DNA from: Chloroflexota bacterium
GTDB taxonomy: Bacteria > Chloroflexota > JAJPGV01
NCBI GenBank assembly: GCA_021325635.1
Contig: JAJPGV010000037.1
Span: 1 to 64,000, forward strand
Length of the DNA stretch: 64,000 nucleotides
Reading direction: 5' to 3'
Part shown: in pieces, positions 1 to 64,000 of the stretch
Layout of the letters: each line of letters opens with the position of its first letter
How positions within the stretch are numbered: position 1 is the stretch's first letter
Position numbers and translations under genes: made by a program
Notes under the pieces: generated by a model
Databases searched by the model: none
What the model was told of the DNA's origin: nothing
Seen by the model: the letters and a program-made list of their open reading frames with translations, nothing else

Positions 1-75
1 ATGCTCCAGCGGCACCTCGTGACGCGCCTTGAGAAGCTGGGTTACGACGTTGCTCTCACCCCGAAAGCCGCCTGA
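1..75 (+). CDS. 3' end of an unidentified coding frame
   Basis: An open frame enters from the window edge and stops with TGA at 73-75. It reads as 24 residues with a basic, helical look (RLEKLGYDV, then LTPKAA). The ATG at position 1 may be internal. Short tails of the form 'RLxxLGYxVxLTP' occur at the C-terminus of some DDE transposases, so a transposase end is possible, but this is recollection only. It converges on the kinase gene that ends at 81, leaving 5 bases between them. Confidence 0.3.
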   Translation: MLQRHLVTRLEKLGYDVALTPKAA

Positions 76-80
76 CATCC

Positions 81-1556
81 TCATTCAACGATTTTCATGG
101 CAGCCGTGTTCAAGCCCGCATCGCGGATCGTCCGCTGTGCGTCGGACTCCAGCATGCCGACAACGTTCGGCACGACCACCTGATTGGGCGGAGGCGTGGG
201 AGCTCTTGGTACCGGCGTAGCCGTCGCGGGCGGACGCGGCGTGGGTGTCGCCGTGGCAGGCGGGAGCGTCGCGCGTCGAGTCGGCGTAAGGGTGGGCACA
301 GGCGTATCTGTCGGCGTGTCGGTCACGGTGCCGGTGACGGTGGGCGTGGGTGTATCCGTATCGGATCCAAACGCTGTCGGGCTCAACGCCGGCGTCGGTG
401 AAGGACTGCGCTGAGCGACTCCGGGCAGCGATGGCTGGCCTCCTCCAGCCCCGGAAGATAGTCTGTTACCCGACGCCGGAGGCCGGATAGAGGGCAGCGC
501 CGGCAGGTTGCGGAGCACCTGCTGGCCAGCGAAGAACGACAGCGTCACGAAGATCACGCCTAGGACACCGACCAGCGGTCCGATCCAGCCGGAGGCCCGG
601 CGCCCTGTCTTGTTCCGGCGCAGCGCGCCCAGCATGGGCGTTGGAGCCGCCGCGGGAAAAGCCATCGCGCCGCTCGCGGTCGGCCTGATCACCGGCATGG
701 CCACCGTCCGGGAAAGCGCATCGGCCGGAGCGGAGGACTGGCCCTGCCCGATGGCCGCGATAGCGTCGGCAAGCTGCATCGCCGTGCCGTAGCGATCGCG
801 CGGGTTCTTGGCCATCGCCTTCAGCAGAACCGCATCCAGCGCCCTTGAGATGCGGGGGTTGAAAGTGCTGGCAGCCGGCGGCTTCGCCTCCACGTGCTGA
901 AGGGCGATGCCCACGGCTGTGTCACCGCTGAACGGCGGCCGGCCGGCTAGCATCTCGTAGGCCATGACGCCCGCGGCGTAGATGTCGCTGCGCGCATCAG
1001 CCGGCTTGCCCAGCGCCTGCTCCGGCGAGAGGTAGCGGGGCGATCCAAGCACCATGCCTTCCGCGGTCAGCGTGGCGCCGCTGGCGCTTCGCGCAATGCC
1101 AAAGTCGCCGATCTTGACCTTGCCCTGGGCCGTCAGCAGCACGTTCTCGGGCTTGAGATCGCGGTGAACGACGCCGCGCGAGTGCGCATATTCCAGCCCT
1201 TCGCACAGCTGGTCGAGCACGGTGATGACGTCCGATAGCTCGAACGGCGCGTCACTGTCGATGTACTCGCGCAGGGACCGGCCATCGACGAGCTCCATGA
1301 CGATGTACGCCCGGGCGCCGTCTTGTCCCGCGTCGAAGATGCTGATGATGTTCGGATGAGACAGAGAGGCGGCCGTTCGAGCCTCGCGAATGAAGCGCTC
1401 CGCCACCTCAGCGTCATGCTCGAACCGCTCGCGCAGGACCTTGATGGCCACCAACCGGCCGAGCCTCAGATCCTCGGCCTCGAACACGCGGGCCATCCCC
1501 CCTTCACCCAACAGCCGCTGGATGCGGTAACGGCCGGCGAGCACGGCGTCAATCAT
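81..1556 (-). CDS. PknB-type Ser/Thr protein kinase with truncated PASTA domain
   Basis: Membrane-anchored Hanks-type kinase of 491 residues from the ATG at 1556; a TTG at 1574 would add six residues. Seen: glycine-rich loop LGEGGMARVF, ATP-binding Lys39 (VAIKVL), catalytic HRDLKPEN with Asp133, DFG at 151-153 and an SPEQA activation-segment motif, so the kinase should be active. A juxtamembrane linker, one TM helix (WIGPLVGVLGVIFV) and a Pro/Thr-rich extracellular stalk follow. The tail VVVPNVVGM begins a PASTA domain, but the protein stops after about 35 of the usual 65 residues. PASTA kinases normally sense cell-wall precursors; with half a repeat that role is doubtful. No phosphatase or cell-division gene lies nearby. 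Confidence 0.9.
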   Translation of the reverse strand: MIDAVLAGRYRIQRLLGEGGMARVFEAEDLRLGRLVAIKVLRERFEHDAEVAERFIREARTAASLSHPNIISIFDAGQDGARAYIVMELVDGRSLREYIDSDAPFELSDVITVLDQLCEGLEYAHSRGVVHRDLKPENVLLTAQGKVKIGDFGIARSASGATLTAEGMVLGSPRYLSPEQALGKPADARSDIYAAGVMAYEMLAGRPPFSGDTAVGIALQHVEAKPPAASTFNPRISRALDAVLLKAMAKNPRDRYGTAMQLADAIAAIGQGQSSAPADALSRTVAMPVIRPTASGAMAFPAAAPTPMLGALRRNKTGRRASGWIGPLVGVLGVIFVTLSFFAGQQVLRNLPALPSIRPPASGNRLSSGAGGGQPSLPGVAQRSPSPTPALSPTAFGSDTDTPTPTVTGTVTDTPTDTPVPTLTPTRRATLPPATATPTPRPPATATPVPRAPTPPPNQVVVPNVVGMLESDAQRTIRDAGLNTAAMKIVE

Positions 1557-1600
1557 TCGATGACCATAGCCCAACCCCGTCGGTACAAGAACTCAATGCC

Positions 1601-1638
1601 CAAAAACGGCACCCCCGCCGCTGATTCGACGGGGGTGC
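1601..1638 (-). terminator. Rho-independent terminator of the substrate-binding protein gene
   Basis: A 9-bp perfect stem (GCACCCCCG at 1609-1617, CGGGGGTGC at 1630-1638, 12-nt loop) is followed on the minus strand by CCGTTTTTG. It lies just past the stop of the minus-strand gene at 1669 and before the kinase start, so it separates the two transcripts. Confidence 0.8.
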
Positions 1639-1668
1639 GTTGCGGTCGCCCAGAATGGAGACCGAATG

Positions 1669-2820
1669 TCAGGCCAGCGGCTTGAGTCCCAAACCGTCGA
1701 TGAAACCGCTGGCTTTCAGCCTGTTCAAGAAGCTGTTGTCGTAAGCATCGCTCAGCTTCACGTCGGCTGCCTTGGGGTTGCCGCCGTACTGCTGCACGGA
1801 CTTCAGGCCATCTTCTCGGACCAGGCCCACCTGGTCCATTGCCTCCTTCATCGTGTCGTAGGCAGCCTGAGAATCAGCCTGGCTGGAGTCGGTGTACTTG
1901 GCAATGGCCTTGACGGCCACGTCAGGCTGGCTCTGGAAAACCTTGTTGGCCTCCAGCAGCGCCTGCAGGTAGGCGAACACGACCTCCGGATGCGCATCGG
2001 CGTACTTCTTGGAGACCACTACCAGGTTGTTCTGGAGTGGCACGTGCTCGTCGATAGCGCCCGCCAGCTTGGGAAAGCCCGAAGCGGTGGCCTTACTCGT
2101 GGTTGGCGGCGAAACGACACCGGCCTGCACCTGATTGGCCACCATGGCCGCCAGGATGCCTTGCATGTTCGAGGTGTTGACGAACTTCACGTCCTTGTTG
2201 GGATCGAGGCCATGCTTCGAAACGAGCAGCCGGCCGGCGATATCGGTGCTGCTGCCGCTGGCCGTGACGGCAATCAGCTTGCCCTTGAGCTCCTCCACGG
2301 ATTTGACAGCGGGAGGCGCGTGCAGCTCGAACAGCGGTGACGCGGTCGTTTCCATGATCGCTTCGAGGTCGGTGCCCGCCGCTCGCCCATTGAGGACCTC
2401 GGCGCCGCCAACGTTGCCGACCTGCACGTCTCCGGCGATCATCGCCTGCGACTGCTTGGTGCCCTCGAGGTTCGGCTGCAGCGTGGCGTCCAGGCCGTAC
2501 TTCGCAAACAACCCGTTATCCATGGCGATCCATACGGACGAGAAGACGACGCTCGTCACGCCCGTGGCGGTCACGATCTTGACCTTGGTGCCGGAGGGGA
2601 TAGTCGCAATGGCCGAGGCAGCGGCCGAGGCCGACGCTGCCGGCTTGGCGGAAGCGGATTCAGCCGCAGGCTTGGCCGAAGCCGAAGCGGCCGTCGAAGG
2701 CTTCGCGGCCGCGCTGGCCGGAGCAGGCGCGCTCGAAGCGGGGGCAGCCGAGCCACCGCACGCCGCCAGCGTCAGCTCCAGCGCCAGCGCCGGAGCAATC
2801 AGTCCTATGAACTTCTTCAT
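1669..2820 (-). CDS. ABC transporter substrate-binding lipoprotein (NMT1/SsuA type)
   Basis: Extracellular solute receptor of 383 residues. The start ATG at 2820 has a good AGGAGA ribosome site. Residues 1-21 are a lipoprotein signal with lipobox LAAC, then an Ala/Ser/Pro/Lys-rich linker to about residue 75, then a type II periplasmic-binding fold. Segments such as KIVTATGVTSVVFSSVWIA, GDVQVGNVGG and IAVTASGSSTDIAGRLL match the nitrate/sulfonate/thiamine-precursor receptor group (SsuA, TauA, ThiY). The ligand cannot be told from sequence. It is an orphan: no permease or ATPase gene adjoins it, and it has its own terminator. Confidence 0.88.
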   Translation of the reverse strand: MKKFIGLIAPALALELTLAACGGSAAPASSAPAPASAAAKPSTAASASAKPAAESASAKPAASASAAASAIATIPSGTKVKIVTATGVTSVVFSSVWIAMDNGLFAKYGLDATLQPNLEGTKQSQAMIAGDVQVGNVGGAEVLNGRAAGTDLEAIMETTASPLFELHAPPAVKSVEELKGKLIAVTASGSSTDIAGRLLVSKHGLDPNKDVKFVNTSNMQGILAAMVANQVQAGVVSPPTTSKATASGFPKLAGAIDEHVPLQNNLVVVSKKYADAHPEVVFAYLQALLEANKVFQSQPDVAVKAIAKYTDSSQADSQAAYDTMKEAMDQVGLVREDGLKSVQQYGGNPKAADVKLSDAYDNSFLNRLKASGFIDGLGLKPLA

Positions 2821-2942
2821 TGATAGTTCTCCTGCAACGTCATTGTGTGCCGTTCACCAGTTCGCTCGTCCGCTCGAATCGAACCGGCCACTGCCCCGAA
2901 TTGTAGGCCGGCAGGTCTTGCCCCGCACGGTAAGCTCGGTCC

Positions 2943-3698
2943 GTGGAGTATGTGCAGCACTGCGAGCTTCTTTCCAGCGCATCTGCCGCGCTGAGCGGCG
3001 ATCTCAACGGAGCCGACTTCTCCGTTCCCGTAGCTACCTGCCCGGGCTGGGACCTGAAGCAACTCGTGCTGCACATGGGGACTTCTCAGCGTTGGGTAGC
3101 GGCGATGATAAGGGACGGGCGCGGGGAGCCTCTTAAGCCTGCTGATCTCGATTCGGAGCTGCCTGCTTCGGACGAGGATCTCGGCCGCTGGTACGCCGGC
3201 AGTGCCCGTGCCCTCCTGGCGGCGCTCAGCGAAACGAAGCCTGATGCATATGCGTGGAGCTGGCGCACCGACCAGCAGCGGGTCAGCTTCTGGGCTCGCC
3301 GAATGCTGTTCGAGACGGTGGTGCATGGCGCCGATGCCCGGCTGGTTCTTGGCATGCAGCCCGCTGTCGAGGCCGGCGTTGCCGCGGATGGCATCGACGA
3401 GCTGCTCGAGAGCTTGCCCTATCTTCGCGCTGTTCGACCCGCAATCGCCGATCTGCGCGGACAGGGTGAGAGCCTGCATTTCCACTGCACCGACGCGGAG
3501 GGCGAATGGATGGTCCGGCTGGAGCCGGCCGGGCTCGCCTGGGAGCACGGCCACGGGAAGGGCGATGTGGCCGTGCGCGGCGCGGCCGGAGATCTGCTAC
3601 TGCTGCTGTACGGTCGCTATGACCCCAGCGATTCCCGTTTCCAGTGCTTTGGCGATCGAGCCCTGCTCCAACGCTGGCTCGAGCACTCGAAGGTCTAG
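2943..3698 (+). CDS. DinB-like / maleylpyruvate isomerase family protein (TIGR03083 type)
   Basis: A 251-residue soluble protein. Its N-terminal four-helix DinB-like bundle carries TCPGWDLKQLVLHMG near residue 40, with the typical metal-binding His, and a second His in the ETVVHGADA segment near residue 130; this is the mycothiol-dependent maleylpyruvate isomerase N-domain pattern. The C-terminal 100 residues form the small alpha/beta domain common in this family. The real substrate and thiol cofactor are unknown. The GTG start lies 7 nt after a TAAGCT -10-like box, suggesting a nearly leaderless transcript. It converges with the next gene, one base apart. Confidence 0.75.
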   Translation: MEYVQHCELLSSASAALSGDLNGADFSVPVATCPGWDLKQLVLHMGTSQRWVAAMIRDGRGEPLKPADLDSELPASDEDLGRWYAGSARALLAALSETKPDAYAWSWRTDQQRVSFWARRMLFETVVHGADARLVLGMQPAVEAGVAADGIDELLESLPYLRAVRPAIADLRGQGESLHFHCTDAEGEWMVRLEPAGLAWEHGHGKGDVAVRGAAGDLLLLLYGRYDPSDSRFQCFGDRALLQRWLEHSKV

Positions 3699-3699
3699 C

Positions 3700-4155
3700 C
3701 TAGGACCCTTCGCTCAGATCGAGCTCGTCCTTGTGGGCAAAGCCGACGGTGTTGTCGATCATCCGCGCCCAGTACACCGCAATGTGCCAGTACCGAGCGT
3801 CGGATTCCGGAAAGGCAGCCACGAACGGATATTTGCCGATGTAAACGTCCCTGGCGCGCGAGTCATCCTGGAGCAGGCTGGCCCGGCCCCTGATCTGGAG
3901 ACCCTGAATCCGCCGCCAATCGTCGTAGTCCTGCGAGATCGTCAGAAACACACCGGGATTGGCCATGATGTGCTCGGAGTGCACGCTGCTGGGCGAGGAC
4001 AGGAAAAAGATGTCGAAGCCGTCGTTGGCGTAGAACAGCGTAGCGGCGTGCGCCTCCCCGGCGCCAGCCGTGGCCAGCGTCATGGTGACGTGATTTCGCA
4101 TGTAGGCCAGCATCCGAGCGCGAATCTCGCTCAGATCGCCCGCGCTCAGCGGCAT
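3700..4155 (-). CDS. Pyridoxamine 5'-phosphate oxidase family flavoprotein
   Basis: A 151-residue split-barrel protein. The N-terminal half contains VTMTLATAGAGEAHAATLFYAND, typical of the PNPOx-like FMN-binding barrel, followed by LSSPSSVHSEHIMANP and a Gln-Gly-Leu-Gln-Ile-Arg-Gly strand, also typical of general-stress PNPOx-like proteins. Members bind FMN, F420 or haem, and the reaction here cannot be assigned. It lies 18 bases downstream of the DUF1232-like gene on the same strand and is probably co-transcribed with it. Confidence 0.85.
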   Translation of the reverse strand: MPLSAGDLSEIRARMLAYMRNHVTMTLATAGAGEAHAATLFYANDGFDIFFLSSPSSVHSEHIMANPGVFLTISQDYDDWRRIQGLQIRGRASLLQDDSRARDVYIGKYPFVAAFPESDARYWHIAVYWARMIDNTVGFAHKDELDLSEGS

Positions 4156-4173
4156 CCTGGCTGCCCCTGTTCC

Positions 4174-4452
4174 TCAAACATCGGCCATGCCCAGCGCCAT
4201 CATATGCTCCGCTCGGACCTCCTCAGGCGCCGCGTTGATGAAGGCCTTGAGCACCAGGACGACCAGCGCAACCTCGCTGGCTCCCCCCGCTCCCGGTATC
4301 CAGTCGAGCAGGTCGAACGGCGAGAAGATCAAGATAATTGCGCCGACCGCGATAACCTTCGCCTGGATTGATACGCGTGGGTCTCGGAAGAGCTTCCAGC
4401 TCAGCATCAAGCAGCCGGGAAGTCCCCACAGGAAGCGGACGCGTTCTAACAT
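4174..4452 (-). CDS. Small YkvA/DUF1232-type membrane protein
   Basis: A 92-residue protein with one or two hydrophobic helices and the motif FSPFDLLDWIPG, which is characteristic of the DUF1232/YkvA family (consensus 'SPiDLIPDfIP'). Function in the family is unknown. The start is the ATG at 4452 with no strong ribosome site. It is probably first in a two-gene unit with the flavoprotein gene. Confidence 0.75.
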   Translation of the reverse strand: MLERVRFLWGLPGCLMLSWKLFRDPRVSIQAKVIAVGAIILIFSPFDLLDWIPGAGGASEVALVVLVLKAFINAAPEEVRAEHMMALGMADV

Positions 4453-4530
4453 AGTTCAGTCAGCAGCAAAGAAAGGTGCCAGGCCGGCGCGCATGCCGCA
4501 TCGGCCATTTTACGGCAGCCGGGTGCATTT

Positions 4531-5289
4531 TTGACGCAAACCCAGCTCCTCGCCCTGAGCTCCATTCTGCCAACAGTGCTGGGCTGCATCGGCCTGGTGT
4601 TCCTGGCCGCGGCCTTCTGGCCCCTGGGAGGCGCCACGAAGGCCTACCTGCGGACGGCGCTGTTCGGGCTGGTGGGCGCCGGGGCGGTAGCCGTGAGCGT
4701 ATGGCTGTGGCTCGTGCTCATGCGCACGGCGGGCCAGATCGCCGTGCAAACCCCACCCCCTCCCGGCGGAACCACGAGCATCTCGACTGCTCAGCGCGCT
4801 CCGAGCAGCTCTCCGGCTGCCACGTCGTCGCCTTCGGCAAGCGCCGCAAGCCAGCCGGCCTCCCCATCGGTGAGCCCGACCGTGGTACTTACGCCAATTC
4901 CAGCCGTGGCCTTTCAGCCTGACAACGGCCCCACGCAGGTTATTACCGTGGCGGTCGAGCCATTCGAGCACGGCGTGATGCTCTATCGCTCGGATCTCAA
5001 GCAGCTGTACGTGCTGACCGATGACAAGCGCTTCAAGGTCTACCCCGACACCTGGGACGACACCCAGCCCGACCTGGGCACGCTGACTCCCGTGGCCGGC
5101 AAGTACCTTCCCCGCCGCGGTTTTGGCAAGCTGTGGAACTCGAACCCGGACGTGAAGCAGGGCCTCGGATCGGCCACGGCGCCGGAGCAGGGCCTCAGCG
5201 GCACGGTCACCGGGGACGGGACGACGACGACCATCAGAGCGGACCTCACGTATGCGCTGGCCAAGGATGGGACCTGGACGCTGAAATAG
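4531..5289 (+). CDS. Hypothetical membrane protein with Ser/Pro-rich linker
   Basis: A 252-residue protein of unknown function with a TTG start. Two N-terminal hydrophobic segments (about residues 5-30 and 40-62) precede a Ser/Ala/Thr/Pro-rich linker (about 70-115) and a soluble C-terminal domain that is probably exposed outside the cell. The C-terminal domain holds VEPFEHGVMLYRSDLKQLYVL and an aromatic-rich stretch, but I recognise no family. It precedes smpB by 88 bases on the same strand; the regular GC-rich third codon positions support real coding. Confidence 0.6.
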   Translation: MTQTQLLALSSILPTVLGCIGLVFLAAAFWPLGGATKAYLRTALFGLVGAGAVAVSVWLWLVLMRTAGQIAVQTPPPPGGTTSISTAQRAPSSSPAATSSPSASAASQPASPSVSPTVVLTPIPAVAFQPDNGPTQVITVAVEPFEHGVMLYRSDLKQLYVLTDDKRFKVYPDTWDDTQPDLGTLTPVAGKYLPRRGFGKLWNSNPDVKQGLGSATAPEQGLSGTVTGDGTTTTIRADLTYALAKDGTWTLK

Positions 5290-5377
5290 GCGGCGCGCTC
5301 CGCCGGAGCAGTTGCTAGACTCGGTGTTCTGCACCTTCCTCGTCCCGAATACGAATCCGTGATCTCTTTGAACCTCA

Positions 5378-5869
5378 ATGGCTAAGCAGGCGGCCGCGCA
5401 ACCCAAGCCTCAGCGCGAGACGGTGCACGTCGTCACCGTGAACAGCAAGGCCCACCACGACTACGTCATTCGCGAGACCTACGAGGTAGGACTAGTCCTC
5501 ACCGGCACGGAGATCAAGTCGATTCGCGCCGGCAAGGTCAACCTGCGCGAGGCGTACGCCAAGGTGGAGCGCGACGGCGTGTGGGTGCATAACCTGCACA
5601 TCGCGCAGTACGACCTCGGCAATCGCTGGAACCACGAGCCGCTGCGCACCCGGAAGCTGCTGCTGCACAAAAGCGAGATCCGCGAGCTGCTGCTGAAGAC
5701 TCGTTCGAAGGGTCTCACGCTGGTGCCGCTGAAGTTGTACATCGTCAGGGACCGTGCCAAACTTGAGCTCGCTGTCGCTCAGGGCAAGAGGGTCTTTGAC
5801 AAGCGCCAGGCGATGGCAGAAAGAGAGGTAGAGAGAGACATAGCGCGGTCTGTCCGGGTGCATCGCTAG
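5378..5869 (+). CDS. smpB: SsrA-binding protein SmpB
   Basis: A 163-residue tmRNA partner that binds the tRNA-like domain and delivers it to stalled ribosomes for trans-translation. Seen: HDYVIRETYEVGLVLTGTEIKS, IRAGKVNLREAYAKV, the LLLHKSEIREL segment and VPLKLYI near the end of the barrel, then the basic GKRVFDKRQ tail; all are standard SmpB blocks. Length is normal, with a short Ala/Gln-rich N-terminal extension. The tmRNA gene follows 64 bases downstream, a common pairing. Confidence 0.97.
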   Translation: MAKQAAAQPKPQRETVHVVTVNSKAHHDYVIRETYEVGLVLTGTEIKSIRAGKVNLREAYAKVERDGVWVHNLHIAQYDLGNRWNHEPLRTRKLLLHKSEIRELLLKTRSKGLTLVPLKLYIVRDRAKLELAVAQGKRVFDKRQAMAEREVERDIARSVRVHR

Positions 5870-5933
5870 CCGCTGAGGCGGCCAGACGCCGGGAGACCAA
5901 CCGCCAGTTCTCGGCTCCAGTCACTCAATCTCT

Positions 5934-6289
5934 GGGGATGCTGGGTTTCGACAGGATTGGTGGGTTAGCGGTTGCAGGCCGGGGTGCCAGTACATCGTCC
6001 CGTAAAACAACTGGCAACGTCGGAAACGACAACGAAGCGTTAGCGCTCGCGGCTTAACTAACTAGCCGCGCGTCTGCCCCGACCCTTCACTGACGGGTCA
6101 GGAGCGGGCGTCAAAAAGTCAGTGTGCCGTGGCCGGGACGCCCCTAGCGGTCACGAAAGATCAGGGGCTGGGGAAGCCGAATTCGGCCGGCCGAACTACG
6201 CTTCCCGAGATTGAAAAGAGCCGGCTAAGCTTGTAGATACCGTTAGCTTGCCATTTTTGGACGGGGCGTTCGACTCGCCCCCATCTCCA
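5934..6289 (+). ncRNA. ssrA: Transfer-messenger RNA (tmRNA)
   Basis: One-piece tmRNA of 356 nt. The 5' end GGGGATG pairs with CATCTCC at 6282-6288 to form the acceptor stem, and the T-arm GTTCGACTC lies at 6268-6276. The 3' CCA is not encoded. By alignment with the E. coli frame the resume codon is GGA at 6022 and the tag frame runs to TAA at 6055-6057, giving GNDNEALALAA, a degron ending in the usual LAA. It sits directly after smpB and has its own terminator. Confidence 0.96.
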
Positions 6290-6293
6290 CACT

Positions 6294-6325
6294 GAGCCCG
6301 GGCGGAGTGCCCGGGCTCTTTCTTA
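6294..6325 (+). terminator. Rho-independent terminator of ssrA
   Basis: A perfect 10-bp stem (GAGCCCGGGC, loop GGAGT, GCCCGGGCTC) is followed by TTTCTT, five bases after the tmRNA 3' end. Confidence 0.92.
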
Positions 6326-6345
6326 CAGTTGGCCGCTCCGGCTCC

Positions 6346-7680
6346 CTACTGCCCGACGGCCTCGATGGCCGACTCCAGGATGTCGCACGCACGGTCCGCT
6401 TCGCTCTCGGTGACGGACAGCGGCGGGGCGATGCGGAAGCAGTTGCCGAAGAGGCCGCCTTTGCCGACCAGCAGGCCGCGCTCGCGGCAAGCCTCGAGCG
6501 CGGCAGTGGCGAGCGCAGACGCCGGACGGCGGCCCTCGGTCACGAACTCGATGCCGATCATCAGCCCCTTGCCGCGCACCTCGCCCACGCAGCTGTGCCG
6601 CTGCTCGAGCGTTTTCAGGCGGCTCAGCATGCGCGACCCAATCCGCAGCGCATTGGCCTGCAGGTCGTGGTCCAGCAGGTAATGGATGGTGGCCAGCGCC
6701 GCCGCGCTCGACAGGGGATTGCCCCCGAAGGTCGAGATCGAGTTGGCGGTAATCGAATCCATGATCTCCGCCCGAGCGATGACGCCGCCCATAGTCAATC
6801 CGTTGGCCACACCCTTGGCAAACGTCACGACGTCCGGCTCGATGCCGTACGTCTGGCAGCCCCAGAAGGCGCTTCCGGTACGACCCCAGCCCGTCTGCAC
6901 CTCATCTGAGATGAACAGGATGCCGTACTCGTCGAGCACCGGCTTGAGCGCCCGAAAATAGCCCTCCGGCGGCACCGCGAACCCGCCCACGCCCTGAACG
7001 GGCTCGGCGATCAAGGCGGCGACGTCACCCGCCGTACCGGTGAGGATGACGTCGCGAAGATCGTCGGCGCAGGCCTGAGCATAGGCCGCGTCGTCCAGGT
7101 CCCGAAATGGGCTGCGGTACTTGTACCCGCTCTGGATGTAGCTCACGTTCAGCGGGGTCAGGCCTGAAGCAGACCAGCCGCGGTTGCCGGTGACCGCCTG
7201 TGCCGCAAACGACCGGCCATGATAGCTGTTGCGCAGGGCCAGCACCTGGTTGCTCTTGCGGACGGTCGCGGCCAGCAGCAGCGCGGTTTCATTGGCTTCC
7301 GTCCCTGAAGCGGTGAAGAAGACCTTGGCGTTGGGCATCGGCGCCAACGAAGCAATGAGCTCTGCCAGCTCGATCATGGGCCGGATGAGATACAGGGTGG
7401 AGGTGTGGAGCATACGTTCGGCTTGGCTCTTGACCGCGTCCACAATCTCCGGCACCTTGTAGCCGGCAATCGTCGTCAGGATGCCGCCGAAGAAATCGAG
7501 GTACTCCCTGCCGGCAGCGTCCCACACGCGACGGCCGTCGCCGTCCACCAGCTCCAGGGGCTGTTGGTAGTACAACGCCAACCAGCGCGGCAAAACAGCC
7601 TGGTGGCGTTCGAGCAAGCTCTTCTGAGCGATCACGGCGTGCCCTCCTGTCAGCGCGGGCTCTGTCTCGGCCATCCTCAT
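6346..7680 (-). CDS. Class III PLP-dependent aminotransferase
   Basis: A 444-residue fold-type I aminotransferase. Seen: the GTEANETALLLA cofactor-phosphate segment, the EPVQGVGGFAVPPEGYF block, FISDEVQTGWGRTG with the PLP-ring Asp, and FAKGVANGL with the Schiff-base Lys. This layout fits the 4-aminobutyrate/ornithine/alanine-glyoxylate (AGXT2-like) group; the amino donor cannot be fixed from sequence. Two start codons are possible, ATG 7680 and ATG 7674; an upstream alternative at 7713 would run into the preceding terminator. It converges on tmRNA and appears to stand alone. Confidence 0.93.
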   Translation of the reverse strand: MRMAETEPALTGGHAVIAQKSLLERHQAVLPRWLALYYQQPLELVDGDGRRVWDAAGREYLDFFGGILTTIAGYKVPEIVDAVKSQAERMLHTSTLYLIRPMIELAELIASLAPMPNAKVFFTASGTEANETALLLAATVRKSNQVLALRNSYHGRSFAAQAVTGNRGWSASGLTPLNVSYIQSGYKYRSPFRDLDDAAYAQACADDLRDVILTGTAGDVAALIAEPVQGVGGFAVPPEGYFRALKPVLDEYGILFISDEVQTGWGRTGSAFWGCQTYGIEPDVVTFAKGVANGLTMGGVIARAEIMDSITANSISTFGGNPLSSAAALATIHYLLDHDLQANALRIGSRMLSRLKTLEQRHSCVGEVRGKGLMIGIEFVTEGRRPASALATAALEACRERGLLVGKGGLFGNCFRIAPPLSVTESEADRACDILESAIEAVGQ

Positions 7681-7710
7681 TCTCTCACTGCCGATCCCGT
7701 TGCGAGCGCA

Positions 7711-7750
7711 CAAAAAATCGCCCGGCGGACATCAAATCCGCCGGGCGATT
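7711..7750 (-). terminator. Rho-independent terminator of the 7760-8404 gene
   Basis: A perfect 14-bp stem (7716-7729 with 7737-7750, 7-nt loop) is followed on the minus strand by a T-run. It lies 9 bases after the stop of the hypothetical gene and just before the aminotransferase start, insulating the two. Confidence 0.9.
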
Positions 7751-7759
7751 GAAGGAGCG

Positions 7760-8404
7760 CTAGGCGGCCAGTGAGTCCCGCGACGAGACCGGGACCGGAA
7801 CCGGCACCTGACGCCGGAAGGGGCCGACCTGCGACGTGGGACGGACGCGACGTCCGCCTCCTCGGCGCTCGTCGCGATGCGCCGCGGCCAACCCAGCCAC
7901 AACGCCCTTCAGAATGCGCGACCCCGCCTTGCTTTCCACGGCAACGGACTCCAGCAGCAGCTGGTCCAACCCGCTGTCGATGCCCGACGCTGCCTTGGCC
8001 AAACGGCGGGCAGCCTTGGCGCCTTTGATCTCGACATCGGCCAGCTCGGTCAGGACGCTCAGCGCTTCCGGGTCTTCGGGCTGGCCCTCGTCGCAACCGC
8101 GCAGCGGATTGTCCTTCGAGGACGTCCAGTTCAGGGCGTCGGCCAGGGCGACGACCAGGCTCGCGGTGAGATGCTGCCGTGCGGCTTTGCCGGCGATGAT
8201 CGTCTCCAGCGCGAACTTGGCCCGCGGCGAGCGCACCCGGCGGCTCACCTCGCGCAGCCGCGCCAGCGCCTCGTCCTGGATCGCTTGGTACGCACACAGA
8301 TCCGCGTGCAAGCGCTCGACCGGCGATGGATCGAGCTCCTTCTTCGGCTCCGCTGCGGCTGCGGCCCAGCCCAGAGCCGTGTCATCGAGTAAGAGTGTCG
8401 ACAT
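7760..8404 (-). CDS. Hypothetical helical protein
   Basis: A 214-residue protein of unknown function. The ATG at 8404 has a strong GAGGAGG-like ribosome site, and a clean terminator follows the stop. Residues about 25-170 are predicted mainly helical and rich in Ala, Leu, Glu and Lys, with no signal peptide or membrane helix. The last 40 residues are Arg/Gly/Pro-rich and probably disordered. Repeated helical Glu positions recall ferritin-like bundles, but no ExxH pair is visible, so I do not assign that family. Confidence 0.7.
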   Translation of the reverse strand: MSTLLLDDTALGWAAAAAEPKKELDPSPVERLHADLCAYQAIQDEALARLREVSRRVRSPRAKFALETIIAGKAARQHLTASLVVALADALNWTSSKDNPLRGCDEGQPEDPEALSVLTELADVEIKGAKAARRLAKAASGIDSGLDQLLLESVAVESKAGSRILKGVVAGLAAAHRDERRGGGRRVRPTSQVGPFRRQVPVPVPVSSRDSLAA

Positions 8405-8568
8405 AGGTCCTCCTCGGAAGCCGCGGTTGGATTTGCCGGCGCTTCATCGCCCCAACAGTCGCAGGGCCGAGGCCCCTTGCTTCCGCCTTTCTAAGGTAGC
8501 TTGTGCGATTCATAATGTCCAATGCCATTCAGGAACACAATCGATGCGTTTCAGTTATTATCGAGGGG

Positions 8569-9471
8569 ATGGAATGGCAGCAGCTGGAGTACTTCCGTGC
8601 AGTCGCGCGCGAGCAGCATTTCACCGCGGCCGCGAGGCGTCTGATGGTTTCGCAGCCCGCCATCAGCCGCTCCGTCTCACGGCTGGAGCACGAGCTGGGC
8701 CTGCCGCTGTTCGACCGTGTCGGCAGGTCAGTTCGGCTGAATCGCTATGGCCGGGCCTTCCTTCGCCGGGTGGAGCGAGCGCTAGACGAAATCGCCAAGG
8801 GACAGCGCGAGCTGGCCGACATGGTGGGCCCGGTCCGAGGCAGCGTCGCCGTTGGCTTCATCCAGACTTTCGGGGCTCAGTTCCTGCCCGATCTCGTAGC
8901 GGGCTTCCGAGTTGAGCATCCTCAGGTGGAGTTCAAGCTGTCCCAGGGCAGTACCGGCCTGCTGCTCGATCAGCTGGTCGCGGGGGAGACCGATCTCTGC
9001 CTGCTGTCAACCCACCCGGAGCTGGCGGAGCTGAGCTGGGCCCGGCTGTTCGACGAAGAGATCTACGCCGTGGTCCCTTCCGGCCACCGGCTGGCGCGGC
9101 GCAAGAGCATTCGCCTGGCCGAGCTGGCCAACGACTCGTTCATCACCTTCAAGCAGGGCTGGGGCTTGCGGCAGCTCAACGAGGAGCTGTGCCAGCGCGC
9201 CGGCTTCCAACCAAAGGCCACCTTCGAGGGCGATGAGATCCAGACCGTGTACGGCCTGGTTGCCGCGGGACTCGGCGTTGCGCTCATTCCTCCGCTGCCC
9301 GTGTCCGAGATGCAACGTGCCACATGGCTGCACGTGAGCGACCCCCGCTGCGAGCGCACGATGGGGCTGGCATGGATCCAGGATCGCTACCTGTCGGCAG
9401 TGGCCATTCTCTTTCGGGACTTCATCATCCAGTCCTTCGCTCCCAGCGCTCCTCTACAATTTGATGAATGA
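8569..9471 (+). CDS. LysR-family transcriptional regulator
   Basis: About 300 residues. The N-terminal winged helix-turn-helix MEWQQLEYFRAVAREQHFT plus AARRLMVSQPAISRSVSRLE is typical LysR, followed by a linker helix and the type II periplasmic-binding effector domain (VGFIQTFGAQFLPDLV onward, closing with VAAGLGVALIPPLP). The start at 8569 is chosen because LysR proteins begin right at this motif; in-frame ATGs at 8503 and 8515 would add up to 22 residues. The effector is unknown. It is divergent from the 7760-8404 gene, a usual LysR arrangement, making that gene a candidate target. Confidence 0.92.
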   Translation: MEWQQLEYFRAVAREQHFTAAARRLMVSQPAISRSVSRLEHELGLPLFDRVGRSVRLNRYGRAFLRRVERALDEIAKGQRELADMVGPVRGSVAVGFIQTFGAQFLPDLVAGFRVEHPQVEFKLSQGSTGLLLDQLVAGETDLCLLSTHPELAELSWARLFDEEIYAVVPSGHRLARRKSIRLAELANDSFITFKQGWGLRQLNEELCQRAGFQPKATFEGDEIQTVYGLVAAGLGVALIPPLPVSEMQRATWLHVSDPRCERTMGLAWIQDRYLSAVAILFRDFIIQSFAPSAPLQFDE

Positions 9472-9689
9472 GCGGGTCGGACGCGGCGCGGGAGGTGCAG
9501 GAGCTGGTGGTGGAAGAAGATCTGGCTGTTGGCGATCTGACCCATGCTTGCGATGACTACTGCGAAGCGCTGGCCTGCGGCGAGTCGGAGCGAGCGCTCG
9601 AAGCGCAACACGCCCGCAACCGGGCTCGTGTCCGGTTGACGACGATTCATGAAAGGCTCAAAAGGGCAGTGCTGGAGATAGCGAAGTGA
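9468..9689 (+). CDS. Small hypothetical helical protein
   Basis: A 73-residue acidic, probably coiled-coil protein. Its ATG overlaps the stop of the LysR gene (ATGA), and its stop overlaps the start of the next small gene, so all three are translationally coupled. No known domain is recognised. It is soluble, with Glu/Ala/Arg-rich heptad-like spacing. Confidence 0.6.
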   Translation: MSGSDAAREVQELVVEEDLAVGDLTHACDDYCEALACGESERALEAQHARNRARVRLTTIHERLKRAVLEIAK

Positions 9690-9862
9690 GCGTGGCCAAG
9701 TTCATGCACATGACACTCATCGGCTTCCTGCTGTTGAGTGGCGTGCTCATGGCCGTCGCCATGATCCCGCTGATCATCCTGATCTTGCTGGGCCTCGCGG
9801 TATTCACCTTGACTACTCGCGAAACCCCGCGCGAAATCACTCGCCGGGCGGCTCTTCGATAG
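9686..9862 (+). CDS. Small membrane protein
   Basis: A 58-residue protein starting at GTG 9686 within the stop of the previous gene (GTGA). Two hydrophobic stretches fill it: MTLIGFLLLSGVLMAVAMI and PLIILILLGLAVFTL, with a short basic tail (TRRAALR). It is either a hairpin of two TM helices or one long helix. Coupling and composition argue that it is real; no family is recognised. Confidence 0.5.
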   Translation: MSVAKFMHMTLIGFLLLSGVLMAVAMIPLIILILLGLAVFTLTTRETPREITRRAALR

Positions 9863-9890
9863 CTGAGAAGTCCCCTCCTTCCGGTCAAAA

Positions 9891-9920
9891 TTGACTTTGC
9901 TTGGCTGTGCCGAGTAAGCT
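9891..9920 (+). promoter_or_regulatory. Candidate sigma-70-type promoter for yvcK
   Basis: TTGACT at 9891-9896 and TAAGCT at 9915-9920 are separated by 18 bases, about 68 bases before the yvcK ATG. TAAGCT also occurs as a -10-like box just before the gene at 2943. Confidence 0.45.
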
Positions 9921-9988
9921 AACGCCGGTACGGCAATTGCGGACGCTTGGCATCTGTAGCCTATGACAGCAGTCCCGGGGACGCCTAG

Positions 9989-11305
9989 ATGACGTTCCTC
10001 AAGTGGCTCGTCCCAGGGATGAACGTCAAGCGCTGGCTGGTGCTGCTGTTCCTGGGCATGCTGGGCGGCGCCTTGGGGCTCGGCCTGGTAATGGCCTACA
10101 TCTATCGCGCGGTTCCCTTCACCGGCCTCACGAGTCAGATCGTCATCGTCCTGACACTGCAGTTCATCCCCCGCATCGAGCGCGGCATCCTGCTGATTGG
10201 GCTGGGAGTCGGCCTCGTGGTAGCGAGCCTCTTCAAGCTCAGCCACTCCTTGCTGTCGGTCTTTCTGCCGAACCCACGCGACCTGGTGGACATCCTCTAC
10301 CGGCAGCGCAAGCTGCCGCGCGGGCCGCGCATCGTGGCCATCGGCGGAGGCACAGGCCTCTCAACGCTGCTGCGCGGCCTCAAGGGGTACACGTCGAACC
10401 TGACCGCGATCGTGACCGTGGCGGACGACTGGTCGCGGGCCAATCCCTTCCGCCAGCAGCTGGGCATCCTTGCCCCCGGCGACTTCAGGAACTGCATCGT
10501 AGCCCTGTCCGACGAAGAGCCGCTCATGGGCAGGCTGTTCCAGTACCGCTTCGGCGAAGGGTCCGGACTGGAGGGCCACAGCTTCGGCAATCTGTTCATT
10601 GCCGCGCTGGCGCACATCACCGGCAGCTTCGAGAAGGCCCTGCGCGAGGTTGGCCGCGTGCTCGCGGTGCGCGGGCAGATCCTGCCCAGCACGCTGGACG
10701 AAGTGCGCATCTGCCCCGACCTGGGGATCAACCTGGATGAGGACGGACAAAAGCTGAGTGGCTTACCGGAGCGAACTGCCAAGCGCGTTCGGCTGGAGCC
10801 CGCCGGGGTGGTAGCCCACCCGGATGCGCTGCGAGCGGTCATGGAAGCCGATATGGTCGTCATCGGACCAGGCAGCTTGTACACCTCGGTGCTGCCCAAC
10901 CTGCTCGTCCCTGGGCTGCGGGAGGCAGTGCGATCCAGCCGGGCGGTGAAAGTCTTCGTCAGCAACATCGCGACCCAGGTCGGCGACACCGAAGGAATGG
11001 ATGTGCTGGAGCATGTCCACATCATCCACAGCCATGTGGGGCATGGACTGTTCGATTACGTCGTGGCGAATGACAACTTCAGCTCGGAAGTCCCAGCCGA
11101 CTGGCCCACAGAGCTCGTTCGGCTCGGTTCCACTCAGCCAGACATGGCAGACCTACGACTGGTGGAGATGGACGTCATCGATATGGCGGCTCCGACGCGG
11201 CACGATCCAGGCAAGCTGTCGGAGGCGCTGCTGAAGCTGTACTACGACCAGGCCTCGCGGCGATCGGTGTCGCGCCAACCCGCGGAGGCCATTCACACCG
11301 CCTGA
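9989..11305 (+). CDS. yvcK: YvcK/CofD-like gluconeogenesis factor with membrane N-terminus
   Basis: A 438-residue protein of the YvcK group, UDP-sugar-binding proteins that link carbon metabolism to cell-wall synthesis. Residues about 15-100 hold two or three hydrophobic helices, a membrane extension seen in some members. The Rossmann-like CofD domain follows: IVAIGGGTGLSTLLRGLK, ILAPGDFRNCIVALSDEEPLM, then GPGSLYTSVLPNLLVPG. One signature is changed: after TVADD the usual glycine/serine-rich 'GGSSGRLRRELG' reads WSRANPFRQQLG. In many bacteria yvcK lies between rapZ and whiA; neither is here. Confidence 0.9.
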   Translation: MTFLKWLVPGMNVKRWLVLLFLGMLGGALGLGLVMAYIYRAVPFTGLTSQIVIVLTLQFIPRIERGILLIGLGVGLVVASLFKLSHSLLSVFLPNPRDLVDILYRQRKLPRGPRIVAIGGGTGLSTLLRGLKGYTSNLTAIVTVADDWSRANPFRQQLGILAPGDFRNCIVALSDEEPLMGRLFQYRFGEGSGLEGHSFGNLFIAALAHITGSFEKALREVGRVLAVRGQILPSTLDEVRICPDLGINLDEDGQKLSGLPERTAKRVRLEPAGVVAHPDALRAVMEADMVVIGPGSLYTSVLPNLLVPGLREAVRSSRAVKVFVSNIATQVGDTEGMDVLEHVHIIHSHVGHGLFDYVVANDNFSSEVPADWPTELVRLGSTQPDMADLRLVEMDVIDMAAPTRHDPGKLSEALLKLYYDQASRRSVSRQPAEAIHTA

Positions 11306-11401
11306 ACGCGCGACCGGCGCTGGCCGGGCGCTCCACCCCGCCGCAGCCGGTATGGTTCTTGCGCTCATCACACGAACGATCGCATTCCCAGGAGTAAAGG
11401 C

Positions 11402-12037
11402 ATGGCGTTACTGAGTAGCGTCCCTTACAAGGCGAGGGAGTTCAACTTGTCCGGCTTGCAGGGAATTTCCGACAAGACGCTCGAGATCCACCTCGGCCTG
11501 TACAAGGGCTACGTCGAGCAAACCAACCGGCTGACCGAGCAGCTGGAACAGATGGTCCGAGCGGGGCAAGCCTCGGGCGCCAACCCGGCCTATGCCGAGG
11601 TCACACGCCGCCTCGGCTTCGAATATGACGGCATGATCCTGCATGAGTACTACTTCGGCAACCTCAAGCCCCAGCCCAGCGCGCAGCCTTCGCCGGAGCT
11701 CAGACAGGCCATCGACGCCAGCTTCGGCAGCTACGACGTCTTCATGACCGATTTCAAGGCCGTGGGCAGCATGAGGGGCATTGGCTGGGCCATCCTGTTC
11801 CAGGATCCGATGACCGGCAAGCTCAGCAACCACTGGATAACGCTCCACCAGGACGGCAACCCGGCAGGCTTCAAGCCGTTACTGGTCATGGACGTGTGGG
11901 AGCACGCGTACCTGTTGGACTACAAGCCTGCCGAAAAGAGCCGCTACATGGAAGCGTTTATCGCGAACGTCGACTGGGATGCCGTGAACAGGCGATTCAG
12001 CGCCGCGGCGGCGGAGCGCCCGGCAGTCGCCGCCTAG
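11402..12037 (+). CDS. Fe/Mn-family superoxide dismutase
   Basis: A 211-residue enzyme for dismutation of superoxide to oxygen and peroxide. The ATG is preceded by AGGAG. All four metal ligands can be placed: His30 (EIHLGLYKGYV), His81 (ILHEYYF), Asp164 and His168 (DVWEHAY). Gly77, four residues before the second His, and Gln150 (HQDGN) match the manganese-type pattern, although the region around His81 is unlike the usual 'NHxxYW' and the protein is divergent. No signal peptide is present, so it is probably cytoplasmic. Confidence 0.88.
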   Translation: MALLSSVPYKAREFNLSGLQGISDKTLEIHLGLYKGYVEQTNRLTEQLEQMVRAGQASGANPAYAEVTRRLGFEYDGMILHEYYFGNLKPQPSAQPSPELRQAIDASFGSYDVFMTDFKAVGSMRGIGWAILFQDPMTGKLSNHWITLHQDGNPAGFKPLLVMDVWEHAYLLDYKPAEKSRYMEAFIANVDWDAVNRRFSAAAAERPAVAA

Positions 12038-12045
12038 ATCGAAAA

Positions 12046-12071
12046 CGGGGTGGGCTTGTTCGCCCACCCCG
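12046..12071 (+). terminator. Stem-loop after superoxide dismutase gene
   Basis: A perfect 10-bp GC-rich stem (CGGGGTGGGC and GCCCACCCCG, loop TTGTTC) starts 8 bases after the stop. No T-run follows, so it may be a weak or factor-assisted terminator serving both convergent genes. Confidence 0.55.
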
Positions 12072-12091
12072 CTGCCGGAACGCTGCCAGGT

Positions 12092-12259
12092 TCAGGAAGG
12101 CTTGGAAAGCAGGCCGAACATGCCCAGCCAGAGAACCAGGATGATGACGATGTCCACGGCGTAGCCGCCGGACATGACGTTGGCGATGAGCGCGAACAGC
12201 GCGGTGAGGATGACGCCGGCCACCACGGTGCCGGACATCGTTTCGAGCGGGAGCTTCAT
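12092..12259 (-). CDS. Small membrane protein
   Basis: A 55-residue protein with a strong GGAGG ribosome site before the ATG at 12259. One long or two short hydrophobic helices (TVVAGVILTALFALIA and VDIVIILVLWLGMFGLL) fill most of it. It lies 24 bases downstream of the PuuD-like membrane gene on the same strand, so the two are probably co-expressed and may interact. No family is recognised. Confidence 0.65.
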   Translation of the reverse strand: MKLPLETMSGTVVAGVILTALFALIANVMSGGYAVDIVIILVLWLGMFGLLSKPS

Positions 12260-12283
12260 TGAATTCCTCCGATTCGCTGAGAT

Positions 12284-12808
12284 CTACTGATGAATGAGGC
12301 TGCCGAGGAATGGCGCGGCAACCATGAAGAACACCATGGGGATGGACAGCAACGTGTTGGTGCGTGAGGCCAGGAATGCCCGACGAGCCCACTTCGGCTG
12401 ATCGGCCGGCGCTGGCGTCCCATTCTTAATGGTGTCGTTGGTGGCTGCGATGATCCGCTTCTGGTTCGGCCAGATGATGCCCCACACGTTCAGGAACATG
12501 ATCGTGCCCATGAGACCGCCGACCAGAATCGCGTAGAAACGCGGGCTGCTGGAGTAGCCAGGAATGATCGCGCTGTAGGTGGCAATCAGCGCCACGCCGA
12601 CGATCCAGGTGGCCGCCGCGGCCCAGCGGAAGAACAGTAGAGCCCGCGGCACCAGGATCTGCGTGGCGTTGCCGCGCGCCGCTGCCTCCATTTTCGGGAA
12701 GGCTGCCGCCTGCACGAAGTTGAAGTAATAGAGAAGTCCGATCCAGGTGATGCCAGCCAGGATGTGAAGCCACCGCAGGGTGGCCGCGAAGAGAGTGTTG
12801 GCGTCCAT
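12284..12808 (-). CDS. PuuD-like (urate hydroxylase N-domain type) membrane protein
   Basis: A 174-residue integral membrane protein with four predicted helices (about 10-30, 58-78, 88-110, 148-168). The start ATG at 12808 has AGGAGG. The first helix contains LRWLHILAGITWIGLLYYFNF, with a His typical of the haem-containing PuuD/Urate_ox_N fold, and FLNVWGIIWPNQKRII matches the third-helix block of that family. PuuD proteins also carry a C-terminal cytochrome c domain, absent here, so urate oxidation is not established. The small membrane gene downstream is its likely partner. Confidence 0.75.
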   Translation of the reverse strand: MDANTLFAATLRWLHILAGITWIGLLYYFNFVQAAAFPKMEAAARGNATQILVPRALLFFRWAAAATWIVGVALIATYSAIIPGYSSSPRFYAILVGGLMGTIMFLNVWGIIWPNQKRIIAATNDTIKNGTPAPADQPKWARRAFLASRTNTLLSIPMVFFMVAAPFLGSLIHQ

Positions 12809-12890
12809 GATTCCTCCTTAGACGTTGTGGGGGTACCCGAGTTGTCCCGCGGGCGATTGTACTCCTCTCGCTTGGTAGCGATCAATATCC

Positions 12891-12905
12891 CGAAACGACG
12901 TTTCG
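12891..12905. promoter_or_regulatory. Palindromic operator candidate
   Basis: The 253-base gap between the divergent genes starting at 12808 and 13062 contains CGAAACG-A-CGTTTCG, a perfect 7-bp inverted repeat with a one-base centre. It is 83 bases upstream of the PuuD-like start. A TTGACA lies at 12988-12993 toward the other gene, without a good -10 box. The shape suits a dimeric regulator, which is not identified. Confidence 0.4.
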
Positions 12906-13061
12906 AGCCTCCTGTGATGCCAAATCGCCTGGACGAGACCAGCAACGAGAGGGGTGCCCGACCGGCTCTGACTTCGCCAAGCCTACCTTGACAAGCGGGC
13001 GGTCATGGCGCACAGTTTGCTCTTGGCGGCTGCTCGTTTAGTTTGACGAAAAGGAGACGCA

Positions 13062-15092
13062 GTGGGGGGCTTCCGTGGAGCGTTGAGTCTCGGCGCATGG
13101 GTGAGCCTCGCTGCCCTGATCGCTCTGCAGTCGGAAGGCTCCTACACGCTTGCCTCCCCGCTCTCGACGCCGACGTTCACGCCGGTGATCGGTCAGCCCA
13201 CGACACCTCCCACGGCAACCGCCGCGACGGCAGCCACGATCCCGGCCAGGCCGACACCCGGCGCGACCAGCGCAGCCACCACTGCGCCTCCCAGCGCCAA
13301 TCCGACGCCCGTCGGGAACATCATCCTGATACCGTTCACGCCCACCACAGCCAGGACCGTTCCGGCGGCTTCACCCACCCCTCCGACTTCCACGCCGCTG
13401 GCCGCCACTCCTTCACCGACATTCAGCGCCACTCCCTTACCCACGCCGACCGTACCATTTGCCTTCCCGCTGCCAACCGCGACCGCCCTACCACCCAGCG
13501 CCGCGGCCGGGAGCGTGGTCATCAATGAGCTGCTCACCAATCCGCGCATCAGCTGGGATACGCGGAACCCGCAGACGCCCATGCCCTGGGTCGAGCTGTA
13601 TAACCCGTTCGACTCGGACGCCGACATCGCCAACTGGTCGGTAATCGGGGGAAGCGCAGGCATGGCCGGCCGCAAGCTGTTCGTGCCCGGAACAGTCGTC
13701 CCCGGCCACGGCTACCTGGTGATCTTCCAATCCGACGCCGCGATCGATTTCAGCGCGGGCGCGGTGCTGCTGGTCGACGGCTCCGGCGGCATCGTGGACT
13801 CTGTCGCAGTGCCATCCCTGGAGCCCGACCAATCCTACGCGCGGCTGCCGGACGGGGCCTCGTGGTCAATCACCGCCAGCCCAACCCTTGGCTCGCCCAA
13901 TGTCTACACGATTTCCGCGACGCCTGGACCCGATCTGCGGATGACGGTAGCGGCAATCCGCACCGAGGTGGCGCTGCCGCTGCCAAGCGCGCCCGCCACT
14001 CCCGACGCGACGGAAGCAAGCTTGGTGGACGCCACCGAGCTGGACGCCGGGACCGCGCCGTCAAAGTCCCGCCGCGGCCAGACCTTCCGCAGCCTGCCCA
14101 TCTCGGCGATCCGCCTCCTCCCAGACAATGCCGCGGTGATCGCCACTGGCGTCATAACCATGCCCAGCGGACAGTTCGACGCCAGCCGTGCCTACATCCA
14201 GGCCGAAGGCGCCGGGCTGCTCATTCACAGCTATGGGCGCTTCCCGCTGAAGCTGGGAGACGTGCTCACCGTGAAGGGACGAGTTCACCACATCCACGGC
14301 GAGGTCGAAGTCGCGGCCATCAAGGACGGCGAGCAGGTGCTTCCGGGCGGGCTCCTCCCAAGCCCACGCGTCATCCAACCGGCTGAGATCGGCCCGGCCG
14401 TCGAAGCGCTGCTGGTGCAGGTCTCCGGCCCCGTCAGCGGCGTCGAAAATGGCTACCTCACCCTCGGCGATGCCAACGGGAACGGCCGGATATTCCTATA
14501 CGGCGCACTCGGCCTCCCCAGCAAGCAGGTACGGCTTGGGCAAAACCTGACCGTAACCGGGGTCGTCAACGCAGCTGATCTGTCGGCGGGGCCGGCGCCT
14601 GCACCGCTGGTATTCAGGCAGCAACGCCTCGCGGTACGGACTCACCGGCTGCTGCCGCGCGACCTGAGTGACGTCGTTGGATTGGAGGTGGCCGCAAGTC
14701 CCTCTCAGGAAGGACTTGGCGCAGCAACGGCGGCGGAGGGAACGTCTCGATCGCCTGGCCGGCAGCCACGAGAGCCGGGATCTGCCGCCCGGAGCGACAG
14801 CCGGGCGGCGCAGGAGCCGCAGCGCGGCGAGGGGCCTGCCGCTCCTCTTCCTACGACCGCATCGTTCAGCACTCCGGTGAGTGCCCGACGCCGCGCCGAG
14901 GCTCCCGCCGGCGAATCCAATGAAGCCGCCCTTGACGACACGTTCGCAGCCGCGGCTGGGCGGCACGATCCGCTGTGGCTTGGGTTGGGCCTGGCGGCAG
15001 GGGGCGGAGTCTGCCTCGGGCTCGCGGGGGCATGGCTGCATGGACGGCTCCGCCGGCGCCATTCCGAGGCAGGCGACGACGGCGCCTGCTAA
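13062..15092 (+). CDS. Secreted lamin-tail-domain (LTD) surface protein
   Basis: A 676-residue predicted surface protein. A GTG start with AAGGAG precedes a signal peptide (hydrophobic to about residue 30). A Thr/Pro/Ala-rich stalk follows to about residue 145, then a lamin-tail domain (VVINELLTNPRISW, WVELYNPFDSDADIANWSV, then PDGASWSITASPTLGSPN), often found in extracellular bacterial proteins and nucleases. Residues about 335-520 hold two OB-fold-like segments (GDVLTVKGRVHHIHGEVEV and GQNLTVTGVVN). A second disordered stretch precedes one C-terminal TM helix (LWLGLGLAAGGGVCLGLAGAW) and a basic tail, so it is anchored at the C-terminus. No nuclease motif was seen. Confidence 0.82.
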   Translation: MGGFRGALSLGAWVSLAALIALQSEGSYTLASPLSTPTFTPVIGQPTTPPTATAATAATIPARPTPGATSAATTAPPSANPTPVGNIILIPFTPTTARTVPAASPTPPTSTPLAATPSPTFSATPLPTPTVPFAFPLPTATALPPSAAAGSVVINELLTNPRISWDTRNPQTPMPWVELYNPFDSDADIANWSVIGGSAGMAGRKLFVPGTVVPGHGYLVIFQSDAAIDFSAGAVLLVDGSGGIVDSVAVPSLEPDQSYARLPDGASWSITASPTLGSPNVYTISATPGPDLRMTVAAIRTEVALPLPSAPATPDATEASLVDATELDAGTAPSKSRRGQTFRSLPISAIRLLPDNAAVIATGVITMPSGQFDASRAYIQAEGAGLLIHSYGRFPLKLGDVLTVKGRVHHIHGEVEVAAIKDGEQVLPGGLLPSPRVIQPAEIGPAVEALLVQVSGPVSGVENGYLTLGDANGNGRIFLYGALGLPSKQVRLGQNLTVTGVVNAADLSAGPAPAPLVFRQQRLAVRTHRLLPRDLSDVVGLEVAASPSQEGLGAATAAEGTSRSPGRQPREPGSAARSDSRAAQEPQRGEGPAAPLPTTASFSTPVSARRRAEAPAGESNEAALDDTFAAAAGRHDPLWLGLGLAAGGGVCLGLAGAWLHGRLRRRHSEAGDDGAC

Positions 15093-15802
15093 TGGAGCTG
15101 GGGTTGCCCCGACCCACCGAACGGTGACATTGCCGACTGACGGGCCGCCAGGTAGGGTGCCACCTGCCCCCGGCGCGCCAGGTTGAGCTTCTGCAAGATG
15201 TTGCTGACGTGCGCCTTGACGGTGTGGCGGCTGAGGCGCAGCTGCTCGGCTATCTCCTGATTGGTGCTTCCGTCCGCCAGATACCCGAGCACCCGCCGTT
15301 CCTGCGCGGTCAGCGCCGACAGGGCACCATCGGCGTGGTTCGCGCTGCGCATGAAATCGAGCACCGAGCGGGTCACCGCGGGATCCAGCAGCGAGCCGCC
15401 CCGGGCTACCCGCTCCACGGCTTCGACCAGCCCCTCGGGATCGCTGCGCTTGAGGAGGTAACCGGCGGCGCCGGCCATGATGGAAGCAATGAGCGCTTCC
15501 TCATCGTTATAGGAAGTCAGCACCAGAACCTGCGTGTTGGGGAAGCGTGAGCGGATCTCGCGGCAGGCTTCGATGCCATCGCCCTCCGACAAGCGCACGT
15601 CCATGACCACGACGTCCGGCTTGCAGCGCATCGTTTCGGCAATGGCTTCGGAGGCCGTCGAGGCTTGAGCCACGACCTGGAACTGCGGAAACATCTCAAA
15701 CACCGTAGCCAGCCCCACCCTGACCACGTGGTGATCGTCCACTAGGAGGAGTCGGATATGGTTTGGCGCCTGATCTCTAGCTTTTTGCCCCATTCCTTGC
15801 AC
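15089..15802 (-). CDS. NarL/LuxR-type response regulator
   Basis: A 237-residue two-component regulator. The receiver domain starts with RLLLVDDHHVVRVGL, carries the phospho-acceptor Asp in VVVMDVRL, Thr/Ser in VLVLTSY and Lys in YLLKRSD. The C-terminal LuxR helix-turn-helix reads LTAQERRVLGYLADG, then STNQEIAEQLRLSRHTVKAH. Start GTG 15802 is preferred; ATG 15793 lies directly against its only purine-rich site. The partner kinase gene lies 43 bases upstream on the same strand. The stop overlaps the convergent LTD gene by four bases. Confidence 0.93.
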   Translation of the reverse strand: MQGMGQKARDQAPNHIRLLLVDDHHVVRVGLATVFEMFPQFQVVAQASTASEAIAETMRCKPDVVVMDVRLSEGDGIEACREIRSRFPNTQVLVLTSYNDEEALIASIMAGAAGYLLKRSDPEGLVEAVERVARGGSLLDPAVTRSVLDFMRSANHADGALSALTAQERRVLGYLADGSTNQEIAEQLRLSRHTVKAHVSNILQKLNLARRGQVAPYLAARQSAMSPFGGSGQPQLH

Positions 15803-15845
15803 AGCCTACCGTAAAAGCAAGCCACCGCGCAAACCTGTTGGCCGG

Positions 15846-17315
15846 TCAGGTCTCTTCGAGAGGGAGAGCGAGGCAGACGCGCGTACCTGCGCCCGGACGG
15901 CTGACGATCTCCAGCTTGGCCTGAATCGCCTTTGCCCGGGCGCGCATGTTGCCGATTCCATCGCCGGCGCGTCTGCCACTGCGCCTGGCCGAAAAGCCCT
16001 TACCGTTGTCCCCAAGGACCAGCCGAACCATTCGTCTTTCCGCCGCCAACGAAACGAACAGGGCGCTGGCCTCCGCGTGTCGCAAGCTATTGGAGAGCGC
16101 CTCGTGAACGATGCTCACGAGATGGCTGACGGTCGCGCTAGGCAGCTTCAGGGGAAGGCTGAAGCGGTAGTCGGTCTCAATGGCGATCGGCGAACGCGCC
16201 TGGACATCCTCGACCACAGCCTGGATCGCAACCGCTGCATCTCGCTGCAGTCCGTCATCGGGACTGCGCAGCTCTGAGATGTAGCGGCGGATGTGATCTA
16301 TGGTCTCGTCGATGCTCCGGGCCGCTTCACGCAGCGTGCCAGCGGCCGGCTGCTGGCGGGATTGCGGCAGCGAAAGCGCGCCCAGGCTCAGTCCGATGGC
16401 GTAGAGCGATTGAATGATCCCATCGTGCAAGTCCATGGCTATGCGCTCACGTTCCTGCATCAGCGCCAGCGCCTTGGATTTTTCCTCCAGCTCGCGGTGG
16501 GCGCTCATGTCCTTGGCAATCGTGAGCACTCCGCCGACGCCATCCTCGCCGAGCAGGGCCGAGTGCGTGACCAGGCAAGGAATGCGACGGCCATCCTTGG
16601 TCAGACGCTCCGTCTCGTAGCTCACATGGGTGCGGTTGCGAGTCACGGCCAGCCAATGACGCCGCCGCTCGGCTCGCCGGTCGGGCGGAATGGTTCGCGT
16701 CGGCCGTCCCAGCATCTCGTCAGCAGTCCAACCGAACATTCGCTCCGAGCCCTGGTTCCAAAAAAGCACCCGGCCCTGGACATCACTGATGCTGATGGCA
16801 TCGCCGCTCAGCTGCTGCCACTGCCGCGAGGCCCATTGGGCCCGCTGCTCGGCTTGCCGCTGCTCCGTCACGTCACGAACGGTCACCACCATGCCCCGTA
16901 TCGCCGGTTCCGCCACCCTGTTGCCGATGCTGACTTCGAGCACCGCCCAATGCCGGCCGGCGGCGTGCATGCGGACTTCGGTTCGTTCGCGCAGGCCATC
17001 GGCCGCGGCGGCCGCCAGCCACGCATCTCGCAGCGCCACCTGGTCCTCGGGGTGAACGCGCTCCCGTGCAACCCCGTCCAGCCGCTCGCCGACACAGGGG
17101 CCCGCCAGGTCCTCCATCACGCGATTGGCGTACAGCACGGTGCCATCCAGGTCGAACACGGCGATGGCCTCGGACACGTTCTCGACCAGAGCCCGAAAGG
17201 CCGCCTCGCGCAGAGCGAGCTCTTGCGATTCGATGGACTGGAAGGGACGACTTGGTCCATGGACAACCGAGGGGGGCTCACACCCACCCGAAGGGGGGTC
17301 TGAACTAGTCCACAT
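15846..17315 (-). CDS. PAS-domain sensor histidine kinase (NarX/HisKA_3 type)
   Basis: A 489-residue cytoplasmic kinase without membrane helices. Two PAS domains are seen, at about residues 40-150 (ENVSEAIAVFDLDGTVLYANR) and 160-280 (ISISDVQGRVLFWNQGSERMFG). The dimerisation domain has the phospho-acceptor His in ERIAMDLHDGIIQSLYAIGL, typical of HisKA_3. The ATPase domain has HEALSNSLRHA (N box), GDNGKGF (G1) and GDGIGNMRARA (G2). It forms a pair with the LuxR-type regulator downstream and is divergent from the hybrid kinase gene at 17459. Soluble PAS sensing suggests a cytoplasmic signal such as redox state, oxygen or a small molecule. Confidence 0.93.
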   Translation of the reverse strand: MWTSSDPPSGGCEPPSVVHGPSRPFQSIESQELALREAAFRALVENVSEAIAVFDLDGTVLYANRVMEDLAGPCVGERLDGVARERVHPEDQVALRDAWLAAAAADGLRERTEVRMHAAGRHWAVLEVSIGNRVAEPAIRGMVVTVRDVTEQRQAEQRAQWASRQWQQLSGDAISISDVQGRVLFWNQGSERMFGWTADEMLGRPTRTIPPDRRAERRRHWLAVTRNRTHVSYETERLTKDGRRIPCLVTHSALLGEDGVGGVLTIAKDMSAHRELEEKSKALALMQERERIAMDLHDGIIQSLYAIGLSLGALSLPQSRQQPAAGTLREAARSIDETIDHIRRYISELRSPDDGLQRDAAVAIQAVVEDVQARSPIAIETDYRFSLPLKLPSATVSHLVSIVHEALSNSLRHAEASALFVSLAAERRMVRLVLGDNGKGFSARRSGRRAGDGIGNMRARAKAIQAKLEIVSRPGAGTRVCLALPLEET

Positions 17316-17394
17316 GGCTAGGCTTTACTCCCCGTTGCGCTTCGAAAACGTTCTACCTTTGGGCGTTGCCGTCCAGGCCAGGGCTCCCTAGAGT

Positions 17395-17404
17395 GTGTTA
17401 ACAC
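17395..17404. promoter_or_regulatory. Palindromic site between divergent kinase genes
   Basis: GTGTTAACAC, a perfect 10-base palindrome, lies in the 143-base gap between the divergent kinase genes. Its position suits an operator controlling one or both; the binding protein is unknown, with the neighbouring LuxR-type regulator an obvious candidate. Confidence 0.35.
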
Positions 17405-17458
17405 GCATACCATACCGTCTCGCTAGCCGGAGGACGGGGCACCCGGGGAGGGGTAATC

Positions 17459-20687
<3,229 letters not shown>

Positions 20688-20701
<14 letters not shown>

Positions 20702-21095
20702 GCCAAGCCAGCTCCTGGCCTTGATCGTGGAAGATAACCCGGACAACCTGCTGCTTACCCAGGCCGTGCTGCGCCGGGCGGGCTACAGAACCGCCCAGGC
20801 CCAGAGCGCTGAAGAAGCGCTGGAGCGGGTGAAGGAAGCGGTGCCCGACGTCATCCTCATGGACATCCAGCTCCCCGGCCAGGACGGCTTGAGCCTGACT
20901 CGACTCCTCAAAGCGGACCCCACCACAGCCCACGTCCCGGTGGTCGCTCTGAGTGCTCATGCCATGCAGGAAAGCCGGCAGCTGGCGAAAGATGCCGGCT
21001 GCGACGGCTACATCACCAAGCCGATCAATACACGAATGTTCGCCTCCCAGCTTTCGGAAGCGCTTTCCAGCGCCAATCAGACCGGCAGCGCATGA
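20688..21095 (+). CDS. Single-domain response regulator (DivK/CheY-like)
   Basis: A 135-residue receiver with no output domain. Seen: LIVEDNPDNLLLTQAVL, phospho-acceptor Asp in VILMDIQLPGQDG, VALSAHAM and the switch Lys in GYITKPI. The pattern matches DivK-type receivers that shuttle phosphate between kinases. The GTG start lies inside the end of the hybrid kinase gene with GAAGGAG before it, and the stop overlaps the next start, so it is translationally coupled on both sides. Confidence 0.93.
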
Positions 21096-23350
21096 CCGAC
21101 GAGGTCGAGCCAGCTCGACTGCTGGTCGTCGACGACAGCCCGGCCAACGTGGCCGTTCTCGAAGCGCGACTGACTCGCGCGGGCTATCGCGTGAGCAGCG
21201 CGGCTGATGGCGCCAGCGGGTTGGCGGCGATAAGCAGCGAACTGCCGGATTTGGTGCTGCTCGACGTGATGATGCCAGTGATGGACGGCTACGAAGTTTG
21301 CCGCCGGCTGAAGGCCGACCCCAAGACGGCGAACATTCCGGTAATCTTCCTGACTGCGCTGCAGGAGCGTGCCGACAAGATCCGCGCACTGGAGATCGGC
21401 GCCAACGACTTTCTCAGCAAGCCGGTCGACCAGGCCGAGCTGCTGGCGCGAGTGCATACCCTGCTCGAACTGAAGCGCGTACACGATCGAGTGACCGACA
21501 GCGAGGCCAGATACCGCGAGCTGATCGAGCGCCTGCCCGTAATCACGTTCGTCATGGTGCCCGAGGGCGATGGCTGGCTCAAATACATCAGCCCACAGGT
21601 CGAGGCCCAGCTTGGATTTCCGGCTCAGGCCTGGCTGGACGATCCGGAGCTGTGGTTCCGGCAGATCCCGCCGGAGCAGCGCGAACAGGTGCGGGCCGGA
21701 CTGCTCGACGCGTTCGCCAAGCGCGGTTCGTTCGGGGCCCAGTTCCAGATGGCGACCACCTGGGGCGAAACGGTGTGGTTCGAGAGCAGGGCCATAGCCG
21801 TCGAGGACAGCTTGGGTTATGGCCGGTGCATAGAGGGCTACCTCAGAGACGTGTCCGAGAGGAAGCAGCGCACGGAGGAGCGAGACCGGCTGACCGCTGC
21901 CATAGAGCAAGAACGGGCGACGCTGGCCGCGGTCATGGCAAGCATGAGCGATGGGCTGGTCCTATTCGACAAAGATGGTTTGGTTCGATACTGCAACGAC
22001 CAGGTGGGCCAGTTTCTGGGGCTCGATCCCGCGGCCACGATTGGCAAGCCGCCAGCAGACATCGTTCGCAGCATGAAGCTTACGGTCGAAGGCGACGACG
22101 ACGCGGCCGCCATATGGACGCAGGCCGTCCGCCGTGCCAGCCAACGTCCCACCCTGGAAATGCACGTCGCCGGCCCGCCGAGGCGCGACCTGCTTGTCCT
22201 GCCCTTTCCGGTAACAGGGCTGGGAGACAAAAGGATCCGCGTTGGGGTGCTCGTACACGACGTGACCAGGGAACGCGACCTGGCAAGGACCAAGGACGAG
22301 CTCATCTCCGTGGTCAGTCACGAGCTGCGAACGCCATTGGCCAGCCTTGTGGGCTTCGCTGAGCTCCTGCTGAAGCGCACCTACGACGACGCCCAGCGAC
22401 ATGAGTTTCTGAGCGTGATGTACGAAGAGGGACGGCGCCTCACAGCACTGATCACCGACTTCCTGGATCTGCAGCGCATGGAAAGCGGCCACCAGGTCGT
22501 GCATCTGCGACCCACCAGTCTGGGGCCGATCATCGAGCGGGCAGTGGCCACTGTCGGTGATGATCCGGTGCGACCGGTGCGGGTGCGGCTGGACCCTGGG
22601 CTGCCGGAAGTCGAGGCTGATCCGGATCGACTCCTGCAGGTGTTGGTAAACCTGCTGTCGAACGCCAGGAAGTACTCGCCGAACGGCGGCGAGATCCATG
22701 TCACAGCCGCGATGAGCAAGCGCAGGGGCGTGAAGGTGTTGGTCGAAGACCATGGGCTGGGATTACCACCGGAGGCGCTGCCCAAGCTGTTCGAAAAGTT
22801 CTACCGCGTCGACAACTCGGATCGGCGGTCGATCTCCGGAACCGGCCTGGGTCTGGCGATCTGCCGCCAAATCATCGCGGAGCACGGGGGACGCATCCAG
22901 GCCAGCTCGCCCGGGCTGGGCCAGGGATCGCGCTTTCAATTCACGCTGCCCGTGACCAAACCGAATCCCTCGGGCGGCGACGTCCTGATCGTGGAAGACG
23001 ATCCGGGCTTCGCCAGGCTGCTGGACGCCGCGCTGGCCGCGGTGGGCCTGACGGCGGTCCGCGTGTCCAATGCCGAGCTGGCGCTGGAGCGGCTGGCAGC
23101 CGTTCGGCCCAAGGCGATAGCCCTCGACCTGCTTCTGCCGGGAGCGCTTTCGGGAGAGGCCTTCCTCGCCTCGCTTCCGAGTGACGGAAGCGCCCCGCCG
23201 GTCGTCATCCTAACCGCCAAGGACTTGAACGACCGGCAGCGACGGGAATTCGAGCAGCTAGGAGCCGTTCACGTGCTCCAGAAGGGGCCCGCTGTGGCCC
23301 AAACTGCCGCCGAGCTATTGAGCGGCGCCATCGAGAGCAGCCGTGTCTGA
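21092..23350 (+). CDS. Receiver-PAS-PAS-histidine kinase-receiver protein
   Basis: A 752-residue soluble hybrid. Order: receiver (1-125, Asp in LVLLDVMMPVMDG), PAS (about 135-255, YRELIERLPVITF), a short coil, PAS (about 275-395, MASMSDGLVLFDKDG), HisKA with His410 (SVVSHELRTPLASLVG), ATPase domain (VNLLSNARKYSPNGG, VEDHGLGLP, GTGLGLAIC) and a C-terminal receiver (VLIVEDDPGFARLL, Asp in IALDLLLPG, Lys in VLQKGP). It is a close paralogue of the next protein from the second PAS domain to the end, differing in its sensory module. A receiver at both ends suggests it takes phosphate from one protein and can pass it inward or onward. Confidence 0.92.
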   Translation: MTDEVEPARLLVVDDSPANVAVLEARLTRAGYRVSSAADGASGLAAISSELPDLVLLDVMMPVMDGYEVCRRLKADPKTANIPVIFLTALQERADKIRALEIGANDFLSKPVDQAELLARVHTLLELKRVHDRVTDSEARYRELIERLPVITFVMVPEGDGWLKYISPQVEAQLGFPAQAWLDDPELWFRQIPPEQREQVRAGLLDAFAKRGSFGAQFQMATTWGETVWFESRAIAVEDSLGYGRCIEGYLRDVSERKQRTEERDRLTAAIEQERATLAAVMASMSDGLVLFDKDGLVRYCNDQVGQFLGLDPAATIGKPPADIVRSMKLTVEGDDDAAAIWTQAVRRASQRPTLEMHVAGPPRRDLLVLPFPVTGLGDKRIRVGVLVHDVTRERDLARTKDELISVVSHELRTPLASLVGFAELLLKRTYDDAQRHEFLSVMYEEGRRLTALITDFLDLQRMESGHQVVHLRPTSLGPIIERAVATVGDDPVRPVRVRLDPGLPEVEADPDRLLQVLVNLLSNARKYSPNGGEIHVTAAMSKRRGVKVLVEDHGLGLPPEALPKLFEKFYRVDNSDRRSISGTGLGLAICRQIIAEHGGRIQASSPGLGQGSRFQFTLPVTKPNPSGGDVLIVEDDPGFARLLDAALAAVGLTAVRVSNAELALERLAAVRPKAIALDLLLPGALSGEAFLASLPSDGSAPPVVILTAKDLNDRQRREFEQLGAVHVLQKGPAVAQTAAELLSGAIESSRV

Positions 23351-25808
23351 GCTACAAGGCAAGGTGCTCGTCATCGACGACAATCCCACCAATCTCGAGA
23401 TTGTGGTCGCCCAGCTGGGACGCAACGGGTACCAGGTAACGACCGCTGGAAACGGGGCAGACGGACTGGCCGCCGCTGCACAGGACCCGCCGGACGTCAT
23501 CCTGCTGGATGCTGTGATGGGGGGGATGGACGGATACGAAGTGTGCCGGCGTCTGAAGGCCGATCCCAGCACACAAGTCATCCCGGTCGTCTTCCTCACC
23601 GCGCTGCACGAGCAGGCCGATAAGATCCGGGCGCTCAATCTCGGAGCCAGCGACTTCCTCACCAAGCCTGTGGACCGTGCCGAGCTCCTGGCCCGGGTCC
23701 GAACGCTGCTTCAGGTCAAAAGCCTGCATGACGGTCTTGCCGAAAGCGCATCCGCCCAGCGCGTGCTGGTAGCCAGGCTGACGGAAACCGTCGACCGCCT
23801 CAAGGGCCTTGGAGAGATGAGCAGGGCGATCAGCTCGAACCTGGACCTGGATCACGTGCTCGCGGCGATCGTCACCCGCGCTGTCCAGCTTTCGGGCGCC
23901 GATTACGGCACGGCGGCTGAATTCGACTCGTCCAACAACACGCTGACCTACAGGGCATCGTACGGGTTATCGCCGGAACAGGTGCGTGACCTGCAAAGTC
24001 AAGTGGACCTTCGACGTCCTGACGATGGCGGCATTATCAGCTACGTCCTGCACACTCGCCAGATGGTCCACCTGCCCGACGTCGAAGCGCAGATGCCGCC
24101 TGAGCTGGCCACGCGGCGAGCGCTGTACGGCCACGACCGGCAGGAGCGCTGGCGCCGAGTCGGCACCCGTGCCTTCCTGGCGCTGCCGCTGATGCACGAC
24201 GCCGAACCCGCTGGCGTGCTGGTGATCCAGCGCAAGACTCCCGGCGAATTTGCCCCGGAGACGATACAGCTGCTGCTGGCCTTCGCCTCGCAGTCCTCGA
24301 TCGCCATTCAGAATGCGCGGCTCTTCAAGCAATTGAAAGAACGGAGCGAAGCCGTGGAGCGGGAGCGTCAAACGCTGGCCGCGGTGATGGCCGGCATGAG
24401 CGACGGGCTGCTCGTCGTCGATCCCGAATCGGTTGTTCGCTACTGCAACGACAGAGCCGCTGAGTTCTTCTCGCAGCCCGTCTCAGTGCTGCTTGGTTTG
24501 AATATCGATGAGCTGATGTCGGCCGCGGGCCAAACGATGCTCGAGCCGTCAGAGAGCTTTTCCCGACTCCGCTCGGCGATGCAGGAAGTGGCCCAGCGTC
24601 CGGCGGTCGAGCTGACGCTGTCGGGTCCACCACGGCGGGATCTCCTGGCCATGCTGTTCCCCATCACCGGCGTGCAGGGCGTTGCACGCGAGACAGGCAT
24701 CCTGCTCCACGACGTCACCAGCGAGCACGACCTGGCGCGCACCAAGGACGAGCTGATCTCCGTCGTGAGCCATGAGCTGAGAACACCGCTCGCCAGTGTT
24801 GTGGGCTTCGCCGAGCTGCTGCTCAAACGGGACTATGGCGAGGAGCAGCGCCGCGAATTTCTGCATCTGATGTACGAAGAAGGCCGGCGTCTCACTGCAC
24901 TGATCAACGACTTCCTGGACCTGCAGCGCATGGAAAGCGGCCGGCAGACCGTCCATCTGCGCCCGCTCGATCTGCGACCGGTTATGGAGCGGGCGGTCCA
25001 AGCCGCCGGCGAGGATCCTGAGCGGCCGATCGTCCTGATTGCGCCCGACGACCTGCCGGAGGTCGACGGGGACCCCGACAGGCTGCTGCAGGTGTTCACG
25101 AATCTGCTGTCCAACGCCCGCAAATACTCACCCGGTGGTGGTCAGATCCGGTTCGAGGCGGTCGCCTACGAGCGCTCACTGCGTGTGGAGGTCGAAGACC
25201 ACGGGCTGGGTTTGCCCGAGGATGCCATTCCTCGGCTTTTCCAGAAGTTCTATCGCGTGGATAACTCCGATCGTCGCAGCATCGCGGGCACGGGGCTGGG
25301 GCTGGCCATCTGCAAGCAGATCGTTGCCGAGCACGGCGGCCGCATTTCTGTGAAGTCGTCCGGGCTTGGTCAAGGATCGACCTTCTCGCTGACGCTCTCG
25401 ATATCGAAGCCCAATCCCACGAAGGGCGACGTGCTCATCGTGGAGGACGACGTGGGTTTCGCCCGGCTGCTGGAAGCGGAGTTGGCGGCCTTGGGCCTGT
25501 CCGCCGTACGCGCACCAAGCGCCGAGGCGGCGCTCGAACAGCTGGCGGTGGAGCATTTCAAAGCCATCGCTCTCGACCTCATCCTGCCCCAGATGTCGGG
25601 CGAGGAGATGTTGGCGCGGCTTACGAACGGGTCCCGCGTTCCCGTCGTGATTGCTACCGTGAAGGAGCTGGGGGCCCAAGAGCGCCGGGAGTTGGAAACG
25701 CGGGGCGCGGTCGGCATCTTGATGAAAGGTCCTGACGTGGCCCCCCGGGCGGCAGCCTTGCTGTCCGCTGCCCTCAATCAAGAAAAGGAGCAGCTGCATC
25801 CGTCGTGA
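23343..25808 (+). CDS. Receiver-GAF-PAS-histidine kinase-receiver protein
   Basis: 821 residues, GTG start overlapping the previous gene. Order: receiver (1-120, Asp in VILLDAVMGGMDG), GAF (about 145-330, MSRAISSNLDLDHVLAAIVTR opens it), PAS (about 345-460, MAGMSDGLLVVDPES), HisKA with His477 (SVVSHELRTPLASVVG), ATPase domain (TNLLSNARKYSPGGG, VEDHGLGLP, GTGLGLAIC) and a C-terminal receiver (VLIVEDDVGFARLL, Asp in IALDLILPQ). The kinase core and both receivers closely match the preceding protein, so the pair arose by tandem duplication with GAF replacing one PAS. It is probably a cytoplasmic sensor. Confidence 0.92.
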   Translation: MSELQGKVLVIDDNPTNLEIVVAQLGRNGYQVTTAGNGADGLAAAAQDPPDVILLDAVMGGMDGYEVCRRLKADPSTQVIPVVFLTALHEQADKIRALNLGASDFLTKPVDRAELLARVRTLLQVKSLHDGLAESASAQRVLVARLTETVDRLKGLGEMSRAISSNLDLDHVLAAIVTRAVQLSGADYGTAAEFDSSNNTLTYRASYGLSPEQVRDLQSQVDLRRPDDGGIISYVLHTRQMVHLPDVEAQMPPELATRRALYGHDRQERWRRVGTRAFLALPLMHDAEPAGVLVIQRKTPGEFAPETIQLLLAFASQSSIAIQNARLFKQLKERSEAVERERQTLAAVMAGMSDGLLVVDPESVVRYCNDRAAEFFSQPVSVLLGLNIDELMSAAGQTMLEPSESFSRLRSAMQEVAQRPAVELTLSGPPRRDLLAMLFPITGVQGVARETGILLHDVTSEHDLARTKDELISVVSHELRTPLASVVGFAELLLKRDYGEEQRREFLHLMYEEGRRLTALINDFLDLQRMESGRQTVHLRPLDLRPVMERAVQAAGEDPERPIVLIAPDDLPEVDGDPDRLLQVFTNLLSNARKYSPGGGQIRFEAVAYERSLRVEVEDHGLGLPEDAIPRLFQKFYRVDNSDRRSIAGTGLGLAICKQIVAEHGGRISVKSSGLGQGSTFSLTLSISKPNPTKGDVLIVEDDVGFARLLEAELAALGLSAVRAPSAEAALEQLAVEHFKAIALDLILPQMSGEEMLARLTNGSRVPVVIATVKELGAQERRELETRGAVGILMKGPDVAPRAAALLSAALNQEKEQLHPS

Positions 25809-25836
25809 TCGACACAGCAGGAATGCGCCACGCTCC

Positions 25837-26211
25837 GTGGCGCACGTGAAGACTGTCCTGATAGCCGACGATCAGCCGAGCCTGCGGCTGCTCGTCTCCG
25901 CCACCCTGGCCTCGGAAGAGATCGACATCATCGAAGCCGCGGATGGCGACGAGGCATGGCAGCTGCTGCAGCAGCGCCGGCCGCAGCTCGCGCTGCTTGA
26001 CGTGCAGATGCCGGGCCGAACAGGCATCGACCTGGCTCGCGCCATTCGCGCCGACGAGCACCTGGCCAATACGCGGGTGATTCTGCTGACGTCGAAGGCT
26101 CAGCAGCAGGACGTCGACGCGGGCCTGGCTGCAGGGGCCGACCGCTACCTCACAAAGCCCTTTTCGCCGCTCGAATTGCTGGAGCACGTCGAGCAGCTGC
26201 TGGAAGAGTGA
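25837..26211 (+). CDS. Single-domain response regulator
   Basis: A 124-residue lone receiver. Seen: TVLIADDQPSLRLLVSATL, Asp in LALLDVQMPGRTG, VILLTSKAQ and YLTKPFSP. The start may be GTG 25837 or GTG 25846. It follows the second hybrid by 28 bases and its stop overlaps the cyclase start (TGATG). Because it is coupled to a cyclase without its own receiver, it may control that enzyme in trans, like a split receiver-cyclase. Confidence 0.92.
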   Translation: MAHVKTVLIADDQPSLRLLVSATLASEEIDIIEAADGDEAWQLLQQRRPQLALLDVQMPGRTGIDLARAIRADEHLANTRVILLTSKAQQQDVDAGLAAGADRYLTKPFSPLELLEHVEQLLEE

Positions 26212-26936
26212 TGAGCCAGTTTACGGAGGAAGTCGTCGACCCGCAGACGCTTCGGTATGCCCACGACCTGGCCCAGCTTCAGCGGCTGCGGCACGCGTAC
26301 GAGCGATTCCTCCCGGAGGGACTGACGCCCGATGCCCAAGCTCCCGCGGCAGCCGTGCGTGAGGCCACCAGCCTGTTCACCGACCTCCGCGGCTTCACAG
26401 CGCTGTCCGAGCGCTTCATGGACAGGCCGGACGAGCTGCTGACCATCATCAACGAGCACATGTCGGTTGTGGTGAAGGCCATCCGGCGCTGCGATGGCGT
26501 GGTGGAAAAGTTTGTGGGTGACGGGGTCTTCGCCACCTTCGGGGCCCGTGGCGACCTTCAGGACCATACACAGCGGGCTGTGGCGGCCGGGCTGGCCATC
26601 CTCGGATCGAACGAGCTGCTCAACCGCAAGCACGCTGCCACGAGAGATTTCCGCCTGGATGTTGGCGTCGGCATCGCCGTCGGCCGCATGGTCGTGGGCG
26701 TCATAGGCCCGGCCGAGCGGGCGGAGCTTGGGGTCCTTGGCGATACGGTCAACGTGGCCTCACGCCTGGTGAGTCAGGCGCAGCCGGGTGAGATCCTGTT
26801 GACAGAGGCCACATACATGGCGGCGAAAGGCGACATCAATCCGGAAGTGGTTGGCCGCAAGACGTTACGCGGGCGGTCCGGACCGTTGGTGGTGTATCGC
26901 ATCGGGCTGACTCATCGCAAGACCGCTTCGGCCTGA
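26211..26936 (+). CDS. Class III nucleotide cyclase (output of the signalling run)
   Basis: A 241-residue soluble enzyme making cAMP or cGMP. The catalytic domain begins near residue 50: metal Asp58 in SLFTDLRGFTAL, Asp104 in EKFVGDGVFATFG, then GDTVNVASRL with the transition-state Arg. Where many bacterial adenylate cyclases have YTVIGDAVN, it has LGVLGDTVN, so a purine-selecting position is altered and substrate choice is open. Residues 1-45 may form a helical linker for contact with the upstream receiver. The ATG overlaps the receiver's stop; a GTG at 26208 would add one residue. It is the last gene before a convergent SDR. Confidence 0.92.
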   Translation: MSQFTEEVVDPQTLRYAHDLAQLQRLRHAYERFLPEGLTPDAQAPAAAVREATSLFTDLRGFTALSERFMDRPDELLTIINEHMSVVVKAIRRCDGVVEKFVGDGVFATFGARGDLQDHTQRAVAAGLAILGSNELLNRKHAATRDFRLDVGVGIAVGRMVVGVIGPAERAELGVLGDTVNVASRLVSQAQPGEILLTEATYMAAKGDINPEVVGRKTLRGRSGPLVVYRIGLTHRKTASA

Positions 26937-26950
26937 TCTCCGTAGGAGAC

Positions 26951-27664
26951 TTACGCGCCTCCGTAGGCCGGAATAGCTGCGCCACTGACGACGCCCCAGC
27001 GATCCGACAAGAGATCGACGATGAGCGCCGCGATCGCTTCCGGCCTGACCCATTTCGACGGATCGGCGTTGGGCATCGCCGAGCGGTTGGCAGGAGTATC
27101 GATGACGCTGGGCAGAATGACGTTGGCGGTGACGTTCCGGCCGCGCAACTCGGCCGCAAGGGTCTCCGTCAAGGTAATGATTCCGGCTTTTGAGACGCTG
27201 TAGGCGCTGAGGCCCGCGGCCACTCTCAGGGCGGTCCGACTCGAGACGTTGACAATTCGACCGAAATCAGCAGCCAGCATGTGCGGCAGCACCGCCTTGC
27301 ACCACAAGAACGCGGATTTCAGGTTCAGGTTCATCATGTGGTCCCAGGTAGCTTCATCGGTCTCGTGTACCGGGCTGCCACCGGCAAACCCACCGGCAAC
27401 GTTCACCAGGGCGTCGATCCGGCCGAAACGCTGCATGATCCGTCCCACCGCTGCCTGGACCTCGCCTTCATGCGTCACGTCCGCCTGCTCCAGATGAACG
27501 CTGTCCAGCTGGCCGCCCGTCTTGCCACGGTGAATTCCGGCCACGTGATAGCCAGCTCCGCGCAGCGCATGTGCCACAGCCGGGCCCAGCCCACCGGTGA
27601 CGCCGGTGACGATGGCTACGGGTTGCGACGCGCCGGCGTTTGCGGCAGGGCCCTTGTCGCTCAT
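26951..27664 (-). CDS. Short-chain dehydrogenase/reductase (SDR)
   Basis: A 237-residue NAD(P)-dependent oxidoreductase. The start ATG at 27664 is chosen because the Rossmann motif begins soon after (VAIVTGVTGGLGPAVAHAL); the longer frame to 27823 would run into the EVE gene. Seen: cofactor motif TGxxxGxG, LVNVAGG, catalytic Ser in IVNVSSRTA, and Tyr-x3-Lys in AYSVSKAG. It resembles the FabG-like classical group; the substrate is unknown. It lies 26 bases downstream of the EVE-domain gene on the same strand. Confidence 0.9.
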   Translation of the reverse strand: MSDKGPAANAGASQPVAIVTGVTGGLGPAVAHALRGAGYHVAGIHRGKTGGQLDSVHLEQADVTHEGEVQAAVGRIMQRFGRIDALVNVAGGFAGGSPVHETDEATWDHMMNLNLKSAFLWCKAVLPHMLAADFGRIVNVSSRTALRVAAGLSAYSVSKAGIITLTETLAAELRGRNVTANVILPSVIDTPANRSAMPNADPSKWVRPEAIAALIVDLLSDRWGVVSGAAIPAYGGA

Positions 27665-27690
27665 GTCAAAATCGATGCGGCGCCCAGGGG

Positions 27691-28152
27691 TTAGGCGGGA
27701 ACCTGCGTTTGCGCGGCCTGTGTCAGCGCCTGCTCGATGCAGCCAAAATCTCGATCCGACAGGACGTGGACGTTGCCCTGGAAAGCCAGCTGCCAGTGGG
27801 AGGACGGCCATTTCCTGACCCACTCGAGCTGGGACAGGAGCGATTCAGCCGAGACGAACTGCCCGCGCGCCAGGATCACGTCGGGCTTGATGGCAAAGCG
27901 CCACGGGTAGGGATATTCCCCCACCTTCTTGCTCTCCCAGATGCGCTCACTCCGGTCTTCGTAGTAGGTGTCGGTGACTGTTGCCGTCCCTCCGAACTTC
28001 TGGATACCGGTCAAATAGAACAGGATTCGATCGCCTGTTTGAACCCTCTCGGCTTTCCGGCGATGCCGCTCCTTCATGCCCGCCACCGTAAAGCCCATCG
28101 CACGGCTAACCTCGAAATTGTCGGCGCCAGAGACCAGCATCCAGTTCGTCAT
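27691..28152 (-). CDS. EVE-domain protein
   Basis: A 153-residue protein of the PUA-like EVE family, starting at ATG 28152 with AGGAGG. It begins NWMLVSGADNFEVSRAMGF, followed by VQTGDRILFYLTGIQKFGGTA, as in EVE proteins that read modified DNA or RNA bases; the variant with 'FYLTG' and a later YPYPWRFAI is common in bacteria. EVE proteins occur in defence and RNA-processing settings; here it adjoins an SDR and, divergently, rsmE, so a housekeeping RNA role is equally likely. Confidence 0.88.
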   Translation of the reverse strand: MTNWMLVSGADNFEVSRAMGFTVAGMKERHRRKAERVQTGDRILFYLTGIQKFGGTATVTDTYYEDRSERIWESKKVGEYPYPWRFAIKPDVILARGQFVSAESLLSQLEWVRKWPSSHWQLAFQGNVHVLSDRDFGCIEQALTQAAQTQVPA

Positions 28153-28311
28153 GCTTTGCCTCCTCGTTATTTGAAAGACGGGGACCCCGCCAATGGTAGC
28201 GGAGAAGCGCGCCGCTCTGGTCCACAGCCTCTCGTCGAGATACGCTGTTCGACGTGAACGCCGCCAGCTGCCGGTACTCTTCGACGGCAGACCCCCACAC
28301 CGCTGCCTGAC

Positions 28312-28998
28312 GTGCACCGTTTTTTCGCCCCTGCAGCCGGTGGCCGCGCTCAGCTCAGCCAGGCGCAGCTTCGTCAAATCCGTACGGTCCTCCGCCTGGG
28401 GGACGGGGACGAGGTGGCCGTGTTCGACGGCAGCGGGGACGAATGGGTGGCCGAGCTGGATGGGCAGGGCGCGCAGCTCAAGCGCTCAATCCCCGGAACG
28501 ACGGAGCCGCGAACAGCGCTGACGCTGTTTCAGGCCTTGATTAAGCCAGCTCGCTTTGAGCTCGTGCTGCAAAAGGGCACTGAGCTGGGCATTGGACGAT
28601 TCGTGCCATTCCTCTCCGAACGCTGTGTTACCACGGGAGCGCGAGCGGAGCGATGGAGAACGATCGTGACGGAAGCCGCGGAGCAGAGCGGCCGTCGGAT
28701 AGTGCCCACGGTGGCCGAGGTGCGTTCCTTCAGCGAGGTGCTGGTCGAGGCCTCCGCGGGGAGCCCAGCGATCATGCCGTGGGAAGGAGAGGTTGGAGCG
28801 ACTGTCGCATCGGTCTACCGGCCGGCTCCGAAATCGAGCCTGATCGTTGGACCCGAGGGTGGATTTACGCCAGAGGAGGTGGAGCAGGCGCGCGCTCATG
28901 GCGCCGTCACGGTTAGCCTGGGACGTCGCATCCTCCGCTCGGAGACCGCCGCTATCGTCGCGGCGACGCTGCTCCTGCACTCGAGCGGCGAGCTCTAG
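28312..28998 (+). CDS. rsmE: 16S rRNA (uracil1498-N3)-methyltransferase RsmE
   Basis: A 228-residue SPOUT methyltransferase that modifies U1498 of 16S rRNA using SAM. The N-terminal PUA-like part starts HRFFAPAAG; the SPOUT domain has LIKPARFELVLQKGTELGI, then the knot motifs LIVGPEGGFTPEEVEQA and SLGRRILRSETAAIVA, all standard for RsmE. The start is a GTG. mtaB follows 18 bases later and the run continues with HIT and ybeY genes, a translation-linked cluster. Confidence 0.96.
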   Translation: MHRFFAPAAGGRAQLSQAQLRQIRTVLRLGDGDEVAVFDGSGDEWVAELDGQGAQLKRSIPGTTEPRTALTLFQALIKPARFELVLQKGTELGIGRFVPFLSERCVTTGARAERWRTIVTEAAEQSGRRIVPTVAEVRSFSEVLVEASAGSPAIMPWEGEVGATVASVYRPAPKSSLIVGPEGGFTPEEVEQARAHGAVTVSLGRRILRSETAAIVAATLLLHSSGEL

Positions 28999-29016
28999 CG
29001 GCGCGCGACAGCGCTC

Positions 29017-30333
29017 ATGCCGGTGCTAGTATCCGAACTGCCCATGGAAAGTGCCGAGCGGCCGTCCGTCTCGATCGTCACCCTCGGCTGCAAGGTGAAC
29101 CAGTCGGAGAGCGACGCTTACGCACAGCGCTTCAACGATGCCGGCTTTGCGCTCGTCCCGGCCGAGGAGCCAGCGGACGTGTGCGTAATCAATACGTGCA
29201 CGGTGACAAACGTGGGCGACCAGAAGTCACGTCAGGTCATCCAGCGCCTGCATCGTGCCAATCCGGATGCGCTGCTAGCCGTCACTGGCTGCTACGCGGC
29301 CGTCGCGCCGCAACAGGTCGAGTCGCTCACGGGCGCCGACGTGGTGGCCGGCCTGGCGCAGAAGGACGAGCTCGTCGCGTTAGTGAGCCAGCGTTTGGCA
29401 GAGCGGGGTGTGCGAGTGCCTCCGCGTCGCTGGCAGAGCGAGCAGCGGGACCAATCCGACTCCTCGTTGATCCGTGCCGTTCCACGCACTCGCCTGAACG
29501 TCAAGGTCCAGGATGGCTGCAACGACTTTTGCACCTATTGCATCGTGCCGTTTGCCCGTGGCCGAGCCCGAAGCGTTCCGGCTGAGGACGTGATACGGCA
29601 GATCCGGCGCGCGGAGGAGGAGGGCTACCAGGAGGTGGTACTGACCGGTGTCAATATGACCACCTATGGCGCTGAATCCGGCACGAGCTTCGGCGCACTG
29701 CTGGAAGGCATCCTGAATGCCACCTCCGTGAAGCGGCTGCGTCTGAGCTCCATCGAGCCCTTCAAATTCGACCCGGCTTGGCTCGACCTGTGGTCGAGCG
29801 AACGGCTCTGCCGGCACCTGCACCTGCCACTGCAGAGCGGCTGCGACGCCACGCTGCTGCGTATGAGACGGCGATACGACAGCTGCGCCTATGGAGAGCT
29901 GATAGCCAAGATCCGCTCACGCATTCCCGACATGGCCGTTTGGACGGACGTGATCGCCGGCTTTCCCGGTGAGACCGAGCAGGAGTTCGAGCGGTCTCTC
30001 ACATTCATCGAAGCCATGCGCTTCGCCGGGATTCACGTGTTTCGCTTTTCGCCACGCAGCGGAACACGCGCCGCGAACATGCCCGGCCGCGTGCCCGAGC
30101 GCATCCGCAAGGAGCGCAGCGAGCGGCTCCTGAGCCTATCCCAACAGGGCAAGCGAGCATTCGCCGCAAGGCTCGTGGGCACCACCGCCAGCGTGCTGTG
30201 GGAAGACACGCAGGGTGGGCTAACAGACAACTACGTTCGCGTGCGGGCGAACGGCATCCCTAACACCCTGGGCAGCGTCCTGATCACCGGGCTAGCCGAG
30301 GACGGGGCCGAAGGAGTAGCTACGCATGACTGA
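29017..30333 (+). CDS. mtaB: tRNA t6A37 methylthiotransferase MtaB
   Basis: A 438-residue radical-SAM enzyme that adds a methylthio group to t6A37 of tRNAs. The N-terminal MTTase domain has the three cluster cysteines in VTLGCKVNQSES, INTCTVTN and AVTGCYA. The radical-SAM motif is CNDFCTYCIVPFARG. A C-terminal TRAM-like region follows. Spacing and the QSE signature fit MtaB rather than MiaB or RimO. The ATG at 29017 is used; 29044 is an alternative. It overlaps the HIT gene by eight bases. Confidence 0.95.
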   Translation: MPVLVSELPMESAERPSVSIVTLGCKVNQSESDAYAQRFNDAGFALVPAEEPADVCVINTCTVTNVGDQKSRQVIQRLHRANPDALLAVTGCYAAVAPQQVESLTGADVVAGLAQKDELVALVSQRLAERGVRVPPRRWQSEQRDQSDSSLIRAVPRTRLNVKVQDGCNDFCTYCIVPFARGRARSVPAEDVIRQIRRAEEEGYQEVVLTGVNMTTYGAESGTSFGALLEGILNATSVKRLRLSSIEPFKFDPAWLDLWSSERLCRHLHLPLQSGCDATLLRMRRRYDSCAYGELIAKIRSRIPDMAVWTDVIAGFPGETEQEFERSLTFIEAMRFAGIHVFRFSPRSGTRAANMPGRVPERIRKERSERLLSLSQQGKRAFAARLVGTTASVLWEDTQGGLTDNYVRVRANGIPNTLGSVLITGLAEDGAEGVATHD

Positions 30334-30661
30334 CTGCATCTTCTGCCGAATCGTTTCGGGTGAGATCAAGGGCGACCTGGTGTACCAGGACGAGAGCGTC
30401 ACGGCCTTCCGCGACGTCAACCCGCAGGCGCCCGTCCACGTCCTGATCGTCCCCAATACGCACATCGCGTCGATCGCGACGCTCGGAGACGCCGAGCTCA
30501 GCCAGCGCTTGCTGGCCGCCGCCGTCAGGATCGCCGAGACCGAAGGTCTGTCCCACGGCTTCAGGTTGGTCACCAACACCGGACCGGACGCCGGGCAGTC
30601 CGTGCCACACCTCCACTGGCACCTGCTCGGCGGGCGGCCATTCGGCTGGCCACCGGGGTGA
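30326..30661 (+). CDS. HIT-family hydrolase (HinT-like)
   Basis: A 111-residue histidine-triad protein of normal HinT length. Seen: CIFCRIVSGEI at the N-terminus, APVHVLIVPNTHI in the middle and the triad HLHWH (residues about 98-102). HinT proteins hydrolyse aminoacyl or phosphoramidate adenylates. Overlap with mtaB shows translational coupling. Confidence 0.95.
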   Translation: MTDCIFCRIVSGEIKGDLVYQDESVTAFRDVNPQAPVHVLIVPNTHIASIATLGDAELSQRLLAAAVRIAETEGLSHGFRLVTNTGPDAGQSVPHLHWHLLGGRPFGWPPG

Positions 30662-30697
30662 TTCGACCTGCCCAGCAGCTGGGCGTCGAGCGCGACT

Positions 30698-31204
30698 GTG
30701 CCAACTGAAGCCGAGATCGCGATCAATGTGCAGTGGGCTGCAGCCGAGCCCGCCAGCTACGAGGCGGAAGCACTGCAGCTGGCGATGAAGCTCGCGATCG
30801 TCGCCGGTTTGCAGCATAGGCCCGAGGTGGGACAGGGCATCCAGGCGAACGTAGAGCTCAATCTCCTGCTTACGGACGACGAGCAGATGAGGACCCTCAA
30901 TCGAACGTTCCGAGGTCTCGACAAACCGACCGACGTCTTGTCGTTTTCTCAGATCGAAGGTCGCGACGCCAGGTTTGTGCTGCCACCCAGCAGCGTGACC
31001 ATGTTGGGCGACGTCATCATCAGCATCGATACCGCCGCCCGGCAGGCGGCAGAGCAGGGGCATTCGTTGGCCTATGAGCTGCGTCATCTGGCCGTGCACG
31101 GCGGGCTGCATCTCCTCGGGTATGACCACGAGACCGACGAAGAGGAAGCCGAGATGAACGCGCTCGCCGCCGTGGCCTTAGGTTCAGGGAACCCAAATGG
31201 GTAG
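30698..31204 (+). CDS. ybeY: Endoribonuclease YbeY
   Basis: A 168-residue metal-dependent RNase for 16S rRNA 3' maturation and ribosome quality control. The signature HLAVHGGLHLLGYDH gives the H-x3-H-x5-H zinc site; the RTFRGLDKPTDVLSFSQ block is also diagnostic. The start is GTG 30698. It closes the rsmE-mtaB-HIT-ybeY run. Confidence 0.95.
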   Translation: MPTEAEIAINVQWAAAEPASYEAEALQLAMKLAIVAGLQHRPEVGQGIQANVELNLLLTDDEQMRTLNRTFRGLDKPTDVLSFSQIEGRDARFVLPPSSVTMLGDVIISIDTAARQAAEQGHSLAYELRHLAVHGGLHLLGYDHETDEEEAEMNALAAVALGSGNPNG

Positions 31205-31262
31205 GACTCTCTAGCGCGAACTGCTCGTCCGGTGTACAGTTTCAAGCGATGGAGAAGGCCCC

Positions 31263-33590
31263 ATAGCCGTCCTCACCCCCATCGACGTCGAGGAGCAGCC
31301 AGACCCTGAGCGAGCGCTGGCCGTCGCCAGCGAGGCGCTTCCAGTCACCCCGGAAGAGGTCCTCGAAGAAGCCACCGATCAGCTGCCCGATGAGCTCAGG
31401 TTACGTGGCCTGCGGAAATTCTTCCTGGGCCGCATCGACGTCAAGATCGTTGCCCCGTTCATTTTTGTCATGGTCGTGCTGGGCATTGGCGCCAGCTTCG
31501 TCGTGCTGAATCTGCTCAGCAGCTCGTTTGCTCAACGCTTCCAGAGCCAGCTATTGGATGCCGGAAAGAGCGTCAACGACGGCATCATCAAAGTCGAAAG
31601 CCAGCAGCTCGAGCTGCTGCGACTCATGAGCAACACCGAGGGCGTGGACGTGGCCCTGCAAAACGGCGATGCGCCGACACTGCAGAAGCTGCTGCTTCCG
31701 CTGCAGGCGAACTCGACCTTCAGCTTTGTCGACGTGGTGGACACCAGCGGCAAGCAGGTGCTGGCGCTGAGACCCAGCGACGATCAGTACCTGCAGGCCC
31801 TGGATCCCGACATCGGTAACTGGAACGTGACCCAGCAGAGTCTCGCCAATCAGGCGGATAACTTCGGGAACAAGTACACGGAGCTGATTAGCACCAGCTA
31901 CGGGTCGTTCGTCTACACCGGCGGGCCGGTGCTGGACCAGAACAACCAGGTTGTGGGCGCTATCCTGGTGGGCAAGCCGTTCGACGAGCTGCTGACTCAG
32001 CTCACGAAGGACGTGCTGGCGAGCGTCACTGTCTACCGTCCGGACGGCAGCCTGTTCGGCAGCTCCTTCAATCCGCAGCCGGGGGACACTCCGCTGCAGC
32101 TGGATCAGAGCACCATCTCGCAAGTCTTCTCGACCACCCCGAAAACGGTTCAGCGGCCGCTAACCATAGGCGGCACCGGGTACATGGAGCTCGTCGGCGG
32201 GCTGGTGATTCGAGACAAGGTCGCTTACGGGCTCGGCGTAGCTCTGGCCAAGAGCGACATCGACCGGGCGGCCAGCGAAAGCCGGATTCAGCTGACGATC
32301 ATGTTCATGGCCGTGACGGCCGTCGTTCTGGCCATCGGTTTGGTCCTGGCCAAGCGAATCAGCACGCCGATTGGCGTCCTGGTGCGAGCCTGCCAGATGG
32401 TCGCCCGAGGTGAGTTCGGCGAGAGGGTTGAGGTCAAGGCCAGGGATGAGACTGGCGTCCTGGCCCACACCTTCAACCAAATGATCGACGGGCTCAAAGA
32501 ACGTGACCGCATCCGCGACACTTTTGGGCGCTACATGACGCAGCAGGTGTCAGACGCCATCCTCAAGGGCGACGTCAAGCTTGGTGGTGAAACGCGAGAG
32601 CTGACGCTCTTCATGTCCGACATCCGCAGCTTCACCACACTGTCGGAATCCATGAAGCCTGAAGATCTCGTGGCCTTCCTGAACCGCTACTTCAGCGCGA
32701 TGATCGACTGCGTCATGGCCCACGACGGTGTCGTGGATAAGTTCATGGGTGACGCCATCCTGGTGGTATACGGGGCGCCGGTCCGAGATCCGGAACACCC
32801 GGTCAAGGCCGTTCTAACGGCCCTCGACATGCGGGCCAAGCTCCTGGAGTTCAACCAGCAGCTCATAGAAGAGGGCCAGAATCCGATCCGCATCGGCATT
32901 GGCGTGAACACTGGTCCAGCGGTTACGGGCAACATCGGTTCCGAGGTTCGTATGGAGTACACCGTGATCGGCGACGCGGTGAACTCCACCCAGCGCACCG
33001 AGGACCTGACGAAAGAATTCAAGACCGATATCCTGGTGAGCGACGCGACAATGGAGCGGCTCGACATCCGCTTCATCCTGGCCGCGCCGCACGCGATCAC
33101 CCTTCGCGGCCGGACGCAAAAGTCCCACATCTACCCCGTCATCGCCTACCGCGATTTGCCGGAGGAGGAGTGGAAGGGCACAAAGCCGATCATCATTGGC
33201 GGCACACCCCCCGCTCAGTCGCTCGCTGAGGCGGTGATCAAGGCGGCGGAGGCGGGCCTGCTGGGCGACGAGCCCGAGTCGACTAACCCTGCGCCCGCGC
33301 CGGCCGCGGTGACCGCCGAGGTCGCGCAACCAGCTCCCAAGCCGCGCTCGGCGTCAAACGGCCACGCAGCCACCAAGGCGGCCCGCACCAAAGTGGTTGA
33401 AGCCGCTCCACCGAGCTCCCGAGGGACGAGCAAGGCTCGTTCCAGCGCGGGAACGACCGCCACGAATGGCCAGGCATCGAAGACCGTGCGCGTCCCCGCC
33501 GACGCCCCCGAGGCCGCCCCAGCGAAGACGGACGGTAGCGCCTCCCCGACCACGTCGGGAGCCGGTCCCGCTCGGCGCAAAAAGACCTAG
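31263..33590 (+). CDS. Membrane class III adenylate cyclase with extracellular sensor and HAMP
   Basis: Order: short acidic cytoplasmic N-terminus, TM1 (VAPFIFVMVVLGIGASFVV), extracellular sensor of about 240 residues (dCache/CHASE-like), TM2 (MFMAVTAVVLAIGLVLA), HAMP (STPIGVLVRACQMVARGEF), catalytic domain with metal Asp in LFMSDIRSFTTL and KFMGDAILVVYG, and YTVIGDAVNS as in bacterial adenylate cyclases. The last 110 residues are Ala/Pro-rich and disordered. The first standard start is ATG 31470, but that would cut TM1; the frame is open from 31215 and strongly GC3-biased from 31263 (an ATA). An ATG at 31249 lies one base out of frame. It probably answers an extracellular ligand by changing cAMP. 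Confidence 0.9.
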   Translation: MAVLTPIDVEEQPDPERALAVASEALPVTPEEVLEEATDQLPDELRLRGLRKFFLGRIDVKIVAPFIFVMVVLGIGASFVVLNLLSSSFAQRFQSQLLDAGKSVNDGIIKVESQQLELLRLMSNTEGVDVALQNGDAPTLQKLLLPLQANSTFSFVDVVDTSGKQVLALRPSDDQYLQALDPDIGNWNVTQQSLANQADNFGNKYTELISTSYGSFVYTGGPVLDQNNQVVGAILVGKPFDELLTQLTKDVLASVTVYRPDGSLFGSSFNPQPGDTPLQLDQSTISQVFSTTPKTVQRPLTIGGTGYMELVGGLVIRDKVAYGLGVALAKSDIDRAASESRIQLTIMFMAVTAVVLAIGLVLAKRISTPIGVLVRACQMVARGEFGERVEVKARDETGVLAHTFNQMIDGLKERDRIRDTFGRYMTQQVSDAILKGDVKLGGETRELTLFMSDIRSFTTLSESMKPEDLVAFLNRYFSAMIDCVMAHDGVVDKFMGDAILVVYGAPVRDPEHPVKAVLTALDMRAKLLEFNQQLIEEGQNPIRIGIGVNTGPAVTGNIGSEVRMEYTVIGDAVNSTQRTEDLTKEFKTDILVSDATMERLDIRFILAAPHAITLRGRTQKSHIYPVIAYRDLPEEEWKGTKPIIIGGTPPAQSLAEAVIKAAEAGLLGDEPESTNPAPAPAAVTAEVAQPAPKPRSASNGHAATKAARTKVVEAAPPSSRGTSKARSSAGTTATNGQASKTVRVPADAPEAAPAKTDGSASPTTSGAGPARRKKT

Positions 33591-33630
33591 CCGCGTAACG
33601 GGAAGGGCCTGAACCGAGGACGGCGTTGGG

Positions 33631-34734
33631 ATGATCGGCATACTGAAGGCCATCGTGGCCAAGATCGGCACGGCCGGCTGGGTTGGCTATGCGTCAACGG
33701 CAGTCGTGACGACCGCGGTCACCGGCGGCGGGATCGTCGGCCTCAGCGCGACAGGCATCATCAACGTCACCAGCGGCCTCGGCACGCACGCGGAAATCCA
33801 GGCAACCTTCAAGCCCAGCGCCTTTGGCAGCCTGGATCAGATCTACAGTTCGATTACGGCCGGTGCCTCGGCCGCCCTCACCGGCGCCGGCATCCAACTG
33901 CCGGCGATTGCCATCAGCAATAAGATCGCCGCGGTCAGCTCGAGGATCATCGCCGAGGCCGCCGCCGACAAGGCAGCGCTGCAGCGCCTGTCCGACGCCT
34001 TGAACCAAACAGGCTTCGGCAGCGGAGGAGCAACGCCAACGCGCTCGGCCGGGCCCGATCTGGCCGCCATTGCCGCGACGCAGACAGCGCTCGCCGCCGC
34101 GGGCACGGGAACTCCCAGCGGCGCTGGCTCGACCACGCCCACGGGCAGCCTTACGCCTCAGGCAACGGTGACGACAGGACCGGCTGCTACGAATACGCCA
34201 ACCCGAACGGCGACACCCACCCACACCGGGACGCCCACGCCCACCGGCACTCCTACTGAGACCAACACGCCCACGGCAACGCCAACGCCACTCATCAAGA
34301 TCAGCAACGCCGGTATATCCTTCTGTAACTTCAGCAACATGATCCCTGGCCGCTCGACGGCCAACTGTTCGCTGACCGTCACCAACATTTCCAACGAGCC
34401 GTTCAACTACACGTTGACGACGTCCTGCTCCAGCAGCTGCACCCAGCTATTCACCGACGCCACAAATGGCCTGCAGATGACCCTCAGTCGCAATGGTGGC
34501 GGCATTTACAGCGGACCCATCCAGGTCACCAATCTCAATATCACCGGTGGCTCACCGCTTGGGCTCAATGCGACGGACACGATAACCGTCACCGTGTCTT
34601 TGCCTTCCGGCCCCGCAACGCCCACCAATATCACCGGGGCGCTGACGTTCCTCACACCTCAGCCAGGCAATGCCATTCAGGGCAAGTCGCAAGGCGTGAA
34701 CTTCACCTGGACGGCCACAGGAACGCTGCCGTAG
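33631..34734 (+). CDS. Secreted surface protein with Thr/Pro stalk and Cys-containing beta domain
   Basis: A 367-residue protein I cannot assign to a family. The N-terminus has a hydrophobic segment (TAVVTTAVTGGGIVGLSATGI) that may be a signal or anchor. Residues about 45-150 are Ala-rich and helical; 150-225 form a Thr/Pro stalk (repeated TxTPT); the C-terminal 140 residues are a beta-rich domain with paired cysteines (ISFCNFSNM, ANCSLTVTNIS, CSSSC), resembling the domain seen in the camelysin-like proteins encoded downstream. It lies between the membrane cyclase and the O-antigen-ligase-like gene, and probably belongs to the surface cluster. No C-terminal anchor is visible. Confidence 0.65.
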   Translation: MIGILKAIVAKIGTAGWVGYASTAVVTTAVTGGGIVGLSATGIINVTSGLGTHAEIQATFKPSAFGSLDQIYSSITAGASAALTGAGIQLPAIAISNKIAAVSSRIIAEAAADKAALQRLSDALNQTGFGSGGATPTRSAGPDLAAIAATQTALAAAGTGTPSGAGSTTPTGSLTPQATVTTGPAATNTPTRTATPTHTGTPTPTGTPTETNTPTATPTPLIKISNAGISFCNFSNMIPGRSTANCSLTVTNISNEPFNYTLTTSCSSSCTQLFTDATNGLQMTLSRNGGGIYSGPIQVTNLNITGGSPLGLNATDTITVTVSLPSGPATPTNITGALTFLTPQPGNAIQGKSQGVNFTWTATGTLP

Positions 34735-34773
34735 GGCGTCTGCAAGTCAGATTCCTTTCTTTGCACCCACCCG

Positions 34774-37695
34774 TTGTTTGCCGTCCAGCCTGAGAGCTCC
34801 GCGATTCAGCTCCGTCGAGCGTCGACGCTTGACGACCTGTGCGATGCACTGCTGGAAGCGGGCTGGCTCAGCGCACTCGTTGTGGCGCCGCTCCTATTCA
34901 ATGTGTATGCCTTGCACACCTTCGAGAACGCGCTGCTCATACGCAGCATTGCGCTGCTCATGGCAGCGGTAGGCCTCACCAAGGTCCTAACGCATCCACG
35001 CAGGCTTCGACCGCTCTGGAGACAGCGCGCGACGCTGCTGCACACGCGAGCGCATCGAGCCTACCTAGCCGTGGCTGCAGTGGTCTTGGCCACGCTCGCT
35101 TCAACGGCGACGTCAATTCTTCCTGCCATGAGCTTCTGGGGGTCGTTCACGCGCCGGCAGGGCGCGTACACCGCCCTCGGCTACGTGGTCATCTTCGTCG
35201 CTGTCTCGACCACCCTGCGGCATCGGGAGCAGCTGGCACGCTTCTGCCAGACGGTGGTCGTCACCGGGCTGCCCATCACGATCTACGCCCTGCTGCAGCG
35301 AGCTGGGCGGGATCCGTTCCTATGGTCAGGCGGCAACGGACCGCGGCCGACCTCCACGCTGGGCAACTCCTCATTCCTGGGCGGATATCTCGTCCTGGCC
35401 CTTCCGATCACCGCCTTCTTGCTTGTCGAACGATTGCGCCAGGACGCGCCTCTCACGTTCAGGGACATCCTGAGGCGCGCCGGTGATGACCCAGGTTGCT
35501 GGCTGCTAGCGATTGCCCTCGTCCTTCAGGTCCTTACCCTGAGCTTGACCGGAGCCCGCGCCGCAATCCTTGGCGCCACTACGGCAATCGTCGTGACGGC
35601 TTTCGTCACCGCCCTGCTGCAACGAAAGCACGTGGTCGCTTGGGGCATCGGCGGCGCGGCATTGATCGCATTGGCGGGGGTATGCCTTGGAGATTTTGCT
35701 GGCCCGCGCTTCGCGTTCATCCGCCAGGCTCCGCTCATTGGTCAAGCCGCTCGAGCCCTCGACGCGTCGGACCCTACGAGCCGTACGCGGGTGCTGCTGT
35801 GGCAAGCGGCAGGCCGGCTCATCCTGCCCCACTCGGCTGTCACGGACTCCGAAGGTCACCGCGACGTCTTGAACGTGTTGCGACCCCTGCTTGGGTACGG
35901 CCCGGAGACCGAGGGCGTGCTCCTGGAGCGGTTCATGTCCCCGGAGATCCTGCATTACGAAGGAGGATCCTCCGTCCCCGACCGGGTCCACAATTTCCTG
36001 CTGGACACGGTTGCCACAACCGGCCTGCTGGGGCTGATCGCGCAGATCTGTTTTTGGACCGCCGTCCTCAGCGCGGCTATCGCCGCAGCGCGCAAGTCCG
36101 GGCACGGCGCGAACGCGCGACTCCTGGCCATATGCCTCTTGTGTGCGATAGTCGGCCACCTTGCGGAAACCATCTTCAGCTTCGAGATAACCCCTACCTC
36201 GACATACGCCTTTGCCTACGGGGGACTGGTGGTTGCCTTGCTGCTCGGGCTAGAAGCGCGCGAGCGACCAAGCTCGACTCCTTTGCCGGCGGGAACGTCC
36301 GGTAGTCGCCGCGATCTATTGGCACATGGGGCGCTGCCCGCGGTGTTGTGCTGCCTGACGCTGATCGTCCTGCTCTACGACTTCATCATCGTCCCCGGCT
36401 CGCTCTCGATTTTCGAGGTCATACAACGTTCGTTCGGAACGCTGCACCAGGGTGGACGTGGCGAGAGCTATGGCGTCGCGTTGGTGCTGGCCAGCGCACT
36501 CGCCGGCTGGAGCATTCTCGGCTCTCGTGGTCAGCGGGCGACTTCAATCGCCGCCTTCATCCCGGTGCCCATCGCCGCGGCATTCGCCGCTTGGCAGGTA
36601 CACATACTGCGCGGTCCTGGCCCCACGGCCAGCGTGGCTGACGGGGTCGTTACCCGTGCGGAGGTGATCACGCATTTGGCAGGCTGGTTATTTGGCAGCA
36701 TCCTCGCAATCGCCACCTGCATTTCCCTGGCACGAGTCAACAGGCCCATAGCTGCAAGGCGAAGCTGGAGCATGCTTGCCCTATTGGCGATTTGTGCCTG
36801 CGCGGGGAGTTTCATCTCGAACCTGCGGCCCCTGGAGGCTGAGATTGCACTCCAGATCGGGCGAGATATTGGCCGCGCCTCGCCCGGAAACCGGCCCCTT
36901 GCATTGATCAGCCTGGCGACAGCCGTTGCTCTGGACCCTGCTGAGGAAGCCACCCACCTTGCCTTGGGCGAAGCCTACCTGCCGGCACAACCGTCCCAGC
37001 TTTCGAACGCGGCGATCAACTGGCCCGACGCGATCACACACGGGCTCGCCGAGCTAGACGCGGCGAAAGCAGCTAACCCGTTCGATCCTCTGCCATTTTC
37101 CGAGCGGGCCAGAGCAGCCGAGATGAACCTCCTTCTCGGACCAGGGGCCGAAGGGCAAGAGGATTGGCGAACCGTGGCGGATCAAGCGTTCATGGCAGCG
37201 GTGGCTCTCGATCCCACGCGCCCCGAGCGTTGGAACGAATGGGCAAGGTTTGAAGCGCGTAGTGGGGGCGACTATCTCCGGGCGATGGAGCTGCTGCAGC
37301 ACTCGATTTTCCTCGATCCTGAGCTCGACAGCTCGCTTCGATTGTGGGACGAGATCGATCCGGCGCAGCGATCGCATTGGTTGATTACGACAGCAGCCTT
37401 TGAGGCGCGCACCCCGAGCCAAGAACGTGATCTTGGCCAGTGGTTCGCCAGCCAGTTAGTCCTGGGCAGCACGTTCTACGGCCTGCACGAGGACGAGCAG
37501 GCCAAGCTGGCATACCAGCAGGCGCTGCATCACATCCCGCAGAACGTCAACCCCTGGGCGGCGCACCTAGCGCTAGCCCAGGTCTACTTCCGAACAGGCG
37601 ATCGTCTGAACGCCGAGTCGGAAGTCAGCGCCGCGCGCGCAACGGCGCCGCCCTTTGCTGCCGGCTCGTTTAAAATCCTGCCAACCGCTCGCTAG
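34774..37695 (+). CDS. O-antigen ligase/polymerase-like membrane protein with TPR tail
   Basis: A 973-residue protein, TTG start. About 12-14 TM helices fill residues 30-700. The Wzy/WaaL-like core includes TLGNSSFLGGYLVLALPIT (after a short loop rich in Arg/Gly), LTLSLTGARAAILGA and a large outer loop with VPDRVHNFLLD, in which an Arg and a His are typical of this family. The last 270 residues hold TPR-like helical pairs (ALDPAEEATHLALGEAYL; AKLAYQQALHHIPQNVN). Such Wzy_C-plus-TPR proteins attach or polymerise glycans outside the cell. Its place beside secreted proteins suggests glycosylation of the matrix proteins or a capsule step; this is inference. Confidence 0.85.
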   Translation: MFAVQPESSAIQLRRASTLDDLCDALLEAGWLSALVVAPLLFNVYALHTFENALLIRSIALLMAAVGLTKVLTHPRRLRPLWRQRATLLHTRAHRAYLAVAAVVLATLASTATSILPAMSFWGSFTRRQGAYTALGYVVIFVAVSTTLRHREQLARFCQTVVVTGLPITIYALLQRAGRDPFLWSGGNGPRPTSTLGNSSFLGGYLVLALPITAFLLVERLRQDAPLTFRDILRRAGDDPGCWLLAIALVLQVLTLSLTGARAAILGATTAIVVTAFVTALLQRKHVVAWGIGGAALIALAGVCLGDFAGPRFAFIRQAPLIGQAARALDASDPTSRTRVLLWQAAGRLILPHSAVTDSEGHRDVLNVLRPLLGYGPETEGVLLERFMSPEILHYEGGSSVPDRVHNFLLDTVATTGLLGLIAQICFWTAVLSAAIAAARKSGHGANARLLAICLLCAIVGHLAETIFSFEITPTSTYAFAYGGLVVALLLGLEARERPSSTPLPAGTSGSRRDLLAHGALPAVLCCLTLIVLLYDFIIVPGSLSIFEVIQRSFGTLHQGGRGESYGVALVLASALAGWSILGSRGQRATSIAAFIPVPIAAAFAAWQVHILRGPGPTASVADGVVTRAEVITHLAGWLFGSILAIATCISLARVNRPIAARRSWSMLALLAICACAGSFISNLRPLEAEIALQIGRDIGRASPGNRPLALISLATAVALDPAEEATHLALGEAYLPAQPSQLSNAAINWPDAITHGLAELDAAKAANPFDPLPFSERARAAEMNLLLGPGAEGQEDWRTVADQAFMAAVALDPTRPERWNEWARFEARSGGDYLRAMELLQHSIFLDPELDSSLRLWDEIDPAQRSHWLITTAAFEARTPSQERDLGQWFASQLVLGSTFYGLHEDEQAKLAYQQALHHIPQNVNPWAAHLALAQVYFRTGDRLNAESEVSAARATAPPFAAGSFKILPTAR

Positions 37696-37742
37696 CTTGC
37701 CACGAGAAGCCAAGGGCATCCGTGGCCAAGTAGCACAATAAT

Positions 37743-37821
37743 CCTAGGTACTGCACTCTAGTAGACAAGCCGTGTTGCGTGTGGTTTAATGCAGAGTGCC
37801 TGCGGGGGGAAACCCTAGGTA
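37743..37821 (+). promoter_or_regulatory. Structured leader upstream of the SipW/camelysin genes
   Basis: The 151-base gap before the first camelysin-like gene holds a nested symmetric arrangement: CCTAGGTA (37743-37750), GCACTCT (37753-37759), then its complement AGAGTGC (37793-37799) and a second CCTAGGTA (37814-37821). CCTAGG is self-complementary, so the outer elements can also pair. It ends 25 bases before the ATG and could be an RNA switch, attenuator or operator pair. I could not match it to a known riboswitch. Confidence 0.4.
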
Positions 37822-37846
37822 GGTCGCGCCGCGTTTGGAGAGTGTG

Positions 37847-38854
37847 ATGAAGCTTGGGGTATTTAAAAAAGTCTGCCTGACAGTGATGGGGATCGGCGTC
37901 GTCGGCTCGCTGGTTAGCGTGGGCACGTTTGCAACGTTCACCGCAGTTACGACGAACCCCGGAAACACCTTCGCCGCGGGCACGCTGCTTATCGACAACG
38001 TCATTGGAGACACGAGTGGCGCCCTGACCGGCTTCAACTCATCGAGCGGAAGCAACATCACCCAGGCCGCCTCGAACCTTGGCACGGCAGCTACCTGCAC
38101 CGGGGTGGTCAGCAGCGCGTGCGGAACGGTGATCCAAACGTCGAAGATCGCTGGCGCCGGGATGGAATCGGGACAGTACGTCCAAGGCCAGGTGACGGTG
38201 AAGAATACTGGCACCTTGCCTGCAACCTTCCAACTGCAGCTCCAGAACATCGCCAGCACGGCGTCGAGCGCTTCTTTCTGCTCTGGCGTTGCTGGCGGCG
38301 CTTGCGCCAAGCTGGGCGACGGCATTTCCATCGCTATCGAGGACCTCAATGGTCCGGGCAACGCGAAGCAGTGCATTTACGGCAAGAACGGAACCACGAC
38401 CCTTCAGGGCGCAGCGCCCACCCAAGTAGTGAGCAGCGCTGCCGGAAACGCGACGCCGGTGGCTTGCAATGCGGCTCTCACGACGCCCACTTCCGCCGGC
38501 TTGAGCACGGCGCCTCAGACGAACGAAATCTTCGGCTCCTCCGGATCGAGCAACACCTTCTTCACGCTCGGGAGCACGACCAACACCTCGAACAACAGCA
38601 TCTACATCCCTGGCAAGCTGGCCGTGGGCAGCTGCCCCAATGGGAATAACGCAAAGGCCACCTACGCTGGCGTAACCTTCTGCCAATGGGATGCAGGTGA
38701 GACACACACCTTCACCATCACCATGGTCTTCCCCGACACGGGCACTTCCAGCTCGATAAGCCTTGGAACCAACAGTGTGACGGTTGGAACCGAGACCAAG
38801 TACGAAGGTGGCAGTGTCGGCTTCGACATGATCTGGTTCTCGGCCCAGCAATAA
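37847..38854 (+). CDS. Camelysin/TasA-like protein with SipW-type signal peptide (1)
   Basis: A 335-residue secreted protein. The ATG at 37847 has GGAG six bases before it. The N-terminus (KKVCLTVMGIGVVGSLVSV, then TFATFTAVTTNPGNTFAAG) is a SipW-type signal: a hydrophobic stretch followed by the FTAxTxN segment and the xxAGTL motif. The mature part is beta-rich with Asn/Ser/Thr and several Cys (TCTG, SACG, FCSG, FCQWD). The MxxGQYVQGQVTVKNTGTLPA segment is the typical camelysin/TasA strand. Homologues form biofilm fibres or act as surface metalloproteases; fibre formation is inferred. The cognate peptidase gene follows 52 bases later. Confidence 0.85.
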   Translation: MKLGVFKKVCLTVMGIGVVGSLVSVGTFATFTAVTTNPGNTFAAGTLLIDNVIGDTSGALTGFNSSSGSNITQAASNLGTAATCTGVVSSACGTVIQTSKIAGAGMESGQYVQGQVTVKNTGTLPATFQLQLQNIASTASSASFCSGVAGGACAKLGDGISIAIEDLNGPGNAKQCIYGKNGTTTLQGAAPTQVVSSAAGNATPVACNAALTTPTSAGLSTAPQTNEIFGSSGSSNTFFTLGSTTNTSNNSIYIPGKLAVGSCPNGNNAKATYAGVTFCQWDAGETHTFTITMVFPDTGTSSSISLGTNSVTVGTETKYEGGSVGFDMIWFSAQQ

Positions 38855-38861
38855 TGTCTGA

Positions 38862-38882
38862 CGCCCGGTTTGACCACGGGCG
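38862..38882 (+). terminator. Weak hairpin between substrate and peptidase genes
   Basis: CGCCCG and CGGGCG form a 6-bp stem with a 9-base loop, 7 bases after the camelysin-like stop. No T-run follows, so partial termination or mRNA 3'-end protection giving more substrate than peptidase is possible. Confidence 0.3.
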
Positions 38883-38906
38883 GATGAGGTAGGTGGCAGG
38901 GCAGAA

Positions 38907-39557
38907 GTGAACCGCGCCGCTTCTATTGCCGGCAATGCGCTCTTCGCCATGGCTACGGCCGGGCTTGGACTTGCCATCCTGTCGCTGACCGTTCTTCCGC
39001 CCGTACTCCACTACCAGACCTACGTCGTACTGAGCGGCTCGATGGAGCCAACGATTCATGTGGGCTCAGTCGTCGTCGCAACGGCGGCTGCTCCCGACTC
39101 GCTCAAGATTGGCGACGTCGTGACGTACGTCCGGCCTGGCGACCAGGAAAACGTCACCCACCGCATTGTCGGCATCAAGGGCACAGCCGGAAGCCGAACG
39201 TTCGTCACCAAGGGCGATGCCAGCGGCGCGCCGGACCAGGGCGAGATCCGTTACGACCGGTTAGCCGGCAAGGTCCAGCTCACCATCCCGCTCGTGGGCT
39301 ATTTCTTCAAGTTCATCGGCAGCCCCAGCATGCGTTTCCTGTTCATCGTCGTCCCAGGCCTGCTGCTCTTGGGCAGCTGGCTGTATGAAGTCTGGAAGCC
39401 AGAGCCAAAACCGAAAGCCCCCGATACCGAGACGCCAAAGGGGATGGCGCCCCCTCCCATGAAGCCGAGTTCATCCAAGCCCACGTCATCGAACTCCGTC
39501 ACCAAGAACCTCGATCTCGGTCTGTCCGATGCTGCCACGGTTCCGCTCCGACGCTAG
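38907..39557 (+). CDS. sipW: SipW-type signal peptidase I (1)
   Basis: A 216-residue membrane serine protease of the archaeal/ER-like signal peptidase group. A TM helix (about 10-32) precedes the catalytic Ser in VVLSGSMEPTI; the second catalytic residue is His in VTHRIVGI, as in SipW and eukaryotic SEC11, in place of the Lys of common LepB. A second TM helix (FLFIVVPGLLLLGSWLY) and a Pro/Lys/Ser-rich cytoplasmic tail follow. It processes special substrates such as TasA; genes for candidates flank it on both sides. Start GTG 38907. Confidence 0.9.
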   Translation: MNRAASIAGNALFAMATAGLGLAILSLTVLPPVLHYQTYVVLSGSMEPTIHVGSVVVATAAAPDSLKIGDVVTYVRPGDQENVTHRIVGIKGTAGSRTFVTKGDASGAPDQGEIRYDRLAGKVQLTIPLVGYFFKFIGSPSMRFLFIVVPGLLLLGSWLYEVWKPEPKPKAPDTETPKGMAPPPMKPSSSKPTSSNSVTKNLDLGLSDAATVPLRR

Positions 39558-39597
39558 CTCATCAACCGGACTCCTCGATACGGGTGGGGTCGGGTTG

Positions 39598-40422
39598 ATG
39601 GGACCGGCGGCGCACACGCAGCCCGCCGGTAGTTTTGCGTCCACGGGACAGCAACCACCCCAGGCGCTGGTCCAAACGCCGGAAGAGGCCCAGGCGCACG
39701 TAACGGTGAGCAGCGGCGCTTGGGGACCCTTCGTCCGCAAGCTTTCCCTCTCGATTCTCGGCATCAGCCTCATCGGAGCAGCCATCGCGGGGGGCATGAA
39801 GGGCACGCTGTCAGCCTTCACCGCGACAACAGTGAACCCATCTACCAGTTTCACGGCGGGAACGCTCACGATGACGAATACGGGCGGCAGCGGCGGCGCG
39901 GCCGGCTGCAGCAGTGGCGTGATCTCGGCCTCATGCGGGACGTTCACGTTCGACTCCGGCAAGCTGGCGGCTGACACGCAATACCCAACGTCGAACACGC
40001 CGCAGCTGACCATCACCAATTCAGGCACGCTGCCAGCCAGCATGTCCCTGCAGGTCACGAACTTTCAGTTCACCAACCTGGGCACAAACACGGCCATTCT
40101 CAATACCGCGGCCAACGTGAACGTGTCGGTAACTATGGACCCGGCGGGCAGCGCCAAGTGCCTCTACGATAACCACGGCACCTCTGGCGCCTGTCTGTCC
40201 CTTACCTCGCAGGCAGTGGGCTACAGCCCCCTGTCCACGGCGATCACGAACACGGCGGCGGCACCGATCTCCCTTCCCGGAACCGCTGCCAGCCAAAAAT
40301 GGGCAGCCTCGGAGTCCCACACCTTCCTGTTCTACGTCGAGATTCCCTCCGGCGTATGCTCCGGCACAGCCTGCGACAACCAGCAGGTCACATTCGACGT
40401 CATCTGGACCGCCATCCAATGA
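39598..40422 (+). CDS. Camelysin/TasA-like protein with SipW-type signal peptide (2)
   Basis: A 274-residue secreted protein. ATG 39598 is preferred; an in-frame ATG at 39529 lies inside the peptidase gene. A hydrophilic N-terminal region of 45 residues precedes the signal helix (LSLSILGISLIGAAIAGG), then AFTATTVNPSTSFTAGTL, the same FTAxTxN and AGTL pattern as the first substrate. The mature domain is beta-rich with LTITNSGTLPASMSLQV and paired Cys near KCLYDNHG and GACLSL. The long pre-signal region is unusual. It overlaps the next gene (ATGA), so it is coupled to the second peptidase. Confidence 0.85.
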   Translation: MGPAAHTQPAGSFASTGQQPPQALVQTPEEAQAHVTVSSGAWGPFVRKLSLSILGISLIGAAIAGGMKGTLSAFTATTVNPSTSFTAGTLTMTNTGGSGGAAGCSSGVISASCGTFTFDSGKLAADTQYPTSNTPQLTITNSGTLPASMSLQVTNFQFTNLGTNTAILNTAANVNVSVTMDPAGSAKCLYDNHGTSGACLSLTSQAVGYSPLSTAITNTAAAPISLPGTAASQKWAASESHTFLFYVEIPSGVCSGTACDNQQVTFDVIWTAIQ

Positions 40423-41153
40423 GCGCCGCGATCTTCAGCCGCGCTCGCCTCGCACCGGCTTTACGTTGGATGCCCGGCATCCCGGGTACCCGCGCCATCA
40501 CACTTCGGCGTGCGCTGCTGGGGCTATCGGTGCTGATCGGATCGCTGCTGGCGCTGATGTTCCTTGCCCTCGCCATTCTTCCCCGCACCGGCGCTTACGC
40601 CACCTACCTGGTTCTGAGCGACAGCATGCAGCCGGCCATTCCCTCAGGCTCGGTCGTCATCGTTCGCCCCGCCGACCCGGAGACGCTGAAGGTCGGCGAC
40701 GTCATCAGCTACACGTCGAATATCGCTCCCTACCCCACGCTGACGCATCGCATCGTGTCTGTCACCCGCGGTGACGACGGCAAGATTGCGTTCAAGACCA
40801 AGGGCGACTTCAACCTGGTCGAGGACAGCTGGGAAGTGCACTACGCCAATCAGGCCGGCCTCGTGGCCTTCTCGGTTCCGATGTTGGGATACGTGCTGGC
40901 CACCTCTTCGACCACGGCCGCGCGTGTCTTGCTCGGCGTCTTGCTCGCGGGGCTGCTCGCGCTCTTCTGGCTGAAGCTGGTGTGGGCCAAGCCCAATCGC
41001 CGAGCGGCCGTCATGCGCGCAGTCCCCGTGCTGCGACAGTTTGAGGCTCGGCGTGGCCCCTACGCCGACCGAGCCTTTTCGGCACTGCGCCTGGCCATCC
41101 TCGGCTGGCTGGCCATCGAGCTGCTATCTCGCGCACGACGGCGGGATCGCTGA
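40419..41153 (+). CDS. SipW-type signal peptidase I (2)
   Basis: A 244-residue paralogue of the first peptidase. TM1 lies at about residues 30-55, catalytic Ser in VLSDSMQPAIPSG, His in LTHRIVSV, and a second TM segment (ARVLLGVLLAGLLALFW). It differs from the first in SDSMQP for SGSMEP and has an additional C-terminal hydrophobic helix (LRLAILGWLAIELL) before a basic end. The start overlaps the second substrate; its stop overlaps the next gene (TGATG). Two peptidases in one locus suggest different substrate preferences. Confidence 0.9.
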   Translation: MSAAIFSRARLAPALRWMPGIPGTRAITLRRALLGLSVLIGSLLALMFLALAILPRTGAYATYLVLSDSMQPAIPSGSVVIVRPADPETLKVGDVISYTSNIAPYPTLTHRIVSVTRGDDGKIAFKTKGDFNLVEDSWEVHYANQAGLVAFSVPMLGYVLATSSTTAARVLLGVLLAGLLALFWLKLVWAKPNRRAAVMRAVPVLRQFEARRGPYADRAFSALRLAILGWLAIELLSRARRRDR

Positions 41154-44149
41154 TGCTGCGCTATCTCGGAGCCTTCGGCCTCACCGCGGCGCTGGCCAGC
41201 ATCTGGCTCGGATCCATGCTCGGCGCCACCGGCACGACGTTCGGATCGTTCACGGCGGTCACCACCAACACCGGCAGCTTCATCAGCGACGCTCCGCTGC
41301 CGGCGCCGGCGGTGACTTCCACGACGCCGTCCAACACGGCCCGAGGCGTTCCGAAAGACACGCTCATCGTCGTGACCTTCAGCGAATCGATGGACCAGGG
41401 CGCTACGGGCAAGGCTGTTCAGGTCGCCCAGGTAAGCGGGGGCAGCTGTTCGCCCACCACCCCCTGTCCGGTCGCCGGGACCGTCACCTGGCCCATGCCG
41501 AGCATGCTCCGGTTCACGCCGGCCAATCCCCTCGCCATCCCCTTCGTGGCCTACCAGATCAGCGTGAGCACCGGAGCCGTCGCCTCGTCCGGCAACGGCT
41601 CCATCTCGCTGGCCAAGGCCTTCACGGCTACCTTCACCACCGACGACGGGACGTCCGCGCTGCCGCCACCTACCATAGTCCTGTCGGCGCCAAACGGGAT
41701 AGCTCAGCCGAAAACCTCGCTCCAGCTCACCTTCAGCGAGCAGATGGACCCCGCCAGCGCACAAGCAGCCTTCACGCTGCAGCAAACCAGCGGCAGCCGC
41801 GGAGGCGCGGACTGCACGCTGATCGATCCCTGCGGCATTCCTGTCGCCTCCAGCGGCTTCTCCTGGGGCGGGGAGGCGGGCACGATCCTGACCTATGCGC
41901 CCACGCCCGATTTGGCGCCGGCCAGCTACACGCTCACTGAGCAGACCACTGCGAAGAGCCTGGCCGGGGTGGCGCTGGACCCCGGCGGCCGGCCACCGAC
42001 CAACGTCCTGCGCTTCGCTGTCGCCGGCGCCCCGCTTGGCCCGCCGAATCCTCCGGTGATCACCGATCCCACCGCCCAGACGTGGACGCCACAGCCGACC
42101 TTCGTCATCAGCGGCACGACCAACCAGCCCAATCTGCTCATCCAGGTCATCGACGAAGCGGATCACGGCGTGGCCAAGCTGCAGCTCGACGGCGGCCGCA
42201 CCAACTTCTCCATCACGGTGCCCTTGGCCAGCGGAACGAATCACTACACCGTCGTCGCCGCGAACGGCTTCTACCACAGCGCCAACAATCCCGTAGTCAC
42301 CATCAATCGCAACGACATCACCTCAACGCTCGACAAGGTGACCGTCGTGCCGGACGTGGACGAAATCGAGATCCGCGCACCCTACTTCGGCGACATCGAC
42401 AACAACAGTTACGCGGTGTTCACCTGCGTCGGGACACCAGCCTGCCAGGGTTCGCCCACCAGCAACCAGGCCGGCGCCAATGGCCAGTTCTCCTACACCT
42501 TCACCGGGCTCAAAGTGGCCACCAGTTACACGGTCACGCTGGACGTCTACGACCCTGACAAGGTGAGCTGCGTCGCGCCCTGGTCGCAGATATCGCCAAT
42601 CCATTGCGCGCAAACGACAACCGTCACGACCACCCAGGCCACCCCTTCGGGCGGCAGCATCAGCCAGCTCACCGTCGTCCCCAACGACGGCACCGGCTCG
42701 CATTACACCGGGCTCATCGCCCCGGCGGCCGACCAGAAGCAGGGCTTCAAGGTGCGCTACGACTGTGGGTCCGACTGCACCACCGCCAGCTCGGTCAAGC
42801 TCGCAATCGACGACAGCGCCGGCAAGCGAGTAAACCTCGTATGCAGCCAGCCGGCCGCTCCAAACGGAGCTCACATCGCCACGGCGGCAGTGCTCTGGGA
42901 TGGCAAGGACAAGACCGGGGCCTTCGTCCCTGAAGGGTCCTACAGCTATGCCTTGAAGGTGTACGACGACGGCCAGTGCGGCGCCACGGTCGGCGCGCAC
43001 TTCGTGGCGAGCCACACAGGCGATTCCATCCACGTCAGCAACGCCAACGCCGTGCAGCTCGGCTCCAACCCCACAACCATCGGGGCAGGCACGAGCGCCC
43101 AGATCAATGCCAAAGTCCTGAACAGCTCGGGTGTCAGCGTGGCGGATGGCGACAAGACGCTGGATCAAGCCACGGGGGCCGGCGTCACGCTGACGGCAGT
43201 CGGCAGCATCACCAACTCTGGCCTGGGCTTCACTGGCGGCACGGTCGTGAACGGCATCCCGCAAATCACCTCCTACGTAGGCGAGGCCGGACAGGGCTGC
43301 TCACCAACCACAGGTGCAGGGCAGGCATGTGCGCAGATCAACGTCGCCAGCACGCTGACTCTGGCCCAGACCATCACCATCACGGCCACAACCACCGGCC
43401 GCGGAGGGAAGGCCGTCGCGATCCAGTACGACCTGATCGATCCGCCCCTTCCACCCACGAACGTGACCCTCACGCCTGGCAGCATCAACGTCGGCTGGAC
43501 GGCCTCGGCCACGCCGAACGTGACCGGCTACAAGATCCTGCTGGGCAAAGCTTCCGGCCAGTACGACCGCACTATCGACGCCGGTAACGCCACCAGCTAC
43601 CACATCGCCGACGTCGATCCCGGCACGATGTACTACGTCACGGTGCAGTCCTACACCGGCGACGGCCTCGCCAGCGCGGTCAACGTCTCGGACGAGCAAT
43701 CAATGGTTGCCGCCACCCCCACAGCGACCACTTCCACACCCACCTCAACCCCAACGCCTACCCGAACGCCGACGCCCACGCCCACCAGCTGCGCGACGAC
43801 AACGGCCACACCGACCGATACCGCGACGCCTGGGGCATCTTCCACAGCGACTCCGTGCACGACCGGTACAACCACGCCGACCGCCACCACTACCCCCACC
43901 GCGACGACTTCCGCCACGGCTACGGCGACAGTCACACCAACCCCAACTGTCAGCGGGACAGCGGTCTCTTCGCCAACGGTGACGTCAACGCCCGCCTCGG
44001 CAACGACCACATCCACCACCGTGCCCACATCCACGGCCGCTGCAAGCGCCACCGCCGCACCGACGAGCACCGCGACTCAAGCCGCTACGCCAACCAGCAC
44101 GACGCAGCCAACTGCTACACGAACCCCTACCCCGACGCCCACCCACTAG
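41153..44149 (+). CDS. Large secreted multidomain protein with SipW-type signal
   Basis: 998 residues. The N-terminal signal helix (LGAFGLTAALASIWLGSML) is followed by SFTAVTTNTGSFI, the FTAxTxN motif shared with both small substrates. Domains in order: two Ig-like Big_5 domains (about 50-165, VPKDTLIVVTFSESMDQ; 170-285, TSLQLTFSEQMDP), beta domains to about 480, a FlgD-like Ig segment (VLWDGKDKTGAFVPEGSYSY, about 580-620), further beta strands, a fibronectin type III domain (about 765-855, ending MYYVTVQSY) and a Thr/Pro/Ser/Ala stalk of about 140 residues. No LPxTG motif or C-terminal TM helix is present, so it is probably secreted or bound through the stalk. It ends the coupled run. Confidence 0.85.
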   Translation: MLRYLGAFGLTAALASIWLGSMLGATGTTFGSFTAVTTNTGSFISDAPLPAPAVTSTTPSNTARGVPKDTLIVVTFSESMDQGATGKAVQVAQVSGGSCSPTTPCPVAGTVTWPMPSMLRFTPANPLAIPFVAYQISVSTGAVASSGNGSISLAKAFTATFTTDDGTSALPPPTIVLSAPNGIAQPKTSLQLTFSEQMDPASAQAAFTLQQTSGSRGGADCTLIDPCGIPVASSGFSWGGEAGTILTYAPTPDLAPASYTLTEQTTAKSLAGVALDPGGRPPTNVLRFAVAGAPLGPPNPPVITDPTAQTWTPQPTFVISGTTNQPNLLIQVIDEADHGVAKLQLDGGRTNFSITVPLASGTNHYTVVAANGFYHSANNPVVTINRNDITSTLDKVTVVPDVDEIEIRAPYFGDIDNNSYAVFTCVGTPACQGSPTSNQAGANGQFSYTFTGLKVATSYTVTLDVYDPDKVSCVAPWSQISPIHCAQTTTVTTTQATPSGGSISQLTVVPNDGTGSHYTGLIAPAADQKQGFKVRYDCGSDCTTASSVKLAIDDSAGKRVNLVCSQPAAPNGAHIATAAVLWDGKDKTGAFVPEGSYSYALKVYDDGQCGATVGAHFVASHTGDSIHVSNANAVQLGSNPTTIGAGTSAQINAKVLNSSGVSVADGDKTLDQATGAGVTLTAVGSITNSGLGFTGGTVVNGIPQITSYVGEAGQGCSPTTGAGQACAQINVASTLTLAQTITITATTTGRGGKAVAIQYDLIDPPLPPTNVTLTPGSINVGWTASATPNVTGYKILLGKASGQYDRTIDAGNATSYHIADVDPGTMYYVTVQSYTGDGLASAVNVSDEQSMVAATPTATTSTPTSTPTPTRTPTPTPTSCATTTATPTDTATPGASSTATPCTTGTTTPTATTTPTATTSATATATVTPTPTVSGTAVSSPTVTSTPASATTTSTTVPTSTAAASATAAPTSTATQAATPTSTTQPTATRTPTPTPTH

Positions 44150-44174
44150 CCGACCAGGCTGATTTGGGGAGTTG

Positions 44175-44247
44175 TGCCCCCGACGGAATTCGAATCCGTG
44201 TCGCGGCCTTGAAAGGGCCGTGTCCTAGGCCTCTAGACGACGGGGGC
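44175..44247 (-). tRNA. tRNA-Glu (UUC)
   Basis: 73 nt on the minus strand. The 5' GCCCCCG pairs with 3' CGGGGGC plus discriminator A at 44175. The anticodon loop CTTTCAA gives anticodon TTC (Glu), and the T-arm has GGATTCGAATTCC. CCA is not encoded. It lies 25 bases past the stop of the large secreted-protein gene, on the opposite strand. Confidence 0.95.
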
Positions 44248-44410
44248 TGGAGCGTGGTCACGAGCCGGCGGACAGAACGCCTACTGGCAGTTTAACCAAG
44301 GCATTCGCCGGGTCCGGTTCGCCGCCCGGCTGAGTATATCGTCGATGCTGCCCCGCACGCCGGCGACCGGCTCGGCTCATGCTAGGCTGTCCTTCAGGAA
44401 TGCGCGCTGC

Positions 44411-45145
44411 TTGGAAGCCCTGATACTCGCCGCCGGGTACGCTACGCGGCTCGGATCGCTCACTCAGGACCGCGCCAAGCCGCTGCTGCCCATTGGCGCT
44501 CGGCCGATGATCGACTACATCTTCGACCAGCTGGCCACCATGCCGGACGTGACACGGGTCTCAGTGGTCACCAATCAGAAGTTCGCGGCGCAATTCGTGG
44601 AGTGGGCCGCGGCACACGGCTCGGCCAAGCCGATCTCCGTCGTCAACGACAGGACCACGAGTGATTCCGACAAGCTCGGAGCCATCGGCGACATCCGCTT
44701 GGTCCTGGCGACCAACGCCATCGACGACGATCTGCTCGTCGTCGCCGGCGACAACCTGTTCGACTTCCGGCTGGACGCCTTCGTGGGGTTCTTCCGGGAG
44801 CACGGCACCATCGTGGGCCTGTACGACACCCGCGACCTGGCAATCATGACCCAGTACGCAACGGTGGAGATCGGATCAGACCAGCGTATCGTCCACTTCG
44901 AAGAGAAGCCCCAAAACCCCCGGACAACGCTTGCCGCCACGGCCATCTACCTCTGGAAGCGCGAGCATCTGCCCCTGGTCGAGCGCTATCACAGCCAGGG
45001 CGGGAACATGGATGCGCCCGGCCATTACATCCAATGGCTCACGCAGCAGGTACCCGTCTACGGCTTCCTCATTCCCGGCGAATGGCGGGACATCGGCAAC
45101 CGCGAGCAGTACGAGCAGGCCCAGCTGGCCTACGGCGGCCGCTAG
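44411..45145 (+). CDS. Sugar-phosphate nucleotidyltransferase
   Basis: A 244-residue enzyme of the glucose-1-phosphate thymidylyl/uridylyltransferase group, activating sugars for polysaccharides. From TTG 44411 it begins EALILAAGYATRLGSLT, then RAKPLLPIGARPMIDYI, the nucleotide-binding and Lys motifs; VVAGDNLFDF carries the metal Asp, and VEIGSDQRIVHFEEKP and the WRDIGN segment are also typical. An ATG at 44345 would add 22 residues before the fold. It could supply substrate for glycan steps in the adjacent surface cluster, but it lies beyond a tRNA gene and probably has its own promoter. Confidence 0.88.
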   Translation: MEALILAAGYATRLGSLTQDRAKPLLPIGARPMIDYIFDQLATMPDVTRVSVVTNQKFAAQFVEWAAAHGSAKPISVVNDRTTSDSDKLGAIGDIRLVLATNAIDDDLLVVAGDNLFDFRLDAFVGFFREHGTIVGLYDTRDLAIMTQYATVEIGSDQRIVHFEEKPQNPRTTLAATAIYLWKREHLPLVERYHSQGGNMDAPGHYIQWLTQQVPVYGFLIPGEWRDIGNREQYEQAQLAYGGR

Positions 45146-45196
45146 GCTAGCGGCCACTGGGCACCCGAGCAGCCGAAGCGGAATCCCGGTATCAGC

Positions 45197-45610
45197 ATGG
45201 AGTGGCAGAACGACGATCCGGCTGGTATCCTGCGATCCGCCCACACGGTGGCAGTCGTCGGGCTGTCTCATGATCCATCGCGACCGAGCTACTCTGTGGC
45301 GCGTTATCTGCAGGAGCAGGGATACAGGATCATCCCGGTCAATCCCCAAGAGCGTGAGGTCCTCGATGAGCCAGCCTATCCGGACTTGACGCGCGTCCCC
45401 CTGGCCATCGACGTGGTGGACGTCTTCCGGCGAGCGGAGTTCGTGCCCGACATCGTCGATCAGGCGATTCAGGTCGGCGCCAAAGCCGTCTGGCTGCAGC
45501 TGGGTATCGAACACCTTCAGGCTGCGCAACGAGCTCGGCAGGCCGGCTTGAAGGTGGTCATGGACCGCTGCATGGCGATCGAGCTGCGTAAGCTGCCGGC
45601 GAAAGAGTGA
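45197..45610 (+). CDS. CoA-binding protein (YccU-like)
   Basis: A 137-residue single Rossmann domain of the CoA_binding_2 family. Seen: TVAVVGLSHDPSRPSYSVAR, GYRIIPVNP and GAKAVWLQLGI, with VVMDRCMAIE near the end, matching YccU. No ligase domain is attached. Function is unknown; CoA binding is inferred from family. Confidence 0.92.
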   Translation: MEWQNDDPAGILRSAHTVAVVGLSHDPSRPSYSVARYLQEQGYRIIPVNPQEREVLDEPAYPDLTRVPLAIDVVDVFRRAEFVPDIVDQAIQVGAKAVWLQLGIEHLQAAQRARQAGLKVVMDRCMAIELRKLPAKE

Positions 45611-45637
45611 TCGTTCTCGTTCACCCGACCCAAACCG

Positions 45638-45727
45638 TGTAGCGCGGGGGCTTGCCCCCCGCCAGGTTAGCCATCGCTCGCGGTAGAAGGCGAACGGGAA
45701 CGGGCGGACCGCAGGGCCCGCGCTACA
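45638..45727. repeat. 90-bp imperfect inverted repeat element (MITE/REP-like)
   Basis: The ends are exact inverted copies: TGTAGCGCGGG at 45638-45648 and CCCGCGCTACA at 45717-45727. Internal G- and C-runs (GGGGGCTTGCCCCCC) form a further hairpin. It has no coding content and fills the gap before hisS, as small dispersed palindromic elements do. No second copy was noticed in this window. Confidence 0.6.
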
Positions 45728-45830
45728 TGGCATCGGGTTGGGAAACAATCGCCGGAAACACACCGCAGCGCGTTGAACGCCGGGCACCACGCCCCGGGAC
45801 ACAGCAAGCGCTCGGAGTTCTGACCGTCGC

Positions 45831-45836
45831 TATACT
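45831..45836 (+). promoter_or_regulatory. -10 box of hisS (near-leaderless start)
   Basis: TATACT (five of six matches) lies 9 bases before the TTG start, with no ribosome site between. Transcription from it would begin within a few bases of the start codon, so the mRNA would be nearly leaderless. No good -35 element is seen. Confidence 0.35.
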
Positions 45837-45845
45837 TGCTGCGCT

Positions 45846-47126
45846 TTGAAAGCCCCTCAGGCCCCACGCGGCACGCAGGACATCCTGCCGCACGAGCAGC
45901 CTTACTGGGACCTCGTCCGCAGCATCGCGGCGGGAGTTGCGGCGGACTACGGATTCCAGCGCATCGATACGCCGATGTTCGAGGAAACCGGCGTGTTCGA
46001 GCGCGGCGTTGGCGAGGGCACGGACATCGTCGAGAAGGAGATGTATACCTTCGAGGACAAGGGCGGGGCGAGCATCACCCTGAGGGCCGAGGGCACCGCG
46101 CCCGTAGTTCGAGCCTACCTGGAGCACGGCATGTTCAAGCTGCCGCAGCCGGTCAAGCTCTACTACGTCTGCCCCATCTTTCGCTACGAGCGGCCACAGG
46201 CCGGGCGCTTCCGGCAGCATCACCAGTTCGGGGTGGAGGCGCTCGGCGAGATCGACCCGGCCCTGGATGCCGAAGTGATTGAGCTGCTGTGGACGCTGTA
46301 CGCTCGGCTCGATCTCAAGGAGCTGTCCTTGCAGATCAACAGCATCGGCGACGAAAAATGCCGCCCGCGCTACCTGGACGAGCTGCGAAGCTACTATCGC
46401 GCGCACCTGCACGAGGTGTGCGACGACGATCGCGTCCGTTTCGAGAAGAATCCATTGCGACTGTTGGACTGCAAAGTTCCCAGCTGCCAGGGCATTGCCG
46501 ACCGCGCGCCGCATTCCGCCGAGTTCTTGTGCGACGAGTGCCGCGAGCACTTCGCCGGTCTTCGCCACGGACTCGAGCTCCGGGGGCTGGACTATCACGT
46601 CAACTTCCGCCTGGTGCGCGGCCTGGACTACTACACCAAGACCGTATTCGAGATCTGGCCGGCGCACGGAGGCTCGCAGTCCACCATTGGCGGCGGCGGA
46701 CGATACGACGGGCTGGCGGAGCAGCTGGGCGGGCGACGCACACCCGGCATCGGCTTCGGCACCGGCATCGAGCGCATCATCCTCAACTACAAACAGGCGC
46801 ATCCCGAAGGCCTCGCCCCACCCGCCCCGGACGTCTTCGTCATCGCCCTGGGATCTGCCGAGCGAGACGCCGCGGCGCAGATCGCCACTGAGCTGCGGCG
46901 CGCCGGCGTGGCCACCGCCAGCACGTACGGCGATCGCGGCATGGGCGCGCAGTTCAAGGCGGCGGGGAACTCGGGCGCCCGTTTCGCGCTGATTCTGGGC
47001 CCGGACGAGCTGGCCAGCGGGCAGGCAAGCCTCAAAGACCTCCGATCCGCAGCGACCGACGGCAAGCAGCTGGCAGTGCCGTTGAGCCACGTTGTGGCTG
47101 AAGTCAAAGCCCAGCTGGCGTCATGA
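45846..47126 (+). CDS. hisS: Histidyl-tRNA synthetase HisS
   Basis: A 426-residue class II aminoacyl-tRNA synthetase. TTG start, then APRGTQDILPHEQPYW. Motif 2 is YYVCPIFRYERPQAGRFRQ; histidine motifs are LVRGLDYYTKTVFE and GGGGRYDGL; the C-terminal anticodon-binding domain begins near residue 330 (DVFVIALGSAERDAA). Length is normal. The stop overlaps hisH by four bases, so it is coupled to histidine biosynthesis. Confidence 0.97.
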   Translation: MKAPQAPRGTQDILPHEQPYWDLVRSIAAGVAADYGFQRIDTPMFEETGVFERGVGEGTDIVEKEMYTFEDKGGASITLRAEGTAPVVRAYLEHGMFKLPQPVKLYYVCPIFRYERPQAGRFRQHHQFGVEALGEIDPALDAEVIELLWTLYARLDLKELSLQINSIGDEKCRPRYLDELRSYYRAHLHEVCDDDRVRFEKNPLRLLDCKVPSCQGIADRAPHSAEFLCDECREHFAGLRHGLELRGLDYHVNFRLVRGLDYYTKTVFEIWPAHGGSQSTIGGGGRYDGLAEQLGGRRTPGIGFGTGIERIILNYKQAHPEGLAPPAPDVFVIALGSAERDAAAQIATELRRAGVATASTYGDRGMGAQFKAAGNSGARFALILGPDELASGQASLKDLRSAATDGKQLAVPLSHVVAEVKAQLAS

Positions 47127-47779
47127 GCGTGAGGGTCGCAGTCGTCGACTATGGCGCAGGCAACTTGCGCTCAGTCGTTCGCGCCCTCGAGCACGCCGGC
47201 GCAGAAGCCTGCGTGACCGCTAATCCGCATGACCTCGAAGACTCCCACGCCGTGGTGATGCCCGGGGTGGCCGCGGCCGCGGATACCATGCGCGGCCTGA
47301 GCGAGCGCGGGCTGATCGAGCCCATCCTGCGCGGCATCCGGGACGGAAAGCCCTTCCTCGGCTTGTGCATGGGCCTCCAAGCGCTGCTGACGTACAGCGA
47401 GGAAGGCGGCCACCAGGACTGTCTGAATGTGATTCCGGGCGCCGTTCACAAGCTGCCTCCTGGGCTGAAGGTGCCGCAAATGGGCTGGAACCAGGTCACC
47501 TACCGCATCGATCATCCGCTGCTGGACGGCATCCCCGACGGCTCGTATTTCTATTTCGTGCACTCCTTCTACGCCGAGCCGGAGCAGCCGCACGTGGTGG
47601 TGGCTACGACCGAATATGGCATTCGCTTTCCGTCGATCCTGGCCCGGGGCAACGTCTTCGCCACGCAGTTCCATCCTGAGAAGAGCGGCGCCCGAGGCCT
47701 GCGGCTGTACGAGAACTTCGTCCATCTCGCCAACGGGAGGCCGGACCCGCGCGATCCCCGGTCGTGGCCACCATGCTAG
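47123..47779 (+). CDS. hisH: Imidazole glycerol phosphate synthase, glutaminase subunit HisH
   Basis: A 218-residue class I glutamine amidotransferase that supplies ammonia to HisF. It opens VAVVDYGAGNLRSV; the catalytic Cys is in FLGLCMGLQ, and the His-Glu pair in QFHPEKSG. The oxyanion-strand motif reads MPGVAAAAD, where most have 'LPGVGAF'. It sits between hisS and hisA with overlaps at both ends; hisF lies after hisA. Confidence 0.96.
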   Translation: MSVRVAVVDYGAGNLRSVVRALEHAGAEACVTANPHDLEDSHAVVMPGVAAAADTMRGLSERGLIEPILRGIRDGKPFLGLCMGLQALLTYSEEGGHQDCLNVIPGAVHKLPPGLKVPQMGWNQVTYRIDHPLLDGIPDGSYFYFVHSFYAEPEQPHVVVATTEYGIRFPSILARGNVFATQFHPEKSGARGLRLYENFVHLANGRPDPRDPRSWPPC

Positions 47780-48510
47780 TCATTCCCGCGCTCGACCTCC
47801 TGGACGGCAAATGCGTGCGACTGCGCCAGGGCAGCTTCGACCAGTCCACGGAGTACTCCGAGGACCCGCTGGCCATGGCCAAGCACTGGCAGGACACCGG
47901 CGCAGAATGGCTGCACGTGGTGGACCTGAACGGAGCTCGAGAGGGCCAGCCCAGACACCTGCAGCTGGTACATGCGATCCGGCAGGCATGCCCTGGATTG
48001 AAGCTGGAGCTGGGTGGAGGCCTGCGCAGCCTCGGCGCCATCGAACACGCTCTCCAGGCAGCCGACCGCGTCGTTCTCGGCACCGTTGCCATCAAGCAGC
48101 CCGAGATCGTGCGCGATTCGGTCGGCCGCTTCGGCGAGCGAATCGCGGTGGGGATCGATGCGCGTCAGGGCCTGGTGGCGATCGAAGGCTGGGAGTCGAC
48201 GTCGGCTCGACCGGCGCTCGACGTGGGAAGGGAGATGCAGCAGGCCGGCGTGCAGACGGTCATCTTCACCGACGTCGAAACCGATGGCACCCTGCAGGGC
48301 CCCAATCTGGAGGCGCTGGGCCAGATGCGTCAGCTGCAGCAGGTGCAGCTCATTGCTTCGGGCGGAGTGGCTACGATCGCGCACCTCCGGCAAATCGCGA
48401 AATTGCGAGTGGACGCGTGCATCGTCGGCAAGGCGCTGTACGATGGCGCCATCGACCTGGCCAGGGCCATGCACGAGGTCGAAGAGACCGCGGAACGCTA
48501 TGAATGGTAA
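47773..48510 (+). CDS. hisA: ProFAR isomerase HisA
   Basis: A 245-residue beta/alpha barrel that isomerises ProFAR to PRFAR. ATG 47773 starts right at LVIPALDLLDGKCVRL with the catalytic Asp; GTG 47764 would add three residues. The second Asp is in FTDVETDGTLQGPN, and phosphate-binding glycines appear in GGGLRSL and ASGGVAT. It overlaps hisH by seven bases. A perfect hairpin follows its stop. Confidence 0.96.
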   Translation: MLVIPALDLLDGKCVRLRQGSFDQSTEYSEDPLAMAKHWQDTGAEWLHVVDLNGAREGQPRHLQLVHAIRQACPGLKLELGGGLRSLGAIEHALQAADRVVLGTVAIKQPEIVRDSVGRFGERIAVGIDARQGLVAIEGWESTSARPALDVGREMQQAGVQTVIFTDVETDGTLQGPNLEALGQMRQLQQVQLIASGGVATIAHLRQIAKLRVDACIVGKALYDGAIDLARAMHEVEETAERYEW

Positions 48511-48532
48511 GGGCGCGAGCGGGCTCGCGCCC
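48511..48532 (+). terminator. Perfect hairpin directly after hisA
   Basis: GGGCGCGAGC and GCTCGCGCCC form a 10-bp stem with a two-base GG centre, starting on the base after the hisA stop. No T-run follows. It may reduce read-through into hisF or protect the hisA mRNA 3' end. Confidence 0.45.
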
Positions 48533-48718
48533 AGTGAAGAGTGAAGAGTGAAGAGTGAAGAGTTGGGAACGAAGTCGGGGCTAGGCCACGTGAAGAGTAA
48601 AGGGTGAAACGTTGGGAACGAAGAGTGAAGAGTAGACAGTGTGGGGTTCGCCGAAGCGGCCGGCCGACAGCGGTGCCACGATCCAGCACTCTTCACTCTT
48701 CACTCTTCACTCTTCACT
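48533..48718. repeat. 31-bp perfect inverted repeat of 7-mer tandems
   Basis: AGTGAAG is repeated 4.4 times at 48533-48563; its exact reverse complement (ACTCTTC repeated 4.4 times) lies at 48688-48718, 124 bases away. The arms could form a 31-bp stem. Between them are decayed copies (around 48590-48635) and a 13-base direct repeat GTTGGGAACGAAG at 48562 and 48611. Frames running through it are products of the repeat, not genes. Confidence 0.85.
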
Positions 48719-48731
48719 GCTTGGTCAGCGC

Positions 48732-49495
<764 letters not shown>

Positions 49496-49499
<4 letters not shown>

Positions 49500-50143
49500 A
49501 GGCCAGGATCAAAGGCGAGCCGGTGCCATTCGACATTGCTCAGATTCACTTCGACCAGCAGGGCCTGGTACCGGCGATCGTGCAGCATGCGCGCTCCAAG
49601 CAGGTGTTGATGATCGCCTATATGAATCGGGAGGCGTTAGACCGCACGCTGGCCGGCGATCACGTCTGGTTCTGGAGCCGCAGCCGGCAGGAGCTGTGGG
49701 AGAAGGGCGCTACCTCGGGCAATTTCTTGATGCCCAAGGGGCTCACGGTCGATTGCGACGGCGACGCGGTACTGGTGCTGGCCGAGCCCACCGGGCCCGT
49801 CTGCCATACTGGGGCGCCAAATTGCTTTTTCAACCAGGTCGTGCCGCCGGAAGACGGCCTGGGGCCGGAGATCCTCGAAGAGCTGGCGCAGGTCATCGCT
49901 CAGCGCAACCGCGACCGCCCGGAGGGCTCCTACACGGCTAAGCTGCTCCGCGAAGGCATCGACCGTATTGCCAAGAAGATCGGCGAGGAATCCGCGGAAG
50001 TGATCATCGCCGGCAAGAACGGTGTTCCAAGCGAGATCATCTGGGAAGTCGCCGACCTGTGGTACCACACCCTGGTCCTCCTCGAGGCCACCGGCGTACC
50101 CCTGCCCGCCGTCTACCAAGAGCTGGCCAAGCGCCGCAAGTAG
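49496..50143 (+). CDS. hisIE: Bifunctional HisIE (PR-AMP cyclohydrolase / PR-ATP pyrophosphatase)
   Basis: A 215-residue fusion for steps 2 and 3 of histidine synthesis. HisI part (about 1-120): [34 protein letters not shown] and metal site VDCDGDAVL plus [10 protein letters not shown]. HisE part (about 125-215): [19 protein letters not shown] with the EESAEVIIA helix. GTG 49496 overlaps the hisF stop. hisG, hisD, hisB and hisC are not in this window. Confidence 0.96.
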
Positions 50144-50174
50144 GCACAGCCGCAACCTCCAGCCGGCCTGGCGT

Positions 50175-50202
50175 GCAGGCGTATTCCGGCGCTCGCGCCT
50201 GC
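50175..50202. terminator. Stem-loop between convergent hisIE and hemY
   Basis: GCAGGCG and CGCCTGC form a 7-bp stem with a 14-base loop in the 107-base gap between the two convergent genes. No T-run is present. It is a possible shared terminator. Confidence 0.3.
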
Positions 50203-50250
50203 AAGCCGACGACCCATGCTCGTCCGGAGGCCGAAAAGCCGGTCCCATAT

Positions 50251-51627
50251 TCAAGGGCTGCCGGGGATTGGCGCGCCCAGCAACCGATCCGCCGCGGCGA
50301 AGCCGCTGGCAATGCAATCCGGGATGCCCACGCCGCGGTAGCTGTTACCGGCCAGCGCGAGGCCCGGAAGGCGCTCCAGCGCAGTTTCGAGCGCTGCCAT
50401 GCGATCCAGGTGCCCAACCTCGTACTGGGGCATGCTGTCGGGCAGTCGGTTGAGCCAGACCTCCTCGGGCGGACCATCGACGTCGAGCAGCTCATCGAGG
50501 TCGTTCAGCACGTTCGCCACGAGCTGCTCGTCGTCGATCTCGTAATGCCGGCGGCCCAGCATCCCGCCTACGAATGCCCTCAGCAGCACGTGGCCAGGCT
50601 GCGAGCGCCCCTCGAACTTCCGGCTGCTGAAGCTGCAAGCGATGATGGAACGGCCCTCGCTGTGCGGCACCACGAAACCAGCCCCGTTGAGCGGATGCCG
50701 CACCTGCTCCTCGCGGAAGCCGAGGTTAACGGTCACGACCGACGAGCGAGGAGCTGCCGGCAGCGGGAGGCCCGGCAGCCAGGAGGCAGCCGCCGCAGGC
50801 GGCACGCACAGGCACACGCCATCGGCGACGAGCTCTGCGTCGCCACCCTCGGAAGAATTGCCAAAGCGCACCCGCCACCCGCCTTCGACACGATCGAGAC
50901 CCTGCACTGCGGTATTCAGGCGCACGTCGGGCAGGGCCGCGCGCAAAGCGCTTACCAGGATCTCCATGCCTTCCCCAAAGGAGTGGAACAGCGCGTATCG
51001 CGCCCCACTGGTTCCAGGCCCGGTCGACCGCCGCGCGGTCAGCAGAGCGCGCACGACGCTGCCGTGCCGCCGCTCCATGTCGAGAAACTGCGGCATAGTC
51101 GCCGCCAAGCTCAGCCGCTCGGGATCCGCCGCATAAATGCCGCCCAGCAGCGGCTGGGCCAGGCGATCGAGCGCCTCCTGCCCCAGTCTGCGCCGAACGA
51201 AGCTAGCCAGAGACTCGTCCGGCGCTGCCCGCCGCCTGGCCACCAGGTCCAGCAGCATGCGCGCCTTCCCCAACGGCGAGACGATGGGGGACCGTAGGAA
51301 CGGGCCGAGCGCGCTCGGCGCCATCAGGTACAGGCCTTCCGGAACCGGCAGCAGCCGCCTTCCGCGAACCATGAAGCTGCGGCGGTACGCCTGGCTAGTC
51401 CGAATGAGCTGCTGCTCGAGCCCGAGCTCCCGGCACAGTTGGAGCACCGTGCCCTTGTCGATGAAGGCATCGGGGCCCGCTTCCATCAGGTAGTCCCCCT
51501 GGATCCGCGTTCGGATGACGCCGCCGACGCGACCGCTCGCCTCCAGCAAGATCACCTCCGCCCGGTCCTTCAGACGGTAGGCCGCCGCTAGTCCGGCAAT
51601 ACCTCCACCCACCACCACGATGCGCAT
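50251..51627 (-). CDS. hemY: Protoporphyrinogen oxidase (HemY/HemG-type flavoprotein)
   Basis: A 458-residue FAD enzyme oxidising protoporphyrinogen IX (or coproporphyrinogen III in some lineages) in haem synthesis. The N-terminal FAD motif is VVVGGGIAGLAAAYRL, then EVILLEASGRVGGVIRT; EAGPDAFID and SLASFVRRRLGQEALDRLAQP are characteristic blocks, and the C-terminal FAD motif is LALAGNSYRGVGIPDCIASG. The start is ATG 51627. It is divergent from the complex I operon; no other haem gene is near. Confidence 0.93.
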   Translation of the reverse strand: MRIVVVGGGIAGLAAAYRLKDRAEVILLEASGRVGGVIRTRIQGDYLMEAGPDAFIDKGTVLQLCRELGLEQQLIRTSQAYRRSFMVRGRRLLPVPEGLYLMAPSALGPFLRSPIVSPLGKARMLLDLVARRRAAPDESLASFVRRRLGQEALDRLAQPLLGGIYAADPERLSLAATMPQFLDMERRHGSVVRALLTARRSTGPGTSGARYALFHSFGEGMEILVSALRAALPDVRLNTAVQGLDRVEGGWRVRFGNSSEGGDAELVADGVCLCVPPAAAASWLPGLPLPAAPRSSVVTVNLGFREEQVRHPLNGAGFVVPHSEGRSIIACSFSSRKFEGRSQPGHVLLRAFVGGMLGRRHYEIDDEQLVANVLNDLDELLDVDGPPEEVWLNRLPDSMPQYEVGHLDRMAALETALERLPGLALAGNSYRGVGIPDCIASGFAAADRLLGAPIPGSP

Positions 51628-51770
51628 GACGAGAGCTTACTCGCCATCCCTGCCCAGCCCAGGCGGCCCTGATTTCGGTCCTCCCGGACCAGGAACTACG
51701 AGCCCCCTTGGTAGACTTGACTCCCGGGAAAGCGGCACATCGCCGCCACTAGTCCCCCTGGGGAATTCCG

Positions 51771-52124
51771 ATTCCGACATACATCGCGCTGACGGTTTAT
51801 CTCGGCCTGGCAGGCGCCCTGGTCGTGGCCCTGATCTTCATTTCGGGGCGCCTATCGCCCCATCACCCTACCCCCGCCAAGCTCGAGCCGTATGAGTGCG
51901 GGATCTCCGAGCCAACCCCCACCGAGTCGCGCTGGCCGGTACGTTTTGCCCTGGTCGCTATGCTGTTCCTGATCTTCGACGTCGAGGGTCTGTTTCTCTA
52001 TCCCTGGGCAGCATTGATGCGTGACCTTGGCTGGACAGGCATCGAGGTCATCGCCAGCTTCTTCGTCATCCTTGGCGTCGGCTACGTGTACGCTCGTTCC
52101 CGAGGAGCGCTCGAATGGCGGTAG
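51771..52124 (+). CDS. nuoA: NADH-quinone oxidoreductase subunit A (NuoA)
   Basis: Membrane subunit of complex I. Standard-start annotation would begin at GTG 51825, removing most of TM1. The frame is open from 51753 and reads [20 protein letters not shown] before that GTG, a normal NuoA TM1; ATT 51771, six bases after GGGGA, is the likeliest start (117 residues). The conserved [11 protein letters not shown] loop and [12 protein letters not shown] in TM2, with the Asp and Glu of the quinone/proton path, are intact. It overlaps nuoB by 10 bases. Confidence 0.88.
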
Positions 52125-52597
52125 AGCACCCCGAGCTGCACGTCAAGGATGCCGCTCCCGCGTTTTTCCTCGGCCGCATCGAAGAGTGGAGCCGGGAAAA
52201 TTCGCTATGGCCGGTGATGTTCGGCCTGGCCTGCTGCGCTATCGAGATGATGGCCACATCGGCGTCGCGCTTCGATCTCGCCCGCTTTGGTTCCGAGCTA
52301 TTTCGTCCCAGCCCGCGACAGGCGGATCTCATGATCGTCTCCGGCAGGGTCTCGCAGAAAATGGCCCCGGTGCTCAAAGAGATCTACGACCAGATGCCGG
52401 ATCCCAAGTGGGTCATCGCCATGGGCGATTGCGCGGCCTGCGGTGGGATATTCAACAACTACGCCGTCATACAGGGAGTGGACAAGATCGTCCCGGTGGA
52501 CGTGTACGTGCCTGGCTGTCCGCCCCGTCCCGAAGCGCTCCTCGACGGGATCATCAAGCTCAAGGAGCGGATCCGGGAGCGCTCGCGGGCTCAGTGA
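52115..52597 (+). CDS. nuoB: NADH-quinone oxidoreductase subunit B (NuoB)
   Basis: A 160-residue subunit holding cluster N2, which gives electrons to quinone. The four Cys ligands are seen: the pair in [10 protein letters not shown], one in MGDCAACGG and one in [29 protein letters not shown] is the usual block next to the quinone site. ATG 52115 lies inside the nuoA end; it overlaps nuoC by four bases. Confidence 0.97.
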
Positions 52598-52986
52598 AAG
52601 TCACACTCGCCGATGTTCCGGCCGCCATACGGCGGCTCAAGGATGAAGGCTACAACCGGTTCGTGGACCTGACCGTGGTCGACTATCCGGAGCGCGAGGA
52701 GCGCTTCGAGCTCAACTATGCGCTGTTCCACACCATCGATCGCGCCTGGGTGCAGGTGAAGGCCAGCACGGCCGGCAAGGCTCCGAGCATCTGCGACATC
52801 TTCGTAGGGGCGAACGCCTACGAACGCGAGGCCTATGACATGTTCGGGGTCGAGTTCGAGGGCCACCCCATGCTGAGGCGAATCCTCATGCCTGACGATT
52901 GGGTGGGCCATCCACTGCGGCGGGACGAGCCGTTGGGCGGCGAAGAAGTGGATTTCACCACTCGGCGCGGGTACCGTGGCGATTAG
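52594..52986 (+). CDS. nuoC: NADH-quinone oxidoreductase subunit C (NuoC)
   Basis: A 130-residue 30-kDa-type peripheral subunit, near the short end for NuoC. The signature [29 protein letters not shown] is compressed here as two blocks ([20 protein letters not shown] and [20 protein letters not shown]), followed by [13 protein letters not shown] 52594 overlaps nuoB. The N-terminal extension found in longer NuoC proteins is absent. Confidence 0.95.
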
Positions 52987-53000
52987 GAGCGCCAAGCCTC

Positions 53001-54191
53001 GTGCCTGACCTGCTCGTCAGCGATCGCCCCGAAATCCTGCACATCAACCTTGGGCCACAGCATCCGTCGACCCACGGCGTGCTGCGCGTCGAGCTGCTGC
53101 TCGACGGCGAGATCGTGGTCGAATGCCAGCCCGTGATCGGCTACCTCCACACCGGCATCGAGAAGACGTTCGAGCACCGCACCTATCTGCAGAACGTCAC
53201 CATGACCGACCGTCTCGACTATCTCAATCCACTGGGCAATAACCTGGCCTATGCCCTCAGCGTCGAGAAGCTCTTCGGCTGCGACGTCCCCGAACGGGCC
53301 CAGATCGGCCGCGTGCTGCTGGCCGAGCTGACGCGTATCAATTCCCATCTGGTCTGGACGGGCACCACCGCGCTCGATCTCGGCGCGAACTCCGTGTTCC
53401 TCTACACCTTCCGGGAGCGCGAGCAGCTGCTGGATCTATTCGAGGAGCTCAGCGGCGCTCGGATGATGACGAGCTTCATCCGGCCAGGCGGCCTGTTTGC
53501 CGATTTGCCGGCAGCCTGGCTCGACAAGGTGAGCAGCTTCCTGGACGTCTTGCCGAAAAGGATCGACGACTACGAGAGCTTGCTGACCGACAACCCGCTC
53601 TTCAGGGAACGGACCATTGGGGTGGGCGTCCTGTCGGCCGAGGACGCCCTGGCGGTAGGCGTAAGCGGACCCATGCTGCGGGCTTCGGGCGTCGACTTGG
53701 ACCTGCGCAAGGCCAAGCCATACAGCATGTATGAGCGCTTCAACTTCGAGGTGCCCGTGTACACCCATGGCGACTGCTACGACCGCTACCGGGTGCGCAT
53801 AGCCGAGCTCCGCCAGAGCATTCTCATCTGCCGTCAGGCGCTGAACATCCTGCCCGAGGGCTCGGTTCGGACGTCAGACCGCAAGGTGATGCCACCACCA
53901 CGCAGCGAGCTGGCCGGCTCTATGGAGGCGGTGATTCATCACTTCAAGCTGTACACAGAAGGGCCCCGGCCACCGGCCGGCGAGGCCTACGTCGGCGTCG
54001 AATCACCACGCGGCGAGCTGGGCTTCTTCGTCGTCAGTGACGGCACGGGCAAGCCGGTCCGCTGCCGGGTGCGAGCGCCCTCCTTCGCCAACCTGCAAGC
54101 GCTGCCGCTGATGGCCAAGGGCGGGCTCATAGCCGACCTGATCGCCATCATCGCCAGCATCGATCCTATCCTGGGCGAGGTCGACAGGTGA
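53001..54191 (+). CDS. nuoD: NADH-quinone oxidoreductase subunit D (NuoD)
   Basis: A 396-residue 49-kDa subunit lining the quinone pocket. GTG 53001 begins just before ILHINLGPQHPSTHGVLR, the quinone-site His motif. YLHTGIEKTFEHRTY, DYLNPLGNNLAYALSVEKL and the C-terminal IIASIDPILGEVDR are all standard. It overlaps nuoE by four bases. A Tyr of the quinone headgroup site is expected in this fold but I did not place it with certainty. Confidence 0.97.
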   Translation: MPDLLVSDRPEILHINLGPQHPSTHGVLRVELLLDGEIVVECQPVIGYLHTGIEKTFEHRTYLQNVTMTDRLDYLNPLGNNLAYALSVEKLFGCDVPERAQIGRVLLAELTRINSHLVWTGTTALDLGANSVFLYTFREREQLLDLFEELSGARMMTSFIRPGGLFADLPAAWLDKVSSFLDVLPKRIDDYESLLTDNPLFRERTIGVGVLSAEDALAVGVSGPMLRASGVDLDLRKAKPYSMYERFNFEVPVYTHGDCYDRYRVRIAELRQSILICRQALNILPEGSVRTSDRKVMPPPRSELAGSMEAVIHHFKLYTEGPRPPAGEAYVGVESPRGELGFFVVSDGTGKPVRCRVRAPSFANLQALPLMAKGGLIADLIAIIASIDPILGEVDR

Positions 54192-54720
54192 ACGTCCAAG
54201 ATCAGGAAGCCGCGGGCAGCGCCTCCCCGCTCTCCGCGGCCGTTGAAGAGCGTATTCGCGCCGAGGTGGGCAGGTACCCTCAGCGGCGTACGGGACTGCT
54301 GCCGGCGCTCAAGATCGCCCAGGAGGAAACGCATTTCCTGCCGCCGCCGGTGATTGCGCGTGTAGCCGACATGGTCGGCGTGTCGCATGCATCGGCCAAT
54401 GAGCTGGTGACGTTCTACTCGATGCTGCGGACGAAGCCCCTGGGGACGACCGTCGTAGAGGTGTGCGCGCAGCTGCCGTGCGCGCTGCGCGGGGCGGATG
54501 AGCTGCTCGGTCTGCTGGCCGCGGCGCTCGAGATCGAACCCGGGGACACGACGCCGAATGGCGCCGTGACGCTGCTGCGATCGCACGAATGCTTCGGGGC
54601 CTGCAATCGAGCCCCGATGTGCGTGGTCAACGACGAATACCGCGAGAACCTCCGAGGTAAGGCTCTGGAAGCGTTCCTCGCCGAGGTTGAGACTGCCGCC
54701 GGCCTGGAAGGACAAACGTC

Positions 54721-54724
<4 letters not shown>
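54188..54724 (+). CDS. nuoE: NADH-quinone oxidoreductase subunit E (NuoE)
   Basis: A 178-residue 24-kDa subunit with the N1a [2Fe-2S] cluster: Cys in VCAQLPCAL and the pair in HECFGACNRAPM. The N-terminal helical part has RRTGLLPALKIAQEETHFLP and VSHASANELVTFYSM. GTG starts overlap at both ends show coupling to nuoD and nuoF. Confidence 0.95.
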
Positions 54725-55986
<1,262 letters not shown>

Positions 55987-56007
55987 GCCAGCCAGGAGTA
56001 CTGCCGC

Positions 56008-57705
56008 GTGGCTGAAGCGCTCCCACCGGTCACGGTCATCATCGACGGCCAGGAAGTTCGCGTTCCGAAGGGCACATTGCTGATCGAAGCTGCCAAGAAG
56101 GCTGGCGTCGAAATCCCCGTGTTCTGCTACCACCCCAAAATGAAACCCGTCGGGGCCTGCCGCATGTGCCTGGTCGACATACAGAAGATGCCCAGACTCC
56201 AGACGGCCTGCACCACCCCCGTGAGCGAGGGCATGATCGTCCATACGCGCAACGACCGGGCGACCGCCGGCCAGAAGGCTGTGCTGGAGCTGATGCTGGC
56301 CAACCACCCGCTCGATTGCCCGATCTGCGATAAGGGCGGCGAATGCCCGCTGCAGGACAACACCTTCAAGTTCGGCCTGGGCGTGAGCCGCTTCACAGAG
56401 CCCAAACGAAAGCTCGCCAAGGCGATCCCGCTGTCCGAGCGGATCGTGCTCGACCGCGAGCGCTGCATCATGTGCTACCGCTGCGTCCGCTTCCAGGATG
56501 AGATCGCCGGCGATCAGGCGCTGGCCGCCATGGATCGAGCCGGCACGAGTCAGATCGGCGTGCTCGACGGCGAGACGTTCGATTCACCATTTTCGGGCAA
56601 CACCATCGACCTCTGCCCGGTTGGCGCCCTGCTGAGCCGGCAGTATCGGTTCCGAGCCCGACCCTGGGACCTGCAAAGGACGCCGTCGATTTGTGCCGGC
56701 TGCGCGGTCGGCTGCAACGTGGAGCTGCACGCTCGCGACCGAGCATTGCAGCGTATGGTTCCCCGCGAGAACATGGCTATCAACAACGAATGGCTGTGCG
56801 ACTTCGGGCGGTTCGACACCCTGCCACTCGGCATAGAGCGCCTGCGGGAGCCAGCGGTGGACGGCCAGCCCACGTCGTGGGCCGAAGCCCTGGAGTCCGC
56901 GGCCGAGCTGCTGCGATCGGGACCGACCGAAGTGATCGTCTCGCCGTCGATTACGAACGAGGCCCTCAACGCGGCCACCACCATTGCTCGCGAGCTCAAA
57001 GCCGGCCTGGGGGTGTGGCCAGCGACGACCGGTCAGGTTCGCCGCACGATCCAGGACCTGGTGACTTCCAAGACGATCATCCTGCTCGGGCTGGATGTGT
57101 GGCGAGCGCTGCCGGTGCTAGCGCTGCGCGTCCGCGAGGCGCTCAAGGCCGGGGGCAAGCTGTATTTCGTAGGGGCGGGAGCCAACGGTCTGTGGCGCGA
57201 CACGTCCGCCACGTTCGCCACCGTCGAGGAGCTCGTCCAGGCGCTCACGCACGACGGCGCTCTTCCCCAGCCGATCTCCATCCTTGGGTGGGGAGCCGAC
57301 GCGCTCGGTGATGAGCTCGCGGCGGAAGGCATGGTCGGCTCGCCCGCGACTGCCGCCAACGGCGCGGCCATGACCGGCCTGCCAAAGGCCACCTTCGAAG
57401 CGCCCGTCCAGCTGCTCGTCGGCAACGAAGATTGGCCTCTGCGCTCCTCAGCCAGCGCCCGGATTCAGCTGCGCTGGTCAGCCGCCGGTGACGCAGCCGA
57501 TCGGCCCTCGATCGTTTTGCCGCTGGCCCATCCTTACGAACAGACCGGATCGTTGATCAACCTCGAGGGAACGGTCCAGCAGCTCCATCCCGGAGCCGCA
57601 GCACCCGCGGCGGCTCACCCGGATTGGCTGGCGCTGGCCGAGCTCGCCGAGGCGCTGCACATCTCCGCCGCGCCGGACATGGAGACCAACGCTGCCCTGG
57701 CTTGA
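56008..57705 (+). CDS. nuoG: NADH-quinone oxidoreductase subunit G (NuoG)
   Basis: A 565-residue 75-kDa subunit; shorter than E. coli NuoG (908). N1b: CYHPKMKPVGACRMC. N5 has a His ligand and CPICDKGGECPLQD. N4: RCIMCYRCVRF with NTIDLCPVGAL. After them, CAGCAVGCNVEL and NEWLCDFGRF supply the four Cys of the extra cluster N7, known from E. coli and Thermus. The rest is a shortened molybdopterin-oxidoreductase-like region without a bound-cofactor signature. GTG 56008. The end overlaps the extended nuoH frame. Confidence 0.96.
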   Translation: MAEALPPVTVIIDGQEVRVPKGTLLIEAAKKAGVEIPVFCYHPKMKPVGACRMCLVDIQKMPRLQTACTTPVSEGMIVHTRNDRATAGQKAVLELMLANHPLDCPICDKGGECPLQDNTFKFGLGVSRFTEPKRKLAKAIPLSERIVLDRERCIMCYRCVRFQDEIAGDQALAAMDRAGTSQIGVLDGETFDSPFSGNTIDLCPVGALLSRQYRFRARPWDLQRTPSICAGCAVGCNVELHARDRALQRMVPRENMAINNEWLCDFGRFDTLPLGIERLREPAVDGQPTSWAEALESAAELLRSGPTEVIVSPSITNEALNAATTIARELKAGLGVWPATTGQVRRTIQDLVTSKTIILLGLDVWRALPVLALRVREALKAGGKLYFVGAGANGLWRDTSATFATVEELVQALTHDGALPQPISILGWGADALGDELAAEGMVGSPATAANGAAMTGLPKATFEAPVQLLVGNEDWPLRSSASARIQLRWSAAGDAADRPSIVLPLAHPYEQTGSLINLEGTVQQLHPGAAAPAAAHPDWLALAELAEALHISAAPDMETNAALA

Positions 57706-58681
57706 GACGGGACTGGACGCGGCCAAGTCGCTGCTGCTCATCCTGCTGCTGCTGACGGCGATGGCCTACATGACCTGGTTCGAGCGCCGGGTCATCGGAC
57801 GGTTGCAGGTGCGCTTGGGCCCCAACCGCGTGGGGATAGGCGGACTGCTGCAGCCTTTGGCCGATGCCCTGAAGCTGTTCTTCAAAGAAGACGTCCGTCC
57901 GGCGCGGGCCGACCGGATCCTCTTCCCGCTGGCTCCCGCCATTTCGCTTTTCGCCGCGCTGGCGGCCTTCGCCGTCATCCCCTTCGGGCCCACGACGCGC
58001 ATTGCCGGAGTGGAGGTCCCCGGCGGCATTGCCAACCTGCAGGTTGGCCTGCTCTACCTCGTCGGCATTTCGAGCTTGGGCGTCTACGGACTGGTCCTGG
58101 GCGGCTGGTCGTCCGGCTCGAAATATTCACTCATCGGCGGCCTGCGGGCAGCGGCGCAGGTGGTCTCGTACGAGCTGATCCTGGGTCTGGCGTTGGTATC
58201 TGTTGCCCTCGTCGCCGGCACACTGTCGCTCGAAGGAGTAGTTGGCGGCCAGGCCAACGGACTTCCCTACGTGATCCTGCAGCCGGTCGCCTTCCTGCTC
58301 TACCTCGTCGCCGCGGTGGCGGAGACGAACCGCGCCCCCTTCGATCTGCCCGAAGCAGATACGGAGCTCGTGGCGGGCTACCACACCGAATACGGCGGCA
58401 TGCGCTTCGCCATGTTCTTCATCGCCGAATACGTCAACGTCATCACTGTCTCGGCCCTGGCGGCGACCATGTTCTTCGCGGGCTGGTCGGGGCCCTTCCT
58501 GCCCGGGCCGCACTGGCTGTTCATCAAGATGCTGGCCTTCCTGTTCCTGTTCGTCTGGCTCCGCGCCACCCTGCCGCGGCTGCGCTACGACCAACTGATG
58601 CGGTTATCCTGGTCAGTGCTCTTGCCTCTGGCTCTGATAAATCTCCTGGCGACGGCTGTGGTCGTCGCGGTAACACGGTAA
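57692..58681 (+). CDS. nuoH: NADH-quinone oxidoreductase subunit H (NuoH)
   Basis: Membrane subunit forming the quinone chamber roof and the E-channel. The first standard start is ATG 57761, giving AYMTWFERRVIGRLQVRLGP without TM1. Upstream in the same frame lies LPWLETGLDAAKSLLLILLL, the expected NuoH N-terminus, so initiation is probably at CTG 57692, overlapping nuoG by 14 bases (329 residues). Core motifs are intact: NRAPFDLPEADTELVAGYHTEYGGMRF is present as consecutive blocks with the acidic residues of the quinone loop, and FAMFFIAEYVNV follows. Confidence 0.92.
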   Translation: MPWLETGLDAAKSLLLILLLLTAMAYMTWFERRVIGRLQVRLGPNRVGIGGLLQPLADALKLFFKEDVRPARADRILFPLAPAISLFAALAAFAVIPFGPTTRIAGVEVPGGIANLQVGLLYLVGISSLGVYGLVLGGWSSGSKYSLIGGLRAAAQVVSYELILGLALVSVALVAGTLSLEGVVGGQANGLPYVILQPVAFLLYLVAAVAETNRAPFDLPEADTELVAGYHTEYGGMRFAMFFIAEYVNVITVSALAATMFFAGWSGPFLPGPHWLFIKMLAFLFLFVWLRATLPRLRYDQLMRLSWSVLLPLALINLLATAVVVAVTR

Positions 58682-58685
58682 AGAC

Positions 58686-59258
58686 ATGCTGAACGGAGTT
58701 GGCGCGCTGCTGCGCGGCCTGTGGACCACGCTGAAACACAGCGTGCGGCCGGCGATCACCGTCAGGTACCCGGAACAGAAGCGCACGGTCTCGGCCAATT
58801 TCCGAGGCCGTCATCGCCTCTACCGGCACGATAACGGGCTCGAGCGCTGCATTGGCTGCGAGCTGTGCGCGGGCGCCTGTCCTTCCCAGGCCATCCTGGT
58901 CGAGCCCGCGGAGAACGACAGCGAACACCCGGTCTCGCCCGGCGAACGGTATGCCAAGCGGTACGAGATCAACATGATCCGCTGCATCTTCTGCGGACTG
59001 TGTGAAGAGGCCTGCCCGGTTGACGCCATAAAGCTCGGACCGGAATACGAGCTGTCCGACTACGACCGAGGATCGTTCGTCTACACCAAGGAGATGCTGC
59101 TCGACCCCGAGCACTATGCTCCCCGGCGCCAGGTGCACGCCGACGTGGACGTCCCGCGTCCGGGCTACACCGACGGTGGCAAGGGCCTCTCGGACCTGTA
59201 TGGGACCTACCGGCCGATGTCGTCTTCGACGCCGAGAGCCAAGCGTGATGAAGCATGA
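58686..59258 (+). CDS. nuoI: NADH-quinone oxidoreductase subunit I (NuoI)
   Basis: A 190-residue subunit with clusters N6a and N6b. Two ferredoxin motifs are complete: CIGCELCAGACPSQAI and CIFCGLCEEACPVDAI. The N-terminal helix and VRPAITVRYPEQKR are typical. The start ATG 58686 follows nuoH by four bases. The Ser/Pro-rich C-terminal tail is slightly long. Confidence 0.96.
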   Translation: MLNGVGALLRGLWTTLKHSVRPAITVRYPEQKRTVSANFRGRHRLYRHDNGLERCIGCELCAGACPSQAILVEPAENDSEHPVSPGERYAKRYEINMIRCIFCGLCEEACPVDAIKLGPEYELSDYDRGSFVYTKEMLLDPEHYAPRRQVHADVDVPRPGYTDGGKGLSDLYGTYRPMSSSTPRAKRDEA

Positions 59259-59331
59259 GCCGGGCCGTCTCCCTCCGCGACGCCTGGACAGCGCCCAGGG
59301 CCCAGTCCCCAGCGCCCCTTCGCGCTTGCTG

Positions 59332-59862
59332 ATGGATCCCCTGCTCGGGCCAATAGTCGCCGCCTGCGTGGTGGCGCTGGCTTCGGCGCTGCTGGTCGTC
59401 CTGGCTCAGGGAGCTATCCGCGCAGTCGTGGCCCTGCTGGCCCACAGCCTGTCGATTGCCGCCCTGTACGCGCTGCTCGCCGCCGGGCTCGTGGCCGTGG
59501 GGCAGCTGCTGATCTACTCCGGCGCGATTGTCGTTGTGTTCCTGTTCGTGGTGGCGCTGCTGCCTCCCGGTGGGCGTGAGCTGCACTCTCAACCGCGCCG
59601 GGTTGTCACCGGCATCGCCGTCGGAGCAGCCCTGCTGGCAGCGCTCTACACCGGCCTCGGACCGACCATCAGCGCCCAGGCACAGCTGCTCGCCGGTCCC
59701 GCCGGCTCAGCCGTCCCCAGCGGCCTGGGCTCCGTTGCAGGCATTGGCCACGAGCTGTTCGACGCCGACAAGCTGCTCGTTCCGTTCGAGCTTACGGCGC
59801 CGCTCCTGTTGGTGGCAATCATCGGCTCGGTGGCGCTGTGGCGTCGTCAGGGGACGCCCTGA
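59332..59862 (+). CDS. nuoJ: NADH-quinone oxidoreductase subunit J (NuoJ)
   Basis: A 176-residue subunit with five TM helices. VGQLLIYSGAIVVVFLFVVAL contains the TM3 pi-bulge region with its Tyr, so the coupling element is conserved. ATG 59332 sits just before the first helix; earlier in-frame starts back to 59245 overlap the nuoI end and would add about 29 hydrophilic residues, leaving the start uncertain. nuoK begins 22 bases later. Confidence 0.9.
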   Translation: MDPLLGPIVAACVVALASALLVVLAQGAIRAVVALLAHSLSIAALYALLAAGLVAVGQLLIYSGAIVVVFLFVVALLPPGGRELHSQPRRVVTGIAVGAALLAALYTGLGPTISAQAQLLAGPAGSAVPSGLGSVAGIGHELFDADKLLVPFELTAPLLLVAIIGSVALWRRQGTP

Positions 59863-59884
59863 TGAGCAGCGGACGAAGAGGGGC

Positions 59885-60187
59885 ATGACAGCCAATATCG
59901 TTGTGCTGGCCACGAGCGCCATCCTGTTTTCGACCGGCGCAACCGGCGTGATGCTGCGCCGCAACCCGGTTGCCATGCTGATGTGCATCGAAATCATGCT
60001 CAACGCCGGGAACCTGGTACTCGTGCTCGGCTCGCGAGCACGCGGCAACGATGCCGGACAGGCGATCGCGCTGATTGTCCTGGTGATTGCCGCGGCCGAG
60101 GCCGTGGTCGGACTTGGACTGGCGCTGGTCCTGTTCCACCGCCGCGAGCCAGTCGACGTCGACGAGCCACGGGCGGTGCAGGGATGA
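59885..60187 (+). CDS. nuoK: NADH-quinone oxidoreductase subunit K (NuoK)
   Basis: A 100-residue subunit with three TM helices, normal length. The two membrane glutamates of the proton path are present, in MCIEIMLNAGNLVLV (TM2) and IAAAEAVVGLGLAL (TM3). ATG 59885 has GAAGAGGGG before it. The stop overlaps nuoL by four bases. Confidence 0.95.
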   Translation: MTANIVVLATSAILFSTGATGVMLRRNPVAMLMCIEIMLNAGNLVLVLGSRARGNDAGQAIALIVLVIAAAEAVVGLGLALVLFHRREPVDVDEPRAVQG

Positions 60188-61878
60188 GCCAGGTGCTCGC
60201 CTGGGGCTTCCTGCTGGTGATTCCCGGGCTCCTGCTCGGCTCGACCGGCGCCGTCAAGCGGCCGGGATTGGCCAGCATCCCAGGGGTCGCCGTCCTGCTC
60301 TCGATCTCGATCGCATGGCTGGCCGGGGCGGGGCAGCCGGCCACCGTGGAGCTGGACAATTGGCTGCCCTTCCTGCCCGACGGCCGGTTCCTGCTACGGG
60401 TCGACGCCCTATCGGCGTTCATGCTGGCCGTACTCGGCCTCGTCGCCATCTGCGTGTACGTCTACTCATTGGGCTACATGGAGGGCGATCCCGGTATTCG
60501 CCGTTTCTTCGCATTCCTGGACGTGTTCGTTGGCGCCATGGCGCTGCTGGTAGTTGCCGGCAATCTGGCCGTGCTGCTGATCGGCTGGACCGGTGTCGGC
60601 ATGACCAGCTATTTCCTCATCAGCTTCTGGCGCGAAAAGCCGCGAACGCTCAATGCCGGCCTGCAGGCCATCGCCGCCAACGCTGTGGGCGACGCCGCCC
60701 TGATTCTTACGGCCGTCGTGGTGCCATCCGGCTGCGGGGACCTGACCACCCTGCAAACTCCGTCCTGCACGGCCGGCATCGGCGGAGCGGCGCTGCTGGC
60801 CGCGCTGCTCATCGTCGCCGCCTCGGCAAAGTCAGCGCAGGGGCCGCTGTACTTCTGGCTGCCCAGCGCGATGGCCGGACCGACACCTATCAGCGCCCTC
60901 ATTCACGCTGCCACGATGGTTGCGGCGGGCGTCTACCTCCTCGCTCGGACGCAGCTGGTGCTGTCGTTGAGCCCGATCGCTTTGAGCGCAGTCGCGGCGC
61001 TAGGCGTGGCCACGGCACTGTTCGGCGCCGTTATGGCGCTGCGGCAGTCCAACCTCAAGAAGGGCCTCGCCTACTCGACCGTCAGCCAGCTAGGCTACAT
61101 GTTCGCGGCCATAGGCTTCAGCGCTCCCTTCGCCGCCATCTTTCATCTGGGCAGCCAGGCCATGTTCAAGGCGCTTCTGTTCCTATCGGCCGGAGCTGTC
61201 ATCCATGCCCTTGGCGGCAAGGAAGAGCTGTCGGACATGGGCGACCTGGCCAGGCACATGCCCGGCGTTCGGCTGGCCTTCCTGGTGGGAGCCTGCTCTC
61301 TCTTTGGCTTTCCCCTGACGGCCGGCTATTTCAGCAAGGACGCGATCGTCGACGCCGGTCTCGAACGCTTCCCCGCCCTGGCATGGCTGCTGGTCATTGG
61401 CGTGCTGCTCAGCGGTTGGTACATCGGCCGTCTGTTCTTCGCCACGTTCCATGGCAAGGCGAGCCAGGCAGCGGGTGAGCGGCAGTTGCATCCGATTTCG
61501 AGATTGCTGACCTGGCCTCTCGTTCCTCTGGCCGCCGGGTCCGTTCTCTTCGGTTATGTCAATTTCCCGTCAGGCTGGCTCGCGCGTCTGCTCGTCCCCA
61601 CCACAAGCGCCTCCACCTCACAGCCCTTCATCACCGGGGCCGGCGTCGTCGCACTTGCTCTGGGCCTCATCGGATTCGCCGGCGCTGGTTGGTGGGAGCA
61701 GCGTCAAGCGCGAAGCGTTGCGGCACTGCCGCGGCCCAGCTGGACTGATTGGGCCGGGGCTGCCAGCGTCAAGCTGTCCACTTCCGTTGCCGCTATCCAA
61801 AATGGCCGAACAGGCCGCTACGTCCTCGCAACCGTCCTTGGCTTAGCGGTCATCCTCGTGGCGGGACTTAAAGGCTAA
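60184..61878 (+). CDS. nuoL: NADH-quinone oxidoreductase subunit L (NuoL), altered TM5
   Basis: A 564-residue antiporter-like subunit, somewhat shorter than E. coli NuoL (613). Typical blocks: VDALSAFMLAVLGLVA, AKSAQGPLYFWLPSAMAGPT (TM7 Lys216 kept), SALIHAATMVAAGVYLLAR, LKKGLAYSTVSQLGYM, FHLGSQAMFKALLFL and GYFSKDAI (TM12 Lys kept). TM5 reads LIGWTGVGMTSYFLI: residue 136 (codon ACC at 60589) is Thr where NuoL, NuoM and NuoN carry the essential Glu (E. coli Glu144). Aligned against the E. coli 'WLADAM' block, an Asp also becomes Ser. It overlaps both neighbours. Confidence 0.93.
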   Translation: MSQVLAWGFLLVIPGLLLGSTGAVKRPGLASIPGVAVLLSISIAWLAGAGQPATVELDNWLPFLPDGRFLLRVDALSAFMLAVLGLVAICVYVYSLGYMEGDPGIRRFFAFLDVFVGAMALLVVAGNLAVLLIGWTGVGMTSYFLISFWREKPRTLNAGLQAIAANAVGDAALILTAVVVPSGCGDLTTLQTPSCTAGIGGAALLAALLIVAASAKSAQGPLYFWLPSAMAGPTPISALIHAATMVAAGVYLLARTQLVLSLSPIALSAVAALGVATALFGAVMALRQSNLKKGLAYSTVSQLGYMFAAIGFSAPFAAIFHLGSQAMFKALLFLSAGAVIHALGGKEELSDMGDLARHMPGVRLAFLVGACSLFGFPLTAGYFSKDAIVDAGLERFPALAWLLVIGVLLSGWYIGRLFFATFHGKASQAAGERQLHPISRLLTWPLVPLAAGSVLFGYVNFPSGWLARLLVPTTSASTSQPFITGAGVVALALGLIGFAGAGWWEQRQARSVAALPRPSWTDWAGAASVKLSTSVAAIQNGRTGRYVLATVLGLAVILVAGLKG

Positions 61879-63185
61879 TGGCCGGCCTTCCCTACGTCTC
61901 TATCGCCTGCCTCGTCGCGGGTGCGCTGCTGGTTTTGGCACTGGCCGGCCCGTTGACCCAGCGTCGCTGGGCGCTCGCCGGCATGGGGCTGCTAAGCGCG
62001 ATTGCGGCCGCCGCCGGCGCTCGGATTGGCGCCGGCCTGGGTGGACCACTTGCCGTCTATGCCATCTGCGCTTTTCTCGTCGTAACGCTGCTGTTGACGC
62101 CATCACTCGAGCTGCAGTACGCACAGCAGCGACCCGAATCGGCCGCCCTCCTGCTGCTCGCGGGAGCCGGCACGATCATCATGGCCACCGGCGGCGACCT
62201 GCTGCAGATGACCATCGGCATGGAAACGCTGTCGCTCAGCTCGGCGCTGCTGGTCGTCCTCGGCCGAGGAGAGGCCGTGGCCGAAGCCGCCTTCAAGTAC
62301 TTCGTGCTGGCGGCCGTCAGCCTGACCGCGCTGATCTACGGCCTTGGGTTGATCTACTTCTCCACCGGGTCGATTGGGCTGCCGCCGCCCGGCTCGGCCA
62401 TGAGCCTGTCGCTGCTGGCCGGCATCGTGCTCATGAGCGCGGGCTTCGCCTTCGAGCTCGCCCTGGTACCCCTGCACTGGGGCGCACTCGACCTGTATTC
62501 CGCGGGATCACCGGCCGCGGCGGGGGCGGTCATGGCCCTGAGCAAGCTGGGGGCGGTGGTTGCGCTGATACGGCTGGTGCCGATCGCCGGGTCCAGCTAT
62601 CTATTCGTCATCGGCATGCTGGGGCTGCTCACGGCCATCTGGGGCACGCTGGCGGCCCTAGGACAACGCGAGATCCGCCGGCTGCTGGCCTACTCCGCCA
62701 TCGCCCATGCCGGCTTCCTGGCCATGGCCATCGGATCAGGAGCAGCGGGAGCCAGCGCCGCGGTCTTCTACGTCATCGCCTATGGCGCCACGGCCATGCT
62801 GGTATTCGCGGCGCTGGCCGGGGCGGGCCCGGATGCCATCTCGTTCGCCGAGCTGCCAGCCAAGCTGGGCCTGCAGCGCAGTCTGGCGCTGTGCATCGGG
62901 CTGATGTCCCTGGCCGGCATTCCGCCGCTGCCAGGTTTCTGGGCCAAGCTGGCGCTATTCGGATCCACCTGGCAGGCGCTCGGTCCCGTACCCACGATCC
63001 TTGGAGTCGCCGCCGCCGTTGCCGCGGCGGTGTACTACCTCTACCCGGTGCCCGATCTATGGAGCACGCTGCGCCTGCCGGGTAAGCTGCGCCTACATGG
63101 CAATGCGGGCGTGCTGGCCGCAGGCGCCGCGACGCTGCTGCTGACGATCGTACCCGGATACCTCTGGGCGCTGATCAGACCGTAG
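61878..63185 (+). CDS. nuoN: NADH-quinone oxidoreductase subunit N (NuoN), altered TM7
   Basis: A 435-residue antiporter-like subunit starting at ATG 61878, one base into the nuoL stop. NuoN identity rests on IGMETLSLSSALLV (TM5 Glu116), EAAFKYFVLAAVSLTALIYG, LLAYSAIAHAGFLAMAIGS and LAGIPPLPGFWAKLALF. TM7 reads AGFAFELALVPLHWG: residue 193 (GAG at 62454) is Glu where the proton-path Lys is expected (E. coli Lys217 in 'FKLSLVPFH'). Lysines in VMALSKLG and GFWAKLAL are kept. No nuoM lies before or after; this ends the operon. Confidence 0.93.
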   Translation: MAGLPYVSIACLVAGALLVLALAGPLTQRRWALAGMGLLSAIAAAAGARIGAGLGGPLAVYAICAFLVVTLLLTPSLELQYAQQRPESAALLLLAGAGTIIMATGGDLLQMTIGMETLSLSSALLVVLGRGEAVAEAAFKYFVLAAVSLTALIYGLGLIYFSTGSIGLPPPGSAMSLSLLAGIVLMSAGFAFELALVPLHWGALDLYSAGSPAAAGAVMALSKLGAVVALIRLVPIAGSSYLFVIGMLGLLTAIWGTLAALGQREIRRLLAYSAIAHAGFLAMAIGSGAAGASAAVFYVIAYGATAMLVFAALAGAGPDAISFAELPAKLGLQRSLALCIGLMSLAGIPPLPGFWAKLALFGSTWQALGPVPTILGVAAAVAAAVYYLYPVPDLWSTLRLPGKLRLHGNAGVLAAGAATLLLTIVPGYLWALIRP

Positions 63186-63201
63186 CGATTCGCTTCAGGC
63201 T

Positions 63202-63831
63202 TTACCGGCCCAGCGCCACGTCCGGCGCAAGCTTTTCACCGGAGCCATCGAGGAAGTGCAGCGCCAGCGCCCCAGGAGGGAGCGCTATTTGCGCCACCTG
63301 GACGCCGCGTGAATCCCGCTCGAGAATGGCGTTGAGGTCGTCGCCCCGCAGCGCCAGCCGCTGAAAACGGACGGCCAACCCCCAGACTTCGACCTTGCCC
63401 TGAAACGCCTCCGGGCAGCCGTTGTGCACGGCGGCATCGTCTGCCCACAGGCCGGACAGCTCAATGAAGTCGCCGAAGGCGCTGGCCGACCGGAAGGGTC
63501 CGCCTTCGACGTGGATCCGCTCTGGGCGCAGCCGGCTGAAGTCGATGCCGGCGTAGCGCGGATTCTGGAGCAGGTGTGCCGCCTGGGCTTCCGCATCGGG
63601 CGGCACCCAGCTCACGTCGCTGAAGCACAGGTCGAATGGAACGGACTCTTCCGGCGACGACGCTGGCAGGCTAGGCTGTGTCGCGGCCACGTAGCGCGCC
63701 GGCAGCTTCATGCCCCAGGCAATGATGGCCAGCAGCCCAATCGCGGCGGGCACGAGCCAGCGTACCCAGCGACGGCGCCTGACGGGATCGAGCTCGACCG
63801 GGCGGAGATGGCGGCCGGGCGAACGGTCCAT
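63202..63831 (-). CDS. Hypothetical single-pass membrane protein
   Basis: About 209 residues of unknown function. The N-terminal basic segment and one TM helix (WLVPAAIGLLAIIAWGM, about residues 25-45) suggest a cytoplasmic tail and an outer domain. The outer part is mixed alpha/beta with two Cys (FDLCFSDV and HNGCPEAF). ATG 63831 is used; GTG 63855 would add eight residues. It follows moaA on the same strand by about 39 bases and converges with nuoN. Confidence 0.6.
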   Translation of the reverse strand: MDRSPGRHLRPVELDPVRRRRWVRWLVPAAIGLLAIIAWGMKLPARYVAATQPSLPASSPEESVPFDLCFSDVSWVPPDAEAQAAHLLQNPRYAGIDFSRLRPERIHVEGGPFRSASAFGDFIELSGLWADDAAVHNGCPEAFQGKVEVWGLAVRFQRLALRGDDLNAILERDSRGVQVAQIALPPGALALHFLDGSGEKLAPDVALGR

Positions 63832-63870
63832 CACCTCAACGGCGCCGGCAGCCACTCCCCAAAGTCAAGC

Positions 63871-64000
63871 TCAGCCGCCGATGTGCGACATCTCGACTTT
63901 GGGCAGCGATACCGTGGCGGCAGTTCGAAGCTCCGAGTAGCGATCTGCCCGCCGCGTCCAAATGTCCACCAGGAAGCTGGCTATCTCTTCGTCGCTGCTG
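63871..64000 (-). CDS. moaA: 3' end of MoaA (GTP 3',8-cyclase), partial
   Basis: The minus-strand frame entering from the right edge encodes the last 43 residues of a protein ending KVEMSHIGG. A C-terminal 'MxxIGG' with double glycine is characteristic of MoaA, whose GG tail reaches the active site for molybdenum cofactor synthesis. The preceding IWTRRADRYSELR also resembles the C-terminal helix of that family. The radical-SAM part lies outside the window. Confidence 0.65.
   Translation of the reverse strand, partial: SSDEEIASFLVDIWTRRADRYSELRTAATVSLPKVEMSHIGG

Follow-up and report, generated by a model that had tools for sequence, protein, structure and literature searches.

The fibres that TasA forms have been studied at length in Bacillus, but less is known about what anchors them and what caps them. 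This question is raised by seven open reading frames in a 64,000-nucleotide stretch of DNA from a Chloroflexota bacterium (contig JAJPGV010000037.1, positions 1-64,000; hereafter the window), which occupy positions 33631-44149, all on the plus strand, in the order stalk protein, Wzy_C/TPR ligase, TasA-like substrate 1, SipW 1, TasA-like substrate 2, SipW 2 and a 998-aa giant. What might such a block build, and which of its genes belong together?

Gene order and boundaries of the locus

The original prediction read a series of substrate, peptidase, substrate, peptidase and large substrate here, and our gene calls agree with it in order and coordinates. It also described the last four junctions as short or overlapping, and they indeed measure a 52-bp gap between substrate 1 and SipW 1, then overlaps of 29 bp (SipW 1/substrate 2), 4 bp (ATGA; substrate 2/SipW 2) and 1 bp (SipW 2/giant), distances which suggest a single transcript. 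Substrate 1 likely starts at 37847, at an ATG with GGAG immediately 5' of it, and SipW 2 likely starts at 40419, within the ATGA overlap, the start at 40299 in the open reading frame list being too early. By eye, we noted a putative sigma-70 promoter upstream of substrate 1 (TAGACA-17-TTTAAT at 37762-37790 on the plus strand, 10/12 to consensus), which our promoter scan did not report because its stricter rule requires the second base of the -10 element to be A; an Rfam search of 37.6-38.95 kb returned no match. Downstream, a tRNA-Glu on the opposite strand (44174-44247) lies outside the unit and marks its boundary.

Signal peptidases and TasA-like substrates

Both peptidases bear out the SipW identity first proposed for them: SipW 1 (216 aa, 38907-39557) and SipW 2 (40419-41153) score 102.8 and 84.4 bits, respectively, against TIGR02228 (archaeal/ER-type signal peptidase I), each exceeding its cut-off of 51.85 bits. 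Against NF046067, the Bacillus SipW equivalog model with a cut-off of 190 bits, they reach 95.9 and 70.1 bits; by profile score, the two are members of the same superfamily as the Bacillus equivalog but not that equivalog itself. Both keep the SipW/SEC11 residues, namely a Ser nucleophile and a His (not Lys) general base (Ser45 and His85 in SipW 1), and the pattern [S/T]-x-SM-x-P, followed 41-42 residues on by T-H-R, is invariant in 7/7 SipW copies of the genome. A profile of the genome's own SipW proteins finds its best solved relatives in the SEC11 subunits of the eukaryotic signal peptidase complex (SEC11C, E 3.5e-13). The seven genes over the TIGR02228 cut-off comprise two in the window, four on contig C56 (SipW A-D) and one alone on contig C20. 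In a tree of these proteins, SipW 2 forms a three-member group with SipW C of C56 and the SipW on C20, to the exclusion of SipW 1 (support 97/96), while the placement of SipW 1 nearest to SipW A, B and D of C56 is unsupported.

The two substrates were likewise predicted to be of the camelysin type, and profile comparison places them in the TasA superfamily. Substrate 1 (37847-38854) meets TIGR04088, the model for SipW-dependent signal peptides, at 20.2 bits (cut-off 19); substrate 2 (39529-40422), whose SipW-type signal follows a long N-terminal extension, and the giant do not, and neither passed any cut-off in the NCBIfam scan. Against Pfam PF12389 (cut-off 22.5), substrate 1 scores 15.9 bits and substrate 2 gives no match. 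Scores are far higher against a profile of 30 TasA-like proteins drawn entirely from other genomes, with 43.1 bits for substrate 1, 53.1 for substrate 2 and 41.9 for the isolated C-terminal domain of the stalk, compared with at most 9.1 bits for shuffled sequences. In a search within its own genome, substrate 2 is recovered at E 8.7e-37, and every TasA-like domain detected in this genome sits either in the window locus or in a second locus on contig C56. Profile-profile alignment joins the six subunits of this genome to the 30 relatives over their full length, signal included (99.5%, E 8e-23), and the relatives' profile in turn matches TasA fibre structures (8AUR, E 3.4e-12; 5OF1, E 6e-12). 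Membership of the TasA/camelysin superfamily is thus shown in two steps, by transitive homology, because the profile built from this genome alone found no match in the PDB and did not reach TasA. AlphaFold2 models of mature substrate 2 (pLDDT 50, all-beta) and of the stalk domain (pLDDT 44) were poor because their alignments had four rows each, drawn from the window and related loci only, and a Foldseek search gave no credible match, returning viral jelly rolls at a TM-score of about 0.3.

That the substrates are not structural but camelysin-like metalloproteases, encoded together with the enzymes that process them, strikes us as highly improbable. The reading draws on the name of the Pfam family (Peptidase_M73) and on the 24/36 members of our TasA-like alignment that match PF12389 at E<=0.01. 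The best solved matches, however, are to TasA, a structural fibre protein, and loci with several subunits that are duplicated, together with a copy borne on a stalk, fit a structural role better than catalysis.

Directly after the signal, substrate 1 carries FTAVTTNPGNTF and substrate 2 carries FTATTVNPSTSF, where their mature forms probably begin (codon at 37937 and position 39817, respectively). In TasA, the N-terminal strand enters the next subunit, and F29, I32 and F39 contact neighbours (PMC9674648); these residues have counterparts in substrate 1 (F, V and F), where one additional residue precedes the final F.

The stalk protein (367 aa, 33631-34734) consists of a hydrophobic segment (residues ~26-44), a Pro/Thr-rich stalk and a TasA-like domain (~222-365) that comes without the signal and donor stretch. 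When the stalk and its paralogue are combined into a profile, the match to the relatives' TasA-like profile covers columns 83-217 only (98.2%, E 3e-14). Stalk domains from C56 and from four loci of other genomes (L110, L094, L095 and L103) similarly match the TasA-like model only from position 68-75, past signal and donor, and that of L109 does so from position 53; the window stalk's own alignment begins earlier, but through P/T-rich sequence.

The giant (41153-44149) presents the opposite composition. It is, as first described, a 998-residue multidomain protein, in which Pfam finds two Big_5 stretches, an fn3 domain and a sub-threshold FlgD_ig match ahead of a P/T-rich tail, and comparison with the TasA-like model, filters off, returned no TasA-like domain. 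Its N-terminus holds a hydrophobic segment followed by a donor-like stretch, FTAVTTNTGSF. Scored as a whole, this signal/donor region reaches 9.5 bits, inside the shuffle range (maximum 11.0); we call the stretch donor-like because its seven residues FTAVTTN are identical to those at the same place in substrate 1, and because the equivalent stretches of giants from other genomes score 9-23 bits.

A diverged copy and distant relatives

Contig C56 carries a second version of the unit, running from a stalk through a Wzy_C/TPR ligase to four TasA-like and four SipW genes before the contig ends. Its stalk is 40% identical to that of the window, and its ligase, in the equivalent position, is 33% identical and keeps the motif DR-x-HN-x2-LD. 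The existence of a diverged copy in the same genome argues that the arrangement in the window is not chance. It also revises the original prediction, in which stalk and ligase merely preceded the locus: gene order shows both to be part of the unit, since the duplicate keeps the two ahead of its substrates and peptidases. The flanking genes differ. We rejected the adenylate cyclase upstream of the window unit (31470-33590) as a member because an unrelated M24-type peptidase takes its place at C56. SipW 1 and SipW 2 types are both apparently present in both copies, and the two types may predate the duplication. A second giant was sought in the assembly and not found, the sole other match being to its low-complexity tail.

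The role of the ligase requires separate consideration. This multi-TM protein (973 aa, 34774-37695) matches the O-antigen ligase-like family PF04932 at 30.7 bits (24.9 for the C56 copy), against a cut-off of 31.7, and carries C-terminal TPRs that also match TPR structures. It could be a general cell-surface glycan polymerase or ligase unrelated to any fibre, which would be compatible with our preferred explanation of the other genes; we consider this doubtful. In other genomes its homologues have Glycos_transf_4 (WecA/MraY type) and nucleotide-sugar genes as neighbours and in no case SipW, and the genome encodes two further paralogues, one of them (L183) in a glycan-gene setting. Yet both copies of the unit place the ligase after the stalk and ahead of the substrates while the outside genes differ, and so the ligase has stayed with its unit even as the two versions diverged to 33% identity.

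Beyond this genome, we compared relatives at the level of the phylum, none of them close. Of 400 genomes of the phylum, SipW is present in 75 and TasA-like domains in 42, and the two occur together in 39 of these 42 (hypergeometric p 1e-29, a value that overstates independence because the genomes are related to one another). TasA-like matches outside this genome lie less than 7 kb from SipW in 43/55 cases. Individual loci combine the same parts: L109 (genome G064) has a stalk, two TasA-like genes, SipW and a 1237-aa giant; L105 (G046) has two TasA-like genes, SipW and a 1314-aa giant; L110 (G368) has a stalk, a TasA-like gene and SipW; and L113, from a Dehalococcoidia MAG, has a TasA-like gene, a stalk-like protein, two SipW genes and a 441-aa protein. 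In L094-L097, a 961-985-aa giant and SipW are followed by a 902-954-aa protein with an N-terminal TM segment, a FecR domain, a P/T-rich stalk and a C-terminal TasA-like domain. In the neighbourhoods read, on which our view of the giant's spread rests, a giant protein with a PT-tail adjoins SipW in L105, L109, L100 and L094-L097, and those of L105, L109 and L100 have Big_5 and/or fn3 domains. The ligase is absent from the L109, L105, L110, L094-L097 and L113 neighbourhoods, and in no relative examined does it stand beside SipW, a pairing seen only in this genome. Gene order in relatives had been put forward as a check on the original prediction, and this survey shows that the set of subunit, SipW, stalk and giant is conserved, with partial conservation of its arrangement.

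These relatives also bear on whether the products form a fibre at all. They could instead be a SipW-processed surface coat or secreted set of TasA-like proteins without a donor-strand fibre, in which the subunits stay as monomers or assemble into a sheet, with the giant acting as an independent adhesin. We judge this unlikely, although the fibre is here a prediction from genes, the two subunits differ in size (339 vs. 297 aa) and in their insertions, and SipW in relatives also adjoins non-TasA proteins with SipW-type signals (the 441-aa protein of L113 and the 961-985-aa proteins). Against it, the donor stretch directly after the signal is kept in the subunits of distant genomes, and TasA, the relative with a solved structure, uses donor strands to polymerise.

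A candidate fibre and its known counterparts

We consider it reasonably probable that the products of the locus assemble outside the cell into a TasA-type fibre or coat that is processed by SipW and has a fixed polarity. Two ER/archaeal-type Ser-His peptidases would cut the long helical signals off both subunits and the giant, so that a free strand of the form F-T-A-V/T-T-...-F remains at the N-terminus, and the subunits would polymerise by donor-strand exchange, as TasA does. The membrane stalk, whose P/T-rich rod bears a TasA-like domain, would take up the strand of the first subunit and tether the fibre to the cell, a role proposed because it has the TasA-like domain and lacks a free donor strand. 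Conversely, the giant would close off the distal end, forming a multidomain tip that resembles an adhesin, proposed because it has the donor stretch and lacks the TasA-like acceptor domain. The Wzy_C/TPR protein would most likely transfer a lipid-linked glycan to the Ser/Thr/Pro-rich stalk or tail. We infer cleavage, polymerisation, polarity, anchoring, glycosylation and any role in biofilm from sequence, and the candidate base, shaft and tip are assigned by which domains each protein contains. The fully specified version, a polar donor-strand fibre split into an acceptor-only stalk, subunits that both donate and accept, and a donor-only giant, with the SipW 1 and SipW 2 types perhaps processing different parts and the ligase perhaps glycosylating, is tentative and may well need revision.

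The closest point of reference is tapA-sipW-tasA of Bacillus subtilis (PMC9674648, PMC10151520), which likewise has SipW adjoining TasA-superfamily subunits and the same pattern of signal and donor strand. There, TapA gives the first strand of the TasA fibre (PMC10151520), and as an N-terminal strand donor it resembles the role proposed here for the giant, although no TapA-named family was among the matches in a general Pfam/NCBIfam scan of the locus. In contrast to B. subtilis, the Chloroflexota unit has two peptidases and two subunits and is itself duplicated; it further includes a Wzy_C/TPR ligase, a giant protein with Ig and fn3 domains, and a membrane stalk that bears a TasA-like domain. 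The sipW-calY1-bc_1280-calY2 locus of Bacillus cereus (PMC10151520; also PMC4292775) also combines two camelysin-type subunits and a third protein with SipW, but has one SipW, and the operon as described is without stalk, ligase or giant. Similarly, sipW-bsaABCRSD of Clostridium perfringens (PMC7395162) groups SipW with several secreted proteins, of which BsaA forms extremely stable extracellular polymers; that operon has one SipW and two-component regulators, and its description mentions neither stalk nor ligase nor giant. Archaeal bundling pili (AbpX) and thread filaments (PMC9715654) offer a parallel in another domain as TasA-like or donor-strand fibres, and the threads are reported to be glycosylated. 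AbpX in the PDB was matched weakly by profile. We know of no arrangement of stalk, giant and ligase in the archaeal fibre systems, and the literature searched yielded no paper combining camelysin and Chloroflexota.

The original prediction called the arrangement unfamiliar, and this holds in part: several SipW genes also occur at the genome's own C56 locus, in the Dehalococcoidia MAG and in genome G380, and multi-substrate loci are known from B. cereus and C. perfringens, whereas adjacency of ligase and SipW is found here only. What appears new in comparison with these systems is the stalk bearing a TasA-like domain, the giant with a donor stretch only, the several peptidases per locus, the ligase, and the duplication of most of the unit. 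Where the Bacillus systems leave anchoring and capping less clear, this unit brings together, in a single operon-like block, proteins that could serve as base, shaft and tip as well as candidate processing and modifying enzymes, and its natural duplicate and distant relatives allow the comparison that makes the question testable.

A second unit and the upstream edge of the first

The source genome also carries a diverged second copy of the unit on contig C56 (L009, G000:C56:1-12000), which comprises a stalk gene, a Wzy_C/TPR ligase gene, four TasA-like genes and four SipW genes and is interrupted by the end of the contig. In the window, a dCache-HAMP adenylate cyclase gene (31470-33590) stops 40 bp short of the stalk gene, and this cyclase is not kept at the C56 copy.

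Further genes in the source genome

Additional Wzy_C/TPR paralogues were found on contigs C52 (L183:6913-9912), close to a Glycos_transf_4 gene, and C8 (L184:870-3617). Contig C20 holds a solitary SipW gene (L010:9302-10423) whose product has a long N-terminal extension; its neighbours are rpoA-like and argS-like genes, and no TasA-like gene adjoins it in this neighbourhood. We also observed on contig C23 a surface-type protein of 1124 aa (L200:4644-8018), with three similar domains and long P/T-rich rods in between.

Domain variants in same-phylum relatives

Two SipW proteins (L105:9969-10718 and L109:9440-10306) bear a C-terminal extension that appears TPR-like by eye. Among TasA-like anchor proteins, those of L094-L097 and L103 carry a FecR domain (Pfam match for L095 and L103) that follows the TM segment and precedes the P/T-rich stalk. 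Finally, two TasA-like proteins in genome G395 (L098:5662-7168) have N-terminal CxxC...CxxC zinc-ribbon-like segments preceding the signal helix, which is unusual in a secreted protein.

What the first reader, a model, noticed from the sequence alone, without database searches (positions are those of the whole stretch)
60580..60610. NuoL lacks the TM5 glutamate
The TM5 block reads GWTGVGMTSY in place of GWEGVGLCSY; the ACC codon at 60589-60591 gives Thr136. This Glu (E. coli NuoL Glu144) is essential for pumping and near-universal in Mrp-type subunits. The partner Lys216 in TM7 remains. The subunit may pump poorly or through another route.
Basis: partly seen in the sequence, partly recalled or inferred. 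Interest (0 to 1): 0.75.

Follow-up and report, generated by a model that had tools for sequence, protein, structure and literature searches.

The report
Complex I missing one pump module
A bacterial respiratory complex I encoded here has dropped one of its three pump modules (NuoM) and, in the outermost module, the glutamate long held to be essential for proton pumping, so it is a natural test of which parts of this enzyme are really needed.

Summary
In detail: NuoL (60184-61878) has Thr136 (ACC, 60589-60591) where E. coli NuoL has Glu144. It is not a sequencing error: ten relatives in Chloroflexota and Planctomycetota have Thr, Ala or Ser there, never Glu. The claim of near-universality fails in this phylum: of 61 NuoL from 60 Chloroflexota genomes, 15 lack the Glu, against 0 of 30 in Pseudomonadota. 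Its ion-pair partner on TM6 (E. coli Arg175) is lost with it, while Lys229 and Asp178 stay. Most of these Chloroflexota complexes still have NuoM and NuoN with all key charges.

The larger finding lies outside the coordinates. The operon is nuoABCDEFGHIJKLN and has no nuoM. Eleven such NuoL form one clade; they lack about 38 residues of the lateral helix (E. coli 528-565, including residues reported to touch NuoM); in 9 of 10, NuoN carries Glu instead of the TM7 Lys. The ten genomes checked also carry NuoM in a separate cluster. Best reading: a two-module complex I with an ungated distal module and fewer protons pumped per NADH. The anatomy is shown; the stoichiometry is inferred.

The parts
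51825..52124 (+). nuoA (start uncertain)
   Evidence: tblastn co-linear with nuoA of relatives
52115..52597 (+). nuoB
   Evidence: NCBIfam NuoB, 244 bits
52594..52983 (+). nuoC (start uncertain, GTG)
   Evidence: tblastn to nuoC of relatives
52995..54191 (+). nuoD (start approximate)
   Evidence: NCBIfam NuoD, 558 bits, over cut-off
54188..54724 (+). nuoE
   Evidence: NCBIfam nuoE_fam
54721..55986 (+). nuoF
   Evidence: NCBIfam nuoF_fam
56008..57705 (+). nuoG, short (565 aa; E. coli 908)
   Evidence: NCBIfam NuoG; length compared
57761..58681 (+). nuoH (true start probably upstream, near 57700)
   Evidence: NCBIfam NuoH; open TM1-like frame upstream
58686..59258 (+). nuoI
   Evidence: NCBIfam NuoI over cut-off
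59248..59862 (+). nuoJ (start uncertain)
   Evidence: NCBIfam NuoJ
59885..60187 (+). nuoK, conserved E36 and E72 present
   Evidence: aligned with E. coli NuoK
60184..61878 (+). nuoL, 564 aa, clade without NuoM
   Evidence: NCBIfam NDH_I_L 410.6 bits, over cut-off; fold Z about 45
60589..60591 (+). Thr136 in place of TM5 Glu (Ec E144)
60682..60684 (+). Ala167 in place of TM6 Arg (Ec R175), the lost ion-pair partner
60691..60693 (+). Asp170 (Ec D178), kept
60829..60831 (+). Lys216 (Ec K229, TM7), kept
60520..60522 (+). Asp113 on TM4 (Ec N121), an acid present in all 11 clade members
61696..61806 (+). shortened lateral helix (HL); Ec 528-565 deleted, last helix (TM16-like) kept
61878..63185 (+). 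nuoN, directly after nuoL; no nuoM between or after
   Evidence: NCBIfam NDH_I_N 184 bits, below cut-off
62454..62456 (+). NuoN Glu193 in place of TM7 Lys (Ec K217)

Best explanation
The operon encodes a 13-subunit complex I (A-K, L, N) with two antiporter-like modules instead of three. NuoM was lost, and the NuoL lateral helix was shortened by about 38 residues so that NuoL can dock directly on NuoN (docking inferred). Before that, the wider Chloroflexota NuoL lineage lost the TM5 Glu / TM6 Arg ion pair (Ec E144/R175) but kept K229/D178. In the published gating model this leaves NuoL without its 'closed' pair: an always-open, ungated proton relay and exit rather than a switching module. NADH oxidation, quinone reduction and the E-channel look intact, so the enzyme should still couple, but with fewer protons per NADH than 4 (my guess 2-3). 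It works beside a separate, NuoM-containing complex in the same cell. Shown: gene content, residue changes, one clade, purifying selection. Inferred: docking, open state, stoichiometry.
For: Gene order A-L-N without M in the window and nine relatives where the region is covered (L045 starts inside G), A-L in the eleventh locus, which ends with its contig; at the NuoM-less locus the PF00361 search finds only L and N (L alone in the truncated contig), with NuoM in a separate antiporter-gene cluster in the 10 genomes listed, and no further antiporter gene in G192, G401, G144, G160. NuoL clade 94/99 support. HL stretch 33-45 aa against 71-81 in most canonical NuoL, including Glu-less ones that keep NuoM, so the shortening goes with NuoM loss, not with Glu loss; the gap covers Ec 528-565, including P564 and L565; P564-N566 are reported closest to NuoM (PMC3274701). 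The inverse is published: an extra NuoM comes with a 26-aa HL insert (PMC9040806). E144/R175 co-loss. The two NuoL ion pairs and their open/closed roles, and a natural Glu-less relative (DabB2, Ile151), are described in PMC13144422. NuoN K217A in E. coli keeps pumping while K247 and K395 are essential (PMC13073174); the clade keeps exactly K247 and K395. dN/dS 0.13-0.29. E-channel residues kept in H, J, K.
Against: E. coli NuoL E144A/Q is reported to abolish activity (PMC3046159), so the distal module could simply be dead. The 38-residue deletion is longer than the 26-aa insert linked to one NuoM. HL could not be modelled with confidence (pLDDT mostly under 50 after residue 510). E144/R175 co-loss rests on few independent events (sign test not significant). 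No biochemistry exists.
Confidence: 0.6

Rival explanations
1. The distal NuoL is a pumping-dead but structurally needed cap; only the E-channel and NuoN translocate protons.
For: E144A/Q in E. coli NuoL is reported to abolish activity; the clade also lost K169, D241 and D303, conserved in nearly all others or in all but the sister lineages.
Against: The proton-path residues K229, D178, H254, K305, H334, K342, K399, D400 are kept in 11/11 and H338 in 10/11; dN/dS is low. A dead cap would not need them.
Confidence: 0.2
2. Full-stoichiometry pumping with a substitute acid, for example the TM4 Asp (window D113) found in the clade.
For: Asp at Ec N121 in 11/11 of the clade and also in Glu-less NuoL of two families and L109, never in the Glu-containing set compared.
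Against: Most Glu-less canonical NuoL have Asn there, so no acid substitutes in general; the distance to Lys216 could not be measured; a missing NuoM still removes a module.
Confidence: 0.12
3. NuoM is borrowed from the second complex in the same cell, giving a normal three-module enzyme.
For: NuoM is encoded in a separate antiporter-gene cluster in the 10 genomes checked.
Against: The deleted HL segment is where E. coli NuoL contacts NuoM; a shortened HL is unlikely to reach over three modules; sequences of the two complexes are far apart.
Confidence: 0.06
4. Ordinary neutral drift at TM5: the Glu is dispensable in this lineage and nothing about pumping changes.
For: Glu-less NuoL with intact NuoM and NuoN occur in several Chloroflexota families.
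Against: Arg175 and NuoM H248, H367 differ together with it, so it looks like concerted remodelling, though shared descent could also explain that; this does not address the lost NuoM.
Confidence: 0.1
5. Sequencing or assembly artefact.
For: MAG contig; reads not available.
Against: Eleven independent loci in two phyla agree.
Confidence: 0.01

Closest known systems
Canonical 14-subunit complex I (E. coli, Thermus, mitochondria)
   Same: NADH, quinone and E-channel parts; NuoL fold; Lys/His chain in NuoL
   Different: No NuoM; HL about 38 residues shorter; no TM5 Glu or TM6 Arg in NuoL; TM7 Lys to Glu in NuoN
2M complex I of Nitrospira and Complex_I_3 of Ca. Manganitrophaceae (PMC9040806)
   Same: Natural change in the number of antiporter modules matched by a change in HL length
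   Different: Opposite direction: module lost and HL shortened instead of added and lengthened
DabB2 of the DAB2 CO2-hydration complex (PMC13144422)
   Same: NuoL-like subunit that naturally lacks Glu144 (Ile151), keeps the Lys/Asp pair, and has a short HL
   Different: DabB2 keeps the Arg (R182); not part of a NADH:quinone oxidoreductase
Glu-less NuoL of Chloroflexota complexes that keep NuoM (found here, e.g. L089, L091-L096, L098-L103)
   Same: Ala/Gly/Asn at TM5 and no Arg175
   Different: Full-length HL, NuoM present, NuoN Lys217 present

Membership tests
Complex I (type I NADH:quinone oxidoreductase) | NADH module NuoEFG and connecting subunits NuoBCDI | tested here: met
   NCBIfam matches for B, D, E, F, G, I; C by tblastn
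Complex I (type I NADH:quinone oxidoreductase) | Proximal membrane part NuoA, H, J, K with E-channel acids | tested here: met
Complex I (type I NADH:quinone oxidoreductase) | Three antiporter-like subunits NuoL, M, N | tested here: not met
   Only L and N in the operon, here and in the relatives; hence called a variant
Complex I (type I NADH:quinone oxidoreductase) | NuoL TM5 Glu / TM7 Lys pair | tested here: not met
   T136 and K216
Complex I (type I NADH:quinone oxidoreductase) | Redox-driven proton pumping | not testable with these tools
   No biochemistry
NuoL/ND5 subunit | NuoL fold and family score, C-terminal HL plus last helix | tested here: met
   TIGR01974 410.6 bits over cut-off 407.5; Z about 45; HL shortened, last helix kept
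2M complex I | Two NuoM and a longer HL | tested here: not met
   Zero NuoM, shorter HL
Mrp antiporter / DAB complex | MrpA-type or DabA partner in the operon, no NADH module | tested here: not met
   Operon is nuoABCDEFGHIJKLN

The most novel reading that the evidence does not exclude
A natural two-module complex I with fewer protons per NADH, whose distal module runs without the Glu/Arg switch; and, in sister lineages, complete three-module complexes that also run without it, which contradicts models that require a proton hop from NuoM TM12 to NuoL TM5 Glu.
Probability: 0.5. Interest if true: 0.82.

Novelty: new variant of a known kind. Interest (0 to 1): 0.68.

Why it matters
How complex I pumps, and through which module, is disputed. 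The 'domino' model says a TM12 proton of NuoM must pass to the neighbouring NuoL TM5 site (PMC10212512); ion-pair gating models use E144/R175 (PMC13144422). Here are enzymes, kept by selection, without that residue, some of them with an otherwise complete set of charges, and one clade without NuoM at all. They allow a direct comparison of module number, gating residues and H+/e- ratio. I found no description of a complex I lacking only NuoM in the papers searched; many papers are not held, so this is not proof of novelty.

Tried and rejected
Sequencing error: rejected by relatives. A substitute acid at the same site: none in the alignment. A general compensating acid in Glu-less NuoL: none found; in NuoM mainly losses of H248, H367 and E364, in NuoN none at the known axis residues. 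An M-less clade in Pseudomonadota: no match in 297 genomes above 419 bits, against about 680 or more for the clade. In Planctomycetota only 1 of 392 sampled genomes; in Chloroflexota 8 of 400. E144/R175 as a phylogenetically independent covariation: too few events for a significant sign test. NuoN structure job (ticket p280f1d2574b8) did not finish. The Chadwick 2018 paper is not held. An antiporter-like gene on contig C10 as a trans NuoM: too divergent, no family over cut-off, and no such extra gene in four other genomes.

Full report
Observation. The NuoL frame 60184-61878 reads ...LLIGWTGVGMTSYF...; codon 136 at 60589-60591 is ACC, Thr. The block aligns without gaps to E. coli GWEGVGLCSY, so Thr136 stands on Glu144. 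The predicted fold is ordinary NuoL (mean pLDDT 76.5; Z about 45 and rmsd 2.2-2.6 A to E. coli, Thermus and mycobacterial NuoL). Lys216 (Ec K229), Asp170 (D178), His241 (H254), Lys385 and Asp386 (K399, D400) of the proton path are present; Ec H338 is Gln in the window alone.

The operon. Upstream lie nuoABCDEFGHIJK in order, and nuoL is followed directly by nuoN; there is no nuoM. Close relatives came from one Chloroflexota and three Planctomycetota MAGs (52-60% identity). A survey of 400 Chloroflexota genomes gave 8 with this NuoL type (680-941 bits; the next best 439), namely the window's own genome, the MAG already found and six more. All have the same operon without nuoM as far as their contigs reach: L043 stops inside nuoL and L045 begins inside nuoG. 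In the ten genomes searched for the antiporter family, this locus holds only L and N (L alone in the truncated contig), and NuoM lies in a separate antiporter-gene cluster; four genomes have no antiporter gene beyond these two clusters. The window's genome likewise has a second complex I cluster with L, M and N on contig C25 and a hydrogenase-4-like complex on C24.

Lateral helix. The NuoL of these eleven form one clade (94/99) and the complete ones are about 560-590 aa long. Against E. coli they lack residues 528-565; the HL stretch has 33-45 residues (24 in the truncated L043) against 71-81 in most others, including Glu-less NuoL that keep NuoM. In E. coli, residues P564, L565 and N566 are those closest to NuoM (PMC3274701). 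The published converse is a 26-residue HL insert where an extra NuoM was added (PMC9040806). The deletion therefore fits the loss of one module, though it is longer than that insert.

The glutamate. All eleven clade members lack Glu (T 6, A 4, S 1). But among canonical-length NuoL of the phylum Glu is also often absent: in a spread of 60 Chloroflexota genomes, 61 NuoL gave 45 Glu/Arg, 15 nonGlu/nonArg and 1 Glu/Ala at positions 144/175 (Fisher p = 2e-13, but shared descent inflates this), against 30/30 Glu/Arg in Pseudomonadota. These 61 are the matches to the window NuoL at E 1e-60 or better, so very distant NuoL are not covered. On the tree the changes are few (Glu 4, Arg 3; two independent pairs on well-supported branches), so the coupling is strong in pattern but thin in independent events. 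TM7 Gly228 to Ala goes the same way. In 13 Glu-less clusters with NuoM and NuoN adjacent, NuoM keeps E144, K234, K265, E407 and NuoN keeps E133, K217, K247, K395 in every one; their NuoM differ in H248 to Tyr (13/13 against His 14/14) and H367. In two Glu-less genomes NuoM and NuoN are not next to nuoL; antiporter-gene pairs lie on other contigs.

NuoN. In the clade NuoN keeps E133, K247 and K395 in 10/10 but has Glu for K217 in 9/10. In E. coli K217A halves NADH oxidase but keeps most or all pumping, while K247A and K395A are severe (PMC13073174).

Mechanism. PMC13144422 describes two NuoL ion pairs, K229/D178 and R175/E144, proposed to alternate between open and closed states; DabB2, which naturally has Ile for the Glu, is proposed to sit in the open state, and putting Glu back halved growth yield. 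By the same logic the window NuoL lacks the closed pair altogether and should be an always-open relay. The 'domino' model needs NuoL TM5 as partner of NuoM TM12 (PMC10212512); the Glu-less three-module complexes are a natural exception to be tested. In E. coli E144A/Q is reported to abolish activity (PMC3046159), so either the lineage found another way or the distal module no longer pumps. Purifying selection (dN/dS 0.13-0.29) and the kept Lys/His chain favour a working module.

Limits. HL is not modelled with confidence; the NuoN model did not finish. Stoichiometry is inference.

Noticed in passing
window 60184-61878 and 10 relatives: Clade-specific losses of otherwise near-fixed NuoL charges: Ec K169 (to Gln, once Asp), D241 (to Ser/Asn/Thr), D303 (to Asn, also in sister lineages), and acids at Ec N121 (Asp) and A404 (Asp/Glu, TM12).
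   Followed up: partly
window 61156-61158: NuoL Ec H338 (the TM11 His region) is Gln in the window only; His in the other 10 clade members.
   Followed up: no
L089, L091-L096, L098-L103: NuoM of Glu-less Chloroflexota complexes has Tyr instead of the conserved His248 (DAHxEAPT motif) and Gly/Asn/Gln instead of His367, 13/13 each.
   Followed up: partly
window 56008-57705: NuoG is only 565 aa (E. coli 908).
   Followed up: no
window 57690-57761: The first TM helix of NuoH lies upstream of the first ATG, so translation probably starts at a non-ATG codon near 57700.
   Followed up: no
L048 10869-12902 (Pseudomonadota MAG): A NuoL-like protein with Lys at the TM5 Glu site (GWKLVG) next to two more antiporter-like genes; its genome has 10 antiporter-family hits.
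   Followed up: no
L008 1264-2637 (G000 contig C10): A very divergent antiporter-like protein of 457 aa with no family match over cut-off.
   Followed up: partly
L090 and L097: In two Chloroflexota genomes of one family nuoL is not followed by nuoM and nuoN; pairs of antiporter genes lie on other contigs.
   Followed up: partly
window 63202-63855 (-): Protein of about 217 aa with one N-terminal hydrophobic stretch and no Pfam or NCBIfam match.
   Followed up: no
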